Assembly: GCF_029953265.1 (NCBI RefSeq)
Contig: NZ_JASBAO010000001.1
Coordinates: 372,001 to 436,000, forward strand
Length of the DNA: 64,000 bases
DNA from: Commensalibacter oyaizuii
Lineage (GTDB): Bacteria > Pseudomonadota > Alphaproteobacteria > Acetobacterales > Acetobacteraceae
Direction of reading: 5' to 3'
The first letter of the stretch is position 1. Every line of letters begins with the position of its first letter. Position numbers and translations under genes: made by a program. Below the pieces are notes generated by a model. That model searched no databases, was not told the origin of the DNA, and saw only the letters and a program-made list of their open reading frames with translations. Below, piece after piece: positions 1 through 64,000 of this stretch.

Positions 1-1
1 T

Positions 2-808
2 AAATATGGTGGTCATGCCATGGTTGACAGTGGGCTTTCCAGTGATTTTGGTCATGATATTGCATTGTTAAAGCAAGTTGGCATCAATCCAATTATCGTG
101 CATGGCGGCGGCCCGCAAATTAATAACATGTTAAAGCGAATGGACGTTGAAACAACTTTTGTTGATGGGTTACGCGTAACGAACGAAGCTATTATCGATG
201 TCATTGAAATGGTTTTGGCTGGGACTGTTAACAAACAGGTTGCAACTTTGATCAATCAAGCTGGTGCCTTGGCTGTTGGTATTTCAGGGAAAGATGGTGG
301 ATTGATTGAAGCCCATAAATTGGTAAAACATGTCTGGGATGAAAAGCTTAAGCGTGAAAGAACTCTTGATTTAGGGTTGGTTGGCGAGCCTGTTAAAATT
401 GATCCACGCGTATTGTATGCTCTATCTGGTTCAGGGCTAATTCCCGTCGTCGCCCCCATTGGTATGGATAAGCAGGGGCAGACGTATAATATCAATGCTG
501 ATATTGCAGCTGGTGCGATTGCTGGTGCAGTGCGAGCCTCTAGATTATTTATGCTGACGGATGTTCCCGGGGTATTGGATAAAGATGGTTGTCTGATTCC
601 TGAATTAACCGAAGATGAAGCAAAAGAGGCGATTGCAAGTGGTGTTATTACAGGTGGCATGATTCCTAAAATCGAAACTTGCTTAGAGGCTGTAAAAGCA
701 GGGGCTCAGGCTGCTGTAATTATGGATGGTCGTGTTTCACATGCTTGTCTATTGGAATTGTTTACAGAGGGTGGATCAGGCACCTTAATTCGTGCTAATC
801 GTTCATAG
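2..808 (+). CDS. argB: Acetylglutamate kinase (partial, 5' end outside window)
   Basis: ArgB phosphorylates N-acetyl-L-glutamate with ATP, the second step of arginine synthesis, in the cytoplasm. The frame is open from base 2 and reads K-Y-G-G-H-A-M before the first in-window ATG at base 20. That is the N-terminal phosphate-binding motif of the amino-acid kinase fold, so base 20 is not the start and the true start lies left of the window. Further motifs are VHGGGPQIN (substrate-binding glycine loop), the N-I-N-A-D segment and a C-terminal G-G-M-x-P-K stretch. About 268 codons are visible out of roughly 300 usual for the family. dapD follows after 46 bases on the same strand. Family assignment is secure. 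Confidence 0.96.
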   Translation, partial: KYGGHAMVDSGLSSDFGHDIALLKQVGINPIIVHGGGPQINNMLKRMDVETTFVDGLRVTNEAIIDVIEMVLAGTVNKQVATLINQAGALAVGISGKDGGLIEAHKLVKHVWDEKLKRERTLDLGLVGEPVKIDPRVLYALSGSGLIPVVAPIGMDKQGQTYNINADIAAGAIAGAVRASRLFMLTDVPGVLDKDGCLIPELTEDEAKEAIASGVITGGMIPKIETCLEAVKAGAQAAVIMDGRVSHACLLELFTEGGSGTLIRANRS

Positions 809-854
809 AGAAATATTTTAGCGGTTTTTATTTTATTATTAGGAAAATACCATC

Positions 855-1703
855 ATGACAGATCATTCTGTATTACAAAGTGAAATTGATCGTTTATGGG
901 AGGATAGAGCAAATATCTCTTCCAAAACAACGGGTAAAGAACGTGAAGCTGTCGAGCAAGTATTAACATTACTTGATTCTGGGGCATTGCGGGTAGCAAC
1001 ACCCAGCGACACTGGTTGGACCATTCATGAATGGGTTAAAAAGGCGGTTTTACTTTCCTTTCGTCTTTACGATAATTACGGCATGAAAAGTGAGTCTGGA
1101 GTGCCTGCATATGACAAAGTACCTCTGAAATTTGCCAATTGGACAGATGCAGAATTCGCCAAGGCTGGATTTAGAGCTGTTCCGGGTTCTATTGTACGTC
1201 GCTCTGCTTTTATTGCTTCTAATGTTGTATTAATGCCTAGTTTTGTGAATGTAGGGGCATATGTTGACAGTGGAACCATGGTTGATACATGGGTAACTAT
1301 TGGTAGCTGTGCGCAAATTGGTAAAAATTGCCATATCAGCGGTGGTGTTGGAATTGGTGGGGTTTTAGAACCTTTACAAGCTGCCCCCGTGATTATTGAA
1401 GATGATTGTTTTATTGGTGCACGGTGTGAGGTTGCTGAAGGCGTGATTGTAGAAAAAGGAAGCGTGCTTTCTATGGGTGTATTCCTTGGTGCATCTACCA
1501 AAATTATCGATCGTACAACGGGCGAAGTATTTATGGGTCGTGTTCCAGCATATTCAGTGGTTGTTCCTGGTACATTACCGCCAAAACAAGCTGTTAGTGA
1601 AACTGGGAATCCTTTGCCTGGTTTGGCTTGTGCAGTTATTATTAAACGTGTTGATGAACGTACTCGTTCAAAAACATCTATTAATGAACTTTTAAGAAGC
1701 TAG
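855..1703 (+). CDS. dapD: Tetrahydrodipicolinate N-succinyltransferase
   Basis: DapD transfers succinyl from succinyl-CoA to tetrahydrodipicolinate in the succinylase branch of lysine and diaminopimelate synthesis. The 282-residue length is normal for the family. The N-terminal third is helical. The middle, about residues 110-230, is a left-handed beta-helix of hexapeptide repeats, seen as V-G-A-Y-V-D, G-T-M-V-D-T and I-G-K-N-C-H followed by a [11 protein letters not shown] segment typical of DapD. AGGAAA at 841-846 lies eight bases before the ATG. dapE follows after about 20 bases, so the pathway steps are co-transcribed. Confidence 0.97.
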
Positions 1704-1725
1704 AAGTAATAAGGTGTGATTGTTA

Positions 1726-2865
1726 ATGGGTGATCCAGTTGCTTTGCTACAAGATTTAATTCGTTGTCCATCGGTCACACCAATTGATGCAGGTGCCCAA
1801 GGCATTTTAAAAGAACGGTTAAAAAAACTGGGATTTGAAATTTTTGATCTGCCTTATGGCGAGGGGAAAGATCAAGTCTTAAATTTCTTTGCCCGTTATG
1901 GTTCAGGCAGCCCTCATTTTTGTTTTGCAGGACATACAGACGTTGTTCCAGCAGGGCAAACAAATTGGCAAAATGATCCTTTTTCTGCTGAAATTAAAGA
2001 AAATGTCATTTATGGACGAGGTGCTTGTGATATGAAGGGGGGGATCGCAGCTTTCGTTGTCGCTGTAGAATCTCTACTTGCTCAGCATCCAGATTTTAAT
2101 GGCTCAATCAGTTTTTTAATTACAGGGGATGAAGAAGGGCCAGGAATAAACGGTACTGTTAAAGTTCTAGAATGGATGCAAGAGCATCACCACATCCCTG
2201 ATTTTTGCCTGGTAGGGGAACCTACTTGTGCACAGACATTGGGTGATATTATTAAAATTGGCCGTCGTGGCAGCTTAAATGCTGTTATTAAAGTTGAGGG
2301 AACACAGGGCCATGTTGCCTATCCTCATCTGGCAGACAATCCAATCCATAAATTAATGACGATCTTACAATCTTTAACCAATCCTGTACTGGATCAAGGG
2401 AACGAGTGGTTTCAGCCTTCATCAGTGCAAGTTACCAGTATTGATGTTGGCAATGAAATAACTAATCTTATTCCTGCTACGGCAACAGCCAGAATTAACA
2501 TTCGTTTTAATAACCTACACACAGGATCCGCTTTAGCAGGATGGATATCCACACAGTGTCATCGTGTGGCGGAACAATGTCATGTTGATGTCTTGATTTC
2601 TGGCGAGGCCTTTTTAACAGAACCTGGAAATGAAGTCAGAGCAATCTGTCAAGCTATTCATAACGTAAACGGGGTTACTGCACGTTTGGATACGGGTGGG
2701 GGAACATCTGATGCCAGATTTATTTCAAGATATTGCCCTGTTGCAGAATTTGGACTTGTAGGGCAAACTATGCATAAGGTCAATGAAGCGGTTAGTATTG
2801 AAGAATTAAAACAACTGACTTCTATGTATTTACAAATAATGGAAATAATATTCTATGATGCCTAA
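1726..2865 (+). CDS. dapE: Succinyl-diaminopimelate desuccinylase
   Basis: DapE removes succinate from N-succinyl-LL-diaminopimelate, a di-zinc M20-family hydrolysis in lysine and peptidoglycan precursor synthesis. Metal-ligand motifs visible are GHTDVVPAG near residue 65, G-A-C-D-M-K-G-G near 100, and D-E-E-G-P near 135. A lid or dimerisation domain follows, then a C-terminal histidine in T-M-H-K-V-N-E. I prefer the ATG at 1726 to the TTG at 1720 because AAGGTG at 1711-1716 is better spaced from it. The stop overlaps the next gene by 11 bases, which suggests coupled translation. Confidence 0.96.
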   Translation: MGDPVALLQDLIRCPSVTPIDAGAQGILKERLKKLGFEIFDLPYGEGKDQVLNFFARYGSGSPHFCFAGHTDVVPAGQTNWQNDPFSAEIKENVIYGRGACDMKGGIAAFVVAVESLLAQHPDFNGSISFLITGDEEGPGINGTVKVLEWMQEHHHIPDFCLVGEPTCAQTLGDIIKIGRRGSLNAVIKVEGTQGHVAYPHLADNPIHKLMTILQSLTNPVLDQGNEWFQPSSVQVTSIDVGNEITNLIPATATARINIRFNNLHTGSALAGWISTQCHRVAEQCHVDVLISGEAFLTEPGNEVRAICQAIHNVNGVTARLDTGGGTSDARFISRYCPVAEFGLVGQTMHKVNEAVSIEELKQLTSMYLQIMEIIFYDA

Positions 2866-3532
2866 TTCATCAGGTCCGTCATCACCCAAAGGGGAACATG
2901 TTAAGAATGTGTTCCGGGGAATGGTATTGTTGGGAAAAGGGAGAAAAGAAGGTATAAAAGAATTCCCTTCTACAAATGAGGGGGTGTTAAGTGCCTTGGC
3001 TCCTTGGGTTGCTTTTGCAATTGTTATGAATATTATAATTCCTTTTTTTTCTTCAGACTTTGGTGTAACGAATAAGCTTTTTTTAAATATTTCAGCTTTT
3101 TGTAGTAATATCGTTGGCGTTTTATGCTCTGTTCTGATTATTCAATGGTTTGCTGCTCGATGGAAAGTTGAAAGGTTATGGCGACGTACATCCACAGCAT
3201 TGATGTGGTGTTCTTGGATGCCGATTATTGATTTTTTCTTTTTAGCATCATTGGCTGGCTTGCTTTTTATGGGGTCACCACAAATACTTGTTGCTTTTTT
3301 TGCAATGATTGCTGTTTTTATCTTGGTCTATTTTATTTGGCTAAATTGGTTTGTCGTCAAAGAAGGATTAGAGGTCTCTAATAAACAATCTGTAATGGTG
3401 CTAATCAGTATATTAGCTATTAAAATTCTACTGACTGGGTTTGTTATTTGGTTTAATTTTGATGTTTTACAGGCTTACGTTTCTTTACAAAGTTACGTGG
3501 AAACCGCACAGCAAGCTGGCATAAAAAACTAA
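2855..3532 (+). CDS. Conserved polytopic membrane protein, Yip1-like shape
   Basis: I do not recognise a function. The 225-residue product has a hydrophilic N-terminus of about 45 residues (proline/serine start, then basic K-G-R-K-E-G). About five hydrophobic segments follow, with starts near residues 48, 82, 125, 148 and 183. This resembles Yip1-domain or similar small polytopic proteins, but no diagnostic motif is seen. The start overlaps the end of dapE by 11 bases, so it is probably translated with dapE. Its stop abuts the stop of truA on the other strand, with no intervening base. A role linked to diaminopimelate is not implied by the sequence itself. Confidence 0.8.
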   Translation: MMPNSSGPSSPKGEHVKNVFRGMVLLGKGRKEGIKEFPSTNEGVLSALAPWVAFAIVMNIIIPFFSSDFGVTNKLFLNISAFCSNIVGVLCSVLIIQWFAARWKVERLWRRTSTALMWCSWMPIIDFFFLASLAGLLFMGSPQILVAFFAMIAVFILVYFIWLNWFVVKEGLEVSNKQSVMVLISILAIKILLTGFVIWFNFDVLQAYVSLQSYVETAQQAGIKN

Positions 3533-4309
3533 TTACGTTGTAAATGGATCTTTAGGGTAAACGATTTCCTTCAGGAACAACCCTGTTGCAGGTGCGGTAA
3601 TTCCTGCTAGTTTGCGGTCTTTGCCTTGTAAAATTGTATAGGCTTGTTTCTCAGGCCAGTATCCGTCCCCGATCATTTTAAGAGTACCCACCATGTTTCG
3701 AACTTGATGATGCAGGAAGGATCGTGCTTCGCATTCAAAATGGATGCGATCTTCGATTTGATAAATATCAAATTTATCCAACATACGTATGGGAGAATTT
3801 GCTTGACATGCCGTTGCACGATAAGAGGTAAAGTCGTGCAAACCCAATAAACGTTGCGCAGCATTATGCATTTTTTGAACGTCCAAGGGTTTACGAACAT
3901 GCCAGACATAGTTGGTGTTCAATGCAGGTCTGCTGTGACGATTTAAAATGACATATAAATACTTGCGTTGAATGGCTGTAAAACGTGCGCTCCATTCAAG
4001 GTTTACTTGGCCTGCTTGTAAAATCGAGACCGCATGAGGTTTCATATAATAATTTAACCCATCGCAGATTTTTTTTGCTGTTAAGGGTAAGTGAGCGGGA
4101 AAATCTAGATGGGCTACTTGTCCTAGTGCATGCACTCCTGAATCAGTGCGACCTGCGGTAATGCTGGGAACATGGTGTTTTTGATTGCAAAGGCCATATG
4201 CGGCCTCTTCCAAAATTTGTTGCACAGACAAGCCACTGGTTTGGCGTTGCCATCCAACCAGACCTGTGCCGTCATATTCAATTTTAACGGCCCAACGTTG
4301 AATATCCAT
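3533..4309 (-). CDS. truA: tRNA pseudouridine(38-40) synthase
   Basis: TruA converts uridines 38-40 of the tRNA anticodon stem-loop to pseudouridine. The 258 residues are normal length. The catalytic aspartate is D56 in the G-R-T-D-S-G-V-H motif. The N-terminal I-E-Y-D-G-T and G-W-Q-R-Q segments and the later F-L-H-H-Q-V-R-N-M motif are typical of TruA. It follows fmt with only four bases between, and def lies upstream, giving a def-fmt-truA translation and tRNA operon common in Alphaproteobacteria. Confidence 0.97.
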   Translation of the reverse strand: MDIQRWAVKIEYDGTGLVGWQRQTSGLSVQQILEEAAYGLCNQKHHVPSITAGRTDSGVHALGQVAHLDFPAHLPLTAKKICDGLNYYMKPHAVSILQAGQVNLEWSARFTAIQRKYLYVILNRHSRPALNTNYVWHVRKPLDVQKMHNAAQRLLGLHDFTSYRATACQANSPIRMLDKFDIYQIEDRIHFECEARSFLHHQVRNMVGTLKMIGDGYWPEKQAYTILQGKDRKLAGITAPATGLFLKEIVYPKDPFTT

Positions 4310-4313
4310 AATT

Positions 4314-5243
4314 CTAGCCTAGTATTGTTCCTGGGTTAATTACATTCCCCCGTAAGAAATCAGCAACAGGCATAGCTTTTTTCCCGGCCAATTGTACCTC
4401 AAGCAACTGAATTGTTTGACCGTCACCACAAATAATTTGTAGGTCTGCGGTGATAACAGTACCTGGCTCAGACTGACTTGTAGAGCTTCCGATTGTGGCT
4501 TTAGTAATTTTTAAGGGCTGATCCCATAAAAAACTATAGGTTCCTGGCCAAGGGGTTAGGGCTCGGATTTGTCGATCTATTTCTTGGGCAGTTAATGACC
4601 AATCAATTTTTCCATCTTCTTTGACCAGTTGTCTGGCATAACAAACACCCTCAGATGACTGCGGGGTATAGGGCAAGTTGGGATTAGAGTGTAGATAATC
4701 GAGTGTTTGAACAATTAATTTCCCGCCCAATTCAGCCAAGTCATCATGCAAAGACTGTGCAGTTGTAGTCGTAGTTATGGGGAGGGATTGGGTAAAATAT
4801 ACTGGCCCAGTATCCAATCCAACATCCATACGCATAATACTGATACCGCTTTGTCGATCCCCAGCCCAAATGGCACTTTGTATTGGTGATGCCCCTCGCC
4901 AACGGGGTAACAAGCTGGCGTGAATATTAAGACATCCCAGTCTAGGCGTATTCAGCATTTCACTGGGTAATATTAATCCATAAGCTGCAACTACGGCCAC
5001 ATCCAAATTTAATGATGAGAATTGTTCGAATTCTTGAGGTTGATATTTAAGTTTCACAGGTGCGTACACGGGGATATTAAGTGACTCAGCTGCTTGTTGC
5101 ACTGCGCAGGGGCGAATTTTGCGACCTCTACCTGCAGGTCGGGCAGGCTGGCAGTAAACAGCGACAATTTCATGCCCAGCCTGGTGTAAGGCACGCAAGG
5201 CTGGAACTGCAAAATCAGGGGTTCCCATAAATGCGATACGCAT
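4314..5243 (-). CDS. fmt: Methionyl-tRNA formyltransferase
   Basis: Fmt formylates initiator Met-tRNA using 10-formyl-tetrahydrofolate. It opens with the GTPDFAVPAL segment. The catalytic region N-I-H-A-S-L-L-P-R-W-R-G carries the conserved Asn and His, and the catalytic aspartate follows in M-D-V-G-L-D-T-G. The C-terminal OB-like domain covers about residues 205-309. Total length of 309 residues is typical. def lies 28 bases upstream and truA 4 bases downstream. Pairing fmt with def is expected, since one adds and the other removes the formyl group. Confidence 0.97.
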   Translation of the reverse strand: MRIAFMGTPDFAVPALRALHQAGHEIVAVYCQPARPAGRGRKIRPCAVQQAAESLNIPVYAPVKLKYQPQEFEQFSSLNLDVAVVAAYGLILPSEMLNTPRLGCLNIHASLLPRWRGASPIQSAIWAGDRQSGISIMRMDVGLDTGPVYFTQSLPITTTTTAQSLHDDLAELGGKLIVQTLDYLHSNPNLPYTPQSSEGVCYARQLVKEDGKIDWSLTAQEIDRQIRALTPWPGTYSFLWDQPLKITKATIGSSTSQSEPGTVITADLQIICGDGQTIQLLEVQLAGKKAMPVADFLRGNVINPGTILG

Positions 5244-5271
5244 TATATTTCCTTAAATAAATTTTCAAAAT

Positions 5272-5802
5272 CTAACGACTTCTTTTTTGTTCTTTAATAA
5301 CTTTACGCATGATTATATTACGTTTAAGTGATGAAATATGATCAATGAACAAGATTCCATCCAAATGGTCCGTTTCATGTTGAATGCATCTGCCCAATAA
5401 TCCATCTGCTTCTAACTCTCTAGAAACTCCGTCTAGATCAATATATCGAATTTTTATTTTTTCTGGACGAATAACTTCTGAAGATTGATCTGGAACGGAA
5501 AGACATCCCTCTTTATATTCAGAGCATTCTTCTGATTCTTCAATAATTTCTGGGTTGATAATAACATATTTTTCAGATGTTTCCTCTTCACTTTTGGAGA
5601 CGTCCATAATAAAAAAGCGTAGGCCTATTCCAACCTGAGGTGCCGCCAAGCCAATACCTGCAGCTTCGTACATGGTATTAAACATGACGGGAACAATTTT
5701 TTTTAATTCTTCAAGGTCTTTTTGTTCAACCAAACGGGCTTTTTTACGTAATGCAGGATCGGTTGCAATTAAAATAGGTAGCGTTTCAAGTTGTGTATTC
5801 AT
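5272..5802 (-). CDS. def: Peptide deformylase
   Basis: Def removes the N-formyl group from nascent proteins using a bound Fe(II). All three signature motifs are intact: G50-I-G-L-A-A-P-Q, E98-G-C100-L-S with the cysteine ligand, and H142-E-T-D-H146 with the two histidine ligands and catalytic Glu. The 176 residues match the type I enzyme. It is the first gene of def-fmt-truA. The region upstream (5803-6008) is shared with the divergent hsp20 gene. Confidence 0.97.
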   Translation of the reverse strand: MNTQLETLPILIATDPALRKKARLVEQKDLEELKKIVPVMFNTMYEAAGIGLAAPQVGIGLRFFIMDVSKSEEETSEKYVIINPEIIEESEECSEYKEGCLSVPDQSSEVIRPEKIKIRYIDLDGVSRELEADGLLGRCIQHETDHLDGILFIDHISSLKRNIIMRKVIKEQKRSR

Positions 5803-5910
5803 TATTGATTTTATGCCGTTGTTTAATTGGTTATTATATTTAAATATATAAATTAACTCTATGAATACAATATTTCGTAATAATGATAAATCATAATTTT
5901 ATACGATTTG

Positions 5911-5940
5911 CTTGCATATTGAATCGTTTTTCCCATATTA
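5911..5940 (+). promoter_or_regulatory. RpoH (sigma-32)-like promoter for hsp20
   Basis: CTTGCAT at 5911-5917 and CCCATATTA at 5932-5940 resemble the heat-shock sigma consensus (CTTG... and CCCCATNT) with a spacing of about 14. It points to the small heat-shock gene starting at 6009, with predicted transcription start near 5948. The match was made by eye. Confidence 0.6.
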
Positions 5941-5947
5941 TAATAAG

Positions 5948-6008
5948 GTAAGTGCCATTGTGGGCTTATATATTAGATGTCTCGCTCAATAATAAGGAGG
6001 AGGCTTTC
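5948..6008 (+). promoter_or_regulatory. Possible ROSE-like RNA thermometer in hsp20 leader
   Basis: The short leader contains TCGCT at 5982-5986, fitting the U-U/C-G-C-U anti-Shine-Dalgarno signature of ROSE thermometers. It lies about eight bases before the strong AAGGAGGAGG ribosome site at 5994-6003. CTCGCT could pair with AGGAGG through an imperfect helix including a G-G opposition, as in known ROSE elements. Leaders of hsp20 genes in Alphaproteobacteria commonly carry ROSE. No folding calculation was run. Confidence 0.4.
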
Positions 6009-6542
6009 ATGTCAGGAAGGCTTTTTACATCGCCTATGTTCCTGGGTTTTGATCATTTGGAACAAATCTTGGAACGGGCTGCGAAATCAACATCGGACGG
6101 CTATCCGCCCTATAATATAGAACAGATTGGTTCTTCAAGTCTAAGGATTACGTTGGCTGTTGCCGGATTTTTGATGGATGATTTACAAATCACACAAGAG
6201 GATAACCAGTTGGTTATTCGGGGAAGACAATCTGAGGATAGTCAGGAACGGATCTTTTTGTATAGAGGGATCGCAGCTAGACAGTTTCAAAGGGCGTTCG
6301 TTCTTGCTGAAGGGATAGAAGTAGAAAGTGCTTGGTTAGATAATGGTCTATTGCATATTGACATTACCCGACCCAAGCCAGAAATGACTGTTAAACGTAT
6401 AGAAATTGCCCAAAACTACGCATCGCGTAAAAAGGTCAATAATAAGGCATCTTCTCATAAAGGGGGATTGCCAGATTTACATCGTTCTTCGGATCGTTCT
6501 GGTCTGGAACGAAGTATACAAGCGATTACTAAAGAAAGATAA
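6009..6542 (+). CDS. Small heat-shock protein, Hsp20 family
   Basis: This is an ATP-independent holdase chaperone of the alpha-crystallin family (IbpA/HspH-like). The ATG at 6009 is chosen over the upstream GTG at 5952 because a near-perfect AAGGAGGAGG sits just before it. The product is then 177 residues. The alpha-crystallin domain spans about residues 30-130, with Y-N-I-E, A-V-A-G-F, L-V-I-R-G and the G-I-A-A-R-Q-F-Q-R segment. The closing L-L-H-I-D-I is followed by a basic, Ser-rich tail longer than in IbpA. A DUF1150 gene follows, a pairing common in Alphaproteobacteria. Heat-shock control is suggested by the leader. Confidence 0.93.
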   Translation: MSGRLFTSPMFLGFDHLEQILERAAKSTSDGYPPYNIEQIGSSSLRITLAVAGFLMDDLQITQEDNQLVIRGRQSEDSQERIFLYRGIAARQFQRAFVLAEGIEVESAWLDNGLLHIDITRPKPEMTVKRIEIAQNYASRKKVNNKASSHKGGLPDLHRSSDRSGLERSIQAITKER

Positions 6543-6606
6543 GACAATTATATAGAAAAAATAATCTGTATAGAAGTCCTTCTATTTTTCAAAAAGGATT
6601 ATAAAG

Positions 6607-6873
6607 ATGGATAAAAAAATTGCAGATGACAAAACAAAATTAATCGCAGCAAAAGGTAACGAATTGATTGTTGATGTTCATAATCTTACAGAAGATCAAT
6701 TAAAAGCACTTGGTGTTTCACAGCTTGCTTATGTAAAAACGATTATGATTAATGGCGAACAAGCTTTTGCTATTCATGCAGCAGATGGAACCCCTGTGGC
6801 GGTTACCGATAATGCAAAGACAGCTTATGCTGCAATTGTTCAATATGAAATGCTGCCAACAATGGTGCATTAA
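6607..6873 (+). CDS. DUF1150 family protein
   Basis: This is a small 88-residue protein of unknown function. The central V-K-T-I-M-I-N-G-E-Q-A-F-A-I-H-A-A-D-G-T region matches the core of DUF1150. That family is found mainly in Alphaproteobacteria directly behind hsp20-type genes, as here (64 bases apart). The start has AAGGATTATAAAG immediately upstream, a good ribosome site. The context suggests a role in the heat or protein-stress response, but no biochemical activity is known to me. Confidence 0.88.
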   Translation: MDKKIADDKTKLIAAKGNELIVDVHNLTEDQLKALGVSQLAYVKTIMINGEQAFAIHAADGTPVAVTDNAKTAYAAIVQYEMLPTMVH

Positions 6874-6898
6874 TTTAAATTAGGAAACTATTAAAGAG

Positions 6899-6926
6899 AT
6901 ACTTATACGTTGCGCAATATAAGTAT
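6899..6926. repeat. Perfect 9-bp inverted repeat
   Basis: ATACTTATA (6899-6907) and TATAAGTAT (6918-6926) form perfect arms around ten bases, just after DUF1150 and just before the bidirectional terminator. It could be a second hairpin of the terminator region or a protein-binding site. Confidence 0.55.
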
Positions 6927-6930
6927 TTGT

Positions 6931-6966
6931 AAAAAAGAGTATAATAATAAAGTTATACTCTTTTTT
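6931..6966. terminator. Bidirectional intrinsic terminator between DUF1150 and hpf
   Basis: The arms AAAAAAGAGTATAA (6931-6944) and TTATACTCTTTTTT (6953-6966) are a perfect 14-bp inverted repeat with an 8-base loop and A/T runs on both sides. It can therefore end transcription of the convergent hsp20-DUF1150 and hpf units. Confidence 0.85.
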
Positions 6967-6981
6967 AAATTTAAAAAGATA

Positions 6982-7569
6982 TTATGAGTTAATTCCTGAA
7001 TCCAACCAAACGATCTTGCCGTCTTGTTGTTTATAAATAACGCTAACGCGTTGGTTATCAGAATTTTTAAACATTAATACTGGACGTTCTGACAAGTCCA
7101 AATGCATGATTGCTTCATAAACAGTTAATGTATCAATTTCTGTTGCTTTTTCTGCAATAATTCTTTCAGAAATAGCACGTTCAACTTGTTCTTGTTGAGA
7201 CAGCTCGTTTTGATCTTCTGGTTGAATAATATATTGACGACCCTCAATCAAACGATGATCCGCAGGGCGGACTCTGCGACGTAACAAACGACCTTTATAA
7301 CGGCGCAAACGTTTTGTCATGTGGTTGATTGCATCTTCAAACGCATTTTGAACTTCGCTAGAGCTTCCTTCACTGCGAATGGACAGATCCTGTGAAACAT
7401 GCACGTGAATTTGACATGTATAGCCAGAGGGGTTTTTGTTGAAGGTTACGGCTGCGCTAATAACATTATCAAAATATTTTTGTGTTGTTTTTTCTAAAAT
7501 TTCTTCTATTTTTTGACGGAACCAGTCGGGGATTTCAATTTTTTTTCCGAAAATTGATGTTTGCATCAA
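6982..7569 (-). CDS. hpf: Ribosome hibernation-promoting factor, long form
   Basis: Hpf binds the 30S decoding centre and dimerises or silences ribosomes in stationary phase or stress. The N-terminal domain (about residues 1-110) has the RaiA/Hpf alpha-beta fold, with D-V-S-Q-D-L and a basic R-L-R-R-Y-K-G-R-L-L-R-R stretch. The C-terminal domain (about 130-190), containing R-P-V-L-M-F-K-N and V-I-Y-K-Q-Q-D-G-K, is the dimerisation domain of the long form. In many Alphaproteobacteria hpf sits after rpoN in the lptB cluster; here it stands alone. Confidence 0.94.
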   Translation of the reverse strand: MMQTSIFGKKIEIPDWFRQKIEEILEKTTQKYFDNVISAAVTFNKNPSGYTCQIHVHVSQDLSIRSEGSSSEVQNAFEDAINHMTKRLRRYKGRLLRRRVRPADHRLIEGRQYIIQPEDQNELSQQEQVERAISERIIAEKATEIDTLTVYEAIMHLDLSERPVLMFKNSDNQRVSVIYKQQDGKIVWLDSGINS

Positions 7570-7769
7570 TAACCTCCATCTTGCAATTATGTATTCTAAG
7601 AATAATCGAGTATTTATATATTCGAATATTTATATATTAAGGTTAGTGATCCGTTTGGATATATGCAATATGAATTAAGGTAAAATTAATTTTTTTTTAT
7701 TATTATCTAAATACAATATATTTTTGCTTTTTAAGCTGATATAATGCTTTTTTTTATTTTTATATACAG

Positions 7770-8618
7770 TTATTTTGTAACATATACTTTTTCTTTTATA
7801 TGTTTTATGAAAATAGTAATGGTAAATGTCATAATGACCAACAGTGCCCAAGAACTCCATTTCCCAGCATGAACAACGGACCAGGATGTTAATTGGTTGG
7901 GATATTTCCAAATGCCGAAAAATGTGCTGATATTTTCAGCAAGCCAAATGAAAAAACCAATTAGTACAAAAGCAAGCAATAAAGGCATTTTTCGTTCACG
8001 ATCATAAGGGGTGAATATGACCACACTTCTTGCATACAGTCCCAAGATTGTGGCAGCGATATACCAGCGATAATCTCCTATATAATGGTGGGTAAAGAAA
8101 TTAATATAAATTAATAAAGAAACAATTACAGCCAAAATATAGGGGGGATGGTGGTAAATCTTTAAATCAAATAATCGCCATGCTTGAATAATATAACTGC
8201 CAATTGAGGCATACATAAAGCCAGCAAAAAGAGGTACTCCAAGAATTTTGGTATAAGCAAATTCGGGATAACTCTATGATTGAATATGAGAAGAGGTTTT
8301 AAAAACCTCTAAAACAAAACCGACGATGTGAAATAACATAATGGCTTTTAATTCATCCCAAGTTTCCAAATTGCTGAGTACCATCCAAAGTTGAATAATA
8401 ACGGCAATCAAAAACAAAAGATCATATCTGGAAATGCCCCATATTCCATGTTTTGGAATAATAAATACAGATAAGAAAAATAATCCAACAAACAAACAGG
8501 CCCTAGCTTCTTTGATTCCAAAAAACAAAAATTCCACACAAAAGCGTTTGATCCCTGTTAATTGAGGCAATGGTTTTGGAGACAGTAATTTATGATCAAA
8601 TCGTTGAAAGAAATGCAA
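7770..8618 (-). pseudogene. DUF817 integral membrane protein interrupted by an in-frame TAG
   Basis: Two adjacent open segments, 8618-8277 and 8273-7770, lie in the same reading frame and are separated only by one TAG at 8274-8276. Read through, they give about 282 residues, the normal length of DUF817 membrane proteins. Recognisable family segments are Y-D-L-L-F-L, L-E-T-W-D-E, F-H-I-V-G, then after the stop Y-P-E-F, G-V-P-L-F-A-G-F-M-Y-A-S-I-G-S-Y, W-R-L-F, N-F-F-T-H-H-Y and W-L-A-E-N-I. The stop sits where family members usually have a tryptophan, so TGG to TAG is the simplest change. The only start codon available is TTG at 8618, without a clear ribosome site. Function of the family is unknown to me. 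Confidence 0.85.
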
Positions 8619-8657
8619 AGGTATATCTTGGATAATTTATGAAAGAAATGTTTAAAT

Positions 8658-8715
8658 ATTTATACTTTTTTTATATATTTTTAAATAAATTTTACACTTT
8701 TTTTATATTTATTTT
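8658..8715 (+). promoter_or_regulatory. Two direct repeats resembling KdpE operator sites
   Basis: TATACTTTTTTTATAT (8661-8676) and TACACTTTTTTTATAT (8693-8708) are direct repeats 32 bases apart, about three helical turns. The E. coli KdpE site contains TATACTTTTTTTACAC, a very close match. They lie 50-100 bases before kdpF, where a KdpE-activated promoter is expected. Identification is by eye and from memory of the E. coli site. Confidence 0.65.
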
Positions 8716-8760
8716 CCTATGTTGAAGGACATATATGAATTTGATGAAAGTTTTCATTAT

Positions 8761-8850
8761 ATGTCTATTTTTATGGGTATTGCTTGCCTTTTAGCAATGA
8801 GTCTCGTCGGCTTTTTATTATATGTCCTTTATCGAGCCGAGGACTTTTAA
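8761..8850 (+). CDS. kdpF: KdpF small membrane subunit
   Basis: This is a 29-codon gene: one hydrophobic helix with M-G-I-A-C-L-L and G-F-L-L-Y-V-L-Y, then the characteristic R-A-E-D-F end. KdpF stabilises the KdpABC potassium pump in the membrane. Its stop is one base before the ATG of kdpA. GATGAAAG at 8743-8750 is a plausible ribosome site about ten bases upstream. The length and C-terminal R-x-E-x-F pattern match known KdpF. Confidence 0.88.
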   Translation: MSIFMGIACLLAMSLVGFLLYVLYRAEDF

Positions 8851-8851
8851 A

Positions 8852-10570
8852 ATGACCGTGCAATCAATTTCTATGTTAATTGGTTTTATGCTGATACTAA
8901 CGATATTGGCATACCCACTTGGAAAAATTTTAGCTAATATTGCGAAACCGACCTTTAAGATTAAGTTGTTATCAGGTATCGAGTACTTTATTTTCAAAAT
9001 TTGTGGGATCAATTCGAATATTTCGATGAATTGGCAGCAATATGGTATCAGTGTCCTTGCCTTTAATATCTTGGGTATTTTCTTTTTAATATTATTGCAA
9101 TTAATTCAGGGATATTTGGGATTAAATGTTAATGATGCCCGGGCTCCATCTTTATCCCTCGCTGTCAATACGGCTGTCAGTTTCGTTACCAATACTAATT
9201 GGCAGGCTTATAGTGGTGAAATTGGTGTCAGCTACCTTACCCAAATGTTGGGGTTAACTGTTCAGAATTTTTTGTCTGCAGCAACGGGTATAGCCGTCGT
9301 CTTTGCAATTATTCGGGGGTTTGGCTCTTCAAAACAAGATGCAAAAACATTAGGTAATTTTTGGGTCGATTTAACCCGCGTTACGATATATATATTGCTG
9401 CCTTTATCGATCATTGTTTCATTCTTTTTTATAAGCCAAGGGGTTATACAAAATTTGTCTGCCCCAGTTACGATAAACACTTTAGAAGGGGCATCGCAAA
9501 CCATTGCAATGGGACCAAATGCTTCTCAAGAGGCAATTAAACTCCTTGGAACAAATGGCGGTGGGTTTTTTAATGCTAATTCCTCTCATCCTTATTCCAA
9601 TCCGACAATATTAACTAATTTTGTACAGATGTTGTGTATTTTTCTTATACCAGCAGCGTTATGTTTTTGTTTTGGGAGTATGGTCAAAGATACAAGGCAA
9701 GGATGGGCGATTTACGCAACGATGAGCATATTATTCATAGTTTTTGCCAGTGCGTTATTAATTACAGAACAACAAACCAATCCTGTATGGGAACAAACAG
9801 GGTTTAATACGGTTTCATCCTCTACACAGACAGGCACGAATATGGAGGGTAAAGAGGCACGGTTTGGAATAACAGGATCCGCATTGTTTTCAGCTGTAAC
9901 GACGGCGGCGTCTTGTGGTGCGATTAATAACATGCATGATTCTCTTATGCCGCTTAGTGGTGGTATAACCATGTTGTTAATGCAATTAGGGGAAATCGTT
10001 TTTGGGGGTGTGGGATCAGGCTTATATGGAATATTAATCTTTATCATGTTAACGGTTTTTATTGCTGGTTTGATGATTGGGCGCTCCCCTGAATATTTAG
10101 GCAAAAAGATCGAACCTAAAGATATGAAATTAATTGCTATCGCAATGTTAAATAGTGCATTCATTATTTCAATTTGCACGGTTATTGCCGTTTTGACCCC
10201 ACAAGGGATCGCAGGAATTACCAACCCTGGGCCACATGGTTTTTCACAAATATTATATGCCTTCAGCTCTGCTGCAAATAATAATGGCAGTGCCTTTGCT
10301 GGATTATCAGCAAATACGAATTTTTACAATTTAATGCTGGCCTTTGCAATGTTTATGGGACGCTTTGGGGTTATTATTCCGATGTTGGCGGTGGCTGGAT
10401 CGTTTGCAATGAAAAAACGTATCCCTGCAACAGATAATATGTTTCCAACACATACACCGCTTTTTATCGGATTATTGATTTGCATCATTTTAATAGTGGG
10501 TGCTTTGACCTATGTGCCAGCATTGGCATTGGGACCTGTTATTGAACATATCCAGCTGTTTTTTCATTGA
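8852..10570 (+). CDS. kdpA: Potassium-transporting ATPase subunit A
   Basis: KdpA is the channel-like, K+-binding subunit of the high-affinity Kdp pump, related to Trk/Ktr channels. I choose the ATG at 8852 rather than 8822: it lies one base after the kdpF stop, is preceded by GAGGAC, and gives the usual hydrophobic N-terminus. The product is then 572 residues. The selectivity-filter-like motifs are present, including T-N-G-G-G-F-F-N-A-N-S-S-H-P, A-A-N-N-N-G-S-A-F-A-G-L and G-R-F-G. About ten membrane helices are expected. kdpB begins 12 bases after the stop. Confidence 0.97.
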   Translation: MTVQSISMLIGFMLILTILAYPLGKILANIAKPTFKIKLLSGIEYFIFKICGINSNISMNWQQYGISVLAFNILGIFFLILLQLIQGYLGLNVNDARAPSLSLAVNTAVSFVTNTNWQAYSGEIGVSYLTQMLGLTVQNFLSAATGIAVVFAIIRGFGSSKQDAKTLGNFWVDLTRVTIYILLPLSIIVSFFFISQGVIQNLSAPVTINTLEGASQTIAMGPNASQEAIKLLGTNGGGFFNANSSHPYSNPTILTNFVQMLCIFLIPAALCFCFGSMVKDTRQGWAIYATMSILFIVFASALLITEQQTNPVWEQTGFNTVSSSTQTGTNMEGKEARFGITGSALFSAVTTAASCGAINNMHDSLMPLSGGITMLLMQLGEIVFGGVGSGLYGILIFIMLTVFIAGLMIGRSPEYLGKKIEPKDMKLIAIAMLNSAFIISICTVIAVLTPQGIAGITNPGPHGFSQILYAFSSAANNNGSAFAGLSANTNFYNLMLAFAMFMGRFGVIIPMLAVAGSFAMKKRIPATDNMFPTHTPLFIGLLICIILIVGALTYVPALALGPVIEHIQLFFH

Positions 10571-10582
10571 TAGAGGCCTATT

Positions 10583-12658
10583 ATGTTGCAACAAAATAAA
10601 CTGCTTACTGCTCAATCAGTGAAAGCAGCTTGTAAAAATGCTTTTTTAAAACTAAATCCGCTTGTACAAATTCACAACCCTGTTATGTTTATTGTTTATA
10701 TATGCAGCATTTTCAGTATTTTTTTATCGCTTCATAGCGTGATTATACACTCTGAACAAACTGGATTTATTATATCCATTACAATCTGGCTATGGTTTAC
10801 TCTATTATTTGCTAATTTTGCCGAAGCCATTGCCGAAGGACAAAGCAAAGCCCAAGCAGACGCATTAAAAGGTTTGAAACAAACCATTCAGGCTACTCGA
10901 TTATCTGCCCCACATAAAGACGCAAAATGCGAGGTAATCGTATCTAATTTGTTAAGGCAAGGGGATATTATCTTGGTTAATGCGGGCGAGATTATTCCCG
11001 CTGATGGTGAAGTTATCGAGGGGGTTGCATCTGTTGATGAATCGGCGATAACGGGTGAATCCGCTCCTGTTATTCGTGAATCTGGGGGTGATTTTTGCTC
11101 TGTAACGGGTGGAACAAAAATCATTTCTGATTATTTGATCATCAGGGTTATGGCCAATCCAGGGGAATCATTTTTAGATAAAATGATTGGTATGGTCGAG
11201 GGCGCAGAACGCCAAAAAACACCCAATGAGATTGCGTTAACAATTTTATTAGTAACCTTAAGTCTAATTTTCTTAGTGGTTATCATTGCGTTATTTCCTT
11301 TTACATTTTTCAGCGTTGAACATGCTGGTGCGGGCCATCTTATAAGCTTGACCGCATTAATTGCCTTGCTGGTTTGTCTAATTCCTACAACCATTGGGGG
11401 ATTATTGTCTGCAATTGGCGTTGCCGGAATGAGCAGAATGATGCAATCCAATGTTATTGCAACCTCTGGGCGTGCGGTTGAGACGGCGGGGAATATTGAT
11501 GTGCTATTATTGGATAAAACAGGAACAATTACTTATGGTAATCGCCAAGCTTCTGATTTTTATCCTGCGCCCCGATATCAATTATCTGATATCGCAAAGC
11601 AATCTTTATTGGCATCAAAAGCTGATGATACCCCTGAGGGAAGAAGTATTGTCGTTTTAGCTGAAAAAATACTTAAAGAACATCATATAGATCAAAATAG
11701 TGAAAAGGAAAATACAACATACACACCCATTCCTTTTACAGCACAAACTCGGATGAGTGGGGTTGATATTACAAGTGCCAGGGGAACAGTATTCTTACGA
11801 AAAGGGGCAGCCAATACTATTAAACGATACGTAGAAGATCAGGGTGGACAGTTTCCCCAAGCCATTCATAATCAAGTTAATAAAATTGCCAGCGAGGGGG
11901 CAACCCCACTTGTGGTTGCCTTAGATGACCAGGTGATTGGTTGTATTGCTTTACGTGATATTGTCAAACCTAATATCAGAGAACGGTTTAGCGAATTGCG
12001 TTCGATGGGAATTAAAACCGTTATGATTACGGGGGACAATGCTTTAACTGCTGCTGCGATTGCCTCGGATGCTGGGGTTGATGATTATTTGTCAGACGCC
12101 ACCCCTGAAAACAAACTGGCGCTTATTCGCAATTACCAACAACAGGGATTATTGGTTGCCATGACAGGGGATGGAACCAACGATGCCCCAGCACTGGCCC
12201 AGGCAGATGTTGCTGTTGCCATGAATTCTGGAACACAAGCCGCCAAAGAGGCCAGTAATATGGTTGATCTTGACTCAGATCCAACCAAATTGATTGAAAT
12301 TGTCAAAACGGGCAAGCAACTATTAATGACCCGTGGTGCCTTAACGACCTTTTCAATTGCGAATGATATTGCAAAATATTTTGCGGTTATTCCCGCTGCC
12401 TTTTCAACGGTTTTTCCTGCACTGGGTATTCTAAATATCATGCAGTTACATAGTCCTGAATCGGCAATTTTATCAGCAACTATTTTTAATGCGTTGATTA
12501 TAATTACGCTTATTCCCTTAGCTTTGAAAGGGGTACAATATCGGGCCGTCAGTGCCATCCAATTATTGCGTAAAAATTTACTGATTTATGGTCTAGGGGG
12601 CATTATAGTGCCGTTTGTTTGTATTAAATTAATTGATATGTGTTTGGCTGTTATATAA
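10583..12658 (+). CDS. kdpB: Potassium-transporting ATPase ATP-binding subunit B
   Basis: KdpB is the P-type (P1A) ATPase subunit that powers K+ uptake. The phosphorylated aspartate is D311 in [10 protein letters not shown]. Other P-type landmarks are D-E-S-A-I-T-G-E-S in the actuator domain (TGES), M-I-T-G-D-N and [12 protein letters not shown] in the P domain. Membrane helices flank residues 40-85, 210-290 and 590-690. Its 691 residues are typical. Its TAA overlaps the next ATG by one base (TAATG), so kdpC is translationally coupled. Confidence 0.98.
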
Positions 12659-13260
12659 TGGTGGAATTGATGAAAAGCTTATTTCGTCCTGCATTGGGAT
12701 TATTTATCATTTTATCAGTGATTACAGGAGTTTTGTACCCTTTAATGGTGACTGGGATTGCACAAACAATCTTTCCCAATCAAGCGAATGGTAGCTTTAT
12801 TGAATATAAAGGACAAAAAGTTGGATCTGCTTTGATCGGACAGTCTTTTACAAAACTAGGTTATTTTTGGGAACGGCCTTCTGCAACATCGGAAAGGGGG
12901 TATAATGCTATGGCCTCTTCAGGGGCTAGCATAGCACCTTCTAACCCTGAATTATTAAAATCTGCTCAGCATTATGCGATGATTTTAAGAAATGCTGATC
13001 CTGATCATAATGCTTATATTCCTATTGATTTAGTTACCCATTCCAGCAGTGGTCTTGATCCTGATATCAGTATAGCTGCTGCACTTTATCAAGTTCCGCG
13101 CATTGCAAAGGCACGAGGATTAACCAAAGATGCGGTAAAAGCAGTTATTGACCAGCACAGCCGCCATCGTGTTCTGACAATTTTTGGGGAACCTGTCGTT
13201 AATGTGTTACAACTTAACCTTGCCTTAGATACGTTAATGTTAGCAAAGGATAATAATTAA
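12658..13260 (+). CDS. kdpC: Potassium-transporting ATPase subunit C
   Basis: KdpC is the single-helix periplasm-facing subunit that assembles KdpFABC and raises ATP affinity. The first 35 residues include the membrane helix, ending in Y-P-L-M-V-T-G-I-A-Q. Family motifs include G-S-A-L-I-G-Q, F-W-E-R-P-S-A-T, and D-L-V-T-H-S-S-S-G-L-D-P-D-I-S. Two starts are possible, ATG 12658 overlapping the kdpB stop and ATG 12670. The second gives an N-terminus (M-K-S-L-F-R-P-A-L) closer to the family. The stop overlaps the kdpD start by one base. Confidence 0.96.
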   Translation: MVELMKSLFRPALGLFIILSVITGVLYPLMVTGIAQTIFPNQANGSFIEYKGQKVGSALIGQSFTKLGYFWERPSATSERGYNAMASSGASIAPSNPELLKSAQHYAMILRNADPDHNAYIPIDLVTHSSSGLDPDISIAAALYQVPRIAKARGLTKDAVKAVIDQHSRHRVLTIFGEPVVNVLQLNLALDTLMLAKDNN

Positions 13261-15956
13261 TGGATCGTCCTGACCCAGACTCTTTGCTGCAACAATTAAA
13301 CCAGCAAGAACAAAAGGCTAAGCGGGGAAAATTGCGTATTTATTTTGGCGCTGTGGCTGGGGTTGGGAAAACATATGCAATGTTACGTGCAGCACAAGAG
13401 CTGCAAAAAAATAGTCATAAAAAAATTGTTGTTGGATATATTGAAACCCATGGCAGAAAGGAGACTGAAAAACAATTAATAGGATTGACGTGCCTTTCGC
13501 GTAAGAATTTAACTTACAAAGGGAAAATTATTCTTGAATTTGATCTGGATCAGGCAATAGCTATGAAGCCAGATATTTTATTGGTGGATGAGCTAGCACA
13601 TACAAATATCGAGGGGGGACGCCATCCAAAACGCTGGCAAGATATTGATGAATTGCTTTCGCATGGCATTGACGTTTGGACAACATTGAATGTTCAGCAT
13701 TTGGAAAGTCTTAATCATGTTATCAGTCAAATAACCACGATTTCTGTCTATGAAACGGTTCCCGATGTTTTTTTTGATTCAGCAGACGAAATTATACTAG
13801 TTGATACCACAACAGACGAATTGCTCCACCGTTTAAAAACTGGAAAAATTTATAAAGTTGAACAGGCAAGACGTGCCTTTCAACATTTTTTTCGCAAAGG
13901 GAATTTAATTTCTTTACGAGAAATTGCCCTTAGACGTACGGCAGATCGTATAAAATCAGATGTTAAAACATATCGTCAAGAACAATCTTTGCAAACGGTT
14001 TGGCAAACAGAAACTGGTATTTTGGCCTATTTGACTTATGATACAGATCACGAACACTTAATTCGTACAACTGCACGATGGGCACAGCAGTTGGGATGTG
14101 TTTGGCATATTTTGTTTATTGAGGCTGCACAGTATAAAAAAAAATCTATTGGAAAATATAACTATATACTAAAACAACTGCAATTTGCGCGTAGTTTGGG
14201 TGCGGTTACATCAATTATAAATGATGATGAGCCCGAAAACGCTATTATTCATTATGCATATAAACATAATTTAGCAAAAATTTTGTATATTCCTGTGATT
14301 AAAACAATTGGATCGTGGTGGAAAAAGGATTTAATTCATATCATAATGTCTTTGGCGCCTGAATTGGAATATATCCAAATCAGTCAAACAACCGTATCTG
14401 TTGGGAAAGAGGAAATACCAACGCATTCATCCTTTGTTTTATATCCCCAAAAAACGGTTAATATTAAAAAACGGCTTATTCCTTACATTTACACTGTTAT
14501 TTCCACAATTGCATTAGCAGTCATTCTATGGCCAATATCTTTTCATATTGACGGTGCGAATATTGTCCTATTCTTTTTATTGTTGGTAATGTTAAGCAGC
14601 ATTCGTTTTGGACGAAATGTGGGTATTTTTGCGTCCATTATTGGAATTCTAACGTTTGATTTTTGTTTTATTCGACCTAAATTCTCGTTAAATGTCAGTG
14701 ATTTACAATATCTTATTACTTTTGGGGTGATGTTGTTTGTTGGATCAATATCCAGTCAATTAATGGCGCATTTAAAATATAGAGCAAAGATTGCAAAAGT
14801 TCGTGAAAATCGTGTGCAAACCTTGTTCCAATTTGCCCGATCTTTGTCAGGTTTTTTAGAGTATGGGCAAGTCATTCAAAAAAGTATACAAGTTCTTACC
14901 CAAGAATTTGGTGGTAAAGCTGTTATATTAATGCCTGCCTCTGATGATCAATTATGCTTTAATGAATCCAAAGAAATTAATATGGCGATCGCACAATGGG
15001 CATTCCATCATAAAGCAGAGGCAGGTTTTGCGACAGACACGTTACCTAAACATCAATACCGTTATCTACCCTTAACTGCACCTGTCTCAATTCGAGGGAT
15101 CTTAGCATTATCCCCAAAGCAGCCTTACGATTTTTTAGTTCCCGAAAAAAAACAACTTTTGGATACGATTACTAGCTTGATTGCGATTGCTTTAGAGCGT
15201 ATTCATTTTGCTGATGCGGCACGTCAGGTATTAATTCAAGTTGAATCAGAACAATTAAGAAATACACTTTTATCTACTATCTCGCATGATTTGCGTACGC
15301 CACTAACCAGTTTGATGGGGCAGGCAGAATATTTAGTACATCATTATAAAGATCTTACATCAGAACAGCTTTACCAAAATTTAAGATCAATTTATGATGG
15401 ATCGCGCTCCATTCATGAAATGGTTTGTAATGTTTTGGATATGGCGCGTATTGATACTGGACATTTCAAAATTAATATAAGTTGGCAATCAGTAGAAGAG
15501 GTCATCGGCAGTGTTTTACATCAATATTCATCAAGCCACCCTGAAATTTATATTAAAGTAAATCGTCCATCTTATTGTCCATTGGTTGAATTTGATCCTG
15601 TTTTAATTGGGCGTGTTATAAATAATTTAATTGAAAATGCAATCAAATATAGTGATGAATCGCCAGATATTTGTATTGAGATTACCTATAAAGATAAACG
15701 ACTTTTTATTTCTGTATTAGATAGAGGGATAGGTATTGCGTTGGGGCAAGAGGTTTCTATTTTTGAAAAATTTAACCGTGGTAAAACTGAAAGTTCCAAA
15801 TTAGGGGCAGGTCTGGGACTAAGTATTGCGAAAACGATTGTTGAAGCTCATCATGGGAAGATCTTTGCATCACAGCGCATAGGAGGAGGAAGTTGCTTTA
15901 CGTTTTATATCCCTGCCAATCCAGAACCCTCTATTGAGCTTGAAGAGGCAATCTAA
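13260..15956 (+). CDS. kdpD: Osmosensitive K+ channel histidine kinase KdpD
   Basis: KdpD senses low K+ or osmotic and turgor change and phosphorylates KdpE. The 898 residues show the full architecture. An N-terminal KdpD domain carries a Walker-A G-A-V-A-G-V-G-K-T near residue 31. A universal-stress-like domain spans about 250-370. Four DUF4118 membrane helices lie at about 400-500, and a GAF-like region at about 520-640. HisKA follows with the phospho-acceptor H676 in I-S-H-D-L-R-T-P, then the ATPase N box N-L-I-E-N-A-I-K-Y and G-L-G-L-S-I-A-K. It begins at the overlapping TAATG with kdpC. Confidence 0.97.
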   Translation: MDRPDPDSLLQQLNQQEQKAKRGKLRIYFGAVAGVGKTYAMLRAAQELQKNSHKKIVVGYIETHGRKETEKQLIGLTCLSRKNLTYKGKIILEFDLDQAIAMKPDILLVDELAHTNIEGGRHPKRWQDIDELLSHGIDVWTTLNVQHLESLNHVISQITTISVYETVPDVFFDSADEIILVDTTTDELLHRLKTGKIYKVEQARRAFQHFFRKGNLISLREIALRRTADRIKSDVKTYRQEQSLQTVWQTETGILAYLTYDTDHEHLIRTTARWAQQLGCVWHILFIEAAQYKKKSIGKYNYILKQLQFARSLGAVTSIINDDEPENAIIHYAYKHNLAKILYIPVIKTIGSWWKKDLIHIIMSLAPELEYIQISQTTVSVGKEEIPTHSSFVLYPQKTVNIKKRLIPYIYTVISTIALAVILWPISFHIDGANIVLFFLLLVMLSSIRFGRNVGIFASIIGILTFDFCFIRPKFSLNVSDLQYLITFGVMLFVGSISSQLMAHLKYRAKIAKVRENRVQTLFQFARSLSGFLEYGQVIQKSIQVLTQEFGGKAVILMPASDDQLCFNESKEINMAIAQWAFHHKAEAGFATDTLPKHQYRYLPLTAPVSIRGILALSPKQPYDFLVPEKKQLLDTITSLIAIALERIHFADAARQVLIQVESEQLRNTLLSTISHDLRTPLTSLMGQAEYLVHHYKDLTSEQLYQNLRSIYDGSRSIHEMVCNVLDMARIDTGHFKINISWQSVEEVIGSVLHQYSSSHPEIYIKVNRPSYCPLVEFDPVLIGRVINNLIENAIKYSDESPDICIEITYKDKRLFISVLDRGIGIALGQEVSIFEKFNRGKTESSKLGAGLGLSIAKTIVEAHHGKIFASQRIGGGSCFTFYIPANPEPSIELEEAI

Positions 15957-15974
15957 CATATATGGGATATTGTT

Positions 15975-16673
15975 ATGGAAATTAATCACAGCGTTCTAAT
16001 TGTCGAAGATTCAGAACCCATTCGCCGTTTTCTGAACCAAGCACTAAAAGCTGAAAATTGGCAAGTATTTGAATGCGATAGTGTGGCGCGTGCGTTAATT
16101 GAAACGGCTTCAAGACAACCCAGTCTTGTCTTGTTAGATTTGGGGTTAACCGACCAAGATGGCAAAGAATATATTAAAGAGGTTAGGCAATGGTCGAATG
16201 TGCCCATTCTTATTTTAACAGCACGTCATGACGAAGAAGAAAAAGTAGCTGCCTTGGATATGGGGGCTGATGATTACATAACAAAACCTTTTGGTATCCC
16301 AGAACTGTTTGCGCGTATGCGTGCACAATTACGTAGGATAGCATTACCGTCAGTATCATCAGTCAATATATTTCAATTTGGGCCTGTTTGTGTGGATTTT
16401 AGCAATCGATGTGTTAAAAAAGGGGATGCAGAGGTTCATTTAACCCCAATTGAATACAAATTATTAGGCGAGTTAATTAAAAATGTTGGCCGCGTTTGTA
16501 CACAACGTCAGTTATTGCTTGCTGTATGGGGACCAAATTATATTGAACAGCCACATTATTTGCGGATATATATGGGGCATTTGCGTCAAAAATTAGAAGA
16601 TAATCCAACTAACCCCAAATTCTTGTTAACAGAGGTGGGAATTGGATATCGGTTGATCTCTAAATCAGATTGA
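15975..16673 (+). CDS. kdpE: Response regulator KdpE
   Basis: KdpE is an OmpR/PhoB-type response regulator that activates kdpFABC. The receiver domain (1-120) has the acidic pair E11-D12, the phosphoacceptor D55 in V-L-L-D-L-G-L and the K in Y-I-T-K-P-F. The C-terminal winged helix spans about 135-230, with H-L-T-P-I-E-Y-K-L-L and the V-G-I-G-Y-R-L end. Its 232 residues are typical. It lies 18 bases after kdpD. The direct repeats at 8658-8715 are the likely target. Confidence 0.97.
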   Translation: MEINHSVLIVEDSEPIRRFLNQALKAENWQVFECDSVARALIETASRQPSLVLLDLGLTDQDGKEYIKEVRQWSNVPILILTARHDEEEKVAALDMGADDYITKPFGIPELFARMRAQLRRIALPSVSSVNIFQFGPVCVDFSNRCVKKGDAEVHLTPIEYKLLGELIKNVGRVCTQRQLLLAVWGPNYIEQPHYLRIYMGHLRQKLEDNPTNPKFLLTEVGIGYRLISKSD

Positions 16674-16747
16674 TACCCAATGTTACGTATATTCTTTGTG
16701 GCTTATTCATTCAGTGTATTTAAAATAAATTTGCAATAATTTATTCT

Positions 16748-17530
16748 TTACATAGAGAATTTTTCACCTAAGTAAACGCGACGAACATCTTCATGTGCGA
16801 CAACTTCTGATGGAATCCCTTCCATTAACAGCTGACCGCTGTTCATAATATAAGCACGATCAATAATTTCCAGTGTTTCTCTTACATTATGATCCGTAAT
16901 TAACACACCAATCCCTCTGTCTTTTAGATGGGAGACAAGATCGCGGATTTCACCAACAGCAATCGGATCAATCCCCGCCAAGGGTTCATCAAGTAGGATA
17001 TAGTTTGGATCACTGGCAAGTGCTCTGGCAATTTCCAGACGTCTGCGTTCCCCACCTGATAATGACAAAGAAGGCGAACGACGCAAATGTGTGATACCAA
17101 ATTCTGCCAATAATCCATCTAAAATGGTGCGTCGTTTGTCATAATCAGGTTCTACCACTTCTAAAACAGACATAATATTTTGCTCGACATTAAGGCCACG
17201 GAAAATACTTGCCTCTTGCGGAAGATACCCAATACCTAAGCGTGCCCTTCTATACATGGGAAGTTTGGTAATATCGGCACCATCCAGTTTAATTGATCCT
17301 GTATCAGGTTGAACCAACCCCACAATCATATAAAAACTGGTTGTTTTCCCTGCACCATTGGGTCCCAATAATCCAACTGCTTCACCGCGGTGAACCCGCA
17401 AAGAAACATTTTGCACAACAGGGCGTTTTTTATACGTTTTTCCAATATTTTCAGCAACTAATCCAACAGATTCCGTGGGAATGGTGGCGTCATTATGATG
17501 AATATGTGAAGCCATAGGTGAATCATTCAT
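16748..17530 (-). CDS. lptB: LPS export ABC transporter ATPase LptB
   Basis: LptB hydrolyses ATP at the inner-membrane LptB2FG complex to drive lipopolysaccharide along the LptCA bridge. Walker A is G-P-N-G-A-G-K-T-T, the Q-loop Y-L-P-Q-E-A-S-I-F-R, the signature L-S-L-S-G-G-E-R-R-R, Walker B I-L-L-D-E-P-L-A-G-I-D-P, and the H-loop sits in I-T-D-H-N-V-R-E-T. The 260 residues include a short N-terminal extension of about 20. lptA lies 26 bases upstream in the same operon. It ends convergent to kdpE with no obvious terminator between. Confidence 0.97.
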   Translation of the reverse strand: MNDSPMASHIHHNDATIPTESVGLVAENIGKTYKKRPVVQNVSLRVHRGEAVGLLGPNGAGKTTSFYMIVGLVQPDTGSIKLDGADITKLPMYRRARLGIGYLPQEASIFRGLNVEQNIMSVLEVVEPDYDKRRTILDGLLAEFGITHLRRSPSLSLSGGERRRLEIARALASDPNYILLDEPLAGIDPIAVGEIRDLVSHLKDRGIGVLITDHNVRETLEIIDRAYIMNSGQLLMEGIPSEVVAHEDVRRVYLGEKFSM

Positions 17531-17556
17531 AATAATATTTTGCTTTCATGAATTTA

Positions 17557-18501
17557 TTATTTGTTCGGCTGGTTGGATTCATTAGGAACTACCAATCCTT
17601 GAACCCGTCTGCCTGGTGCTTCTGTCATATGGGCAATACCAGTGCGCATATTGATTATAGCCGCATGACCATTTAATTGGTTCGATCCACGGGTAATATG
17701 AACATTACCAACAACACGAGCAATACCTGTATTGGGTACGTACACACCACGATCACCCCTTACGGTTTCATTTTGTGTACGGACAACAACGTTACCAAAT
17801 GCGTTTACTTTTTCAAGTTTGCTGGATCGAGTAACGTCGTCAGAATTTTTGTTGTTATTGGCATTTGCGGGTTGGCTTTTTTGATCTGTTGGCGCGCTAT
17901 ATCCAACTAACACATCGGCCTTGATTCTGCGGCCATCTTTGATACTGGTAACAGTTGCATCCCCACGACCAACGGACATACGTGTTTGGGAATGGTACTC
18001 CATTGCATCCCTAGCCGTCATGATGTTTTGTGGTGTGGTTAATTTCATATTTTTACCCGTCAGGACAAGAGTTGCCTGATCAATATCATAAATGGCTTTA
18101 TCCCCCCAAGCTTGATCAGTATTGGTATAAATATGAACGTGACCATATGCATATAATCGATATATTTCGTTTGAACCCGAGCTGTCTTGGGTAATATCAC
18201 CGCTTTTTTGGTCGTCTTTCTTTTCTTCGGGTTTTGGTTGATTGTCTGCTGCGTTGGCTTTTTTACGATACATGGCAACCAAGCGATCAGCAGTAACGGT
18301 TACGTCCCCTCGAACGGCTTTGGCATGATCATAAGCAGTAACAGATTTTGCATTTTGATCCCAATTAAACCCACCCAAAGCAGTAACCGTTATTTGTCCC
18401 CCATGGGATAAATCTATATTTTGTGCCAATGCACCTGAAGCATATAATCCTTCACTCGTAAAACAGAGTAGTGCTAATAACAAAGCGTGCTTGTAGTTCA
18501 T
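17557..18501 (-). CDS. lptA: LptA/OstA-family periplasmic LPS transport protein
   Basis: LptA forms the periplasmic beta-jellyroll bridge carrying lipopolysaccharide to LptD. A signal peptide (hydrophobic residues 6-25, cleavage near A-L-A-Q) is followed by OstA-type segments: G-D-V-T-V-T-A-D-R-L near residue 66, G-H-V-H-I-Y-T, and a second repeat with G-N-V-V-V-R-T and G-N-V-H-I-T-R. At 314 residues it is longer than E. coli LptA. The extra length includes two charged, low-complexity insertions (around 92-110 and 210-228), as in other Acetobacteraceae-type proteins. It lies between lptC (5 bases upstream) and lptB. Confidence 0.9.
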   Translation of the reverse strand: MNYKHALLLALLCFTSEGLYASGALAQNIDLSHGGQITVTALGGFNWDQNAKSVTAYDHAKAVRGDVTVTADRLVAMYRKKANAADNQPKPEEKKDDQKSGDITQDSSGSNEIYRLYAYGHVHIYTNTDQAWGDKAIYDIDQATLVLTGKNMKLTTPQNIMTARDAMEYHSQTRMSVGRGDATVTSIKDGRRIKADVLVGYSAPTDQKSQPANANNNKNSDDVTRSSKLEKVNAFGNVVVRTQNETVRGDRGVYVPNTGIARVVGNVHITRGSNQLNGHAAIINMRTGIAHMTEAPGRRVQGLVVPNESNQPNK

Positions 18502-18506
18502 AGGGG

Positions 18507-19283
18507 TTATTCCGATGATTTTAATGGTTGGGAAGGGGAAGATGAGGAAGATTTCTTATCATCATTTAAAATCAATCTTCCAGGTCCTTGAAATTGGGCT
18601 ATACCGGCGTGAAGATCCAAGAAATATGCCTGTGCGTCCAGCTGACCAAAAGGGCCTTCGGCGTGAATCCAATTATCTGCTGTCACAACTGAATATTTTA
18701 ATGCGATATCTGCAATGTCGCTGTACATAAATAACCCGTCATCTCGATATAAAACAACATGATCATATAAATTCAAATTTTGTTGATGTTGCATATAAAT
18801 CCCTTGATCAGCAGTGACCATCAACCAGTCATTATTTTGCAGTAAAATGTCTGCTTTGGGATCACTGAGGCGGATCATATCACTATTATTAGATTTTTGA
18901 ACGACTTTATTTGAGGTAATTGTATAAGGCCGATCATGGGAGTCAAGACCGTGAAAGGTTGCACCAACCATGGTACCACTTTCCACTTTAATTCTTGCTA
19001 ATTGTTTAATAATTTCCTTGTTTGTATTAATTATTCGGTCGATTTCTGGCCATACGGCTATCGACCCTAATAATAGTAAAGCAAGGGCGGGAAGTATCCA
19101 TTTCGTCCATTTTATAACTTGCTTGCGCCGATGGATTTCCTCAGGTTTTGGGACTTGTCTTCTAGCAACAGAGGGTCTTGCACGTTGTTTTAGATAATTT
19201 TGCTTGTTTTGAAAATCTGTTCGTTCAACCTTAGAGGATGAGTTGAGAGGCTTTAAGGATGGCTCTTTTTTATTATCGTTCAT
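18507..19283 (-). CDS. lptC: LptC-like LPS transport bridge protein
   Basis: LptC is the bitopic inner-membrane component that receives lipopolysaccharide from LptFG and hands it to LptA. The first 55 residues are basic and cytoplasmic. A single membrane helix follows (about 58-80, W-I-L-P-A-L-A-L-L-L-L), then a periplasmic beta-rich domain with Y-T-I-T-S-N-K and L-Y-D-H-V-V-L-Y-R-D-D-G motifs. The end is serine rich. Its ATG overlaps the kdsD stop (ATGA), showing translational coupling. LptC proteins vary strongly in sequence, so context weighs in the call. Confidence 0.88.
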   Translation of the reverse strand: MNDNKKEPSLKPLNSSSKVERTDFQNKQNYLKQRARPSVARRQVPKPEEIHRRKQVIKWTKWILPALALLLLGSIAVWPEIDRIINTNKEIIKQLARIKVESGTMVGATFHGLDSHDRPYTITSNKVVQKSNNSDMIRLSDPKADILLQNNDWLMVTADQGIYMQHQQNLNLYDHVVLYRDDGLFMYSDIADIALKYSVVTADNWIHAEGPFGQLDAQAYFLDLHAGIAQFQGPGRLILNDDKKSSSSSPSQPLKSSE

Positions 19284-20275
19284 GCTATTCCTGCACGTAA
19301 AAGATCGTGAATGTGTAATACGCCAATAGGATGGTGATCATGATCAACAACAAACAAACAGGTAATAGGATGTTTATTATTATTCATGAGGTGTAATGCC
19401 TCTGCTGCTAACATATCTGCGTGAATGGTTAATGGATCAGTGTTCATAACATCTTGAGTGGTTAATTGTCTGATATCTTTGTCAAGTGTGCGACGTAAAT
19501 CCCCATCTGTAATTAATCCGATTAATTTTTTATCATTAGAAACAATACCTATACAGCCTAATGCTTTTTGTGTCATCTCCATAATTGCTTCGTGCATTGG
19601 CATGGACGGCAAGCCCAAGGGTATTTCATTTTCAGTATGCATTAGGTCACGAACAATTTTTAATTTATTGCCTAATCGCCCACCAGGATGATAAGTCCCA
19701 AAATCCGATGCTGTAAAATGGCGCTTTTTAAGTAGGGTAATAGCAATGGCATCCCCTAGTGCCAATTGCATAATGGCACTGGTAGTCGGAGCCAGTCCCA
19801 AGGGGCAGGCCTCTTTTGATTGTGGTAAAACCATTGCGATATCGGATTCTTTGGCCAAGGTAGAATGTGGATTTGTTGTTATGGCAATCAATGATATTCC
19901 AAATCGACGTGTATGAACAATAATACTGGCCAGTTCTTGTGTTTCACCAGATGCAGAAATTGCGATAACGCCGTCTTTGGGTTGTATCATACCTAAATCG
20001 CCATGAGCGGCCTCAGCAGGATGAACAAAAAGAGACGGCGTACCTGTTGATGCAAGCGTTGATTGTATTTTTTTAGCAATATGCCCTGACTTTCCAATTC
20101 CTGTCAGAACAACACGACCTTGTAGCGTTGATATTAATGCAATGGTTTGGATAAAACTGTTGGAAAGGTTAGGGGTATTTTGTAGTGCATAAATAAGATC
20201 TTGAATACCTTTACTCTCGATGTTCAAGGCTTCACAAGCAACATGAATATCAGAAGGGGATATTAGTGGTTTCAT
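19280..20275 (-). CDS. kdsD: Arabinose-5-phosphate isomerase, KpsF/KdsD family
   Basis: This enzyme interconverts ribulose-5-phosphate and arabinose-5-phosphate, the first step to Kdo for lipopolysaccharide. The SIS domain covers about residues 40-175, with T-G-I-G-K-S-G-H-I-A, S-A-S-G-E-T and the L-G-L-A-P-T-T-S segment. Two CBS domains cover about 205-330, with G-L-I-T-D-G-D-L-R-R and V-L-H-I-H-D-L-L. The 331 residues are typical. It overlaps lptC by four bases, matching the alphaproteobacterial kdsD-lptC-lptA-lptB order. Confidence 0.96.
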   Translation of the reverse strand: MKPLISPSDIHVACEALNIESKGIQDLIYALQNTPNLSNSFIQTIALISTLQGRVVLTGIGKSGHIAKKIQSTLASTGTPSLFVHPAEAAHGDLGMIQPKDGVIAISASGETQELASIIVHTRRFGISLIAITTNPHSTLAKESDIAMVLPQSKEACPLGLAPTTSAIMQLALGDAIAITLLKKRHFTASDFGTYHPGGRLGNKLKIVRDLMHTENEIPLGLPSMPMHEAIMEMTQKALGCIGIVSNDKKLIGLITDGDLRRTLDKDIRQLTTQDVMNTDPLTIHADMLAAEALHLMNNNKHPITCLFVVDHDHHPIGVLHIHDLLRAGIA

Positions 20276-20352
20276 TATAGATGCACTTTGTATGAAAAAG
20301 ATGAAAATACAAATACTATAAATCAGTTATGGCTTGTGATCAAACAGAACCT

Positions 20353-21030
20353 TTACGAGCTGCGATGATCAAAAATATCTGGCAAATTATACCCTAAAAT
20401 ATCTAAATCAGCACGTGCAGAAAGAAAAGCAAAACAAGATTCTGCAAGTTCAAGGCGGTTTTCGCGGATCAGTAATTCTTTGAGAACTTGCCATAATTGA
20501 TGTAAATATAGAACATCAGAAGCAGCATAAACCAGTTGTTCAGGACTTAGTATAGCTGCCCCCCAATCAGAACTCTGTTGTTGTTTACTAAGTTCAATTT
20601 TTAGTAAATCTTTGCACAAGGAGGCCAAACCATGTTTGTCGGTAAAGGTTCTGACCAGTTTAGCAGCAATTTTTGTGCATTTGACCGAAGGGATTTTGAT
20701 ATTTAATGCATATTGTAAAATTCCTACGTCAAAACGTGCATAGTGCATTAACTTTGTAACCTTGGGATCGGTTAAAATCTTTTTTAAATTGGGGCATGCG
20801 TGAAACCCGTTTCCCCCCAGATGTTCAGGGATGAATTGCACTAAATGAACTTGTCCATCTCCACTCGAAATTTGAATTAAACACAGACGATCGCGATAGT
20901 GATTTAAGCCCATCGTTTCTGTATCAATGGCTATAACATAACCAAGGTCTAAAGTATCAGGCAGATCATTTTGATAAAGATGGATGTAATCGGGGATCAC
21001 GCATGCGTTTATTGTCATAGGTATAGTCAT
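20353..21030 (-). CDS. rnd: Ribonuclease D-type 3'-5' exonuclease
   Basis: This is a DEDD-family 3'-5' exoribonuclease acting in tRNA and RNA processing. Exo I is I-D-T-E-T-M-G-L near residue 31, Exo II lies around L-M-H-Y-A-R-F-D, and Exo III is Y-A-A-S-D-V-L-Y-L near 176, the DEDDy pattern. At 225 residues it lacks the HRDC domain of E. coli RNase D, so it is the short alphaproteobacterial form. Two in-frame starts (21030 and 21018) are possible. It lies 77 bases before kdsD, on the same strand. Confidence 0.9.
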   Translation of the reverse strand: MTIPMTINACVIPDYIHLYQNDLPDTLDLGYVIAIDTETMGLNHYRDRLCLIQISSGDGQVHLVQFIPEHLGGNGFHACPNLKKILTDPKVTKLMHYARFDVGILQYALNIKIPSVKCTKIAAKLVRTFTDKHGLASLCKDLLKIELSKQQQSSDWGAAILSPEQLVYAASDVLYLHQLWQVLKELLIRENRLELAESCFAFLSARADLDILGYNLPDIFDHRSS

Positions 21031-21090
21031 TTCATAGAATTAAAGGATTGATTAACGAAATATATAATATGTTTTTAAAAAGGGTTAAAT

Positions 21091-21528
21091 TTAATTTTCT
21101 TTGTTTTGTTGGTATTTTGTCGGAACTTGACCCAGGCGACAAAGAATTGCCCAATGTTCGCTGGTAATAGACATGACAGATAGGCGTGATTGCTTGATTA
21201 ATCCAATATCTTGCAAAGTTGGATCTGTTTTGATTTGTTTTAAGGTTACAGGGTTGGGAACAGGACAAACGGTTTCAACATCAACGCATACCCATTTATG
21301 TTCAGGATCGGTTGGATCTGGATAGGCTTCTTTAACAATTTTGACAATACCTACAATTTCTTTACCAACATTAGAGTGATAAAAAAAGGCTAGATCGCCA
21401 TTCCTCATGGATTGTAAATTTTTTTTTGCTTGGTGATTACGAACCCCTGTCCATGGTTCAATATGATTATGTATTTGTTCTTGCCATGAATACGCATCAG
21501 GTTCTGATTTAACCAGCCAATAATTCAT
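21091..21528 (-). CDS. EVE-domain protein
   Basis: EVE domains are related to PUA and YTH folds and are thought to bind modified nucleobases in DNA or RNA. The 145-residue product opens with M-N-Y-W-L-V-K-S-E-P-D and contains the aromatic-cage surroundings P-W-T-G-V-R-N-H-Q-A and G-D-L-A-F-F-Y-H-S-N, all typical of stand-alone EVE proteins. I chose ATG 21528 over 21552 because AAGGA sits eight bases upstream and the family N-terminus begins there. The specific ligand cannot be read from sequence. Confidence 0.92.
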   Translation of the reverse strand: MNYWLVKSEPDAYSWQEQIHNHIEPWTGVRNHQAKKNLQSMRNGDLAFFYHSNVGKEIVGIVKIVKEAYPDPTDPEHKWVCVDVETVCPVPNPVTLKQIKTDPTLQDIGLIKQSRLSVMSITSEHWAILCRLGQVPTKYQQNKEN

Positions 21529-21606
21529 TATATTTATCCTTATTTCTTTCAAAGTATTAAAAGAAGAATAGCTTATATTCTTGATATAAATAAGGATAAA
21601 TCAAAT

Positions 21607-22407
21607 TTATTTATGAAAAGTATCATACCATGTGGATACAGCCTCTACGCGCTTTGTTAAACGAGGGTAGAACGAGAAGATATGTAGAATATATCCAGCA
21701 ACGTTAGGAACCAAAGATTCTTGTTTTTGAAATGCTGTGGGATTCATTTGATCATTCAATTTTGCACTGCCACAAGCCAACATTTGTAAGGCAGAGCGAG
21801 AAGCAGACAGGTTTTGTGCAACAAAAGCACCAACACGATCACAAGTTAATTCTCTGTTACGTGAATAGGCTTTGCCCAGAAAAGGAATTATGTATCCTGG
21901 TAAGCGCAGATAATGCTTTATTCCATCCAAGTGGCCTGCAACGTGGTGACCCAGCTCATGGCCAATTACAAATCGAATTTGTTCGTCATTATCAGCATCG
22001 ATAATTGCAGAGGTCAACCAAATATAACGTTTGCGACCAATCAAACGAACCGCCATGGCATTCATTACACCATGAGAGTTGTAAATAAATGCTTGGGGTG
22101 CCTCTTTCAGACCAACTTGTTTTGCGCCTTCTTGAACAATCTTGTGCAAATGTGGAAATTGATTGGGTCCGATCAGAACATAATGGCCGAACATATAAGC
22201 TTGCATCAAAGCTCTGGAGATATAAGTAACCAAGAAAAATACAAGTATATAAAAGACGATTGTTATTTTATTTGCAAGATTTCCATAAAAGAAAGTACTA
22301 ATACAAATCAATGCCAAAATAGTCCATAAAAGACATCCATAAACCAGTAATAACGTGCCATATCTTGTTTCTTTTGGGTGTCTTATTTTGTTTATTTGAA
22401 ATTCCAT
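21607..22407 (-). CDS. M48-family membrane metalloprotease
   Basis: This is a zinc metallopeptidase with two membrane helices near the N-terminus (about 20-45 and 50-75). The active site is H-E-L-G-H in V-I-G-H-E-L-G-H-H-V-A-G, with the third ligand probably in the later R-N-R-E-L-T-C-D segment. It is shorter than HtpX (266 residues), lacks the C-terminal helix pair and looks like the cytosol-facing M48 group that includes BepA/HtpX-like enzymes. A role in membrane protein quality control is likely but unproven. It is followed on the same strand by the EVE gene, 78 bases away. Confidence 0.88.
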   Translation of the reverse strand: MEFQINKIRHPKETRYGTLLLVYGCLLWTILALICISTFFYGNLANKITIVFYILVFFLVTYISRALMQAYMFGHYVLIGPNQFPHLHKIVQEGAKQVGLKEAPQAFIYNSHGVMNAMAVRLIGRKRYIWLTSAIIDADNDEQIRFVIGHELGHHVAGHLDGIKHYLRLPGYIIPFLGKAYSRNRELTCDRVGAFVAQNLSASRSALQMLACGSAKLNDQMNPTAFQKQESLVPNVAGYILHIFSFYPRLTKRVEAVSTWYDTFHK

Positions 22408-22568
22408 TTGAACCTACAAGTTATATATTACCTTGTTAATTAAATTATATGACTATCAAAAGTTATGAAACATTATTTATTATTATAAAAAATAATGAAG
22501 AAATTGTGCTAAAAATATCACTAATTTAGAAGATATAAGAGTAGCTGTTGTTTTTTGTAATGACAATT

Positions 22569-22613
22569 GATAATGATTATCATTATTATGTTATCAATAA
22601 TCATTCTCAATTG
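22569..22613 (+). promoter_or_regulatory. Fur box, probably double, before the TonB receptor
   Basis: GATAATGATTATCATTATT at 22569-22587 differs from the classical 19-bp Fur consensus at two positions. Its arms ATAATGAT and ATCATTAT are a perfect inverted repeat around one base. A second, weaker A/T-rich half-site containing AATCATTCTCA lies at 22595-22613. They sit 15-60 bases before the chosen receptor start, as expected for iron-repressed control. Confidence 0.85.
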
Positions 22614-22628
22614 AAAAAGTTCAGTATA

Positions 22629-24926
22629 ATGCGAAATATCAGTATAAAAAGAACCTTACAACCAGTATCATTAGCTGCAATTATGGTTGGTGTATTAGGG
22701 AATTCTGCGGTTGGTCAAAATATAACTACTCAAATACCCAATAGTAATGAACCCTCAGATGGAACAGCGCAAACAAAGGCAGATAATAAAAATATATCCA
22801 GTTCTAACGAGCAGATTTTGGTACGCGGCAAGAAAACTTCGAATATTTTAACCCAAAGCACAGGTGTTGATCTGTTGCCTCAAGATGTGATGCATACACC
22901 ACAGAATATCAATGTTGTGCCTCAAAAAATCCTTCAAGAGCAAAATGTGAAATCTTTAGAAGAAGCTTTAAAAAATGTTCCTGGTGTGACCTCATCAGTT
23001 GGAGAAGGTAGAGGGGGGATGTCTGGAAACCAGTTTCTTATCCGAGGTTTTCCAGCTCAAAACGATATTTATGAAGACGGGTTAAGGGATTTTGGTGTTT
23101 ATACGCGAGATAGCTTTAATTACGAGAGTGTTGTTGTTATTAAAGGACCATCTTCTTCTGTATTTGGGAATGGTACGACAGGTGGGGCAATTAATGTTGT
23201 TACGAAAAAGCCTATTTTAAAAGATCAGTATAACGTAGATTTCACAGGCGGTAATGGGGATTATTATCGTGGCACCGTTGATATTAATAAAAAAATAACA
23301 GATTCAATAGCAGCACGAATTGTTGGTGTGGGAAATAGTAATAACGTTGTGGGGCGTGATTATATTTATTCTCATCACTGGGGACTTGCACCCTCTATTG
23401 CTTTTGGGTTGGGCGAAAAAGTCAGTTATACATTACAGTATGTTTATCAGCAAGATGACCGAATTCCAGACTATGGCGTACCTGTTGTAACAAAACCAGG
23501 AACCAAAGTTGCCAGACCTATTACTGAATACGGGATCAGACGCGGAAATTGGTATGGGAATAAGATGGACAGTGATAAAACACAGGACCATCAATTAACG
23601 GGTCGTTTGAAATATGATGTAACCCCGGATATTGTCATTCACAATGATACCCGATACGGAAATTACCGTCGTGAGTTTTCTGTTACACGCCCTCAATGTC
23701 AAGCAGTAAATTGTGTGAACCCATATTTCAGTGGTCGGCCACAGGATGCAATTATCAGCACAGCAGGTCCATCACCTTATCGCCAGCGGACTTGGTCGTT
23801 TCAGAACGTTTTATCCACAATCGCAAATTTTCATACATGGGGTATAAAACATCAATTAACTGGGGGTGTTGATTTTTCCTACGCCAGTGAAAATAGAGCA
23901 TATGGACAGTTTTCTGCTCCCTTACCAAATAATAGTTTAGTAAATCCAACACCAAACATTAATTATCCAATTTCAATTCTACCTGGTGATCCAAAAGCCA
24001 CGTCAGGAGACCCAGCGTTAAGAAAAGGGCACACACGTGATGTGGGGGTTTTCATTTATGATCAGTTTTGGATGACAGAACAATGGTCGATAAAAGGTGG
24101 TGTTCGTTATGATAATTGGAATGCTAAATATGGAACTGAAGGCGGGGCTGGTACTTGGGCGGCAAATAATATGAAAACAACCAATAATATTGTAAATCCA
24201 ACAGTCAGCCTGATGTTTACCCCAACTGAAAATCAAATGTATTATTTTACGTGGGCAATGTCGACAACGCCTTTGGGAATGTATTTGACGAATTCTTACG
24301 CGCCGATGCGTGATAATCAAGATGGAATGAAACCAGAACGCAGCCGTTTATACGAGCTGGGGGGAAAATGGAGCTTATTAAATCAGCGTGTTGGTATAAC
24401 AGCAGCGTTATTCAGACTTGATAAAAGTAACCAGATTGTAAGTGATCCTATTTCTGGTGATGTTACCAGTTCAGGGGATACAGTTCGAAACGAAGGAATT
24501 GAATTGGGTATTTCTGGTAATGTTATGAAAAATTGGGACGTATATGGTGGGTTTGCCGCTTATCATAGTGACGTGAAGTCTTCTCAAACCGCAGGTGCTA
24601 AGGGTAATCGCGTTCAATATGTTCCAACCCAGCAAGGAAACTTATGGACAACATATCAAATTATGCCAAAAACCCCTTATAATTTAACTGTTGGCGGTGG
24701 TGTTACGTGGCGGGGGAATGTTTGGTTAAACAATACCAATAGTGCAAAAGCCCCTGCAAATGTCAGTATAGATGCAATGTTGTCTCATAAATTTGACGAG
24801 CATTGGAAGGTTTCTTTCAATATCTATAATATTACTAATCGTTTAAATTATGATTCTTTATTTGGTAATCGTGTGACCCCTTCCAGTGGGCGGGCATTTT
24901 TATTTAGCTTGAATATGTTACAATAA
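22629..24926 (+). CDS. TonB-dependent siderophore receptor
   Basis: This is an outer-membrane beta-barrel for uptake of a ferric siderophore, energised by TonB. I set the start at ATG 22629, because the longer reading from 22548 would run through the Fur box; a signal peptide then follows (basic start, L-A-A-I-M-V-G-V-L-G, cleavage near V-G-Q). The plug domain (about 60-190) includes V-P-Q-K-I-L-Q-E-Q-N-V, N-V-P-G-V-T, F-L-I-R-G-F and K-G-P-S-S-S-V-F-G-N-G. The remaining 550 residues are barrel strands ending in F-L-F-S-L-N-M-L-Q. It resembles the FhuE/Fiu/FcuA group; the ligand is not determined. piuC follows after 33 bases. Confidence 0.94.
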   Translation: MRNISIKRTLQPVSLAAIMVGVLGNSAVGQNITTQIPNSNEPSDGTAQTKADNKNISSSNEQILVRGKKTSNILTQSTGVDLLPQDVMHTPQNINVVPQKILQEQNVKSLEEALKNVPGVTSSVGEGRGGMSGNQFLIRGFPAQNDIYEDGLRDFGVYTRDSFNYESVVVIKGPSSSVFGNGTTGGAINVVTKKPILKDQYNVDFTGGNGDYYRGTVDINKKITDSIAARIVGVGNSNNVVGRDYIYSHHWGLAPSIAFGLGEKVSYTLQYVYQQDDRIPDYGVPVVTKPGTKVARPITEYGIRRGNWYGNKMDSDKTQDHQLTGRLKYDVTPDIVIHNDTRYGNYRREFSVTRPQCQAVNCVNPYFSGRPQDAIISTAGPSPYRQRTWSFQNVLSTIANFHTWGIKHQLTGGVDFSYASENRAYGQFSAPLPNNSLVNPTPNINYPISILPGDPKATSGDPALRKGHTRDVGVFIYDQFWMTEQWSIKGGVRYDNWNAKYGTEGGAGTWAANNMKTTNNIVNPTVSLMFTPTENQMYYFTWAMSTTPLGMYLTNSYAPMRDNQDGMKPERSRLYELGGKWSLLNQRVGITAALFRLDKSNQIVSDPISGDVTSSGDTVRNEGIELGISGNVMKNWDVYGGFAAYHSDVKSSQTAGAKGNRVQYVPTQQGNLWTTYQIMPKTPYNLTVGGGVTWRGNVWLNNTNSAKAPANVSIDAMLSHKFDEHWKVSFNIYNITNRLNYDSLFGNRVTPSSGRAFLFSLNMLQ

Positions 24927-24959
24927 AATAATAAATTTTATACAGGGGAAGGTACAATC

Positions 24960-25643
24960 ATGATTATCCATATTCCGCAGGTGTTGACGCACGAAGAATT
25001 ATTTTACATACGTTCCGTATTTGCTAATGCTACCTTTGTGGACGGAAAAGTAACTGCAGGTGAGCAATCCATGCAGGTAAAGAAAAATGTGCAGATCGAT
25101 CAATCTTCCCCTGAAAGTAAGGAATTAGGAGAAATTATCTTAAAAGCATTAGGACGCAATCCTATTTTTAATTCGGCTGTGATGCCTTATCGTGTGGTTC
25201 CTCCTTTATTCAACCGTTATGATACGGGGATGGAGTTCCCTGATCATGTTGATAATGCTTTTCGCCCTATCCCTGAAACGAATATGCGTATTCGAACGGA
25301 TGTATCATCAACGTTATTTTTGAATGATCCAGAAGACTATGAAGGAGGAGAACTAATTATCCACGATCATAGCGGGTCTCAGGCAATTAAACTGCCAGCA
25401 GGCGATATGATTGTTTATCCTACTTATAATCTGCATTCCGTTAGTAAAATTATAAAAGGCAGTCGTTGGGCATCTTTTTTTTGGACGCAATCTATGATCA
25501 AAGAGGCCGATAAAAGAAAAATATTATTTGACTTAGATATGACCATTATAAAGTTACGTACAAGAATGAATGACAATGATCCGCAGATTTTAGAATTGAC
25601 CAATGTGTATCATAATTTGATGCGATTATGGTGTGATTTATAG
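24960..25643 (+). CDS. piuC: Fe2+-dependent PKHD-type hydroxylase
   Basis: This is a member of the PiuC/YbiX family of Fe(II)/2-oxoglutarate dioxygenases, commonly encoded beside TonB siderophore receptors of the Fiu/PiuA type. The iron triad is visible as H-V-D near residue 97 and the histidine in Y-N-L-H-S-V, with the 2-oxoglutarate arginine in G-S-R-W-A-S-F-F-W. The 227 residues are typical. It lies 33 bases after the receptor and is probably under the same Fur box. Its substrate is not established; release of iron from catecholate complexes has been suggested for the family. Confidence 0.93.
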   Translation: MIIHIPQVLTHEELFYIRSVFANATFVDGKVTAGEQSMQVKKNVQIDQSSPESKELGEIILKALGRNPIFNSAVMPYRVVPPLFNRYDTGMEFPDHVDNAFRPIPETNMRIRTDVSSTLFLNDPEDYEGGELIIHDHSGSQAIKLPAGDMIVYPTYNLHSVSKIIKGSRWASFFWTQSMIKEADKRKILFDLDMTIIKLRTRMNDNDPQILELTNVYHNLMRLWCDL

Positions 25644-25681
25644 TTTTCTTATTTGGACTTTATACGTGGTCTTTTGTCGTC

Positions 25682-26500
25682 TTATATAATATTTAAAATA
25701 GTGAGAGAACGGTAAACCAATCTTTCTCTCAAAGAGAGGTCAATGCTTGAAGGTACGTTAATATTGAGCGAAAAAGCTATTTTTTTCCCATTCGGCTGTT
25801 CTATCCATCCCGTAAGCCATCCTACTTTTTGCTTCAGGTCAGTGCCTAAACCACTTTTCGCATATATTTTATAGCTATCCTTTTTCAGGATAAGAAGCAT
25901 CCGTTGAACCTTTTCTTGTGTAGTTTTTTTGAAAGGCAGTTGTTTATAGGCTAGTTGATAGGCGAACTTGCTTTCCTGGATTGGGGTAATTTTAAGAGGG
26001 CCATCTAACCAAAAGCGGTCAACTTTTGTCCCTATTTTTTCATTCCCAAAATGAGCATGTTTAACTTCCTTTTGCATTAGGGTTAGTCCAATTCGGCGCG
26101 CTAATTCTTGATAAACAGGGACGGCGGATAGGCGCATAGCCTCACCAATCGTCATGTTTTTTTCCCAAGCAGGCAAGGCACGCTTTTTCCCATCCCATAG
26201 AAATATTTCATCAGGGGTTACCTTATTATTTTCCAATCCAATAAGAGCATTCAGCATCTTGAAAGTCGAGGCAGGGACATATTGTGTAGAAGCACGTTGA
26301 ACAGCATTGCCATAGATAGAAATATTTCCTTGATCGTTAATGACGATTACCCCTTGAACATGTGATGCGTCGAAAAGTTGTTTTATTTTCTCAGCTTGCT
26401 TTGTCGTATCCATGGGTGGGCTTGCATGGGCTAGTACAAATATCGAACTAAAGGTGGTCAAAAGAATTAAAAAGAAATAAAGAATTACCTTTGAATTCAT
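25682..26500 (-). CDS. Class D (OXA-type) beta-lactamase
   Basis: This is a secreted serine beta-lactamase. Its motifs are complete: catalytic S78-T-F-K81 in V-P-A-S-T-F-K, S-A-V (the class D S-x-V), F-G-N, the F-W-L-D-G omega-loop tryptophan, and K-S-G before L-G. A signal peptide (M-N-S-K then a hydrophobic core, cleavage after A-H-A) precedes the mature protein, giving 272 residues from ATG 26500. A start at 26539 would add 13 residues. It stands alone between piuC (convergent) and tehB (divergent). Activity on beta-lactams is likely from the motifs, but the substrate range cannot be inferred. Confidence 0.9.
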   Translation of the reverse strand: MNSKVILYFFLILLTTFSSIFVLAHASPPMDTTKQAEKIKQLFDASHVQGVIVINDQGNISIYGNAVQRASTQYVPASTFKMLNALIGLENNKVTPDEIFLWDGKKRALPAWEKNMTIGEAMRLSAVPVYQELARRIGLTLMQKEVKHAHFGNEKIGTKVDRFWLDGPLKITPIQESKFAYQLAYKQLPFKKTTQEKVQRMLLILKKDSYKIYAKSGLGTDLKQKVGWLTGWIEQPNGKKIAFSLNINVPSSIDLSLRERLVYRSLTILNII

Positions 26501-26673
26501 TGCTTTGTTACGATACGATAAGTGTGATATTTCGTGCATTTTTATAAAATCTTTTAATAGTAGAGCAACGAGTGATCAAAAACTCTCACTTCTTCTTGAT
26601 TACGGTTCGATATGTTTTTTAACTAAAGCTACTAATATGTTGATGAAATGATAATCTTAATAGGATAGGGACG

Positions 26674-27264
26674 ATGGATTTACAAGATAGTTATTTTGCT
26701 GAAAAATATGGCTTAACGCCTCCTCATTCCGAGGTAGTTGAAGCAGCGGCCTTTTTAACGCAAGGAAAAGTTTTAGATTTGGGCTGTGGTAACGGTCGGA
26801 ACAGTTTGTATTTGTCCCAGAAAGGTTTTAATATCGATGCGTGGGACAGAAATCCCGACAGTGTTAAAAATTTAGAAACGATCTGCCAGCAAGAAGCCAT
26901 ACATACCATAAAAACAAAGATTGTTGATTTAAACGCAATTCAGTTTACAGGACAATATGACTTTATCTTATCGACGGTTGTTATGATGTTTCTACAGCCT
27001 ACGTCTATTCCCGATCTTATCAAAAATATGCAGGATGCGACCAAAACAGGGGGGTATAATCTCATTGTTTCGGCAATGGATACAGACGATGCTCCTTGTA
27101 CCGTTGGTTTCCCTTTTACCTTTAAGACGAAGGAACTATCAAATTACTATGCTTCTTGGACGATCAAGAAATATAATGAAGACAAGGGGTTTCTTCATAA
27201 GACTGATAAAGATGGAAACCGAATTCAATTGCGATTTGCAACATTATTGGCAGAAAAAAATTAA
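26674..27264 (+). CDS. tehB: SAM-dependent methyltransferase TehB
   Basis: TehB methylates tellurite or related oxyanions in a SAM-dependent manner and is linked to tellurite tolerance. The class I motif is [12 protein letters not shown] near residue 34. The tract [11 protein letters not shown] and the [11 protein letters not shown] segment match E. coli TehB closely from memory. Its 196 residues are normal. The partner TehA is not in this window. A 1.25 kb stretch with no intact gene follows. Confidence 0.93.
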
Positions 27265-27698
27265 ATTTCATTGGAAAACATAGATAATTTTAAAGGAACA
27301 AGGTTGTGGTAATGTATTGGCGTAATCTATCTTGTTTATTGGATATAATTATCAACCTATTTCCTTGTTTTTTTAATTGTTCTTACATGATGATTAAAAA
27401 TTTTTTTAGCCAATATCAGGTTTGTTATTATTAATCGCTTGATCATAATTCATACGAAAAACAGTCTATTATAAATAGTTAACGGTTTACAACAGGCTCA
27501 TCGTGTTTAATTAACTATTTAATCTAAATTCACGTATATACGCATTTATTGTAGGCTCCATATTAATTTAATTTTTTATATCGTAAAATAATATAACTTG
27601 CACGACAAAGAAATTGGATCATTGCTGCAGACTGGTTAATATTTAGTGCGTGTTAATCTCTATAAATCGTAATAAAAGATTTAAAGGTAAGTATTAAA
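27265..27698. other. 434-base stretch without a gene
   Basis: No credible coding sequence in any frame. The stretch is very AT-rich. The only structure found is a perfect 10-bp inverted repeat at 27473-27520 (listed separately). It precedes the decayed gene at 27699 and may hold its old promoter. Confidence 0.6.
27473..27520. repeat. Perfect 10-bp inverted repeat, possible operator
   Basis: AAATAGTTAA (27473-27482) and TTAACTATTT (27511-27520) are perfect reverse complements separated by 28 bases. They lie about 180 bases before the start of the decayed isochorismatase gene. This may be a relic operator or a long-loop hairpin. Confidence 0.45.
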
Positions 27699-28206
27699 AT
27701 GAATACAGCATTTATTAGATCGTCAATATTACTTAACAAAGCGGTGAATTTCAGGATTTGCCGATCAAGTTTTAACTTTTAATCTTGTATTGATAATGCA
27801 AACAAAGTCCTGCGTATAGCTCTGAATAAAGGGTGATGCGGTGTACATTTTGGTAAAAGTAGGCTTTTCCAATAGTTATCTTGAATAACTAAAAAGATCT
27901 CTTTTTTTTGGACAATTGCACCAGATAAAAGTGCTATGTTTAAGGGACATAGAAACGCAGTTTCATAAAAAGTTAGAAGTTAAAGAAATAGATTTTACCA
28001 TTATAAAACTAAGAGTCAGTGCATTTTATGGTATATCTTTGGAGGCTATTTAATTCACGGTACGCGATGCGCATGATCGAGACTATGAGGTGTATGTGCT
28101 TGAAAGGGGTTGAGCTGCTCATTCTCAAGAAACACATCCGATTTCACTGAGTATCTTGTCAGTCATTTCAAAAATCGTTTATGTTCCAGAATTGGATAAT
28201 AGATGA
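27699..28206 (+). pseudogene. Decayed isochorismatase-family cysteine hydrolase
   Basis: No long open frame exists, but family segments can be followed through shifting frames. After ATG 27699 (with AAAGGTAAG upstream) comes D-x-Q-Y-Y-L, then V-L-T-F-N, V-Y-I-L-V-K-V-G-F and A-P-D-K-S-A-M-F-K. From 27964 one frame reads H-K-K-L-E-V-K-E, K-x-R-V-S-A-F-Y-G-x-S-L-E-A, then a TAA, then T-V-R-D-A-H-D-R-D-Y-E-V, TGA at 28111-28113, and A-A-H-S-Q-E-T-H-P up to TGA 28204. The strand carrying the catalytic cysteine, normally between the E-A and T-V-R-D-A segments, is missing, so there is an internal deletion. Frameshifts, stops and the deletion together make it a clear relic. Confidence 0.85.
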
Positions 28207-28518
28207 ACCATAATAAAATATATCGTATAAAATTAACGAGTAGAGTTAATAATATACCACACATATCAAAGTATTTTTCGTCTATTTTAATATTTCTTAC
28301 ACTATTTTTACTGTTTCAATTGAATTAAGGTAAGAATATTTTAGGAATAATTATTATTGCTATACCTTCATTTAATTGCTTATAGGTGGTTAAAGAATAG
28401 GCAAATATTCGTTTTTATTCATTTTTATATAATTCTATTTTGTTTTTATATATTGTTTTTTACGACATCCAAATCTTGGCTTTCTGTCGCTTCATTAATA
28501 TATAATACCATTCATCAC
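28207..28518. other. 312-base stretch without a gene
   Basis: Extremely AT-rich spacer between the decayed hydrolase gene and the end of the convergent TIGR02302-type gene. I see no coding frame, no clear terminator and no repeat. Confidence 0.6.
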
Positions 28519-31101
28519 TTAGAACATATTTAATAATCGATAAATATAATCAAGTTCTTTTTCTGAACGATTGGGGTCATCGGCCCGTTTTCTCAATTCT
28601 TCTTCGATAGCTCTGGCATTTGATTTATTACCTGTTAAATCAATATTAGCGTTTTCGTTTTCAACAGGTCTTCCTAATGGATCTGTTTTTTTATCAGATG
28701 AACCTGAATTGTCAGAAGATGATGGTTTGCTTTGATTTTTCCCAACAGTAAGGACAGGAAAAAAATTAGAGAATTTTTTTGCTTCTTGTTTCATACCTTG
28801 TTTTATAGATTGATTGCCTTTTTGCAAATCTATCAAGGCTTGTTCCTGGTATTTGGCTGCTTTGGTATCATCCTTTTGGGTTAATGCTTGATATGCATCC
28901 TCCATTTCTTGTTCAGCCTTTGATAAATTTTCAATTGGCTGCTTGCTTTCCTGTTGAAATTGACGATGAAGTTCCCGAAGAGCCTGATTCAAAATTCGTT
29001 GATTTTCAGCACTTTGCTGAGTGGTCTGGGTAGTGGATTGTGTTGATTTGCCTTTGTCTGCGCCAATTTCTTTCATTAGTTGTGGGGTTGAGAGCTGGCT
29101 TAGATCCTCACCAGGGCGTAAAATAATGGGGGCAGCTTGGTTTAGCCTGATGTGACTTTGATCTAGTAATAGTTGTTGTTTTTTAATCAGTTCTTCCAAA
29201 GCTTTAGTCAGTTTTTGTAGATGCTCTTGAGATTTTATATGTTCTGATAATTGTTTTAAATCCTCGGGGGTTGCTTGACGTAAAGTATTTAACGCATTAT
29301 TGGCATCCTCTAATTGTTGGGATATTTTATTAATATCGCCTTCACGAATGGTTTTATTAATATCTTTGAACATATCTTCAAAAGCATGAACACTGATAAA
29401 TTGAGCCTTAGATAAATCAAGAGATTCTTGTTGTTTAGTTGGTGTTTGTTTAGTCAACGCAACCATTTTTTGAGCAATTGCATTTTGTAAGCGTTGCAGA
29501 CGAGCATCCAGTTCTTGTTTATCTTGTTGGGTAATTTTATCTTTTCCCAATTGTTGCATTTTTTGTATTTGTTCTTGCACACTGGCTTGGGCCGCACGAA
29601 TTTCAGTATTTGCTCTGGCAATATCGGAATTGCTGTTGTTTCTTTCTTCGATATCTAGGATTAAATCCCATAATCTTGATAATGCTTCTTGTTGCACAGC
29701 TTGTGTTTGTTGATCTGAATAATTTAGAAAATAAATAATAGCAACATAATTTAAGAACAAGTCATAGTCTTTAGTAATATCGGGTTGATCTTGTAAGTTT
29801 GAGAGTGCGTTGATTATCTCTTCTTTTGTAAGTTGTTGTTTTCCATATTGTTGGCGAGCAAGGTTAATTTGTTGAGCGACAGGTGATGAAAACTGACGTT
29901 TTGGCAAGATAAATGATTGTGCGGGGGATGTGGTTGTTTGCCCAGTTACATCAGTCGCCTTCAAAGTTGCCATGGCGTGTTCACCAGGCCATATTGTGCT
30001 GGATAAATCGTGATATTGTTTTTGTTCAATAGTCTTTGGGTGGTCCCCCAGTCCCAATGGAACAGAAAGAAGATGAATGGCCTCATGATCTTGGGTTTTA
30101 GGGATATCAATGTCCAATTGTACTGACTTTACACCATAACGTTGTGCAACCTTAAAGGGAAAAACCGTTTTCCAGTTGGATTTGTCGGTTTTTATTGGGG
30201 CAGTCCAGGTAATTGTTGGTGGATCGTTAGCAGGCATTGTTAAATCCCATTGTGCCAACGTACGCCCTCTGGCCTTAACAGTGATGGTGCCGGAATGGTG
30301 TAAGGTTCCCTCAACTTGCCAATGAGTAGGGTCAAGCTTTTGAATAGAGCGATCTTTTAAAATAGTATGGTTTGAATCAATTAATTCAGGCGGATGAGAA
30401 AGGCCAGAAACAGCAACGTGTAAGCGAGCATATTGGTCAAAAGTTACCGACTTATTATCGGATTTAAGGTAAACAGGGGCACGATGACTGTAGGGTGGTG
30501 AAATAATCCATGCTTGTAAGGTTGCTAGTGGCATGGTGGTATCATCATATCCTGGTCGAAATGCAGATACCAGACGAGAGGATGCATGATTCCCATTATA
30601 AACTACTAAGCCACCACAACCTATTAATAGTACCCCTAAAGCACAGTTTAGATAGGGTTTTTGAAACAATAATTTTGGCAATCCCGTTTTCAAAGGGGGA
30701 AGGTCATTATAAACACGTTGTAAATGAATATCCCACGTTGATTGAGACTGCGCAATTATTGGTGAATCATGAATTGTATATAAAGGGTTAGATGAAAGGC
30801 GATTAACCTTCTCAAGACGTTTTATAATATCTTTGAAAGAAATAGAAGGCAAATTTCGGCTGTAATAAAATATTCCCCCTATGCTTATCCCAGCGAACAG
30901 AACAAGAATAAGGACTCGAATTAAATCAGAGAATTGTTGGGGAATACCCAATAATCCTAAACAGATATAAAACAACCATAATGCCAGCACAAAAGCCAGA
31001 ATTGGCCAACGTTTTTCTAACCAAAAATTGACCTTTGCTATTTTTATTGCTTTTTTAATCTGAGCGTACTGGCGAGGGGGAATAGGATTCATCAATTTCA
31101 A
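28519..31101 (-). CDS. TIGR02302/DUF4175-type membrane protein
   Basis: This is a large alphaproteobacterial protein of unknown function, 860 residues. Two membrane helices lie near residues 33-53 and 60-82 and a third near 152-170. A beta-rich periplasmic region with W-I-S-P-P-Y-S-H-R-A-P-V-Y follows. Then comes a long Gln-rich, coiled-coil region (about 430-760) with A-L-S-N-L-Q and R-L-Q-R-L-Q-N-A-I-A-Q-K. The C-terminus is D-P-L-G-R-P, then R-A-I-E-E-E-L-R-K-R-A-D-D-P-N-R and L-D-Y-I-Y-R-L-L, characteristic of the family. It lies six bases after lysA, its normal neighbour in this class. Confidence 0.92.
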   Translation of the reverse strand: MKLMNPIPPRQYAQIKKAIKIAKVNFWLEKRWPILAFVLALWLFYICLGLLGIPQQFSDLIRVLILVLFAGISIGGIFYYSRNLPSISFKDIIKRLEKVNRLSSNPLYTIHDSPIIAQSQSTWDIHLQRVYNDLPPLKTGLPKLLFQKPYLNCALGVLLIGCGGLVVYNGNHASSRLVSAFRPGYDDTTMPLATLQAWIISPPYSHRAPVYLKSDNKSVTFDQYARLHVAVSGLSHPPELIDSNHTILKDRSIQKLDPTHWQVEGTLHHSGTITVKARGRTLAQWDLTMPANDPPTITWTAPIKTDKSNWKTVFPFKVAQRYGVKSVQLDIDIPKTQDHEAIHLLSVPLGLGDHPKTIEQKQYHDLSSTIWPGEHAMATLKATDVTGQTTTSPAQSFILPKRQFSSPVAQQINLARQQYGKQQLTKEEIINALSNLQDQPDITKDYDLFLNYVAIIYFLNYSDQQTQAVQQEALSRLWDLILDIEERNNSNSDIARANTEIRAAQASVQEQIQKMQQLGKDKITQQDKQELDARLQRLQNAIAQKMVALTKQTPTKQQESLDLSKAQFISVHAFEDMFKDINKTIREGDINKISQQLEDANNALNTLRQATPEDLKQLSEHIKSQEHLQKLTKALEELIKKQQLLLDQSHIRLNQAAPIILRPGEDLSQLSTPQLMKEIGADKGKSTQSTTQTTQQSAENQRILNQALRELHRQFQQESKQPIENLSKAEQEMEDAYQALTQKDDTKAAKYQEQALIDLQKGNQSIKQGMKQEAKKFSNFFPVLTVGKNQSKPSSSDNSGSSDKKTDPLGRPVENENANIDLTGNKSNARAIEEELRKRADDPNRSEKELDYIYRLLNMF

Positions 31102-31107
31102 AATATG

Positions 31108-32448
31108 TTAAATGTTGTTAGGATACCAAGAGGGAACAAGTTCATTTTTCCATAAATCTTCTATGGTTTGTCGGGGCTGAATAATTGCCGATTGGCTTCC
31201 TTTTGTCATGATTTGGGCCGCCAAAGGACGTGCATTATACGTAGAGCTCATAACACTACCATAGGCACCAGCGTCAAAAATGGCAATATAATCACCAGGC
31301 TGCAAAGAGGGTAAGATACGATCACGAGCAAATACATCACCTGATTCACATACAGGGCCATCGATATGAAGGGCTTCAGAAGGACGAAGATAGGCCTCTG
31401 GTGAAATAGGTAAAATACCATGCCATGCTTCATACATTGCAGGGCGTATTAAATCATTCATTGCAGCATCAATAATAATAAAGGGAGGGGTATTGGGGCC
31501 GTTATCTTTGCGTATTAATACTTTACTGATTAAAAGTCCCGATGGCCCAATTAACCATCGACCTGGTTCAATACCCAATTTTAAATCGAGGGGGGCCAAA
31601 ACCTCTTTCATTAATGCTGCAATGTCTTCTGGATTTGCCTCTGGCTCGTTTTGATAAGATATTCCAAACCCGCCACCACAATCCAAGGTTGTTACATCGT
31701 ACCCCTGTGTGCGTGCTGCTTTGATAAGGTCAACCATCCTTAGAAAAGCCTGGCGGTAGGGTGTGGTTGAAGAAATTTGGCTGCCAATATGAACATCAAA
31801 TCCCAAAGGGGTGATATTGGGCAGTTGATAAGCTTCTTTATACACTGTAATGGCTTGTTGATAGGCAATTCCAAATTTATTTTCTGCTAGACCTGTTGTG
31901 ATTTTATGGTGGGTTTTTGCATCAACATCAGGGTTTATGCGTAAACAAATCGCAGCATTTTTTCCAACTTTTTGGGCTATTTTAGATAATTGATGTAATT
32001 CTTCACGGCTTTCAACGTTAATTTGCCCAATTTCTGTTTCAACAGCTAGCCGTAATTCGTCCTCGGTTTTACCTACGCCAGAAAAGCAAATTTTGGATGC
32101 GGGTATATTGGTTTTTAAGGCACGTTTTAATTCGCCACCACTGACAATATCTGCACCAGCGCCTTCTTTTGCTAGTAAATCCAAGATGGCTAAATGCCCG
32201 TTGGCTTTCATTGCATAATGAATAGAAACATCCAACTGTTTATTTTTAAAGGCCTGATTTAATCGTTCGTATCTTGATTTTAAAATATCGCTATTAATAA
32301 TCCAACTGGGGCTGCCATATTGTTCTGCAATAATTTTTAACGAGGTCGTGCCAAATAATAATCCGTCTTTGGGATCAATGGTTATGTCTGGATGCGTTTT
32401 TAAAAATGATTGAACATTGGGATGCAATGGTTGAATTAGCGAAGTCAT
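31108..32448 (-). CDS. lysA: Diaminopimelate decarboxylase
   Basis: LysA decarboxylates meso-diaminopimelate to L-lysine using pyridoxal phosphate. The PLP lysine is K81 in H-Y-A-M-K-A-N. The glycine loop G-G-G-F-G-I, E-P-G-R-W-L, and the C-terminal C-E-S-G-D-V-F-A and D-A-G-A-Y-G motifs are all present. At 446 residues it is slightly longer than the usual 420 because of an N-terminal extension. It completes the lysine route whose dapD and dapE genes are at the left of the window. The TIGR02302-type gene follows after six bases. Confidence 0.97.
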   Translation of the reverse strand: MTSLIQPLHPNVQSFLKTHPDITIDPKDGLLFGTTSLKIIAEQYGSPSWIINSDILKSRYERLNQAFKNKQLDVSIHYAMKANGHLAILDLLAKEGAGADIVSGGELKRALKTNIPASKICFSGVGKTEDELRLAVETEIGQINVESREELHQLSKIAQKVGKNAAICLRINPDVDAKTHHKITTGLAENKFGIAYQQAITVYKEAYQLPNITPLGFDVHIGSQISSTTPYRQAFLRMVDLIKAARTQGYDVTTLDCGGGFGISYQNEPEANPEDIAALMKEVLAPLDLKLGIEPGRWLIGPSGLLISKVLIRKDNGPNTPPFIIIDAAMNDLIRPAMYEAWHGILPISPEAYLRPSEALHIDGPVCESGDVFARDRILPSLQPGDYIAIFDAGAYGSVMSSTYNARPLAAQIMTKGSQSAIIQPRQTIEDLWKNELVPSWYPNNI

Positions 32449-32589
32449 ATATTAAAAGGCCTTTATTAAAGATCATTGTGCATAATCTTAAAGATGAACG
32501 AAGATATTAATTTATCTATTCTTATCTCATCGTGCAAATAAGAAGTGATATGTTTTGATAATTTCTTAATATAAGGATAAAAGAAAAGC

Positions 32590-33348
32590 ATGAGACTATA
32601 TTACGTTTTTTTGTTTATATTTGGGATATTTTTTTGTTTTTTATCTGCAAGTTTCAGCCAAATCATTAAGACACCGAAACTGCCAGGAATAGATCGTAAG
32701 AACGAGCATCGTAAAATCGTTGATGTGTTGCAAGAACCGTGGCAAATTGTGGGCAGAGTGCAAACAGATTTAGGGCAAAAATGCACTGGCTTTTTAATCA
32801 AACCTCGTATCGTTATGACTGCTGCGCATTGCCTTTGGATAAGGAAAACACAACGTTTCATACATCCCCAGTCCGTTCATTTTCTGCTGGGGTATCAACA
32901 TGGAACATACAAAGTTGCTACAAAGGTGCAACAAATTGTTATTACCCAAGGTTATAAAGGAACGTTATCAGGTAAAACATCTGAACAAGATATTCCAAAA
33001 GATAAGGCATTTTTGATTTTACCCACTAATATTCTTTCACCCTCTCAGCTTATTCCTGTTCAGTCAGAGGAAAAGCTGTTAGGTCACGCTGTGTGGTTAG
33101 GAGGGTATGAACAAGATAGAAAAGAAGTTCTATACGCAGACAAACAGTGCACCATTATCAATGTGCTGCATACAAGTTTACCAGAAGCAACATTAGAACA
33201 TAACTGTCAAGGAACATATGGCAGCAGTGGTGCCCCTTTGTTAGCACAAAATGAGGACGGCAAGTGGCGCATTATTGGTATGCAAGTTGCAGCTTTTGGC
33301 AACAAAGCAGGTGGGCTGGCAACAGCATTAACAATTGATAAACAATAA
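32590..33348 (+). CDS. Secreted trypsin-like serine protease
   Basis: This is an S1-family peptidase with a signal peptide (M-R-L-Y-Y, then a hydrophobic stretch to about residue 23). The catalytic triad can be assigned as H80 in T-A-A-H-C, D138 in K-D-K-A-F-L-I-L, and S213 in G-S-S-G-A-P-L-L. Cysteines 65, 81, 187 and 206 could form two disulfides. The N-terminal region resembles the periplasmic V8/glutamyl-endopeptidase-like group. It sits on the opposite strand, between lptM/argH and lysA, genes that are usually adjacent in Alphaproteobacteria, so it looks inserted. Substrate is unknown. Confidence 0.9.
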   Translation: MRLYYVFLFIFGIFFCFLSASFSQIIKTPKLPGIDRKNEHRKIVDVLQEPWQIVGRVQTDLGQKCTGFLIKPRIVMTAAHCLWIRKTQRFIHPQSVHFLLGYQHGTYKVATKVQQIVITQGYKGTLSGKTSEQDIPKDKAFLILPTNILSPSQLIPVQSEEKLLGHAVWLGGYEQDRKEVLYADKQCTIINVLHTSLPEATLEHNCQGTYGSSGAPLLAQNEDGKWRIIGMQVAAFGNKAGGLATALTIDKQ

Positions 33349-33350
33349 AA

Positions 33351-33367
33351 GCCGTAATGAATACGGC
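33351..33367. terminator. Bidirectional hairpin terminator
   Basis: GCCGTA and TACGGC (33351-33356, 33362-33367) form a 6-bp stem with loop ATGAA, with A-rich sequence on the left and T-rich on the right. It lies two bases after the protease stop and 15 bases beyond the lptM stop, so it serves both converging genes. Confidence 0.75.
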
Positions 33368-33381
33368 CTTTATTGTTTACT

Positions 33382-33531
33382 TTAATCCGCAGGGGGATAA
33401 GCGCGAGGATAGGTTACTTTGCTGGGCGGGCCTGGTGGTTTTGGCGGGCCTTTACGCCCACAACCTGAAAGTTGTAACGTGAATGTTGTAAGACAACTTA
33501 TTAGTAAACATAAAGATAAAATACGTCTCAT
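33382..33531 (-). CDS. lptM: Small LptM-like lipoprotein
   Basis: A 49-codon gene too short for usual ORF cut-offs. The product has a signal segment, the lipobox L-S-G-C with Cys24 followed by the hallmark G-R-K-G-P-P, and a proline-rich tail ending P-P-A-D. This matches YifL/LptM, a lipoprotein that helps mature the LptD/LptE lipopolysaccharide translocon in enteric bacteria. Its ATG overlaps the argH stop as ATGA, so translation is coupled. The argH-lptM-lysA order is usual in Proteobacteria; here the protease gene intervenes before lysA. Confidence 0.87.
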
Positions 33532-34937
33532 GGGTGATCTTTCAAAATTGAAATCCAGTATTGTGCGGCTTGCAAAACATTTTTAGGGGCTGTTCCGCCT
33601 TCACTAGTGCGTGAAGCAATCGAAGCTTCAACACTTAAAACTGAAAAAATATCTTGGGTAATTTTTGGCTCGATCGTTTGCATATCTGCCAAAGAAATTT
33701 GATCAAGTGTTACATTTTTTTGTTCAGCCAATCCAACGATACGACCTGTAACGTGGTGGGCGGTTCTAAAAGGCATTTGCAATTTTTGAACTAACCAGTC
33801 TGCAAGATCTGTAGCTGTTGAAAATCCAGAACCAGCCCAACGTCGCATATTATCGGTGTTGGCTTTTAAATCAGCAATCATACCTGAACAAGCGGCTAAA
33901 CATAAACCAATTGTATCAGTAGCTGCAAAAACCTGTTCTTTGTCTTCTTGCATATCTTTGGCGTAGGCCAAAGGCAAACCTTTCATAACCGTAAGGAGGC
34001 CAATGAGTGCTCCAGAGATACGACCTACTTTAGCCCTTACAAGCTCGGCTGCATCGGGGTTACGCTTTTGCGGCATAATGGACGAGCCCGTTGTGTATGC
34101 ATCCGATAATTTAATAAAAGAGAATGGCGAAGAACACCAAATAACGATTTCTTCAGCCATTCTAGATAAATGCATTGCCATGATTGACAGGGCTGATAAA
34201 TATTCTAAGGCAAAATCTCGATCAGAGACCGCATCTAAAGAATTTCTCATCGGATGATCAAAACCAAGATTTTTTGCTGTCATCTGACGATCAATTGGAA
34301 ATGACGTTCCAGCAAGTGCAGCTGCACCCAAAGGGCTTTCATTTAAACGTTTGCGAGTGTCGATCAGTCGACCTTTGTCGCGTGATAACATTTCGACATA
34401 AGCCAATAAATGATGTCCAAAAGTAACGGGTTGGGCTGATTGTAAATGTGTAAAGCCTGGCATAGGTACATCGGCATACTCTTGTGCACGTAGCGCCAAA
34501 GTCAGCATCAATTGTTCAACACTGTGAATGACTTCATCAATATTGTCCCGTACCCACAGGCGAAAGTCAGTGGCCACCTGGTCATTTCGTGAACGACCAG
34601 TGTGTAATCTTTTCCCTGCTTCACCAATACGTTCGGCCAGACGGGCCTCTATATTCATATGGATATCTTCTAATGCACGGCTAAATTCAAATTCGTTGTT
34701 TTGAATTTCTTTTTTTATTTGTTCTAGCCCTTGGTGAATGCTGTTTTTATCTTGTTCAGAGATAATGCCAACATTGGCCAACATTTCAGAATGGGCTAAA
34801 GAGCCACGAATGTCTTGTTGCCACATTCTTTTATCAAAATCGATAGAGGCATTAATTTGCTCCATAATCGCAGACGGTCCTTCTGCAAAGCGTCCGCCCC
34901 ATTGTTGGTTAGCCAGTTTTTTTGAGTTCTGTGTCAA
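33528..34937 (-). CDS. argH: Argininosuccinate lyase
   Basis: ArgH splits argininosuccinate into arginine and fumarate, the last step of arginine synthesis. The fumarase/aspartase-superfamily signature [12 protein letters not shown] is intact, as are the T-G-R-S-R-N-D-Q and H-L-Q-S-A-Q-P segments. Its 469 residues are typical. It is the first gene of argH-lptM and is divergent from radC, 95 bases away. Confidence 0.97.
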
Positions 34938-35032
34938 AGGATATGCCTCCTATCTTTTCTTTATGTATGCAAGGATGAATGATATATTTATATCAATTGT
35001 GAAACATCTTTAGATCAGGGATTCTTTTAATA

Positions 35033-35725
35033 ATGGACAAGAGTAATGAGAGTTCATTTTATATCCAAATTAATCATAAAATGAGACAGAGGGTAAAACA
35101 TGCTGAATCCGATCATACGTTGCTTTCACTTTTATCAAAATGGATAAAATTTGATGAAAATATATCAGATTGGCAAAATTTAACCTTATCACGCTTTGGA
35201 TCATTTCCAGCCATTTTAACAGCAAATAAAGATGAATTACAAAAAAGCTTAAATCTTTCAGAAAAAGACTCTGCAAATATTAAGTTATGTTATGAAGTAG
35301 CATTGCGTTTATTAAAAGCAAAAATTTATAATTGTGACATTTTAAAGCATAAAAGGAGACTGATAAATTACTTAATGGCGTATTTGTCACGCAAACAGAC
35401 TGAACATTTTTTACTGTATTTCTTGGATGTTAAGAATCAGGTGATTATTGAAAGTTTGCAAGGATATGGAACCGTAAATACGACATCCGTCTATATTCGA
35501 GAAGTGACCAGGGTCGCTTTGCAATATAATGCTTCGGCTTTGTTTCTTGTGCATAATCATCCCAGTGGTGTTGCAGCGCCATCGCCCGCAGACAAGAAAT
35601 TAACTCAGATGATTATACAAGCGTTAAATATTGTTAACGTCAAAGTTGCAGATCATTTGATAATAGGCAACGGATGTTACTTTTCTTTTTATGAAAATAA
35701 CCTTATCCCTTATCAAAATCTATAG
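35033..35725 (+). CDS. radC: RadC/JAB-domain protein
   Basis: RadC proteins carry a JAB1/MPN metalloprotease-like domain; a DNA-repair role was once proposed but is not supported, and their function is unsettled. The metal motif H-N-H-P-S-G with the later D in S-P-A-D-K-K-L is intact (about residues 175-190). The N-terminal 80 residues contain a degenerate helix-hairpin-helix. The 230-residue length is normal. The end overlaps the end of convergent purK by 23 bases. Confidence 0.93.
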   Translation: MDKSNESSFYIQINHKMRQRVKHAESDHTLLSLLSKWIKFDENISDWQNLTLSRFGSFPAILTANKDELQKSLNLSEKDSANIKLCYEVALRLLKAKIYNCDILKHKRRLINYLMAYLSRKQTEHFLLYFLDVKNQVIIESLQGYGTVNTTSVYIREVTRVALQYNASALFLVHNHPSGVAAPSPADKKLTQMIIQALNIVNVKVADHLIIGNGCYFSFYENNLIPYQNL

Positions 35726-36833
35726 TTTGCAAAATAGACGATACACCAAATTCCCCAGGCAGGCTGTTGTATGGGAATAAGATATTAACATGTCCCATTT
35801 TTCGACCTATCTTGGCATGATCTTTTCCATATAAATGGCCAATCAAACCAGGGGTATTAAGGATTTGAGGCCAAACCTCCATTGTTTTTGGGCCGATAAG
35901 GTTTTTCATTACGGCATCTGAGTGCCTAATGGCGGGTGGGAGAGGAAGATTTGCTACTGCGCGAATATGCATTTCAAACTGATCAATAGGGCAGGCATCC
36001 ATAGTCCAGTGTCCAGAATTATGGGGGCGAGGGGCGATTTCGTTAACTAAAATCATACCATTTTGATCAATAAACATTTCGACCCCTAAGATACCAATCA
36101 AATTTAAAGACTCAGCGATTTTTATAGCTAATTTTTGAGCTTTTGATTGTTGTTCCTTGCATATACGAGCAGGTGCAAAGCTTAAGTCTAAAATGCCGTC
36201 TTTATGCTTATTTTCTGTTGTATCAAAGGTCGAAATAGCGCCTTGCGGGTTGCGGGCCACCATGACACTGACTTCACAGCTAAAAAGGACACGTTTTTCT
36301 GCAATTAGAGGATGTGGTTTTAACGTACCAAATGCATGGACAAAATCATCGTTACTATTTATAACGGCCTGTCCTTTTCCATCATACCCTAATCGCGTTG
36401 TTTTCAAGATGAAAGGATATTGTAATTTTTCAGCAGCTTTTTGACCATCACTCAGTTGATTAACAACCATCCATGATGTTGTTGGTATATTATGTTCTTT
36501 TAGAAATGTCTTTTCTAAAATACGGTCTTGACTGATTCTTAAAATCTGGCCTGAAGGATAAACAGGGCGAATTGCTGATAAAATATCCATACCAGTTGCA
36601 CTGATATTTTCAAATTCAAAGGTAATAACATCTACGGCATTAGCGAATTGTGTTAAAATATTTGGATCATCATAAGCCCCAACCGTGGTCATAGAAGCAA
36701 CCTGGCTGGCTGGTGGATCTGGAATATCAGATAATATGTGAGTACGAAACCCAAGACGAGCAGCAGCAGCAGCAGACATACGACCTAATTGCCCCCCGCC
36801 AACTATACCAATGGTAGAATTAGGAGAAAGCAT
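35703..36833 (-). CDS. purK: 5-(carboxyamino)imidazole ribonucleotide synthase
   Basis: PurK is an ATP-grasp enzyme that carboxylates AIR to N5-CAIR in purine synthesis. The N-terminal G-I-V-G-G-G-Q-L-G-R-M motif, the K-T-T-R-L-G-Y-D-G-K-G ATP-grasp loop and the N-E-I-A-P-R-P-H-N-S-G-H segment are diagnostic. I prefer ATG 36833 to 36845 because GAGG is placed seven bases before it, inside the longer reading. The product is 376 residues. purE lies immediately upstream, so the two consecutive steps are made together. Confidence 0.96.
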   Translation of the reverse strand: MLSPNSTIGIVGGGQLGRMSAAAAARLGFRTHILSDIPDPPASQVASMTTVGAYDDPNILTQFANAVDVITFEFENISATGMDILSAIRPVYPSGQILRISQDRILEKTFLKEHNIPTTSWMVVNQLSDGQKAAEKLQYPFILKTTRLGYDGKGQAVINSNDDFVHAFGTLKPHPLIAEKRVLFSCEVSVMVARNPQGAISTFDTTENKHKDGILDLSFAPARICKEQQSKAQKLAIKIAESLNLIGILGVEMFIDQNGMILVNEIAPRPHNSGHWTMDACPIDQFEMHIRAVANLPLPPAIRHSDAVMKNLIGPKTMEVWPQILNTPGLIGHLYGKDHAKIGRKMGHVNILFPYNSLPGEFGVSSILQTIDFDKG

Positions 36834-36849
36834 TTTAAACCTCATGTTA

Positions 36850-37347
36850 CTAAACAGGGGAAAGAGATACAGATTTTGTTTGTTTGGTTCGCCATTCGAT
36901 TAGACGCTGCTGTAATTGAGTATCTGTAAGCGATAAAATTGATGCTGCCAGCAGTGCTGCATTGATTGCACCAGCTTTACCGATAGCTAATGTACCAACA
37001 GGAATACCTGCTGGCATCTGAACAATCGAAAGTAGACTGTCCTTACCATTAAGAGCATGGGTTTGCATCGGCACACCAAGAACGGGTAAATGCGTCCAAG
37101 CAGCTGTCATTCCTGGTAAATGTGCTGCCCCGCCTGCACCCGCGATAATAACTTTGATACCGCGATCATAGGCAGAGGTGGCGTATTCCTGTAAACGATC
37201 AGGGGTGCGATGGGCTGAAACAATACGAGACTCATGTGGGATTTTTAATTCTTGAAGTAACAATGTCGTATTGCGCATAATGTCCCAATCGGACTGACTA
37301 CCCATAATAACACCGACAAGGGGCAAGGTTTCAACAGACGAGGACAT
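36850..37347 (-). CDS. purE: N5-CAIR mutase
   Basis: PurE converts N5-CAIR to CAIR, the step after PurK. Motifs are V-I-M-G-S-Q-S-D-W near the N-terminus, S-A-H-R-T-P, and [11 protein letters not shown], giving a class I octameric enzyme of about 165 residues. ATG 37347 is preferred over the GTG at 37356 because the conserved domain begins soon after. trcR lies 24 bases upstream on the same strand, which may place all three genes in one transcript. Confidence 0.96.
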
Positions 37348-37370
37348 ATTCACCACTTACTAAAAACTAA

Positions 37371-38048
37371 CTATTGATCTGATTCTTTTGTTCTATTGGC
37401 ATATTCGGAGAAAATATGATCAATATCTAATTCTTCAGATGATGAGGAATTTGATTTATTGGCATCATCGTAAGAAGCTGCAAAATTATCTTCTGCTGGT
37501 TGTGTTGGATGATCGACTTCTTCTTTTGAAACCCGTTCGTTGGCCTCGGCAATAGCAGCGTTTAAGTCCATCTGGCTACACAACCCTAAAATAACAGGAT
37601 CACGAGGTTTAATATTTGGAGAGTTCCAATGCTGTTTATCTCGCACTTTTGAAATCGTGTCTTTGGTTGTTCCCAAAAGCTTTGCAATCTGTGTATCCAA
37701 TAATTGCGGAAAATTTCTTAATAAAAATGCAATGGCATCTGGACGATCATTTCGTTTGGAAATAGGGGTGTATCTTGCACCTTTTGAGCGTCTAACAATT
37801 TGCATTCTAGAAGATGACAAACGTAATTTTCGGGAGGGGTCAGCTTCGCAACGACTAATTTCTTCTTGTGTTAATTGTCCATTTGATACTGGATCATACC
37901 CAATGATGCTTTGTGCCACTTCGCCATCTGCAATGGCTTGCACTTCAAGGGGGTGCATACCACAAAACTCGGCAATTTGGGTAAAAGTAAGAGCAGTCTT
38001 TTCAATCAACCATACTGCTGTTGCTTTTGGCATAAGGGGTAAAGTCAT
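37371..38048 (-). CDS. trcR: Cell-cycle transcriptional regulator TrcR (DUF1013)
   Basis: TrcR/DUF1013 proteins are confined to Alphaproteobacteria and act in cell-cycle transcription. The N-terminal L-P-L-M-P-K-A-T-A-V-W-L-I and F-C-G-M-H-P-L-E-V-Q region is a helix-turn-helix-like segment highly conserved in the family. A second one is visible at I-A-K-L-L-G-T-T-K-D-T-I-S-K-V-R. The C-terminal 60 residues are acidic and serine-rich, probably disordered. Its 225 residues are typical. It is followed by purE. Confidence 0.92.
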   Translation of the reverse strand: MTLPLMPKATAVWLIEKTALTFTQIAEFCGMHPLEVQAIADGEVAQSIIGYDPVSNGQLTQEEISRCEADPSRKLRLSSSRMQIVRRSKGARYTPISKRNDRPDAIAFLLRNFPQLLDTQIAKLLGTTKDTISKVRDKQHWNSPNIKPRDPVILGLCSQMDLNAAIAEANERVSKEEVDHPTQPAEDNFAASYDDANKSNSSSSEELDIDHIFSEYANRTKESDQ

Positions 38049-38146
38049 AACGATCCTATAAATGAATATGGCTTATTAAATATTATACAAATCATAATAT
38101 CGGTAATAATAATTTATATAATATTTATATGTGTTAAAATCATGTT

Positions 38147-38185
38147 ATCTTAAAACAAGGAAAATAGCTTCCCTTATTTTAAGAT
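38147..38185. terminator. Long hairpin between rpmE and trcR
   Basis: ATCTTAAAACAAGG (38147-38160) and CCTTATTTTAAGAT (38172-38185) pair over 14 bases with one mismatch around an 11-base loop. It lies 39 bases past the rpmE stop and about 100 bases before trcR on the same strand. It probably terminates rpmE, although a clean T-run is not obvious. Confidence 0.6.
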
Positions 38186-38223
38186 AAAACATTACGTTAG
38201 TATTATCAGAATGGATAATTATC

Positions 38224-38451
38224 TTATCCTTTTTTCTGACCAATACCAGCAAAACGTTTATTAAATTTAGCAACTTGACCACGAGAATCATTGATACGTT
38301 GTACCCCTGTCCAAGCAGGATGGGACTTAGGATCAACGTCAAGACGGAGCGTATCACCACTATTGCCATAGCAAGAGCGAGTTTTGAATTCAGTACCGTC
38401 TGTCATGACGACTGTGATTTCGTGATAATCTGGATGAATATCGGCTTTCAT
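38224..38451 (-). CDS. rpmE: 50S ribosomal protein L31
   Basis: A component of the large ribosomal subunit, 75 residues. The family features are M-K-A-D-I-H-P-D-Y at the N-terminus, [23 protein letters not shown] and F-N-K-R-F-A. Of the four zinc-binding cysteines of the C+ form, only one Cys (C28) remains, so this is the non-zinc form usual in Alphaproteobacteria. It stands alone, upstream of trcR and divergent from mscL. Confidence 0.96.
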
Positions 38452-38658
38452 GATTTTCTCTTAACAGACTATAAAAAAAAAACTCCGTTAACAGACGGAG
38501 AAACAGCTTATCTTATAAACATTTTATAGCGTTAAATCAATCCATTGAATGAAATCTTTTTATATTTTCTATTCCCTGTTATGATTTCTTTGATATAGCT
38601 AGGGTAATAGTAAAGATATAAACTGTTCAAAACTTTATATAAATTAGGGGAAAAAGCT

Positions 38659-39147
38659 ATGAGTAACGAACAAGAAACGGTCAGCAAAAGGACACCAAAA
38701 TGGGTTGCTGACTTTCAAGCATTTATTATGCGCGGGAATGTTATTGACTTGGCTGTCGGTATTATTGTTGGTGCAGCCTTTACAACTGTAGTTAATAGTT
38801 TGGTAAAAGATATATTAAACCCAGTTATAGGATTATTGGTAGGTGGAATAGATTTTAGTAATATATTTATAACTTTAAAAGGGCAACATGTTCAAACCCT
38901 TGCAGAGGCTCAAAAAATCGGAGCTGTTACTTTAAATTTAGGTGTATTTATTAATGCCATTGTTCAATTTTTAATTATTGGTTTTGCTGTCTTTTGGCTG
39001 GTACGCATTTTAAACAAGCTTTATACGAATTCCAAAGCTAAAGAAGTAAAAGTGGAAAAGCCAACGAAAGAACAGTTACTATTAACTGAAATCAGGGATG
39101 TCTTAATTCAAAACAGCCAAAAGAAAATCGATAAAGATTGCGTATAA
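38659..39147 (+). CDS. mscL: Large-conductance mechanosensitive channel
   Basis: MscL opens under membrane tension to release solutes on osmotic downshock. The N-terminal F-I-M-R-G-N-V-I-D-L-A-V-G and first helix G-A-A-F-T-T-V-V-N-S are classic. A second helix lies at about 100-125, followed by a cytoplasmic helix. At 162 residues it is somewhat longer than the usual 136-150 because of extended ends. GGGGAAAA lies just before the ATG. With Kdp it gives the cell two osmotic responses, but they are not linked genetically. Confidence 0.96.
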   Translation: MSNEQETVSKRTPKWVADFQAFIMRGNVIDLAVGIIVGAAFTTVVNSLVKDILNPVIGLLVGGIDFSNIFITLKGQHVQTLAEAQKIGAVTLNLGVFINAIVQFLIIGFAVFWLVRILNKLYTNSKAKEVKVEKPTKEQLLLTEIRDVLIQNSQKKIDKDCV

Positions 39148-39196
39148 GGGATTTTTATTGGTATAAAACGACAATTTCATAGCCAGAGAATAAATA

Positions 39197-39523
39197 ATGA
39201 AAAAATTATTGTGTGTATTTGTAAGCCTGTTTTTGATTTCGACCCAGACAGGGTGTCAAACACAAAGTGATCATTATTTAACAGACCAGCCAACACCGCG
39301 CTCTTTGGCTTTGAATTATTTGTTCGTTCATGGAATGTGCATGGGTTTTTTGCAGAATCCTGATGTATCGTTTGATCAATTCAAACTGTTGGTACAATAC
39401 GATCATCAAGCTAAGCTTTATGTGGTTAATGCATTATCTAACCCATCGTCAAAGAACATGCAAAAAGCCAAAGATTCTATTGAACAAGTTATTCATTTCA
39501 TAACAGTTAATCAGAAATCGTAA
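39197..39523 (+). CDS. Small putative lipoprotein of unknown function
   Basis: The 108-residue product has a basic start, a hydrophobic core and a lipobox-like T-Q-T-G-C with Cys20; the -3 position is glutamine, so the lipobox is imperfect. The mature part is mostly helical and contains an unusual H-G-M-C-M-G-F stretch. I recognise no family. It lies 49 bases after mscL and ends at a strong hairpin at 39525-39552. Confidence 0.72.
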   Translation: MKKLLCVFVSLFLISTQTGCQTQSDHYLTDQPTPRSLALNYLFVHGMCMGFLQNPDVSFDQFKLLVQYDHQAKLYVVNALSNPSSKNMQKAKDSIEQVIHFITVNQKS

Positions 39524-39524
39524 T

Positions 39525-39552
39525 AAAAGAGGTAGCCTTTGCTACCTCTTTT
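39525..39552. terminator. Bidirectional terminator between lipoprotein gene and secF
   Basis: AAAAGAGGTAGC (39525-39536) and GCTACCTCTTTT (39541-39552) form a perfect 12-bp stem with a CTTT loop and A and T runs at the edges. It lies between converging genes and can serve both. Confidence 0.9.
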
Positions 39553-39574
39553 AGAATCAACCTAATGACAGAAT

Positions 39575-40513
39575 TTATTGTGTTTTTTTCGCTCTTCTTC
39601 TTAGGCTGCCTTCTTCCATAAATAAAAGAAGAGGGGCCGCAATAAAGATGGATGAAGATGTCCCAACAACAATTCCAAACAACATGACCCAAGCAAAGCC
39701 AGAGAGGGACGCCCCGCCGAACAAAGCTAAAGGTAAGGCTGCCAAGAAAACGGTTGCAGAGGTGGCTAAGGTTCGACTTAGGGTCTCGTTAATTGACATA
39801 TCGATTAATTCCCGAATGGGCATCGAATGATATTTACGTAGATTCTCTCTAACACGATCATATACAACCACCTTATCATTGGTCGAATAACCTAGAATTG
39901 TCAATAAAGCCGCAACCATTACAAGATCGAACTCAAAACGAGTAATAACAAGAAAACCGATCGCTTTTGTTAAATCCAACACTAGGGTAATAATCGCACT
40001 AACTGCGAATTCCCACTCAAATCGAAACCAGATATAAAACATAATCATTAATAGGCTAAGGCCAAGAGCCAACAACCCATTTCGAAACAATTCAGAGGAT
40101 ACAGATGCCCCAACCGCATCGGCTCTAACGATTTTAGTACCATCATGGGCTGCTAAAATAGCTTGCTTCACATCAGTAATTAAAGTTTGTGTGGCTTCTG
40201 CATTATTTTCTTTAGGGGCATCAAGACGTATTAATACACTATTATTTGCGCCAAATTGTTGCAATCCTGCTGCTGATATATGGGCTTGGGTTAACTCTTG
40301 CCTTATTTTGGTAAAGTCTGCTGGACCTTGGGTTTGTGCTTCAACAACAATACCACCACGAAAGTCCAGACCCAATGTCAACCCTGGGTGAAAAAAGAGA
40401 ATAATAGACGCAATAGATAAAACCGCAGAGGTAATTAACCCGATAAAGCGTCCACGCATAAAATGGATTTTAGTGCCATTTGGAACTAGATGTAATAAAG
40501 GACGGCCAAGCAT
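39575..40513 (-). CDS. secF: Protein translocase subunit SecF
   Basis: SecF works with SecD to use the proton motive force late in Sec-dependent export. The usual six helices are visible, with the first periplasmic domain after G-L-D-F-R-G-G-I-V-V-E and the later helices around T-I-L-G-Y-S-T-N-D-K-V-V-V-Y-D-R-V-R. The ATG at 40513 is better placed than 40558, which would lie inside secD. From 40513 it has 312 residues and starts 10 bases after the secD stop. Confidence 0.96.
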   Translation of the reverse strand: MLGRPLLHLVPNGTKIHFMRGRFIGLITSAVLSIASIILFFHPGLTLGLDFRGGIVVEAQTQGPADFTKIRQELTQAHISAAGLQQFGANNSVLIRLDAPKENNAEATQTLITDVKQAILAAHDGTKIVRADAVGASVSSELFRNGLLALGLSLLMIMFYIWFRFEWEFAVSAIITLVLDLTKAIGFLVITRFEFDLVMVAALLTILGYSTNDKVVVYDRVRENLRKYHSMPIRELIDMSINETLSRTLATSATVFLAALPLALFGGASLSGFAWVMLFGIVVGTSSSIFIAAPLLLFMEEGSLRRRAKKTQ

Positions 40514-40523
40514 GATCTTTCTT

Positions 40524-42083
40524 TCAAATTGGAAGTTCTTTAGGACGGGTAACGGCATACCAGCGAATAATTAACATCCATGATAAGCATAAAGTCGTAA
40601 AAAGAGTCGTCACAATACCAATGGTAATCGTCAAAGCAAAACCACGTACGGGACCCGTTCCAAATATAAACAGCATAACATGAGATAAAAAGGCGGTAAC
40701 GTTGCTATCAATAATAGTACTTAACGCCCTATCAAAGCCCGCTTGTAAAGCATTTAAAGGATTACGCCCGTTACGGACTTCTTCCCTAATGCGTTCATTG
40801 ATTAAAATATTAGCATCAACAGCCATTCCCAATGTCAATAACATTCCAGCCATTCCTGGCAGTGTCAGTGTTGCCTGAAACAAGGATAATATGGCGGTCA
40901 TTAAAATCAAATTCGCAAATAGGGCGATATCAGCGTAAAAACCAAAACGACCGTAAAAAACCAACATAAATACAATAACTAAGGCAAAGCCTACTGCTAA
41001 GCTGATCCCCCCAGCTTTGATAGCATCAAGTCCCAAAGATGGGCCAATAGTGCGTTCTTCCATAACTTTTAGCGGGGCCGGCAGAGCACCCGCACGCAGC
41101 AACAGGGCAAGATCAGTTGCTTGTTGTGGGGTAAAGTGACCTGTAATTTGCCCACTGCCGCCAGTAATAGGGGTATTGATAACGGGTGCTGTAATAACTT
41201 TATTATCTAAAACAATGGCGAAAGGTTTGCCAACATTGGCACGGGTCACACTGGCAAAGGCTTGTGCGCCAGCAGTATCAAATTGAAAGTTAACGGCATA
41301 TTCACCATTTTGTTGGTCCATTCCGGCACTGGCGCTGGTTAACTCAGCACCATCAACCTCGATATGATCACGTACGGGTAGCTTTCTTGCAGGATCATCG
41401 GCCATAGGTAGAAATGTCACGCCAGGTGGGGGGAAATCAGGATTAGTTGCAGTTTCATCAAGCAGATGAAATGTCATTTTTGCGGTTGTGCCCAATAATT
41501 GTTTGATACGGTTTGGATCACTGATCCCTGGCAGTTGCACCACAATTCGATCATCGCCCTGACGGGTGATCGATGGGTCAACTGCACCCGTAGCATCAAT
41601 ACGGCGTCTGACAATTTCGATAGATTGGGTTATAGCCTCGCTAGCGCGCTGTTTCATCGCCTCTTCTGACAATGTCAGAATGATTTGATTATTATTGTCC
41701 GCACTAACATTAAATTCATTCATAACTGCCTTAGGCATTTCACGTAATGCCTTTAGTACCGCTTCTTTTTCAGACGGACTGCGCAAAGTAAAGGTGATGG
41801 TATGATTGGGGAGAGAGCTGTGAATATTCTTGTATCCCAGATTTTTTGAGATCAGGGTTTGGCGGATATTATCACTTAGGGTTTGCAGGCGGTTTTTGGT
41901 GATGGTATTTACATCAACCTGCATCAAAAGATATGATCCTCCCCGTAGATCCAACCCTAAATGCACTTGGCGCCAAGGAATTTTGGGTGATGGTGCAGAC
42001 ATAAAATTAGGTAAACATAATAATAGCCCAATAAAGCAGGTAAGAATAACCAGGGCTAGTTTCTTGCGGCTGTAATACATCAT
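40524..42083 (-). CDS. secD: Protein translocase subunit SecD
   Basis: SecD is the partner of SecF in the accessory complex of the SecYEG translocon. The N-terminal helix is followed by L-G-L-D-L-R-G-G-S-Y-L-L. The P1 domain fills about residues 100-330, with R-I-D-A-T-G-A-V-D-P and V-V-Q-L-P-G-I-S. The helix bundle at the end has A-G-M-L-L-T-L-G-M-A-V-D-A-N-I-L-I-N-E-R-I-R-E-E. Its 519 residues are typical. yajC, often the gene before secD, is not present upstream; instead there is a 465-base spacer. Confidence 0.97.
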   Translation of the reverse strand: MMYYSRKKLALVILTCFIGLLLCLPNFMSAPSPKIPWRQVHLGLDLRGGSYLLMQVDVNTITKNRLQTLSDNIRQTLISKNLGYKNIHSSLPNHTITFTLRSPSEKEAVLKALREMPKAVMNEFNVSADNNNQIILTLSEEAMKQRASEAITQSIEIVRRRIDATGAVDPSITRQGDDRIVVQLPGISDPNRIKQLLGTTAKMTFHLLDETATNPDFPPPGVTFLPMADDPARKLPVRDHIEVDGAELTSASAGMDQQNGEYAVNFQFDTAGAQAFASVTRANVGKPFAIVLDNKVITAPVINTPITGGSGQITGHFTPQQATDLALLLRAGALPAPLKVMEERTIGPSLGLDAIKAGGISLAVGFALVIVFMLVFYGRFGFYADIALFANLILMTAILSLFQATLTLPGMAGMLLTLGMAVDANILINERIREEVRNGRNPLNALQAGFDRALSTIIDSNVTAFLSHVMLFIFGTGPVRGFALTITIGIVTTLFTTLCLSWMLIIRWYAVTRPKELPI

Positions 42084-42548
42084 CGCAGTAACGACTAAAT
42101 CCTTATTTTTAGACCATTATAGACCTAGAAATGGTTGATGAAAACGTTTAACGACGATGTCGTTATTACGTATGGGATGCAATATTGTTTTGGCTATACA
42201 GCAAAAACTTGTCAAGGTAAAAGCTGTATAAGATAAAAATAGATATTATAAAATATAGATTTTAATATTTTACATTGAATCAATAAAAAATATACGTTTT
42301 TGACTCTTCAGCTTGCAACATTTTTCAATATGCCACTTAAAAATCACTAAATCATAATGATTTATTAATAGAATGAAAGAATGTCCGATCGTATAATTGC
42401 GTATATAATACGAATTTACTTCATTTATCTGAATCCAACTTCAAAGGTTAACATTAGATAAAAAAGAAAATATTTTTATTTTATCTGCGATATGTCATCA
42501 TGATTCAATAAATTCATTATTTTATTCATTAAATTACAAGAGTTCAGC
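42084..42548. other. 465-base intergenic region between divergent secD and an oxidoreductase
   Basis: No credible coding frame. It must contain promoters for both flanking genes. Visible features are an 8-bp inverted repeat at 42195-42230 (listed separately) and a minus-strand TTGACA at 42210-42215 between its arms, about 125 bases before secD. Confidence 0.6.
42195..42230. repeat. Perfect 8-bp inverted repeat around a TTGACA hexamer
   Basis: TATACAGC (42195-42202) and GCTGTATA (42223-42230) flank 20 bases that include a minus-strand TTGACA. The layout suits an operator over a promoter -35 element for secD, or a hairpin. No regulator is identified. Confidence 0.45.
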
Positions 42549-43547
42549 ATGGCACAAACAGAAATTTTACGCGTAGGCATCGCAGGTGCAGGATATTTTG
42601 GTCGTTTTCATGCGTTAAAAGTATTTCATTCTCGACGAGAACAACTGGTCGGTATTTATGACCCTATTATTGATAATGCAAAAAAAGTTGGAAAAGAGGC
42701 AGGGGGTGCCCCTTATTTGCCATTAGATGAATTATTGTTACAGTGCGATGCACTGATTATAGCAGCCCCAGCCGAGGAGCATTACCCTCTGGCGGTGAAA
42801 GCCATCCAAGCGGGGAAACATGTTTTAATTGAAAAACCTATAGCATCGACCTTGGAACAGGCGGATCATTTAATCGACCTATCCAAACAGACAGGGACAG
42901 TGCTGCAGGTGGGACATTTATTACGATATTCCGCCGAGCAAAAGGCAATTAGTGAACGGATCAAACGGCCTCTTTATATCGAAACCACCCGTATTGCGCC
43001 GTTTAAACCCAGAGGGGTTGATGTTTCAGTGGTGCTGGATTTAATGATTCATGATTTGGATTTGGTGATGGCTATTGTTAACTCGCCCATCGAACGGGTT
43101 GATGCCTTGGGTGCTGCGGTAACCTCAGAGTTTGAAGATATTGCCAATGCGCGGGTAACATTTCAAAATGGTTGTGTTGCCACCATTGCTGCCAGTCGAA
43201 TTTCCTTAAAAACCGAACGCAAGATGCGTATTTTTTCCGAAGAGGGGTATTTGTCAGCAGATTTTATGGAAAAACAATTGGTAATGATCGGTCGGGAAAA
43301 AGGTTTACCCTTGCCAGGAACCAATGGATTTAGACGTGAGGCAGTCAAATGGAAAGACCATGATAACTTGGAACAAGAACATGCTGCTTTTGCAGCCTCT
43401 TGCTTGGACGGTGAACCCGTGATTGTCGATGCTTTGGCAGGAAGAAATGCACTAAAGGCTGCTTTGGCGGTAATTAATAGTGTGAAAGAATCAAGAGAAC
43501 GCATGCAAGCATCGGGGTTGTTAAGTCCGAAGAAAATAAGTTTCTAA
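42549..43547 (+). CDS. Gfo/Idh/MocA-family oxidoreductase
   Basis: This is an NAD(P)-dependent sugar or sugar-derivative dehydrogenase. The Rossmann motif G-I-A-G-A-G-Y-F-G-R lies near residue 10, and the catalytic-region E-K-P-I-A-S-T near 95. The C-terminal domain carries M-I-H-D-L-D-L, with histidine and aspartate typical of the family. Its 332 residues are normal. The substrate is not readable; in Alphaproteobacteria such a gene is often near UDP-sugar or lipid A sugar metabolism. It follows the 465-base spacer and precedes the DUF262 gene by 56 bases. Confidence 0.9.
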   Translation: MAQTEILRVGIAGAGYFGRFHALKVFHSRREQLVGIYDPIIDNAKKVGKEAGGAPYLPLDELLLQCDALIIAAPAEEHYPLAVKAIQAGKHVLIEKPIASTLEQADHLIDLSKQTGTVLQVGHLLRYSAEQKAISERIKRPLYIETTRIAPFKPRGVDVSVVLDLMIHDLDLVMAIVNSPIERVDALGAAVTSEFEDIANARVTFQNGCVATIAASRISLKTERKMRIFSEEGYLSADFMEKQLVMIGREKGLPLPGTNGFRREAVKWKDHDNLEQEHAAFAASCLDGEPVIVDALAGRNALKAALAVINSVKESRERMQASGLLSPKKISF

Positions 43548-43603
43548 TTTTTTTTAATTTTCGTTTATCATTCTTATATAAAAACAAAAGAAAGTTTAAA
43601 TAA

Positions 43604-45286
43604 ATGTCTGTAACATCAATTGATTCAAGATTAATTGGAGTAGGAGCTTTACTAAAACAACAGCGTTTGGCGGTTCCTTCTTACCAAAGATCTTATAAAT
43701 GGGAGTTGCAGCAAGTTAAAGAGCTGTATCAAGACATAATTGATGCAAAAAATAAAAAAAGTGAGCAGTATTTTCTTGGAACGGTCGTTATAACAAAAAG
43801 CGAGCATGACAATATAAAAAATATAATTGATGGTCAGCAGCGAATTGTAACAGCCTCTATATTAATTTCAGCAATAAGAAATTATTTTGCAAAGAAAAAG
43901 GATACAGATAGTGTAGAAACCATTACGCGAGATTATATTTCAAGTAAAGATTTACGCACTAAAAATGAAATATCTCATGTTTTAATCCTTCCTGATGATC
44001 AAAAATTTTATACTGAGTATGTTATTAAAATTAAACATATTGGGCAAAAAGCTCCTAAAAATTTATCAGATACGCAAAAACGTCTCTTCCATGCGATTAA
44101 ACAAGCACAGGAAACTATAGCAAAAATAACAGATAAAGATTTAACAAAAACTCCAGATGATGATTTGTTTGATCTTATTGAGTTTATTGAAAAGAAAACA
44201 GTTCTGGTTTCCCTTGATGTAGGAGATGAGGCCAATGCATATGTAATATTTGAAGTGTTGAATGATAGAGGGCTTGATTTAACCGTAGCAGATTTATTGA
44301 AGAATTATGTGTTTGGTGCAGCAGGAAAAGAAAAATTATCTGAGTGTCAAGCACAATGGAATAAGATGAATACATTAATATCGAATTCTCATGGTGAGGG
44401 TGATGTTAAAAAATTTATCAGACATGATTGGATTTCACGTAATGGTCTTATTAGGGAAAGAGATTTATATGATGAAATTAAGCGGACAATTACAAATGAG
44501 ACATCTGTATCTAACTATATAACTAATTTATCGAATAATTCTGAAATATATGCTGCTTTTTTAAATTTAGATTCATCTTTATGGAAAGACTATAACGACA
44601 AAGTAAAGCAAGCACTATATTTGTTTAATATAGCTAAAATTACGCAAGTTAGGCCTTTGTTGATGTCTGTTTTTAATAATTTTAATAAAAAAGAAATTAA
44701 TAAAACTATTCCGATGCTTGCCTCATGGAGTGTTAGGTTTTTAATCTGTGGTGAAGGTGGTAGTGGAGAGCTTGAAAAAAATTATGCGCAAAAAGCAAAA
44801 GAAATTTCCAACAAAACTATAACTACAGCTCTAGAATTATTTGATTCTTTTAAGATTTTGCCAACTGATATAAGATTTGAAAATAGTTTTGCCACAGTGA
44901 ATGCCAAAGGTATATTAGCTCGATGGTGTTTATCAGAATTAGAAATAGAAAAAAATGGTAATCAGCAGAAAATTGCAAACCCTGACACAAACGAGGTCAA
45001 TCTTGAACATGTTTTTCCAGAGAAATCTGGTGATTCTTGGGAAAAAGCTTCTAAGGATATTTCAAAATATCTTCATAGATTGGGCAATTTGGCTTTATTG
45101 AAAGCGAAAGACAATTCACTAGTTGGCAATTGTTCATTTGCTGATAAAAAGAAAGTCTATTCAAAATCTGACTTCTTACTAACAAAAGAAATAGCAAGTT
45201 GTTCGTCTTGGGATGTTAATGAGATAAATAACAGACAAAAAGAGCTTGCAAAGCTTGCTGTAAGGAGATGGAAAAATAAGCCTTGA
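43604..45286 (+). CDS. GmrSD-like DUF262/DUF1524 protein, probable type IV restriction or defence
   Basis: The N-terminal DUF262 domain (about residues 8-240) carries Y-Q-R-S-Y-K-W at 27-33 and the nucleotide-binding D-G-Q-Q-R at 76-80. The C-terminal DUF1524 domain (about 430-560) has the HNH-like core N-L-E-H-V-F-P-E-K and L-H-R-L-G-N-L-A-L-L, followed by F-A-D-K-K-K-V-Y. This two-domain layout is that of single-chain GmrSD enzymes, which use NTP hydrolysis to cut DNA with modified (glucosylated hydroxymethyl) cytosine. Its 560 residues fit. It is a lone gene between housekeeping genes, and appears more AT-rich than the preceding oxidoreductase gene, which suggests acquisition. Target and activity are inferred. 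Confidence 0.85.
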   Translation: MSVTSIDSRLIGVGALLKQQRLAVPSYQRSYKWELQQVKELYQDIIDAKNKKSEQYFLGTVVITKSEHDNIKNIIDGQQRIVTASILISAIRNYFAKKKDTDSVETITRDYISSKDLRTKNEISHVLILPDDQKFYTEYVIKIKHIGQKAPKNLSDTQKRLFHAIKQAQETIAKITDKDLTKTPDDDLFDLIEFIEKKTVLVSLDVGDEANAYVIFEVLNDRGLDLTVADLLKNYVFGAAGKEKLSECQAQWNKMNTLISNSHGEGDVKKFIRHDWISRNGLIRERDLYDEIKRTITNETSVSNYITNLSNNSEIYAAFLNLDSSLWKDYNDKVKQALYLFNIAKITQVRPLLMSVFNNFNKKEINKTIPMLASWSVRFLICGEGGSGELEKNYAQKAKEISNKTITTALELFDSFKILPTDIRFENSFATVNAKGILARWCLSELEIEKNGNQQKIANPDTNEVNLEHVFPEKSGDSWEKASKDISKYLHRLGNLALLKAKDNSLVGNCSFADKKKVYSKSDFLLTKEIASCSSWDVNEINNRQKELAKLAVRRWKNKP

Positions 45287-45296
45287 GTTTCAAAAA

Positions 45297-47102
45297 TTAT
45301 TGTTTTAACTCTTCCTGTAACATTTCCAGCTCTAACCAACGTTCTTCCATTTGGTGATGGTCTTGATGTGCTTTGGTTAATTGTTCTGTGTAAGTATGAA
45401 ATGCTTTTAGATCTTTTTCATACAGGGATGGATCAGCCAGTTTTTGATTTAACAGTTCAATTTGAGTATTGAGCTTTTCCAATTTTTCAGGCAAGTGATC
45501 CAGTTCAAATTGATCTTTATAAGAAAGTTTTTGCGATTTTCCTTTTGTCGGTTTGCTTGAAGTATTAGATTTGTTATTGGAATTTTGCTTAATAGGTTCG
45601 ACATCTTTTTGACTTTGTTTACGCAAAGCCATCATATCGGAATATCCACCAGCATATTCAATCCATTCCCCATTTCCACCAGCAATAAGGGTAGAGGTCG
45701 CAACACGATCCAAAAAGTCACGATCATGGCTAACGACTAGGACAGTGCCAGGATAAGAGGCGAGGAGTTCTTGTAATAAATCCAATGTTTCTAAATCCAA
45801 ATCATTGGTCGGTTCATCAAGGATTAATACGTTGGAAGGTTTCGCCAATGCACAAGCAAGAAGTAACCGTGCCTTTTCTCCACCAGATAGTGCGTGAACG
45901 GGAGTTTTTGCTTGTTCTGGATTAAACATGAATTCCTTCATATATCCGACAACATGTTTTTTTTCTCCACCAACCTGCACATAATCACCACTGCCACTTG
46001 TTAAAGTTTGAGCTAACGTTTTATTGGGGTCCAATAAGTTACGTTGCTGATCCAAGGTATTAATTTCAAGGTTTGAACCAATTTTAATTTCCCCACTATC
46101 AGGGGGTTCTTGTCCTGTTAGTACTCGTAATAATGTTGTTTTTCCAGCCCCATTGGGACCAACAATTCCCAACCGATCCCCACGCAAAATACGCAGGTCG
46201 AGATTCTTAATAATAATCTGATCCCCATAGGATTTATTAAGTTGCTCTGCCACTACGACTAATTTCCCTGATATATCGGCTTGACTGGCTTGCAACGATG
46301 ACATAGAGGGATTTTTAACGATATCTTGACGTTTTTGACGCAGATCTGCCAATTCCGCCATGCGCCGAACATTACGTTTACGTCGCGCAGTCACGCCATA
46401 TCTGACCCAATCTTCTTCTCTGGCAATTTGGCGGTTTAATTTATGATGCTCTACGGCTTCTTGTTCGAAAAATTCTTCTTTCCAAATTTCAAATTGTGAG
46501 AATTTTTGATTCAACTGTCGAATTTGTCCACGGTCAATCCAGATAATTCCATTGGCCATATTTTCTAAAAAACGTCGATCATGGCTGATAATAATCATGG
46601 CAGAGGAGAGGGATTTTAACTCGCTTTCTAGCCATTCAATCGCAGGCAGATCCAAATGGTTCGTTGGTTCGTCCAATAATAATAGGTCGGGTTTTGGTGC
46701 TAATGCTTTGGCTAAGGCACAACGGCGTGCCTCTCCACCAGATAGGTTTTTTGGATTTTCATCTCCCTCCAACCCCAAAGCACTTAGTAAAATGCGGGCT
46801 CTGTAATGATCCTCTGGATTGGGTAATACTGAACAAACATAATCCAATGTTGTATTATATCCAGACAAGTCTGGCTCTTGTGATAAATATTGTACAGATG
46901 TTCCAGGTTGCAGAAAAATATTACCTGAATCAGCGTGTTGTTGGCCAACGGTAATTTTCAGCAATGTTGACTTACCTGAACCATTACGCCCAACCAGACA
47001 AACACGTTCCCCAGCAGCAATACTTAGAGAAGCGTTATCTAATAAGGGCTTACCACCAAGGGTGTAAGAGATATCTTGTAGCAGAAGTAATGGTGTGGAC
47101 AT
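45297..47102 (-). CDS. uup: ABC-F ATPase, Uup type
   Basis: A soluble protein with two ABC domains and no membrane part. The first domain has G-R-N-G-S-G-K-S-T, the second G-P-N-G-A-G-K-T-T. Signatures are L-S-G-G-E-A-R-R and L-S-G-G-E-K-A-R, with Walker B L-L-L-D-E-P-T-N-H and L-I-L-D-E-P-T-N-D. The inter-domain linker is basic (T-A-R-R-K-R-N-V-R-R). The C-terminal 80 residues are a coiled coil starting near L-S-Y-K-D-Q-F-E-L, the hallmark of Uup. ABC-F proteins act on ribosomes; Uup is also tied to transposon precise excision and ribosome assembly. It lies 56 bases after the acyltransferase gene. Confidence 0.92.
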   Translation of the reverse strand: MSTPLLLLQDISYTLGGKPLLDNASLSIAAGERVCLVGRNGSGKSTLLKITVGQQHADSGNIFLQPGTSVQYLSQEPDLSGYNTTLDYVCSVLPNPEDHYRARILLSALGLEGDENPKNLSGGEARRCALAKALAPKPDLLLLDEPTNHLDLPAIEWLESELKSLSSAMIIISHDRRFLENMANGIIWIDRGQIRQLNQKFSQFEIWKEEFFEQEAVEHHKLNRQIAREEDWVRYGVTARRKRNVRRMAELADLRQKRQDIVKNPSMSSLQASQADISGKLVVVAEQLNKSYGDQIIIKNLDLRILRGDRLGIVGPNGAGKTTLLRVLTGQEPPDSGEIKIGSNLEINTLDQQRNLLDPNKTLAQTLTSGSGDYVQVGGEKKHVVGYMKEFMFNPEQAKTPVHALSGGEKARLLLACALAKPSNVLILDEPTNDLDLETLDLLQELLASYPGTVLVVSHDRDFLDRVATSTLIAGGNGEWIEYAGGYSDMMALRKQSQKDVEPIKQNSNNKSNTSSKPTKGKSQKLSYKDQFELDHLPEKLEKLNTQIELLNQKLADPSLYEKDLKAFHTYTEQLTKAHQDHHQMEERWLELEMLQEELKQ

Positions 47103-47158
47103 AAAGCACTCAGAAATTAAAATTGATATATAATTTTTAAATCTGTTTTTTAAAAATT

Positions 47159-48226
47159 TTATGAGGTTATTCGTTGAGAAAATCTAATACATGGTAATTC
47201 TATCACACGGTAAGAGATAATACTAATGAAAATGGTTGATACTATTTCAATTAAAGAGTGAAGTAGTCCTGATAATTGTTGATAAGAATGTAGTTTTAAA
47301 GCAATATAACCACTCATTCCCATTACTGGAAAATGCCATAAATATATGGAATATGATATATTTCCAAGTTTTATAAAAAACATGGGTACATAAATTTTTT
47401 TTCGATATTCTAAACCTATAAAACCATACAAAAGTAATGCTGCTCCAAAACCATTCAAATATAAAGATTGCCAGTAATCAAGATAAAAATGTTGAGCAAA
47501 GTTTTTATAGGATAACACGGAACCTATGGTAAATAGTGTAAGCCCTAATAATACACCTAAATACTTATCATAAATAGCAATTCTTTTTTTTGATAAAAAA
47601 AATAGCAATCCACCTAAAAAAAACTCTAATACTTTTGGATCTTTTAAAATAAAGTATTCTATCGTACGTATACCTATAAAATGAAGGTACAAAAAACAAA
47701 ATAAAAAAATGCCCCAACAAAGCAAAAAATATAGAAAATGCTTTTTATTAAAAACACAAAGAAATAAAAATACACCTAAATAAAAATATATCTCAAAGGC
47801 CAAGGTCCAAGCGACCTCTTGAAATGGAATATTCCTAGTTAATAATAGTATGACATTAATGTTTATTTTCTTTTGAAGTTTATCTGCTTGATAACCTATT
47901 ACTAAGGCAACACATATATTAATAGATAGCGTTATCCAAAAAAGAGGATATATTCTAAAGAAGCGTTTAATTAAGAAGAAGAAAGCGTTCTTAAATGAAC
48001 GTTCATTTGTTTTCAAAACCAATAAGGTTATAATATATCCACTGATTACAAAGAAAATATCGACTCCGCAACTGCCAATAGAGATAACGATACGTGATAA
48101 TTCTGTTGTGAATGAATGTAAATTTCCATCTGTTCGCATTTTTGTTGTAATACAATGTATCGAGCAAACAAATAAAGCAGCAATTCCACGCAAGGCTTGT
48201 ATAGTATTTAAGGTTTGTTTTTTCAC
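47159..48226 (-). CDS. Acyltransferase-3 family membrane protein
   Basis: This is an integral-membrane O-acyltransferase of the OafA/ExoZ type, 355 residues and about ten helices. The N-terminal Q-A-L-R-G-I-A-A-L-F-V and nearby histidine (S-I-H-C) are the family active-site region, and the next motif is F-F-V-I-S-G-Y-I. Such enzymes add acetyl or other acyl groups to sugars of lipopolysaccharide or exopolysaccharide. Its ATG overlaps the stop of the preceding polytopic gene (ATGA), so it is translated as the last member of the six-gene operon starting at 53652. The operon position supports an acceptor made by those genes. Confidence 0.92.
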   Translation of the reverse strand: MKKQTLNTIQALRGIAALFVCSIHCITTKMRTDGNLHSFTTELSRIVISIGSCGVDIFFVISGYIITLLVLKTNERSFKNAFFFLIKRFFRIYPLFWITLSINICVALVIGYQADKLQKKININVILLLTRNIPFQEVAWTLAFEIYFYLGVFLFLCVFNKKHFLYFLLCWGIFLFCFLYLHFIGIRTIEYFILKDPKVLEFFLGGLLFFLSKKRIAIYDKYLGVLLGLTLFTIGSVLSYKNFAQHFYLDYWQSLYLNGFGAALLLYGFIGLEYRKKIYVPMFFIKLGNISYSIYLWHFPVMGMSGYIALKLHSYQQLSGLLHSLIEIVSTIFISIISYRVIELPCIRFSQRITS

Positions 48227-49503
48227 TTTTTATCATCATGATGAGTAAGGGTCATATGAACCCAATCAGGCCACAATTGAAAATTATAGCTGGGATTTCT
48301 CTTCCACAGTTCGACCTGTTGCTGCCATGGTAAACAATTTGCTGGCGCTTTGATAATAAATGTTGGATGTGCAAAATAATGGATACCTCCAACTAATATT
48401 AACCAACAGATAACAGCCCGCCCAATTTTCTGACTTAAATGATGGAGTTGATTGGTAATATACACCAGTGTGATGCATAAAATAGACTGACTTATAAAAA
48501 GATACCGTTGGTTGGTAAATAGAGTTAGAAAGCCACTCCTATCTCCTATCGATCCAATAACTGAAATACAAAAAAGTGCGAGAGCAGAAGCAAATAAAAA
48601 TATTGCAGGACGTGTTTTTACATATGCGTGAAAAATCCATAAAACACCCGCTATAAATAAAATAGTTACCGTAAAGGGGATAATAACAGCCTTAATATTA
48701 TGCATATTATCATGAAGATAATCGATATAGGGTACAGTAAATCGATTAATACCACCAAATGGGATATATAATTCATGAGCAAAAAAAATGGTTGAAAAAT
48801 CGAACAAATTAAAAGAATGGAAACGAGATTCTATTTTTTCGTAGAAGAAAAAATATTGAACGCAACAGCTGATTGAAAGGGCAATAAATTCTTCAATTCG
48901 AAGTTTATCTTTATCCAGCCAGCAACGAACTGCGTAGATAGGAATGAGAGCAAAATTCATTAATCCAGAGAGGCCAGCAAACATTAAAACCAGTAATTTT
49001 AGCCATCTTTGGTAAGAATAATTAGGTTGCAAAACAAGAATAATTGCAGCAGCTAAGGTTAACTGAAATTGAATGTGTAAACTTTGTAGGGAAGTTTCCA
49101 AAGTTTCTGGAACAAATAATAACAATAAGGTCAAGAATAATCGTGTTTTAAATGAATTCAGCCATTCATCTTTGGCTGATAATAATAAAAATAAAGGAAG
49201 GAGTTGAAATAATAATCCTACAATTGTTGTAAAATATGGGGCATATTCCAAAGGAATCAACCATCTAGCAACTAGGGTTACAGCATTCGTTGGAAGGTTA
49301 AGATAACCTCCAAAAGAATGAAATAATGCTTGTAAAGGGGGCATTGTCCAAGCATTGTGGAAAAAAACATCTCCTTCTTCTGCCCAAAAGCGCCCGTAAA
49401 TAAAAACGTCTGGTGCGCGAAGGCACATCATAAGGGCAAAAATACTAATCAAAAACAACGTTTGGTAATGACGCTTCTTTAGTTTATTTAATAAAAAGGA
49501 CAT
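48223..49503 (-). CDS. Polytopic GT-C-like membrane protein, third tandem paralog
   Basis: The 426-residue protein has about ten hydrophobic segments. After the first helix (about 14-30) it carries Y-G-R-F-W-A-E-E-G-D-V-F-F near residue 36, an acidic pair in the first outer loop, as in GT-C glycosyltransferases that use lipid-linked sugars. Other shared segments are F-G-G-Y-L-N-L, P-L-E-Y-A-P-Y and F-V-P-E-T-L-E-T-S-L-Q-S-L-H-I-Q-F. The soluble end has L-P-W-Q-Q-Q-V-E-L-W-K-R-N-P. The two upstream neighbours share all of these. GT-C membership is inferred from topology and motif position; I do not recognise a named family. Confidence 0.82.
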   Translation of the reverse strand: MSFLLNKLKKRHYQTLFLISIFALMMCLRAPDVFIYGRFWAEEGDVFFHNAWTMPPLQALFHSFGGYLNLPTNAVTLVARWLIPLEYAPYFTTIVGLLFQLLPLFLLLSAKDEWLNSFKTRLFLTLLLLFVPETLETSLQSLHIQFQLTLAAAIILVLQPNYSYQRWLKLLVLMFAGLSGLMNFALIPIYAVRCWLDKDKLRIEEFIALSISCCVQYFFFYEKIESRFHSFNLFDFSTIFFAHELYIPFGGINRFTVPYIDYLHDNMHNIKAVIIPFTVTILFIAGVLWIFHAYVKTRPAIFLFASALALFCISVIGSIGDRSGFLTLFTNQRYLFISQSILCITLVYITNQLHHLSQKIGRAVICWLILVGGIHYFAHPTFIIKAPANCLPWQQQVELWKRNPSYNFQLWPDWVHMTLTHHDDKK

Positions 49504-49539
49504 AGTGAAAGTTCGATTAATTCTTGAAATAGATAGGGT

Positions 49540-50793
49540 TTAATCATCTGTTTTAGGCAGCTTCATTGTCCACCCTTTAGGCCAAATTTGGAAAGTATAA
49601 TTTGGATTTTTTTTCCACAATTCAACTTGTTCTTGCCAAGGGGGGACACCGTAAGAATAAGAAATATAGTGATAGTAGTTATTTACACTGGCAATAATCA
49701 GCCATACCATTAATAAATTACATAATATTTGTCCAGGTTTTGGTAAACTAGATGAGAAATAAAGTAGAGTTATAGATAATAGCGATTGACTAATAAAGGC
49801 ATATCTTTGATTAAAATAGGGTTCAAAGAACCAGTATTTGGGACCAATTGATCCGATAATAGATAATCCTAGATTTAACAAAGCGTAAGCAATTAAAAAG
49901 CCAGATGGTCTGGTCTTAGGATATCTATACACGCATCCTAATAAAATAGTGATAACTAAGAACCCTAAAACAGAGGATAAAATCGGTACTTGATGGTTTT
50001 TGAATAATTGTTCGATATATAAACTGTAACCGTTTGAAAAACTGTTATTTCCTAAAAAAGGAATATAAATATCTTTAATAAAGAAAATACTTAAAAACTC
50101 AGAAAGGGACGCATGATATTCCCGTTCATGAAAAGGAGTATAGAAAAATACAAATTGTATAATATTGCCAATACATAATACGATGAATTGTTCAATTCTA
50201 AGCCAATTTCTTTGAAAAATTGATTGTAACAAAAACAAAGGTAATAGCAGTAGCGTCATCACACCAGAAAGTGCAGATAATAATAAAATGCTTAATTTAA
50301 ACCACCGTTGACGTGATTTTGAAATATCAAGCATGACAATTATTGCACATGCCAAGGTTAATGAAAATTGAATATGCAGGCTTTGTAGTGAAATTTCTAA
50401 TGTCTCTGGAACGAATAATAAAAGCAAAGTAGCGAATAGACGATTTTTAAATGAAATAAGCCATTGATCTGTTGCAGTTAAAAGGAGGAAAAGAGGCAAA
50501 AGTTGAAATAATAACCCTATCCCCATAGTTACATAGGGTGCATATGCAAGGGGTACAGACCATTTAGCAATCAAGGGAACCGCATTAGCTGTAAGGTTCA
50601 AATATCCCCCATAGGACACAAATAACGCCTTTAATGGTGGCATGATCCAAGCATTATGAAAGAATGTTTCGCCTTCTTCTGCCCAAAACCGTCCATGCAT
50701 AATGATTTCAGGGGATCTTGTACAATGAATAGTAATGGTTAATAAGAGTAACCCTATTGTTTGATAAGTTTTATTGATACAAAGTTTATTCAT
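49540..50793 (-). CDS. Polytopic GT-C-like membrane protein, second tandem paralog
   Basis: The 417-residue protein has the same plan as its neighbours: a first helix, then H-G-R-F-W-A-E-E-G-E-T-F-F-H-N-A-W, then Y-G-G-Y-L-N-L, P-L-A-Y-A-P-Y and F-V-P-E-T-L-E-I-S-L-Q-S-L-H-I-Q-F, and a C-terminal W-Q-E-Q-V-E-L-W-K-K-N-P-N-Y. The central helices are more divergent than the motifs, as expected if the motifs are functional. It starts 13 bases after the first paralog ends and ends 36 bases before the third begins. The activity is inferred to be glycosyl transfer at the outer face; not proven. Confidence 0.82.
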   Translation of the reverse strand: MNKLCINKTYQTIGLLLLTITIHCTRSPEIIMHGRFWAEEGETFFHNAWIMPPLKALFVSYGGYLNLTANAVPLIAKWSVPLAYAPYVTMGIGLLFQLLPLFLLLTATDQWLISFKNRLFATLLLLFVPETLEISLQSLHIQFSLTLACAIIVMLDISKSRQRWFKLSILLLSALSGVMTLLLLPLFLLQSIFQRNWLRIEQFIVLCIGNIIQFVFFYTPFHEREYHASLSEFLSIFFIKDIYIPFLGNNSFSNGYSLYIEQLFKNHQVPILSSVLGFLVITILLGCVYRYPKTRPSGFLIAYALLNLGLSIIGSIGPKYWFFEPYFNQRYAFISQSLLSITLLYFSSSLPKPGQILCNLLMVWLIIASVNNYYHYISYSYGVPPWQEQVELWKKNPNYTFQIWPKGWTMKLPKTDD

Positions 50794-50806
50794 TGATTAC
50801 AAATCA

Positions 50807-52126
50807 TCAAGGATTATCGATTTTAGCATCTTGAAGTTGCTTGGGAATAATAATATACCAACCGCTGCACCAAATTTTAGGATGATAGTTTGGATCTTTT
50901 CTCCATTTTTGTAATTCATTTTGCCATATATGTCCTGCACCATCTTTTGCTTCGGGAAAAGTTTGAAAAAAATTGTAGCTTCCAATAATCAACAGCCACA
51001 GTATGATGATATTTACAAATATTTTTCCCCAATATGGCAGGGTCACAGAGAAATAAAGAATTAAAATGCTTAATAAAGCTTGGCTGATAAAAGTATAACG
51101 TTCGGAAAAATAAGGATTGATAAGTTGCACAGTCCCGCCAATAGCCCCATAAATCGCAACACAGGAAAATAAAATAATACTGATTAATAATGGGATTGCG
51201 GGTCTTGTTTTAGGGTATCTTATAAAGATACTGATAAAAATACCAAAGGTGACAAAGGTCGCAACGCAGGCTTGTAGTGATCTTTTATGATCTTGTACTA
51301 AAATGAATATACGTCCCATCATATCCAAAGCAAATTGGTGACGATGACCTAAAAATGGAAATATGAGATCACGAATATAGAAAACATTGCAAAAATCATA
51401 AAAAGATATGTGACTATTACGCGTAATGGATACATTATTTAAATCGATATTATATCGTATATTAAATAAAAAGAACGCCATTTGAATTGAACCACCGATG
51501 ATGATAGCAATCGTTTGTTCCAAGCGTAAACGATCTTTTTCAACCAAATATTTTCCAACAAAAATTGGGATAAGAACAATCGGCAACAATCCACATAAAG
51601 GTGCCCAAAATAATAGAAAAAGTTTTAAATATCGTTGGTGTTTTTTATGGGTATTCAGAAAAACAATTATTGTACACGCTAGGGCCAGATGAAATTGAAT
51701 ATGCAAGCTTTGCAAAGAAATTTCGGAAGATTCTGGAATAAATAAAAGTAATAAAGTAGCCAATATCCTCGTATGAAAGGGTTGCAGCCATTCATCAGAT
51801 GCCGTTAATAAAAGATAAATAGGGGTTAGTTGAAACAAAAAACCAATAAAAGTTGTTACATAAGGTGCATATTCCAAGGGAATATACATATAACGTGTAA
51901 TTAGTGTGGCCCCACTGGCCCCTAAATTAATATATCCACCATAGACAACAAATAAAGCATGTAAAGGACTCATATTCCATGCATTTGCATAAAATATATT
52001 TCCTTCTTCGGCCCAAAAACGTCCTTGTATTAGAATATCAGGGGCTCTTAAATATAAAAAGATTGCATAAAAGCCCAACAAAAAAAATGTTTGATAAGGG
52101 TGTTTTTTTATGAAGCTATGAAACAA
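50807..52126 (-). CDS. Polytopic GT-C-like membrane protein, first tandem paralog
   Basis: The 439-residue protein is the most divergent of the three, but retains Q-G-R-F-W-A-E-E-G-N-I-F-Y, Y-G-G-Y-I-N-L, P-L-E-Y-A-P-Y, S-S-E-I-S-L-Q-S-L-H-I-Q-F and the C-terminal W-R-K-D-P-N-Y-H-P-K-I-W. About ten to eleven helices are expected. It lies 59 bases after the TVP38-like gene and 13 bases before the next paralog. Three similar copies in tandem point to duplication with specialisation, perhaps each for a different sugar or position. Confidence 0.82.
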   Translation of the reverse strand: MFHSFIKKHPYQTFFLLGFYAIFLYLRAPDILIQGRFWAEEGNIFYANAWNMSPLHALFVVYGGYINLGASGATLITRYMYIPLEYAPYVTTFIGFLFQLTPIYLLLTASDEWLQPFHTRILATLLLLFIPESSEISLQSLHIQFHLALACTIIVFLNTHKKHQRYLKLFLLFWAPLCGLLPIVLIPIFVGKYLVEKDRLRLEQTIAIIIGGSIQMAFFLFNIRYNIDLNNVSITRNSHISFYDFCNVFYIRDLIFPFLGHRHQFALDMMGRIFILVQDHKRSLQACVATFVTFGIFISIFIRYPKTRPAIPLLISIILFSCVAIYGAIGGTVQLINPYFSERYTFISQALLSILILYFSVTLPYWGKIFVNIIILWLLIIGSYNFFQTFPEAKDGAGHIWQNELQKWRKDPNYHPKIWCSGWYIIIPKQLQDAKIDNP

Positions 52127-52185
52127 AATGCAGGTACTCTTTAAATATTAATAATTTGAAAATATGTGGGTCAATACTTAGTAAT

Positions 52186-52905
52186 TTATGATGTTTGCTT
52201 AGGGATTTTTAGGATCTTATTCAATAATTTGCTTAGATGCCAGACCAATATTCCAGTACCAATAAATGCAACAATAAACAATAAATGCTGAATAAAATGA
52301 ATATGTTGATTTTGTATATTATTTGCCTCCGTATTGGCGATATGTCCCATAAGCACATATCCAAAAAGTGCTGGCAGCGAGGCCAGCGTACCAATCAGGT
52401 AAGAGCGAAACGAAATTGATGTCAAACCAAGGGCATAGCTGGTAACTGCAAAAGGCATGATAGGGGAAATACGTAACAAACAAACTAATTTCCAGCCATC
52501 TATGTGCAATAAATGATCCAATTTTTGCATTCTTGAAGAGCGCCGCAAAAATTTTTCAATAAGAGGCCGAAAAATGGATCGACTTAATAAAAAAGAAATA
52601 ATGGCTCCAATCAAAGTCGCTGAGGCAGATAATAAAAAGCCTTTCCATATTCCATAAAGCAAACCAGAACCAAAAGCAGCCGTAGAAGCTGGTAAAATGC
52701 CACACAGTGAAATTATAATTTGGATAATTTCAGAAAAAAACAATCCCTGCCACGAAGAAGTATGACTGGTATTTTGATACGCTTGTAAATATTGTATAAA
52801 AGTTTGCGCATAAGGGCCAATAAAAAATATGCACCCTATGACAAGAGTGACAGCAAAGAAAAGTAAGATCAACCAAAAAGCTGTTTTTGAAAAATACGCT
52901 GCCAT
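52186..52905 (-). CDS. TVP38/TMEM64 (DedA-superfamily) membrane protein
   Basis: The 239-residue polytopic protein has the VTT-domain features: G-I-L-P-A-S-T-A-A-F-G-S-G-L-L-Y-G near residue 73, a charged E-K-F-L-R-R loop, then L-L-R-I-S-P-I-M-P-F and Y-A-L-G-L-T-S-I-S-F-R-S-Y near 150. DedA-superfamily members include flippases or scramblases for undecaprenyl phosphate and other lipids. It starts six bases after the GT2 gene and precedes three GT-C-like genes, so a lipid-carrier flipping role is a reasonable inference. It could instead be a general membrane-homeostasis protein. Confidence 0.9.
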   Translation of the reverse strand: MAAYFSKTAFWLILLFFAVTLVIGCIFFIGPYAQTFIQYLQAYQNTSHTSSWQGLFFSEIIQIIISLCGILPASTAAFGSGLLYGIWKGFLLSASATLIGAIISFLLSRSIFRPLIEKFLRRSSRMQKLDHLLHIDGWKLVCLLRISPIMPFAVTSYALGLTSISFRSYLIGTLASLPALFGYVLMGHIANTEANNIQNQHIHFIQHLLFIVAFIGTGILVWHLSKLLNKILKIPKQTS

Positions 52906-52911
52906 ATAAGG

Positions 52912-53652
52912 TTATTTTTCAAATAACTTATTTGAAATAATACCACATTTATGCAAACGATACTCTATTGAAGTTTTTAAAACCCCTAAACCGTAAATAA
53001 TGCTACGTTTTAAATTTATAGATGAGGCTTCTTTAAAATATTTCGTTGGACATGAAATCTCACCAACACGATAGTTCTTAAAAATTGCTTGTGCTAGCAT
53101 TTGATTATCAAAAATAAAATCATCAGAACATTTATCTAGGGACAAATCCTCTAAAACTTCTTTTGTCCATCCTCTATAACCCGTGTGGTATTCAGACAAT
53201 TTAGCATTTAATAAAATATTTTGTATAAAGGTTAAAATACGATTGGCAACATATTTATATAAAGGCATACCCCCCCGTAACGCACCTTTTCCCAAGATAC
53301 GGGACGCTATAACCACATCATAATGACCAGAGGTTAGCATACTAATCATAGATTGCAGCAATTTTGGACTATATTGATAATCGGGGTGTAACATAATAAC
53401 GATATCAGCCCCTCTTTTCAAAGCAGCATCGTAACAGGTTTTTTGGTTAGCACCATACCCTTTGTTTTTCTGATGAATAATTGTATGAATATTTAATTGT
53501 CTTGCAACTTCAACAGTATTATCTTTACTTGCATCGTCAGTTAAAATGATGTCATCAATAATTTCATGAGGAATTTCTTCAAATGTTTGTCTTAATGTTT
53601 TTGCAGCATTATAAGCAGGCAAAATAATAGCAATATGTTTGTTATTCATCAT
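52912..53652 (-). CDS. Glycosyltransferase family 2, polyprenyl-phosphate sugar synthase-like
   Basis: The 246-residue GT-A enzyme has A-I-I-L-P-A-Y-N-A-A near the start, the nucleotide-sugar D-D-A-S-K-D-N-T at about 39, and the M-L-H-P-D-Y-Q-Y-S-P motif at about 92, where dolichol-phosphate mannosyltransferases have D-A-D-x-Q. Y-H-T-G-Y-R-G-W follows near 155. There is no C-terminal membrane domain, so it acts at the inner face of the membrane. It begins the six-gene minus-strand operon. Likely role: load a sugar on a lipid carrier for the genes downstream. Two adjacent start codons (53652, 53649) are possible. Confidence 0.88.
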   Translation of the reverse strand: MMNNKHIAIILPAYNAAKTLRQTFEEIPHEIIDDIILTDDASKDNTVEVARQLNIHTIIHQKNKGYGANQKTCYDAALKRGADIVIMLHPDYQYSPKLLQSMISMLTSGHYDVVIASRILGKGALRGGMPLYKYVANRILTFIQNILLNAKLSEYHTGYRGWTKEVLEDLSLDKCSDDFIFDNQMLAQAIFKNYRVGEISCPTKYFKEASSINLKRSIIYGLGVLKTSIEYRLHKCGIISNKLFEK

Positions 53653-53865
53653 GGTTCTGTAATACTTGGTTGTGGTGTGTTAAATCCTTTAACATAATGC
53701 AGTTTTTTTTTCAAAGTGTGAAAATAAATATTGCGTTAAATTGTTTTATTTAGGTAACAGGGCGAAATTTAATTTTACTTATATTTGGATTTAGCAGTAG
53801 ATAAGAGGCACATCGATTTTTGTCGATAGAAATCAGTCTTCAGAAATGAAACAAAGTAGATTTAA

Positions 53866-55560
53866 ATGCAAAAAGACAAAATAAAAAGTAAACTTTGGGC
53901 AAAACAACAAACAAAAATTGGTCAAAAGGCTGTTTTTCCAATAGTGATATTAAGTTTGTTATCCAGTATGATTGCTGTTGGTTTATCTTGGTGTATTGCA
54001 CAAATACTGGGAATTATGCTTGTTCCAACTTTGTCTTTATCATTTGATGTTTCAGTTTTTATTATTGCATTTGTATTGCTATCGATATTTAGGGCTATAT
54101 TCATTTATAGTGAGGAATTATTTGCTGCTAAAATAGGGTTGCAGGCCAGGCATCGCCTTAGAAAAGAATTAGTACAACGAATTATGCAAATTGGCCCATC
54201 AATCTTATACAAACAATCCAGTGGTGGGCTGACAACATTAATTGCTGACCATGTTGAATCCTTAGATGGATATTTTTCCCGTTGGTTGCCTGCTTCGATT
54301 TTATGGTTTTTATCGCCTTGTATAATTTTAGTATTTATTTTCTTTGTTCAGCCATGGGCGGCATTAATTATTGGACTATGCGGTTTAATGGTACCCATTG
54401 CACAAGCAACTTTTGGAATTGGTGCCGCTGTTGCAGCAAGACAACAGTTTGTGGCAATGACCCGTTTACAAGCCAGATTTTTGGATCGTATTCAAGGGAT
54501 TGCAACAATTGTATTGGCTGGTAGATCCGAAGGTGAAACTGAAAAATTAGCAAAAGCAGCAAATGAGCTTCGTAAACGTACGATGAAAGTATTGCGCGTT
54601 GCATTTTTATCTTCGGCATCAATAGACTGTGCTATGATAGTCGCCATTGTCTTGGTAGCTATGATGGATGTAGGGCAGTTTTTAAATCATCACGATACAT
54701 CTTCTGTTCACGTAACGCATGCATTATTTGCTCTTTTAATAATTCCTGAATTTTTTGCTCCGTTAAGAAGTTTGGCATTGGCCTATCAAGACAAGGCTAA
54801 GTTGTCTGGAACGGCAGCTTCGGTGGTTGAATTACCAGAACCTGTATTAGAAATAATTAGGGAAAACCAATTAGACCATACTCAACCTATTCAAGTTACA
54901 TTCGAAGACGTCTCTTATCGCTGGGATGAAAAGCGTGGCAATGTGCTTAATCATCTCAGTTTCGATATCAAGGCAAGGGATACAGCATTATTAATTGGTG
55001 CGTCTGGTGCGGGCAAATCAACGATTATTAGTATGTTGCTTGGGTTTATAAAGCCCAATCAGGGACGAATATTGTTTAATAATATTGATATTTCAACAAT
55101 TTCATATGATTCTTTATCCTCTGTTACTGCATGGATTGGTCAAAAACCTGTTATTTTTGCAGGAACGATCAAAGAAAATATTCTATTCGCCAAACCTACA
55201 GCAACAGAAGACGAGCTGCAATCCGCTATAAAATTTGCGGCCATTGATCAATATTTGTCCAGCTTGCCCAAAGGACTTGATACATTTATCGGCGAAGGTG
55301 GCTTTGGACTTTCTGGAGGACAAGCCCAACGCATATCGATTGCACGGGCTTATTTAAAGGATGCACCATTATTATTGTTGGATGAACCTACTGCCCATTT
55401 AGATCCTTTGACAGAACAGGATATTTTTAAAAGGTTAGTAAAATTGGCTCAAAATAGAACGGTTATTTTGGCAACTCATTCTGCAGCTGGTCAACAACTG
55501 AATGGATTACATTTACGTCTAGAACATGGCCGTTTAATTTCACAAGAAAGGATAGGATAA
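53866..55560 (+). CDS. cydD: Thiol reductant ABC exporter subunit CydD
   Basis: CydD is half of the CydDC heterodimer that exports cysteine and glutathione to the periplasm and is needed for cytochrome bd assembly. The membrane domain has six helices (about 25-310), and the ATPase has G-A-S-G-A-G-K-S-T, the signature L-S-G-G-Q-A-Q-R and Walker B L-L-L-L-D-E-P-T-A-H-L-D. Its 564 residues are normal. cydC starts directly at the next base. No cydAB genes are in the window. Confidence 0.94.
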   Translation: MQKDKIKSKLWAKQQTKIGQKAVFPIVILSLLSSMIAVGLSWCIAQILGIMLVPTLSLSFDVSVFIIAFVLLSIFRAIFIYSEELFAAKIGLQARHRLRKELVQRIMQIGPSILYKQSSGGLTTLIADHVESLDGYFSRWLPASILWFLSPCIILVFIFFVQPWAALIIGLCGLMVPIAQATFGIGAAVAARQQFVAMTRLQARFLDRIQGIATIVLAGRSEGETEKLAKAANELRKRTMKVLRVAFLSSASIDCAMIVAIVLVAMMDVGQFLNHHDTSSVHVTHALFALLIIPEFFAPLRSLALAYQDKAKLSGTAASVVELPEPVLEIIRENQLDHTQPIQVTFEDVSYRWDEKRGNVLNHLSFDIKARDTALLIGASGAGKSTIISMLLGFIKPNQGRILFNNIDISTISYDSLSSVTAWIGQKPVIFAGTIKENILFAKPTATEDELQSAIKFAAIDQYLSSLPKGLDTFIGEGGFGLSGGQAQRISIARAYLKDAPLLLLDEPTAHLDPLTEQDIFKRLVKLAQNRTVILATHSAAGQQLNGLHLRLEHGRLISQERIG

Positions 55561-57246
55561 ATGTCACAAATCCAGGATCCTTTAACACGATCTGAAACGA
55601 TAAAAGCTGCTTTCAAGCAGATTTTTCATGTCTGGCGTCCTCATCGTAATTCTTTATTTTTAGGGTGTGTTTTTTCTCTTATTGCTCTTGCTCTTGGTTT
55701 GGCTTTGATGAGTTTTGCTGGTGAAAAAATTGCATTAACTGCCATGGGTATTGTAATGATCAGCTCTGCCCTATTAAAATTATTGGGGGGTGGGCGTTTA
55801 TTGATGCGTTATATAGAGCGATTATATACGCATAATGTTATGTTCAAGGCTATTGCTGATCTTAGAGTATGGTTTTTTTCTACTTTATCCAAGGGTGCTG
55901 CTGCAGGGTTGGGATTTCGCCATAGTGGGGATATATTATCACGTCTTGTCTCGGATATCGAAACTTTGGATGGCTTATATTTACGCATCATTCTGCCTTT
56001 TTTAGGGGCTATTGTTACATTTTTGGTACTTTTAATTGGTATTGGCATGATTAACCTGCCTTTAGCTATTTCCATTGCGGCTTTATATGCTGTGGCAGGG
56101 TTCGTTTGTCCATTTTTGTCTGCAATTATTACGCGAAAACGGGGAAAAACATTAATAGAGGGGATAGCTCGATTACGGATTGGTGTGTTTGATTTTGTGC
56201 AGGGTCTACGGGAAATAAGAGCCTTTGGTGTAGGGGACCGCGTGTCTGCACATTTACAAACGATTGAAGGTCAACTATTTCGCCAACATTACCTGCAAGC
56301 TAAAAATATTGCTGGAATTAGTTTTATTACTTTTTTGTGTGGCCAAGTTGCTATTTTGCTTATTTTATTGGCGGCATTAAATATGGTATTCCATGATATT
56401 CGAACGACTCATATCGTTTTTTGTTTGTTTTTAACCATTACTGCTTTTGAAGGCACTTTGCCTCTGACCAAGGCGGGGGGATTAGCTGGACAGATCATGA
56501 ATGCAGCAACGCGTGTCGTTGGTGTAAATAAAGGACAAATTGGGTATAACAATCCCGATGGCAAGTTAGAGGCACCCATACAAACCCACATTGAATTTCA
56601 AAATATGTGTTTTCAATGGAGTAAAGATCGACCTTGGGTATATCAAGATTTAAATATGATAATAAACCAAGGGGAAAGAGTAGCCATCGTTGGTCCTTCG
56701 GGTATTGGAAAGTCAACCTTGGCGGCATTATTATTAAAAGTCGTTACACCACAAAGTGGACGTATTTTATTGGGTGGAAAGGATCTTTCCGATCTAAGTG
56801 CAGATTCCGTTCGGAAAAAAATAGCGTGGTTATCACAAAAAACGCACTTATTTGATGATACGATTCGAGAAAATTTATTGCTTGGAAAGCCTGACGCCAC
56901 AGAAAACGAGTTATGGCAGGCATTGTCAGAAGCAGCAGTGGCAGATGTTGTCCGTGCCATGCCCGATGGTTTGGATACGTGGCTTGGTGAGGGTGGGGTT
57001 AAGATTTCTGGTGGTCAAGGTCGGCGGGTAGCGTTGGCAAGAACATTATTGTCAAAAGCCCCGATTCTTGTATTAGACGAACCTACAACAGGACTAGATG
57101 CTGATACAGAGAAAGAGTTTTTTCAAATTTTAAACCAAATTGGATCGGATCGCACAATTATTTTAATTGTTCATCGATTAACTGGGGTTGAAAAGCTGGA
57201 TAAAGTATGGCGTTTATCTGACAGTCATATAATTTCTGAGAAATAA
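55561..57246 (+). CDS. cydC: Thiol reductant ABC exporter subunit CydC
   Basis: Partner of CydD. Six membrane helices occupy about residues 30-310. The ATPase domain has G-P-S-G-I-G-K-S-T, I-S-G-G-Q-G-R-R and I-L-V-L-D-E-P-T-T-G-L-D, and ends with V-H-R-L. The ATG follows the cydD stop without a gap, so the two subunits are translated in equal amounts. Its 561 residues are normal. Confidence 0.94.
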   Translation: MSQIQDPLTRSETIKAAFKQIFHVWRPHRNSLFLGCVFSLIALALGLALMSFAGEKIALTAMGIVMISSALLKLLGGGRLLMRYIERLYTHNVMFKAIADLRVWFFSTLSKGAAAGLGFRHSGDILSRLVSDIETLDGLYLRIILPFLGAIVTFLVLLIGIGMINLPLAISIAALYAVAGFVCPFLSAIITRKRGKTLIEGIARLRIGVFDFVQGLREIRAFGVGDRVSAHLQTIEGQLFRQHYLQAKNIAGISFITFLCGQVAILLILLAALNMVFHDIRTTHIVFCLFLTITAFEGTLPLTKAGGLAGQIMNAATRVVGVNKGQIGYNNPDGKLEAPIQTHIEFQNMCFQWSKDRPWVYQDLNMIINQGERVAIVGPSGIGKSTLAALLLKVVTPQSGRILLGGKDLSDLSADSVRKKIAWLSQKTHLFDDTIRENLLLGKPDATENELWQALSEAAVADVVRAMPDGLDTWLGEGGVKISGGQGRRVALARTLLSKAPILVLDEPTTGLDADTEKEFFQILNQIGSDRTIILIVHRLTGVEKLDKVWRLSDSHIISEK

Positions 57247-57328
57247 AAAAAATATTTATGTTTTTTTATGCTAGAATGTAGTTATGGTTACAGGTCAAAA
57301 TTTATTTTTAGAATTAAGGAAAAGATAA

Positions 57329-57718
57329 ATGCGTCGTTTTATACCAGTTGTATTTATGTCCTTGTTGTTAGTGGCCTGTTCTCAATCTTCAAAGCTAACA
57401 GCAAACAATAACAGAACTTATGTAGTTTTTTTCCCATTTGCATCCGCTGAATTGGATGATGCATCTGTTAAAACCATTGATCAAGCCGTTAAATATGCCA
57501 AACATTTCCCTCAAAAACAGGTTTATGTTGAGGGATATGCAGCAGTTTACGGTGATTTAAGTGTCGATGAAATGCTGGCCGCACAACGTGCAAAAGTTGT
57601 TGCTCAAAAAATCACTCAAGATGGTATTTCTGCTGATCGTGTTCACGATACACCCAGACCACCAGAAGACAGAAAAAGCCAAATTGCTGCACGTCGCGTT
57701 GAAATCGAAGTAAAATAA
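57329..57718 (+). CDS. OmpA-like lipoprotein
   Basis: The 129-residue lipoprotein has a lipobox L-V-A-C at residue 17 after a short signal. The rest is one OmpA-like peptidoglycan-binding domain: V-V-F-F-P-F-A-S-A-E-L near the start, V-Y-V-E-G-Y-A, and the closing A-A-R-R-V-E-I-E-V. The loop A-A-Q-R-A-K-V-V holds the usual peptidoglycan-contact arginine. It probably tethers the outer membrane to the wall. It is a stand-alone gene between cydC and recQ. Confidence 0.88.
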   Translation: MRRFIPVVFMSLLLVACSQSSKLTANNNRTYVVFFPFASAELDDASVKTIDQAVKYAKHFPQKQVYVEGYAAVYGDLSVDEMLAAQRAKVVAQKITQDGISADRVHDTPRPPEDRKSQIAARRVEIEVK

Positions 57719-57731
57719 TAGTTTTAATTTG

Positions 57732-59579
57732 ATGGATAATCCTTTCTTATTGAATGATCCTCATGCAATGGGGAAGGATAAATCCCCCCAGGCGGTTTTA
57801 GAGCATGTTTTTGGTTATCAACAATTTCGTGGATTACAAAAACAAGCGATCGATACTGTTATGCAAGGGCAGGATGTTTTACTGTTAATGCCCACGGGGG
57901 GCGGCAAAAGCCTTTGTTATCAAATTCCGTCTTTATGTCGTGCTGGTATGGGGTTGGTTATTTCCCCCTTGATTGCGTTAATGGATGATCAGGTCGCAGC
58001 CCTTCGACAATTAGGGATCAATGCAGGTGCTTTGCATTCAGAACTAGATGCTAGGGAAACCGCGACTATTCGTCGTGATTTAATGAATGGGTCTTTGGAT
58101 CTATTATATATCTCCCCTGAACGTTTATTATCTGACGAGATGTGGCGTCTCCTTCAAAAAGTGCAGATTTCCCTAATCGCCATTGATGAAGCACATTGTG
58201 TTTCTGTATGGGGGCATGAATTTCGTCCTGAATATCGATTGATGACGAATTTACCCTCCATTTTCCCCTCTGTCCCAAGAATAGCCTTAACTGCTACGGC
58301 AGACCCTACAACGAAAGAAGATATCCTAACCGCATTAGCGATGAAGGAGGCCAAAGTTTTTCAAGCCAGTTTTCATCGTGAAAATTTATTCATACGATCT
58401 TTGCCAAAGCAAGGAGAAACCAAGCAGCTTTTAACCATTCTTGATAAATATCAAAATGATGCATGCATTATTTATTGTGGCAGTCGTAACAAAGCGGAGC
58501 GTGTTGCCGCAATGTTAGTCGAGCGTGGTTTTGTAGCACTGGCATATCACGCAGGACTATCATCATTAGAGAAGAGGGGGGTGCTGCTGCGTTTTCGTTC
58601 AGGTGAACCCTTGATTATTGTTGCCACTATTGCATTTGGGATGGGAATTGATCGTCCAGACGTCAGGTTGGTTGTGCACTTGGATATGCCTAAAGGGCCA
58701 GAACACTATTATCAGCAAATCGGCCGTGCTGGTCGCGATGGTGATCCTGCCGAGACAGTATTGCTTTACGGGGGTGAGGATATCGTCAAAGCCCGATATT
58801 GGGTGCAACAATCTACAAGCACAGAGGAGCAAAAGAAAATTGCTCGCTCAAGATTAGATATGATGGTGGCTTTTGCAGAGACAACCCATTGCCGAACACA
58901 AATTCTATTACGATGTTTTGGTGAGGAGTTATCACATCCGTGCGGGCATTGCGATAATTGCAAATATCCAGTTTCTCTTTTTAATGGTACGATTGCCGCA
59001 CAAAAGGTATTGTCCGCAGTTTATCGTACGGGTCAACGTTTCGGTGCTTTGCATATTATTAATGTTTTAAAGGGCAAGAAAAACAATAATATTGAACATT
59101 TCCAGCATGATCGTCTGTCATTGTTTGGAATAGGCAAAGATAAAACAAATCAATTTTGGCGTGCGGTCATCAGACAATTAATGGCCAAAGATGCCCTGCG
59201 ACAGGGGATTGAACATTCCAATTTGTTTTTAAATCAGGAAAAAGCATTACCCTTGTTAAAGGGCGAAGAACAATTGTATTTGCGTGAGGATATTGCCCAA
59301 GCAGAGATTGAAAAAACATCGTCCAATCAGGTTCAGGTGACGTTAACAACAGAACAACAGAATTTATTTGACCAATTAAAAGCCTGGCGGCTTTCTGAAG
59401 CCAGAGAACAAGAAGTCCCCCCTTATATTATTTTTCATGATTCTGTATTAAGAGAAATAGCTGTTTCATGTCCGCAAACAAACCAAGACCTGCGATGTAT
59501 AAAGGGGTTAGGCGATACAAAAATTCAACGTTATGGGGATCTTTTATTACGATATACCCGCAATAAAAATAACGTATAA
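57732..59579 (+). CDS. recQ: ATP-dependent DNA helicase RecQ
   Basis: RecQ is a 3'-5' helicase for recombinational repair. Motif I is M-P-T-G-G-G-K-S-L-C-Y, motif II I-D-E-A-H-C, followed by the aromatic loop W-G-H-E-F-R-P-E-Y. Motif VI is Q-I-G-R-A-G-R-D-G. The zinc site is in C-F-G-E-E then C-G-H-C-D-N-C. The winged helix and a C-terminal HRDC domain (about 535-610) follow. I use ATG 57732 rather than TTG 57729. The product is 615 residues. Confidence 0.97.
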   Translation: MDNPFLLNDPHAMGKDKSPQAVLEHVFGYQQFRGLQKQAIDTVMQGQDVLLLMPTGGGKSLCYQIPSLCRAGMGLVISPLIALMDDQVAALRQLGINAGALHSELDARETATIRRDLMNGSLDLLYISPERLLSDEMWRLLQKVQISLIAIDEAHCVSVWGHEFRPEYRLMTNLPSIFPSVPRIALTATADPTTKEDILTALAMKEAKVFQASFHRENLFIRSLPKQGETKQLLTILDKYQNDACIIYCGSRNKAERVAAMLVERGFVALAYHAGLSSLEKRGVLLRFRSGEPLIIVATIAFGMGIDRPDVRLVVHLDMPKGPEHYYQQIGRAGRDGDPAETVLLYGGEDIVKARYWVQQSTSTEEQKKIARSRLDMMVAFAETTHCRTQILLRCFGEELSHPCGHCDNCKYPVSLFNGTIAAQKVLSAVYRTGQRFGALHIINVLKGKKNNNIEHFQHDRLSLFGIGKDKTNQFWRAVIRQLMAKDALRQGIEHSNLFLNQEKALPLLKGEEQLYLREDIAQAEIEKTSSNQVQVTLTTEQQNLFDQLKAWRLSEAREQEVPPYIIFHDSVLREIAVSCPQTNQDLRCIKGLGDTKIQRYGDLLLRYTRNKNNV

Positions 59580-59600
59580 TTTAATTAAAAATCGACTAAA

Positions 59601-60605
59601 TTATATTTCTTTTGTGTGAATGGTTCGGCCTTCGATAATGGATCGACTGGCAGCTTCGGCTAAAACTAAAGCTTGTTTTCCATCTTCAAATCCAACTTTA
59701 GGTTGCTTGCCTTGTTCGATACATTCGACAAAATGACTGATTTCAGTATTAAATGCATCACCATAACGATCGATGAAAAAATTCATTAATGCTGGTTTTT
59801 GATCTGTAAACTCGGTGCTGTAAAGTCTAAGGTTATTCATTGGATGATTTTCGGATATGGCCATTCCTTGGGAACCGAAGGCTTCAACACGTTGATCATA
59901 TCCATAAACAGCACGTCTAGAATTATTAATAATACATTGTTTTCCCGAAGCCGTTTTCATAACGATTGTTACAGTATCATAATCGTTGCATCGTTTCATC
60001 AAAGATTCATTGACCAAACGCGATCCCGATGCGAAAACTTCTGTAATATCTTCCCCTAATATAAAACGTGCCATATCAAAATCATGAATGGTCATGTCTT
60101 TAAAAATTCCACCTGAAACTTCGATATATGCGTCTGGAGCCATGTCAGGATCACGAGAAGTAATAATAACTTGATGTAAATCCCCGACTTTTCCCAATTC
60201 GACAGCTTGACGTACGGCACTATGTCCTTTGTCAAAACGTCTGACAAATCCTAACATAATTGGTAGGGATGTACCTTTAATTTTTTGCTCGCAGCTTTTG
60301 ATACGGTCAAGAGATAAGTCAATTGGTTTTTCGCAAAAAATAGCTTTGTTTGCGGCAACAGCTTGTTCAATTAAGTCAGCATGCGTTGCTGTGGACGTAG
60401 AAATTAAAACAGCATCAACCTTTGGCGATGCAAATACATCGTTAATAGAGTTAAATAAAATCGTATTATGTTTATTGGCAACTGCTTGAGCTGCTGAGGT
60501 GTTAACATCAAATACACCCCCTAACTGAGCCCTAGGATGGGCTGCAAGATTATCAACGTGCATTTGACCAATGCGACCTGTACCAAGAACAGCGATATTA
60601 ACCAT
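59601..60605 (-). CDS. iolG: Inositol 2-dehydrogenase-like Gfo/Idh/MocA oxidoreductase
   Basis: An NAD-dependent dehydrogenase oxidising myo-inositol or a similar polyol. The dinucleotide motif G-T-G-R-I-G-Q-M-H lies at residues 8-16, E-K-P-I-D near 95, F-V-R-R-F-D-K near 125, G-G-I-F-K-D-M-T-I-H-D-F-D-M near 170 and R-R-A-V-Y-G-Y-D near 232. These fit IolG. The 334 residues are normal. No other inositol genes are nearby, so the physiological substrate stays uncertain. Confidence 0.86.
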   Translation of the reverse strand: MVNIAVLGTGRIGQMHVDNLAAHPRAQLGGVFDVNTSAAQAVANKHNTILFNSINDVFASPKVDAVLISTSTATHADLIEQAVAANKAIFCEKPIDLSLDRIKSCEQKIKGTSLPIMLGFVRRFDKGHSAVRQAVELGKVGDLHQVIITSRDPDMAPDAYIEVSGGIFKDMTIHDFDMARFILGEDITEVFASGSRLVNESLMKRCNDYDTVTIVMKTASGKQCIINNSRRAVYGYDQRVEAFGSQGMAISENHPMNNLRLYSTEFTDQKPALMNFFIDRYGDAFNTEISHFVECIEQGKQPKVGFEDGKQALVLAEAASRSIIEGRTIHTKEI

Positions 60606-60770
60606 ATTATAAATTCCTTTCTATTTTTTTTAAAAATAGAATATATTTTCTATATTAATTTATACATATCGTGTTTATGGTAAAATGATCAATGTAATTT
60701 ATGATGTTTGGAATACAAATAAATGTGAGACATCATTATAAAAATAACAATAAAAAAGTGTAAGATAATC

Positions 60771-61589
60771 ATGACCAAACAGAAAATAGGGATATGTAAA
60801 TTAACTGGTAGTAAAGGGAAATTTGTAAAATCCCATATCATTCCCAAAGCTTTTACGCGTCCATTAAGAAGGGGAGATTCTTTCGTTCAAGGAGGAGTAG
60901 GGTAAAAAAGGCTGATTAAACGTTGGGATAGTTGGTATGATGATCATCTAGTCATAAGGAAAGGAGAAGATATATTATCTGAGTTTGATAATTTTGCAGT
61001 TAAAGAATTTTTTAAACACCGTATGGTTTGGACAAGTTGGGGAATGAATATACGATTATCTGATATTTCAAATATTTATGATATATACAGATTAAACACG
61101 GATAATGATGAGATACCTGGTTTTAGTTTTAGAATAATTAAAGGTATAGATCCTGTTCGATTAAGGCTCTTTTGTTTAAGTTTACTATAGAGGGCTGCTG
61201 CATCAGATTTATTCGAGATGTCAGAGATTACCTTATCAAAAGAAAAGTTAGAATTCCTTCGTAACTTATTGATTTCTAGGGATCCTGGACCAATAACCTT
61301 TTATCCAATAAATGTTGTTCAATTGTCGACTAGAGGAGAAAATCATAATTTTACACCAATAGCAATGCCTGTTAGTGGTAGCTTATATCCATTGGAAAAA
61401 GATAAAATTTTTCGTTTTTATATGGATGGATTAATTTTTCGCTTCTTTTGTGGTAATCATGATGAGTTCAGTGTTAGAAAACTAGGAAATACGACCGTTG
61501 GTTACTCAGACGAGCTTCATATTTCATTAGTTGATTATTATAATTCTTTTCAAAAAAGTAAATTTGGAAAGAACGCAAAGAATATATGA
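60771..61589 (+). pseudogene. Unidentified gene interrupted by two in-frame stops
   Basis: From ATG 60771 a single frame runs without frameshift to the TGA at 61587-61589, broken only by TAA at 60903-60905 and TAG at 61188-61190. The read-through product would be about 272 residues. It opens with an I-C-K-L-T-G-S-K-G-K-F segment followed by S-H-I-I-P-K-A-F, reminiscent of HNH-type or zinc-finger starts. Then come R-W-D-S-W-Y-D, G-E-D-I-L-S-E-F-D, V-W-T-S-W-G and F-C-L-S-L-L before the second stop, and A-A-A-S-D-L-F after it. The 123-residue remainder after ATG 61218 is not a separate gene. I recognise a conserved-hypothetical style but no function. Confidence 0.75.
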
Positions 61590-61772
61590 TAAATAATACA
61601 GGTATTAATACAAATATCTTTAAATAAACACTTGATTTTTTGGCAAAATCCTTTCATAAAATAAATCATCGAAATTAGTCGATAATTCACACGTAAAGTT
61701 TTAGCCACTGGTGCTTGAAATATAGATCGGCGCTTTACGGAGGTTCAACCAGAAGAAAGAGGATGCACGCTT

Positions 61773-62549
61773 ATGGCGATGCCACAATTTACCTTACGTC
61801 AATTATTAGAAGCTGGTGTTCACTTTGGACATCATACCCGTCGTTGGAATCCAAAGATGGCCCCATATTTGTTTGGGGTTCGCAACCAAGTTCATATTAT
61901 CGATTTGCAACAAACCGTTCCTATGTTGGATCGCGCATTGAATACAGTGCGTGATACGGTCGCAAATGGTGGTCGTGTTCTTTTTGTCGGAACAAAACGT
62001 ACAGCATCTGAAATTGTTGCTGAAACTGCAAAACGCTGCGGTCAATACTATGTAAACCACCGTTGGTTGGGTGGAATGTTGACCAATTGGAAAACAATTA
62101 CAAACTCAATTAAACGTCTACGTCAAATTGAGGAAACCCTTGATGGGGATGTTGTTGGTTTAACGAAAAAAGAAGTTTTGCAATTAACCCGTGAACGTGA
62201 AAAATTAGAGCGTTCTTTGGGCGGTATTAAAGAAATGGGCGGTCTTCCTGATATTTTGTTCATTATTGATACCAATAAAGAAAAGTTAGCTGTACAAGAA
62301 GCAAACAAATTAGGTATTCCTGTTGTTGCAATATTGGACAGTAATTCAGATCCAGCTGGGATTACCTATCCTGTTCCTGGAAATGATGATGCTTTACGTT
62401 CAATCAATCTGTATTGTGAGCTTGTCGCTGGTGCTGTTTTAGATGGTATTTCTGCTGAGCTTGGTGCTTCTGGTGAAGATATTGGTGCTTCAGAAGAATT
62501 GCCTCCTGAAATTATGATGGAAGCAGAAAGTCCTGAAATTCCAGCTTAA
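61773..62549 (+). CDS. rpsB: 30S ribosomal protein S2
   Basis: A small-subunit protein, 258 residues. It starts [20 protein letters not shown], the usual beginning. [25 protein letters not shown] and D-S-N-S-D-P are family motifs. An acidic C-terminal tail is present. tsf follows, the standard rpsB-tsf pair. The 120-base spacer between them contains hairpins (listed). Confidence 0.97.
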
Positions 62550-62644
62550 TCGTTGTAACGATTAAATGATTGGGTTCGTCAGATTTTTATTAAGAAAAAC
62601 CTGATAGGGACATAAATTAGCGTCTCGAAATTTATCGAGACGCT
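62546..62644 (+). promoter_or_regulatory. Hairpin-rich rpsB-tsf intercistronic region
   Basis: Two perfect inverted repeats are present: TTAATCGTT/AACGATTAA (62546-62565, overlapping the rpsB stop) and AGCGTCTCGA/TCGAGACGCT (62619-62644, 10 bp with a 6-base loop). Between them is a weaker TCAG-A-TTTTT / AAAAA-C-CTGA stem near 62580-62605. None is followed by a strong T-run, so attenuation, mRNA processing or autoregulation is more likely than full termination. Confidence 0.6.
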
Positions 62645-62669
62645 TCTGCGTTAGAAAAAGAGGAATATT

Positions 62670-63575
62670 ATGGCTGAAATTACAGCTGCATTAGTTAAAG
62701 AATTACGCGAAAAAACCGGTGCTGGTATGATGGATTGTAAAAAAGCACTGAATGAAACCGCCGGTAATATCGAAGAAGCAATCGACTGGTTGCGTACAAA
62801 AGGTCTTGCAACGGCTGCAAAAAAATCAGGTCGTGTTGCTGCTGAAGGTCTTGTTGGTGTTGCAACTGCTGGAAACAAAGCTGCGATTGTTGAAATTAAC
62901 GCTGAAACAGACTTTGTTGCTCGTAATGAACAATTCCAACAATTTGTTGAAGATGCAGCAAAAGTAGCATTAACCACAGGCGATGATGTTGAAGCATTGA
63001 AAAATGCAACCATGGAAAATGGTAAAACGGTTGCTGAAAACTTAACTAACTTAATTGCAACGATTGGCGAAAACATGACAATTCGTCGCGTTCGTGTTCT
63101 AGAAGTTGGTTCTGGTGTGGTTGCAAGCTATGTTCATGGTGCGTTACGTCCAGGTTTGGGTAAAATTGCTGTGTTGGTTGCCCTTGAAGCACCAGCAGCA
63201 TCTGGTGATCTTGAAGATTTAGGTCGTAAAATCGGAATGCAAGTTGCAGCTGTTCGCCCAATCTCTTTGAGTACATCAGAGGTTCCAGCAGATGCTTTGG
63301 AACGTGAAAAAGCAATCTTTGTTGAACAAGCTCGTGCTTCTGGTAAACCTGATAATATCATTGAAAAAATGATTGATGGTCGTATTCGTAAATTCTATGA
63401 AGAGGTTGTATTGCTAGAACAAACATGGATTCATGATGGTGACAGCAAAGTTAAAGCTGTTGTTGAAAAAAGTGGTTCTAAGCTGGTAGCCTTCGAGCGT
63501 TTCCATCTTGGTGAAGGTATCGAAAAGGAAGAAAGCGACTTTGCTGCTGAAGTTGCTCAAGCTGTCAAAGGCTAA
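62670..63575 (+). CDS. tsf: Elongation factor Ts
   Basis: EF-Ts recycles EF-Tu by GDP release. The N-terminal UBA-like region has [16 protein letters not shown], and the core has E-T-D-F-V-A-R-N and Y-V-H-G. The C-terminal region has [16 protein letters not shown]. Its 301 residues are typical. AAAAAGAGG precedes the ATG. recO follows after 27 bases. Confidence 0.97.
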
Positions 63576-63602
63576 TTTTGGTTTACTGCAAAGGAGGGGA
63601 CG

Positions 63603-64000
63603 ATGTTGACATGGTCTTCTCCCTGCATTGTATTAAATGCACGTTTGTACGGGGAAACAGACGGTATTGCCAGTATCTTGTCGCTTGATCATGGACTATA
63701 TCGTGGTTTGGTCAAAGGTATGGCTTCAAAAAAGCAATCCCCAATCTGGCAAATGGGTAATTTCGTTGCTGCTTCATGGTCGGCAAGATTGCAAGACCAA
63801 CTTGGCTATCTTAAGGGTGAATTGGTTAGAGCCAACTTTGCCTCTTTATCTGGGCACCCTTTGGCTTTTACAATTTTATCTTCTATATGTTCTGTTGCTG
63901 AGATTGGGTTGCTGGAAAGACAACCTGTTGAAAATATTGCCAAAAGTTTATTTCAATTATTAACATTGCTGAGCCTTGAGCCACACGAGCAATCAATCCA
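63603..64000 (+). CDS. recO: DNA repair protein RecO (partial, runs off window)
   Basis: RecO loads RecA with RecR and anneals SSB-coated strands. ATG 63603 is preceded by AAGGAGGGG, an excellent ribosome site, and the frame is open to the window end. The N-terminal OB-fold is recognisable: A-R-L-Y-G-E-T-D, then H-G-L-Y-R-G-L-V-K-G, W-S-A-R-L-Q-D-Q-L-G, and the following helical region with A-F-T-I-L-S-S-I. About 132 codons are visible of the usual 240. It sits 27 bases behind tsf. Confidence 0.93.
   Translation, partial: MLTWSSPCIVLNARLYGETDGIASILSLDHGLYRGLVKGMASKKQSPIWQMGNFVAASWSARLQDQLGYLKGELVRANFASLSGHPLAFTILSSICSVAEIGLLERQPVENIAKSLFQLLTLLSLEPHEQSI

What the first reader, a model, noticed from the sequence alone, without database searches (positions are those of the whole stretch)
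48223..52126. Tandem triplication of an unnamed membrane family with a GRFWAEEG motif
Three consecutive genes of 417-439 residues share an acidic motif in the first outer loop (G-R-F-W-A-E-E-G), a Y/F-G-G-Y-x-N-L segment, P-L-x-Y-A-P-Y, S-L-Q-S-L-H-I-Q-F, and a C-terminal soluble W-x-x-x-P-x-Y-x-x-x-I/L-W motif. The remaining helices are much more divergent. Retention of the motifs with divergence between them suggests three active but specialised enzymes. The acidic first loop is where GT-C enzymes place their catalytic base.
Basis: partly seen in the sequence, partly recalled or inferred. Interest (0 to 1): 0.55.

Follow-up and report, generated by a model that had tools for sequence, protein, structure and literature searches.

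The report
Three tandem GtrV-like surface-sugar transferases
Three neighbouring genes of a gut-commensal acetic-acid bacterium encode distant cousins of the phage enzymes that change Shigella serotypes, next to the genes expected to make and move their lipid-linked sugar, so this looks like a small kit for decorating the cell surface in several different ways.

Summary
In detail: three minus-strand genes (426, 417, 439 aa; 39-50% identical) share every motif listed. They have no Pfam or NCBIfam model, but the family is not without known relatives. A profile of only these three finds the serotype-converting glucosyltransferase GtrV of Shigella phage SfV (E 2.5e-18); profile comparison aligns them end to end with GtrV/GtrX-type proteins. 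Of 25 distinct viral contigs carrying relatives, 19 have gtrA and gtrB directly upstream. A predicted structure (pLDDT 90, pTM 0.91) is a GT-C glycosyltransferase: all 48 best VIA-align rows (Z 15.2-7.7) have that fold; the next row is Z 4.5. The two first-loop acids are acidic in 74 of 74 relatives, E136 and Q216 invariant in 75 of 75. Upstream lie a GT2 gene and a VTT/DedA gene, downstream an acyltransferase. The copies fall into three old orthologous clades. Best reading: a Gtr-type three-component glycosylation cassette in which a TVP38-like VTT protein stands where phages have GtrA, feeding three acceptor-specific transferases. GT-C membership is well supported; sugar, acceptor, activity and VTT role are inferred.

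The parts
52912..53652 (-). GT2 glycosyltransferase, expected polyprenyl-phosphate-sugar synthase (GtrB role), first gene of the cassette
   Evidence: Pfam PF00535 E 6.8e-23; best NCBIfam resemblance AglJ and PpgS, both under their cut-offs; 246 aa against 307 aa of phage GtrB
52186..52905 (-). VTT/DedA membrane protein, TVP38-like; proposed lipid-carrier flippase of the cassette
   Evidence: Pfam PF09335 E 2.9e-23; next to the GT2 gene in 22 of 29 ortholog loci examined
50807..52126 (-). GtrV-like GT-C transferase, clade C (439 aa)
49540..50793 (-). GtrV-like GT-C transferase, clade B (417 aa)
48223..49503 (-). GtrV-like GT-C transferase, clade A (426 aa); the protein modelled
47159..48226 (-). 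Membrane acyltransferase (Acyl_transf_3), overlaps the preceding gene by 4 bases; possible O-acylation of the same glycan
   Evidence: PF01757 E 4.9e-31; ortholog in G246 at 58.6%, no hit in the C. intestini, C. communis or G214 loci, fragments in G040

Best explanation
The three genes encode GT-C-fold, polyprenyl-phosphate-sugar-dependent glycosyltransferases that are remote homologs of the serotype-converting glucosyltransferases GtrV and GtrX. They belong to a cassette that starts with a GT2 enzyme expected to load a hexose on undecaprenyl phosphate in the cytoplasm (inferred) and a VTT/DedA membrane protein expected to move the lipid-linked sugar out, or the spent carrier back in (inferred). 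The transferase then passes the sugar, on the periplasmic side, to a surface glycan, most likely lipopolysaccharide O-antigen or core (inferred), with an acid of the first-loop pair E42/E43 as base and E136 as a second acidic residue (inferred from conservation). The donor part is shared; each transferase would set a different acceptor position or linkage, as gtr(type) genes do in phages. Shown: homology, fold, conserved acids, gene order, co-occurrence and three old clades. Not shown: activity, sugar, acceptor.
For: Profile of the three window proteins alone finds GtrV at E 2.5e-18 in 3,309 sequences; reversed GtrV and GtrX give no hit; GtrX is found by the 10-sequence profile (E 5.4e-12). 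hhalign: A3 against five GtrV/X-type proteins 99.6%, E 1.7e-23, 380 columns; A1 against GtrV alone 98.6%. Named identity of the relative: L109 is 100% SfV GtrV, and 35% to the SfX glucosyl transferase. 19 of 25 distinct viral contigs have gtrA and gtrB directly upstream. Structure pLDDT 90.3, pTM 0.91; the 48 best VIA rows are GT-C folds, Z 15.2-7.7, then 4.5. Acids at 42 and 43 in 74 of 74, E136 and Q216 in 75 of 75. In the genus the GT2 ortholog is in exactly the 6 of 9 genomes that have intact copies; in the family 29 genomes have a homolog, 35 the GT2, 14 both, of 249, Fisher p 1.7e-6. Three paralog clades across species.
Against: Foldseek E-values are weak (best 1.0e-3); the GT-C call rests on the VIA Z gap and on homology. 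No gtrA gene in the cassette; the two GtrA genes of this genome lie elsewhere. The GT2 is 246 aa, shorter than GtrB (307 aa), and its sugar is unknown. GtrX is not found by the three-row profile, only by the 10-row one. 15 of 29 family genomes with a homolog lack a GT2 ortholog, and the fourth copy in this genome stands apart from any such cassette, so the partnership is not obligatory. In GtrIV, another Gtr type, the conserved acids were reported non-critical (passages of PMC3259042). Fisher p ignores shared ancestry of the genomes.
Confidence: 0.83

Rival explanations
1. The cassette modifies a secreted polysaccharide or a protein (O- or N-glycosylation) rather than lipopolysaccharide; same GT-C chemistry, different acceptor.
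For: The best VIA rows include protein glycosyltransferases (STT3, PglB, Pmt, DPY19) as well as glycolipid enzymes. No O-antigen gene cluster was recognised beside the cassette, though only some window genes were scanned.
Against: Closest sequence relatives with a name are O-antigen glucosyltransferases GtrV and GtrX; the genome has an O-antigen ligase/polymerase-type protein, PF04932 E 6.0e-17; an acyltransferase sits in the same run of genes, as O-acetylation accompanies glucosylation in Shigella.
Confidence: 0.25
2. GT-C enzymes, but not fed by the neighbouring GT2 and VTT genes; the neighbourhood is incidental and the donor comes from another gtrB-like gene.
For: 15 of 29 family genomes with a homolog have no ortholog of this GT2; the genome has 20 GT2-domain matches and two GtrA genes, these elsewhere.
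Against: Same gene order in all six genus genomes with intact copies and adjacency in G181, G080 and G001; perfect presence/absence agreement in the genus.
Confidence: 0.15
3. Copies are redundant or decaying duplicates rather than specialised enzymes.
For: C. intestini has a broken copy (two ORFs, L038 9270-10572), G214 and G251 hold remnants with stops; two of nine genus genomes have none.
Against: The window's three copies are intact and each groups with its orthologs in other species (clade B 100/100, clade C 100/100, A with a G246 copy and the broken C. intestini copy 100/99), so they were kept separately for a long time.
Confidence: 0.15
4. The proteins are transporters or polymerases (Wzy/WaaL-like), not GT-C transferases.
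For: Polytopic, hydrophobic, no catalytic model hit.
Against: Transporters and WaaL score far below GT-C in the fold comparison; homology to glucosyltransferases.
Confidence: 0.03

Closest known systems
GtrV (Shigella phage SfV) and GtrX (phage SfX), serotype-specific O-antigen glucosyltransferases
   Same: Full-length homology, acidic first outer loop W-A-E-[ED]-[GA], G-Y, E136, Q216, R-Y, C-terminal soluble segment ending in a G-W motif; third component behind a GT2 gene
   Different: About 19-20% identity to the first window protein; chromosomal, in tandem triplicate, no gtrA beside them, shorter GT2
phrog_19534 'glucosyltransferase' (PHROGs)
   Same: All three window proteins are clear members by score
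   Different: A label without tested function; no phage record and no IMG/VR contig was confirmed with the window queries, so its members are probably predicted prophage proteins (inference)
ArnT (aminoarabinose transferase to lipid A)
   Same: GT-C fold (5f15, VIA Z 13.9, 345 residues, rmsd 5.5); undecaprenyl-phosphate sugar donor; lipopolysaccharide acceptor (recalled)
   Different: No sequence-level match; larger C-terminal part
Three-component (GtrA/GtrB/Gtr-type, GtcA-type) glycosylation systems
   Same: Donor synthase, membrane carrier protein and GT-C transferase
   Different: VTT/DedA protein in the place of GtrA; three transferases for one donor part

Membership tests
GT-C fold glycosyltransferase superfamily | GT-C fold | tested here: met
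   Model pLDDT 90.3/pTM 0.91; VIA Z 15.2-7.7 for 48 rows, all GT-C-fold chains by title or recalled knowledge (PIG-U subunits), next 4.5; Foldseek best E only 1.0e-3
GT-C fold glycosyltransferase superfamily | Conserved acid(s) in the first outer loop | tested here: met
   Positions 42 and 43 are acidic in 74 of 74 sequences with a residue (one row is a gap), 75 examined
GT-C fold glycosyltransferase superfamily | Transfer from a polyprenyl-phosphate(-linked) sugar | not testable with these tools
   Needs biochemistry
GtrV/GtrX serotype-specific transferases | Sequence homology over the whole length | tested here: met
   hmmsearch E 2.5e-18 to GtrV; hhalign 98.6-99.6% over about 380 columns
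GtrV/GtrX serotype-specific transferases | gtrA and gtrB directly upstream | tested here: not met
   A GT2 gene and a VTT gene are upstream; GtrA (PF04138) is found twice in the genome but not here
GtrV/GtrX serotype-specific transferases | Changes O-antigen serotype | not testable with these tools
   Needs a mutant and lipopolysaccharide analysis
UndP flippase DedA subfamily (COG0586), for the VTT gene | Acids at the first re-entrant helix and two arginines at the second, as described in PMC10127716 | tested here: inconclusive
   Alignment shows LPAS in the first and LLRxSPxMPF..TSYALG in the second stretch, one arginine, which looks like the COG0398/TVP38 type by recall; no COG model was run. 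NCBIfam UptA gives 18 bits against a cut-off of 250

The most novel reading that the evidence does not exclude
A TVP38-type VTT protein, of a DedA branch that PMC10127716 calls unlikely to be an undecaprenyl-phosphate flippase, is the dedicated flippase for a polyprenyl-phosphate sugar in Acetobacteraceae, replacing GtrA; with its GT2 partner it forms a portable donor module onto which different GT-C acceptor enzymes (this family in tandem, or other GT-C-like proteins, once apparently fused to the VTT domain) are plugged.
Probability: 0.35. Interest if true: 0.62.

Novelty: new variant of a known kind. Interest (0 to 1): 0.42.

Why it matters
It ties an unmodelled membrane family of acetic-acid bacteria to the phage serotype-conversion enzymes, supplies a confident GT-C model and a short list of residues to test for a family that Pfam does not cover, and shows a gene arrangement (GT2 + VTT + several transferases) that makes the open question of what TVP38-type VTT proteins carry directly testable. 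For insect-gut commensals it points to a locus likely to vary surface sugars, relevant to phage and host recognition.

Tried and rejected
Pfam and NCBIfam scans of the three and of 49 relatives gave only sub-cut-off noise. Sequence search of solved structures gave no real match. The first structure job, with only three sequences, failed (pLDDT 40.6) and was discarded. The BFVD fold search gave no match at E 0.001 or better. tblastn of the second window protein in phage records: none; in plasmids two weak relatives, Novosphingobium and Azospirillum. The IMG/VR scans with A1 and A5 confirmed no relative; A4 and A7 did. I considered that the fourth copy sits in a prophage because of the PHROG label; its neighbours are housekeeping-like genes by reading, not by a family scan. 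I looked for sigma-70 promoters: hits were no more than in shuffles (33 against 38.6). The literature search for Commensalibacter with O-antigen or glycosyltransferase listed nothing on this locus among the 15 titles shown; searches for TVP38/DedA with glycosyltransferase or GtrA listed no paper whose title or abstract start describes a VTT protein as a polyprenyl-phosphate-sugar flippase (one listed each of 32 and 86). Only passages of PMC3259042, PMC10127716 and PMC12826051 were read; other papers were seen as search listings only.

Rows dropped before counts: of 67 profile hits, sequences under 300 aa, identical copies and E above 1e-5 were left out (52 kept); L082:8157-10055, L062 and the broken L038:9270-10271 were left out of A2 (49 rows); viral fragments under 300 aa and duplicates were left out (22 kept). 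L127 and L128 look like the same gene neighbourhood, so the 25 contigs are not all independent. For GT2-VTT adjacency I examined 30 of 39 GT2 hits and left out the weak G104 hit; 9 were not fetched.
Full report
What is there. The window is G000:C1:372001-436000 of a 2.41 Mb genome. A fourth copy lies at C1:1669978-1671219.

Neighbourhood. Reading on the minus strand the order is GT2 (52912-53652, PF00535), VTT/DedA (52186-52905, PF09335), transferases C, B, A, acyltransferase (47159-48226, PF01757). Gaps are short and the last gene overlaps by 4 bases. Outside lie an ABC-type ATPase on one side and a divergent pair of ABC exporter genes on the other, named by reading and recall; orthologs of these flanks are found in the five other genus loci compared. 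Against G246, GT2 is 82% and the three transferases 62-67% identical, VTT 66%, acyltransferase 59%, flanking proteins 70-87%.

What the family is. No Pfam or NCBIfam model fits the three or any of 49 relatives; PHROGs calls them 'glucosyltransferase'. Homologs were found in 29 of 249 family genomes and 7 of 385 class genomes. A profile of distant relatives (A4) reached six prophage contigs; one relative, L109, is identical to GtrV of Shigella phage SfV, annotated as serotype-specific glucosyltransferase, and 35% identical to the SfX enzyme. The link does not depend on the stepping stones: the three window proteins alone find GtrV at E 2.5e-18, and reversed controls are silent; hhalign gives 98.6% for A1 against GtrV and 99.6% for A3 against five GtrV/X-type proteins over about 380 columns. 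GtrV and GtrX have no Pfam hit themselves. A second viral scan brought the total to 25 distinct contigs; in 19 gtrA and gtrB lie directly upstream, in one gtrB only, in one gtrA only, in one gtrB on the other strand, in two neither, and one match is at a contig end.

Fold. With 31 sequences the model of the 426-aa protein reached pLDDT 90.3 and pTM 0.91. Foldseek ranks ArnT bound to undecaprenyl phosphate and PglB first, at weak E-values near 1e-3. VIA-align on Foldseek's candidates gives 48 rows from Z 15.2 (ALG12) to 7.7 (ALG6), including STT3, AglB, PglB, Pmt, ArnT, AftA, AftB, AftD, Emb, DPY19, ALG9, ALG3 and PimE; the first row of another kind is TRPC6 at 4.5. Such a gap is what a shared fold gives.

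Conserved residues. In an alignment of 75 relatives (52 from bacterial genomes, 22 viral, GtrX) positions 42 and 43 are acidic in all 74 that have a residue; G66 and Y67 are present in 74 of 75 (the remaining row is a gap), E136 and Q216 in 75 of 75, R333 and Y334 in 74 of 75. In the model the acids stand at the start of a helix just after the first transmembrane helix. That this is the base, and E136 a second acidic residue as in other GT-C enzymes, is inference; the paper on GtrIV reports that its conserved acids were not critical (passages of PMC3259042), though GtrIV was not tested here for membership in this family.

Three old paralogs. The tree of 27 proteins puts C with one copy from each of four other genomes (100/100), B likewise (100/100), and A with one G246 copy and the broken C. 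intestini copy (100/99). C. communis and G040 lack an A copy in this locus; C. intestini carries four tandem copies of which one is split into two ORFs; G251 has only remnants with stops; G122 and G173 have none. So copies were kept apart but can be lost.

Donor module. In the genus the GT2 ortholog is in 6 of 9 genomes, exactly those with intact copies. In 249 family genomes 14 have both, 15 only the transferase, 21 only the GT2 (odds ratio 8.8, p 1.7e-6, relatedness ignored). Of 29 GT2-ortholog loci examined, 22 have the VTT gene adjacent; the seven without are L036, L202, L206, L208, L210, L213 and L216. In L210 a DUF2142 membrane protein follows the GT2 directly, and in L217 the VTT domain is continued by a second long hydrophobic part. 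GtrA is absent from the cassette, with two genes elsewhere.

Mechanism proposed. GT2 loads a sugar on undecaprenyl phosphate; the lipid-linked sugar crosses the membrane, perhaps by the VTT protein; each transferase hands the sugar to its own position on a surface glycan; the acyltransferase may add an acyl group to the same glycan. This follows the published scheme for gtrA, gtrB and gtr(type) (PMC3259042 passages). The VTT protein may instead return undecaprenyl phosphate to the inner face, the role reported for other DedA proteins (PMC12826051 and PMC10127716 passages). Its sequence resembles by recall the COG0398 branch, which PMC10127716 considers unlikely to flip undecaprenyl phosphate; this makes the gene pair interesting but does not prove a new activity.

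Verdict. The finding is real and the GT-C idea is right. It is a divergent, triplicated chromosomal branch of the GtrV/GtrX kind with an altered donor module: a new variant of a known kind.

Noticed in passing
L163 4654-6650 (G000:C1, about 149.6-151.7 kb): A GtrA gene next to a 484-aa membrane protein without Pfam hit: probably a second, separate Gtr-type unit of this genome.
   Followed up: partly
L217 6560-8665: A 701-aa ORF with a VTT domain continued by about 500 mostly hydrophobic residues without Pfam hit, directly after the GT2 ortholog: possible natural VTT and GT-C-like fusion.
   Followed up: partly
L037 6421-7986 (also L087 9767-11332): The clade C copy is 521 aa with an insert of roughly 90-100 residues that looks like an internal repeat of transmembrane segments.
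   Followed up: no
L038 9270-10572: In C. intestini the third copy is split into two ORFs of 333 and 89 aa, an apparent broken gene.
   Followed up: no
L130 3929-5790: A viral contig with gtrA, gtrB and then two family ORFs in a row (173 and 436 aa), a partial parallel to the tandem arrangement.
   Followed up: no
window 43604-45286: A GmrSD-type restriction endonuclease gene (PF03235, PF07510) close to the cassette.
   Followed up: no
L085 8976-11305 and L093 8460-9782: The dispersed fourth copy of this genome stands near a short GT2 gene of another type (305 aa) and groups in the tree with a dispersed C. intestini copy in a partly similar setting.
   Followed up: partly
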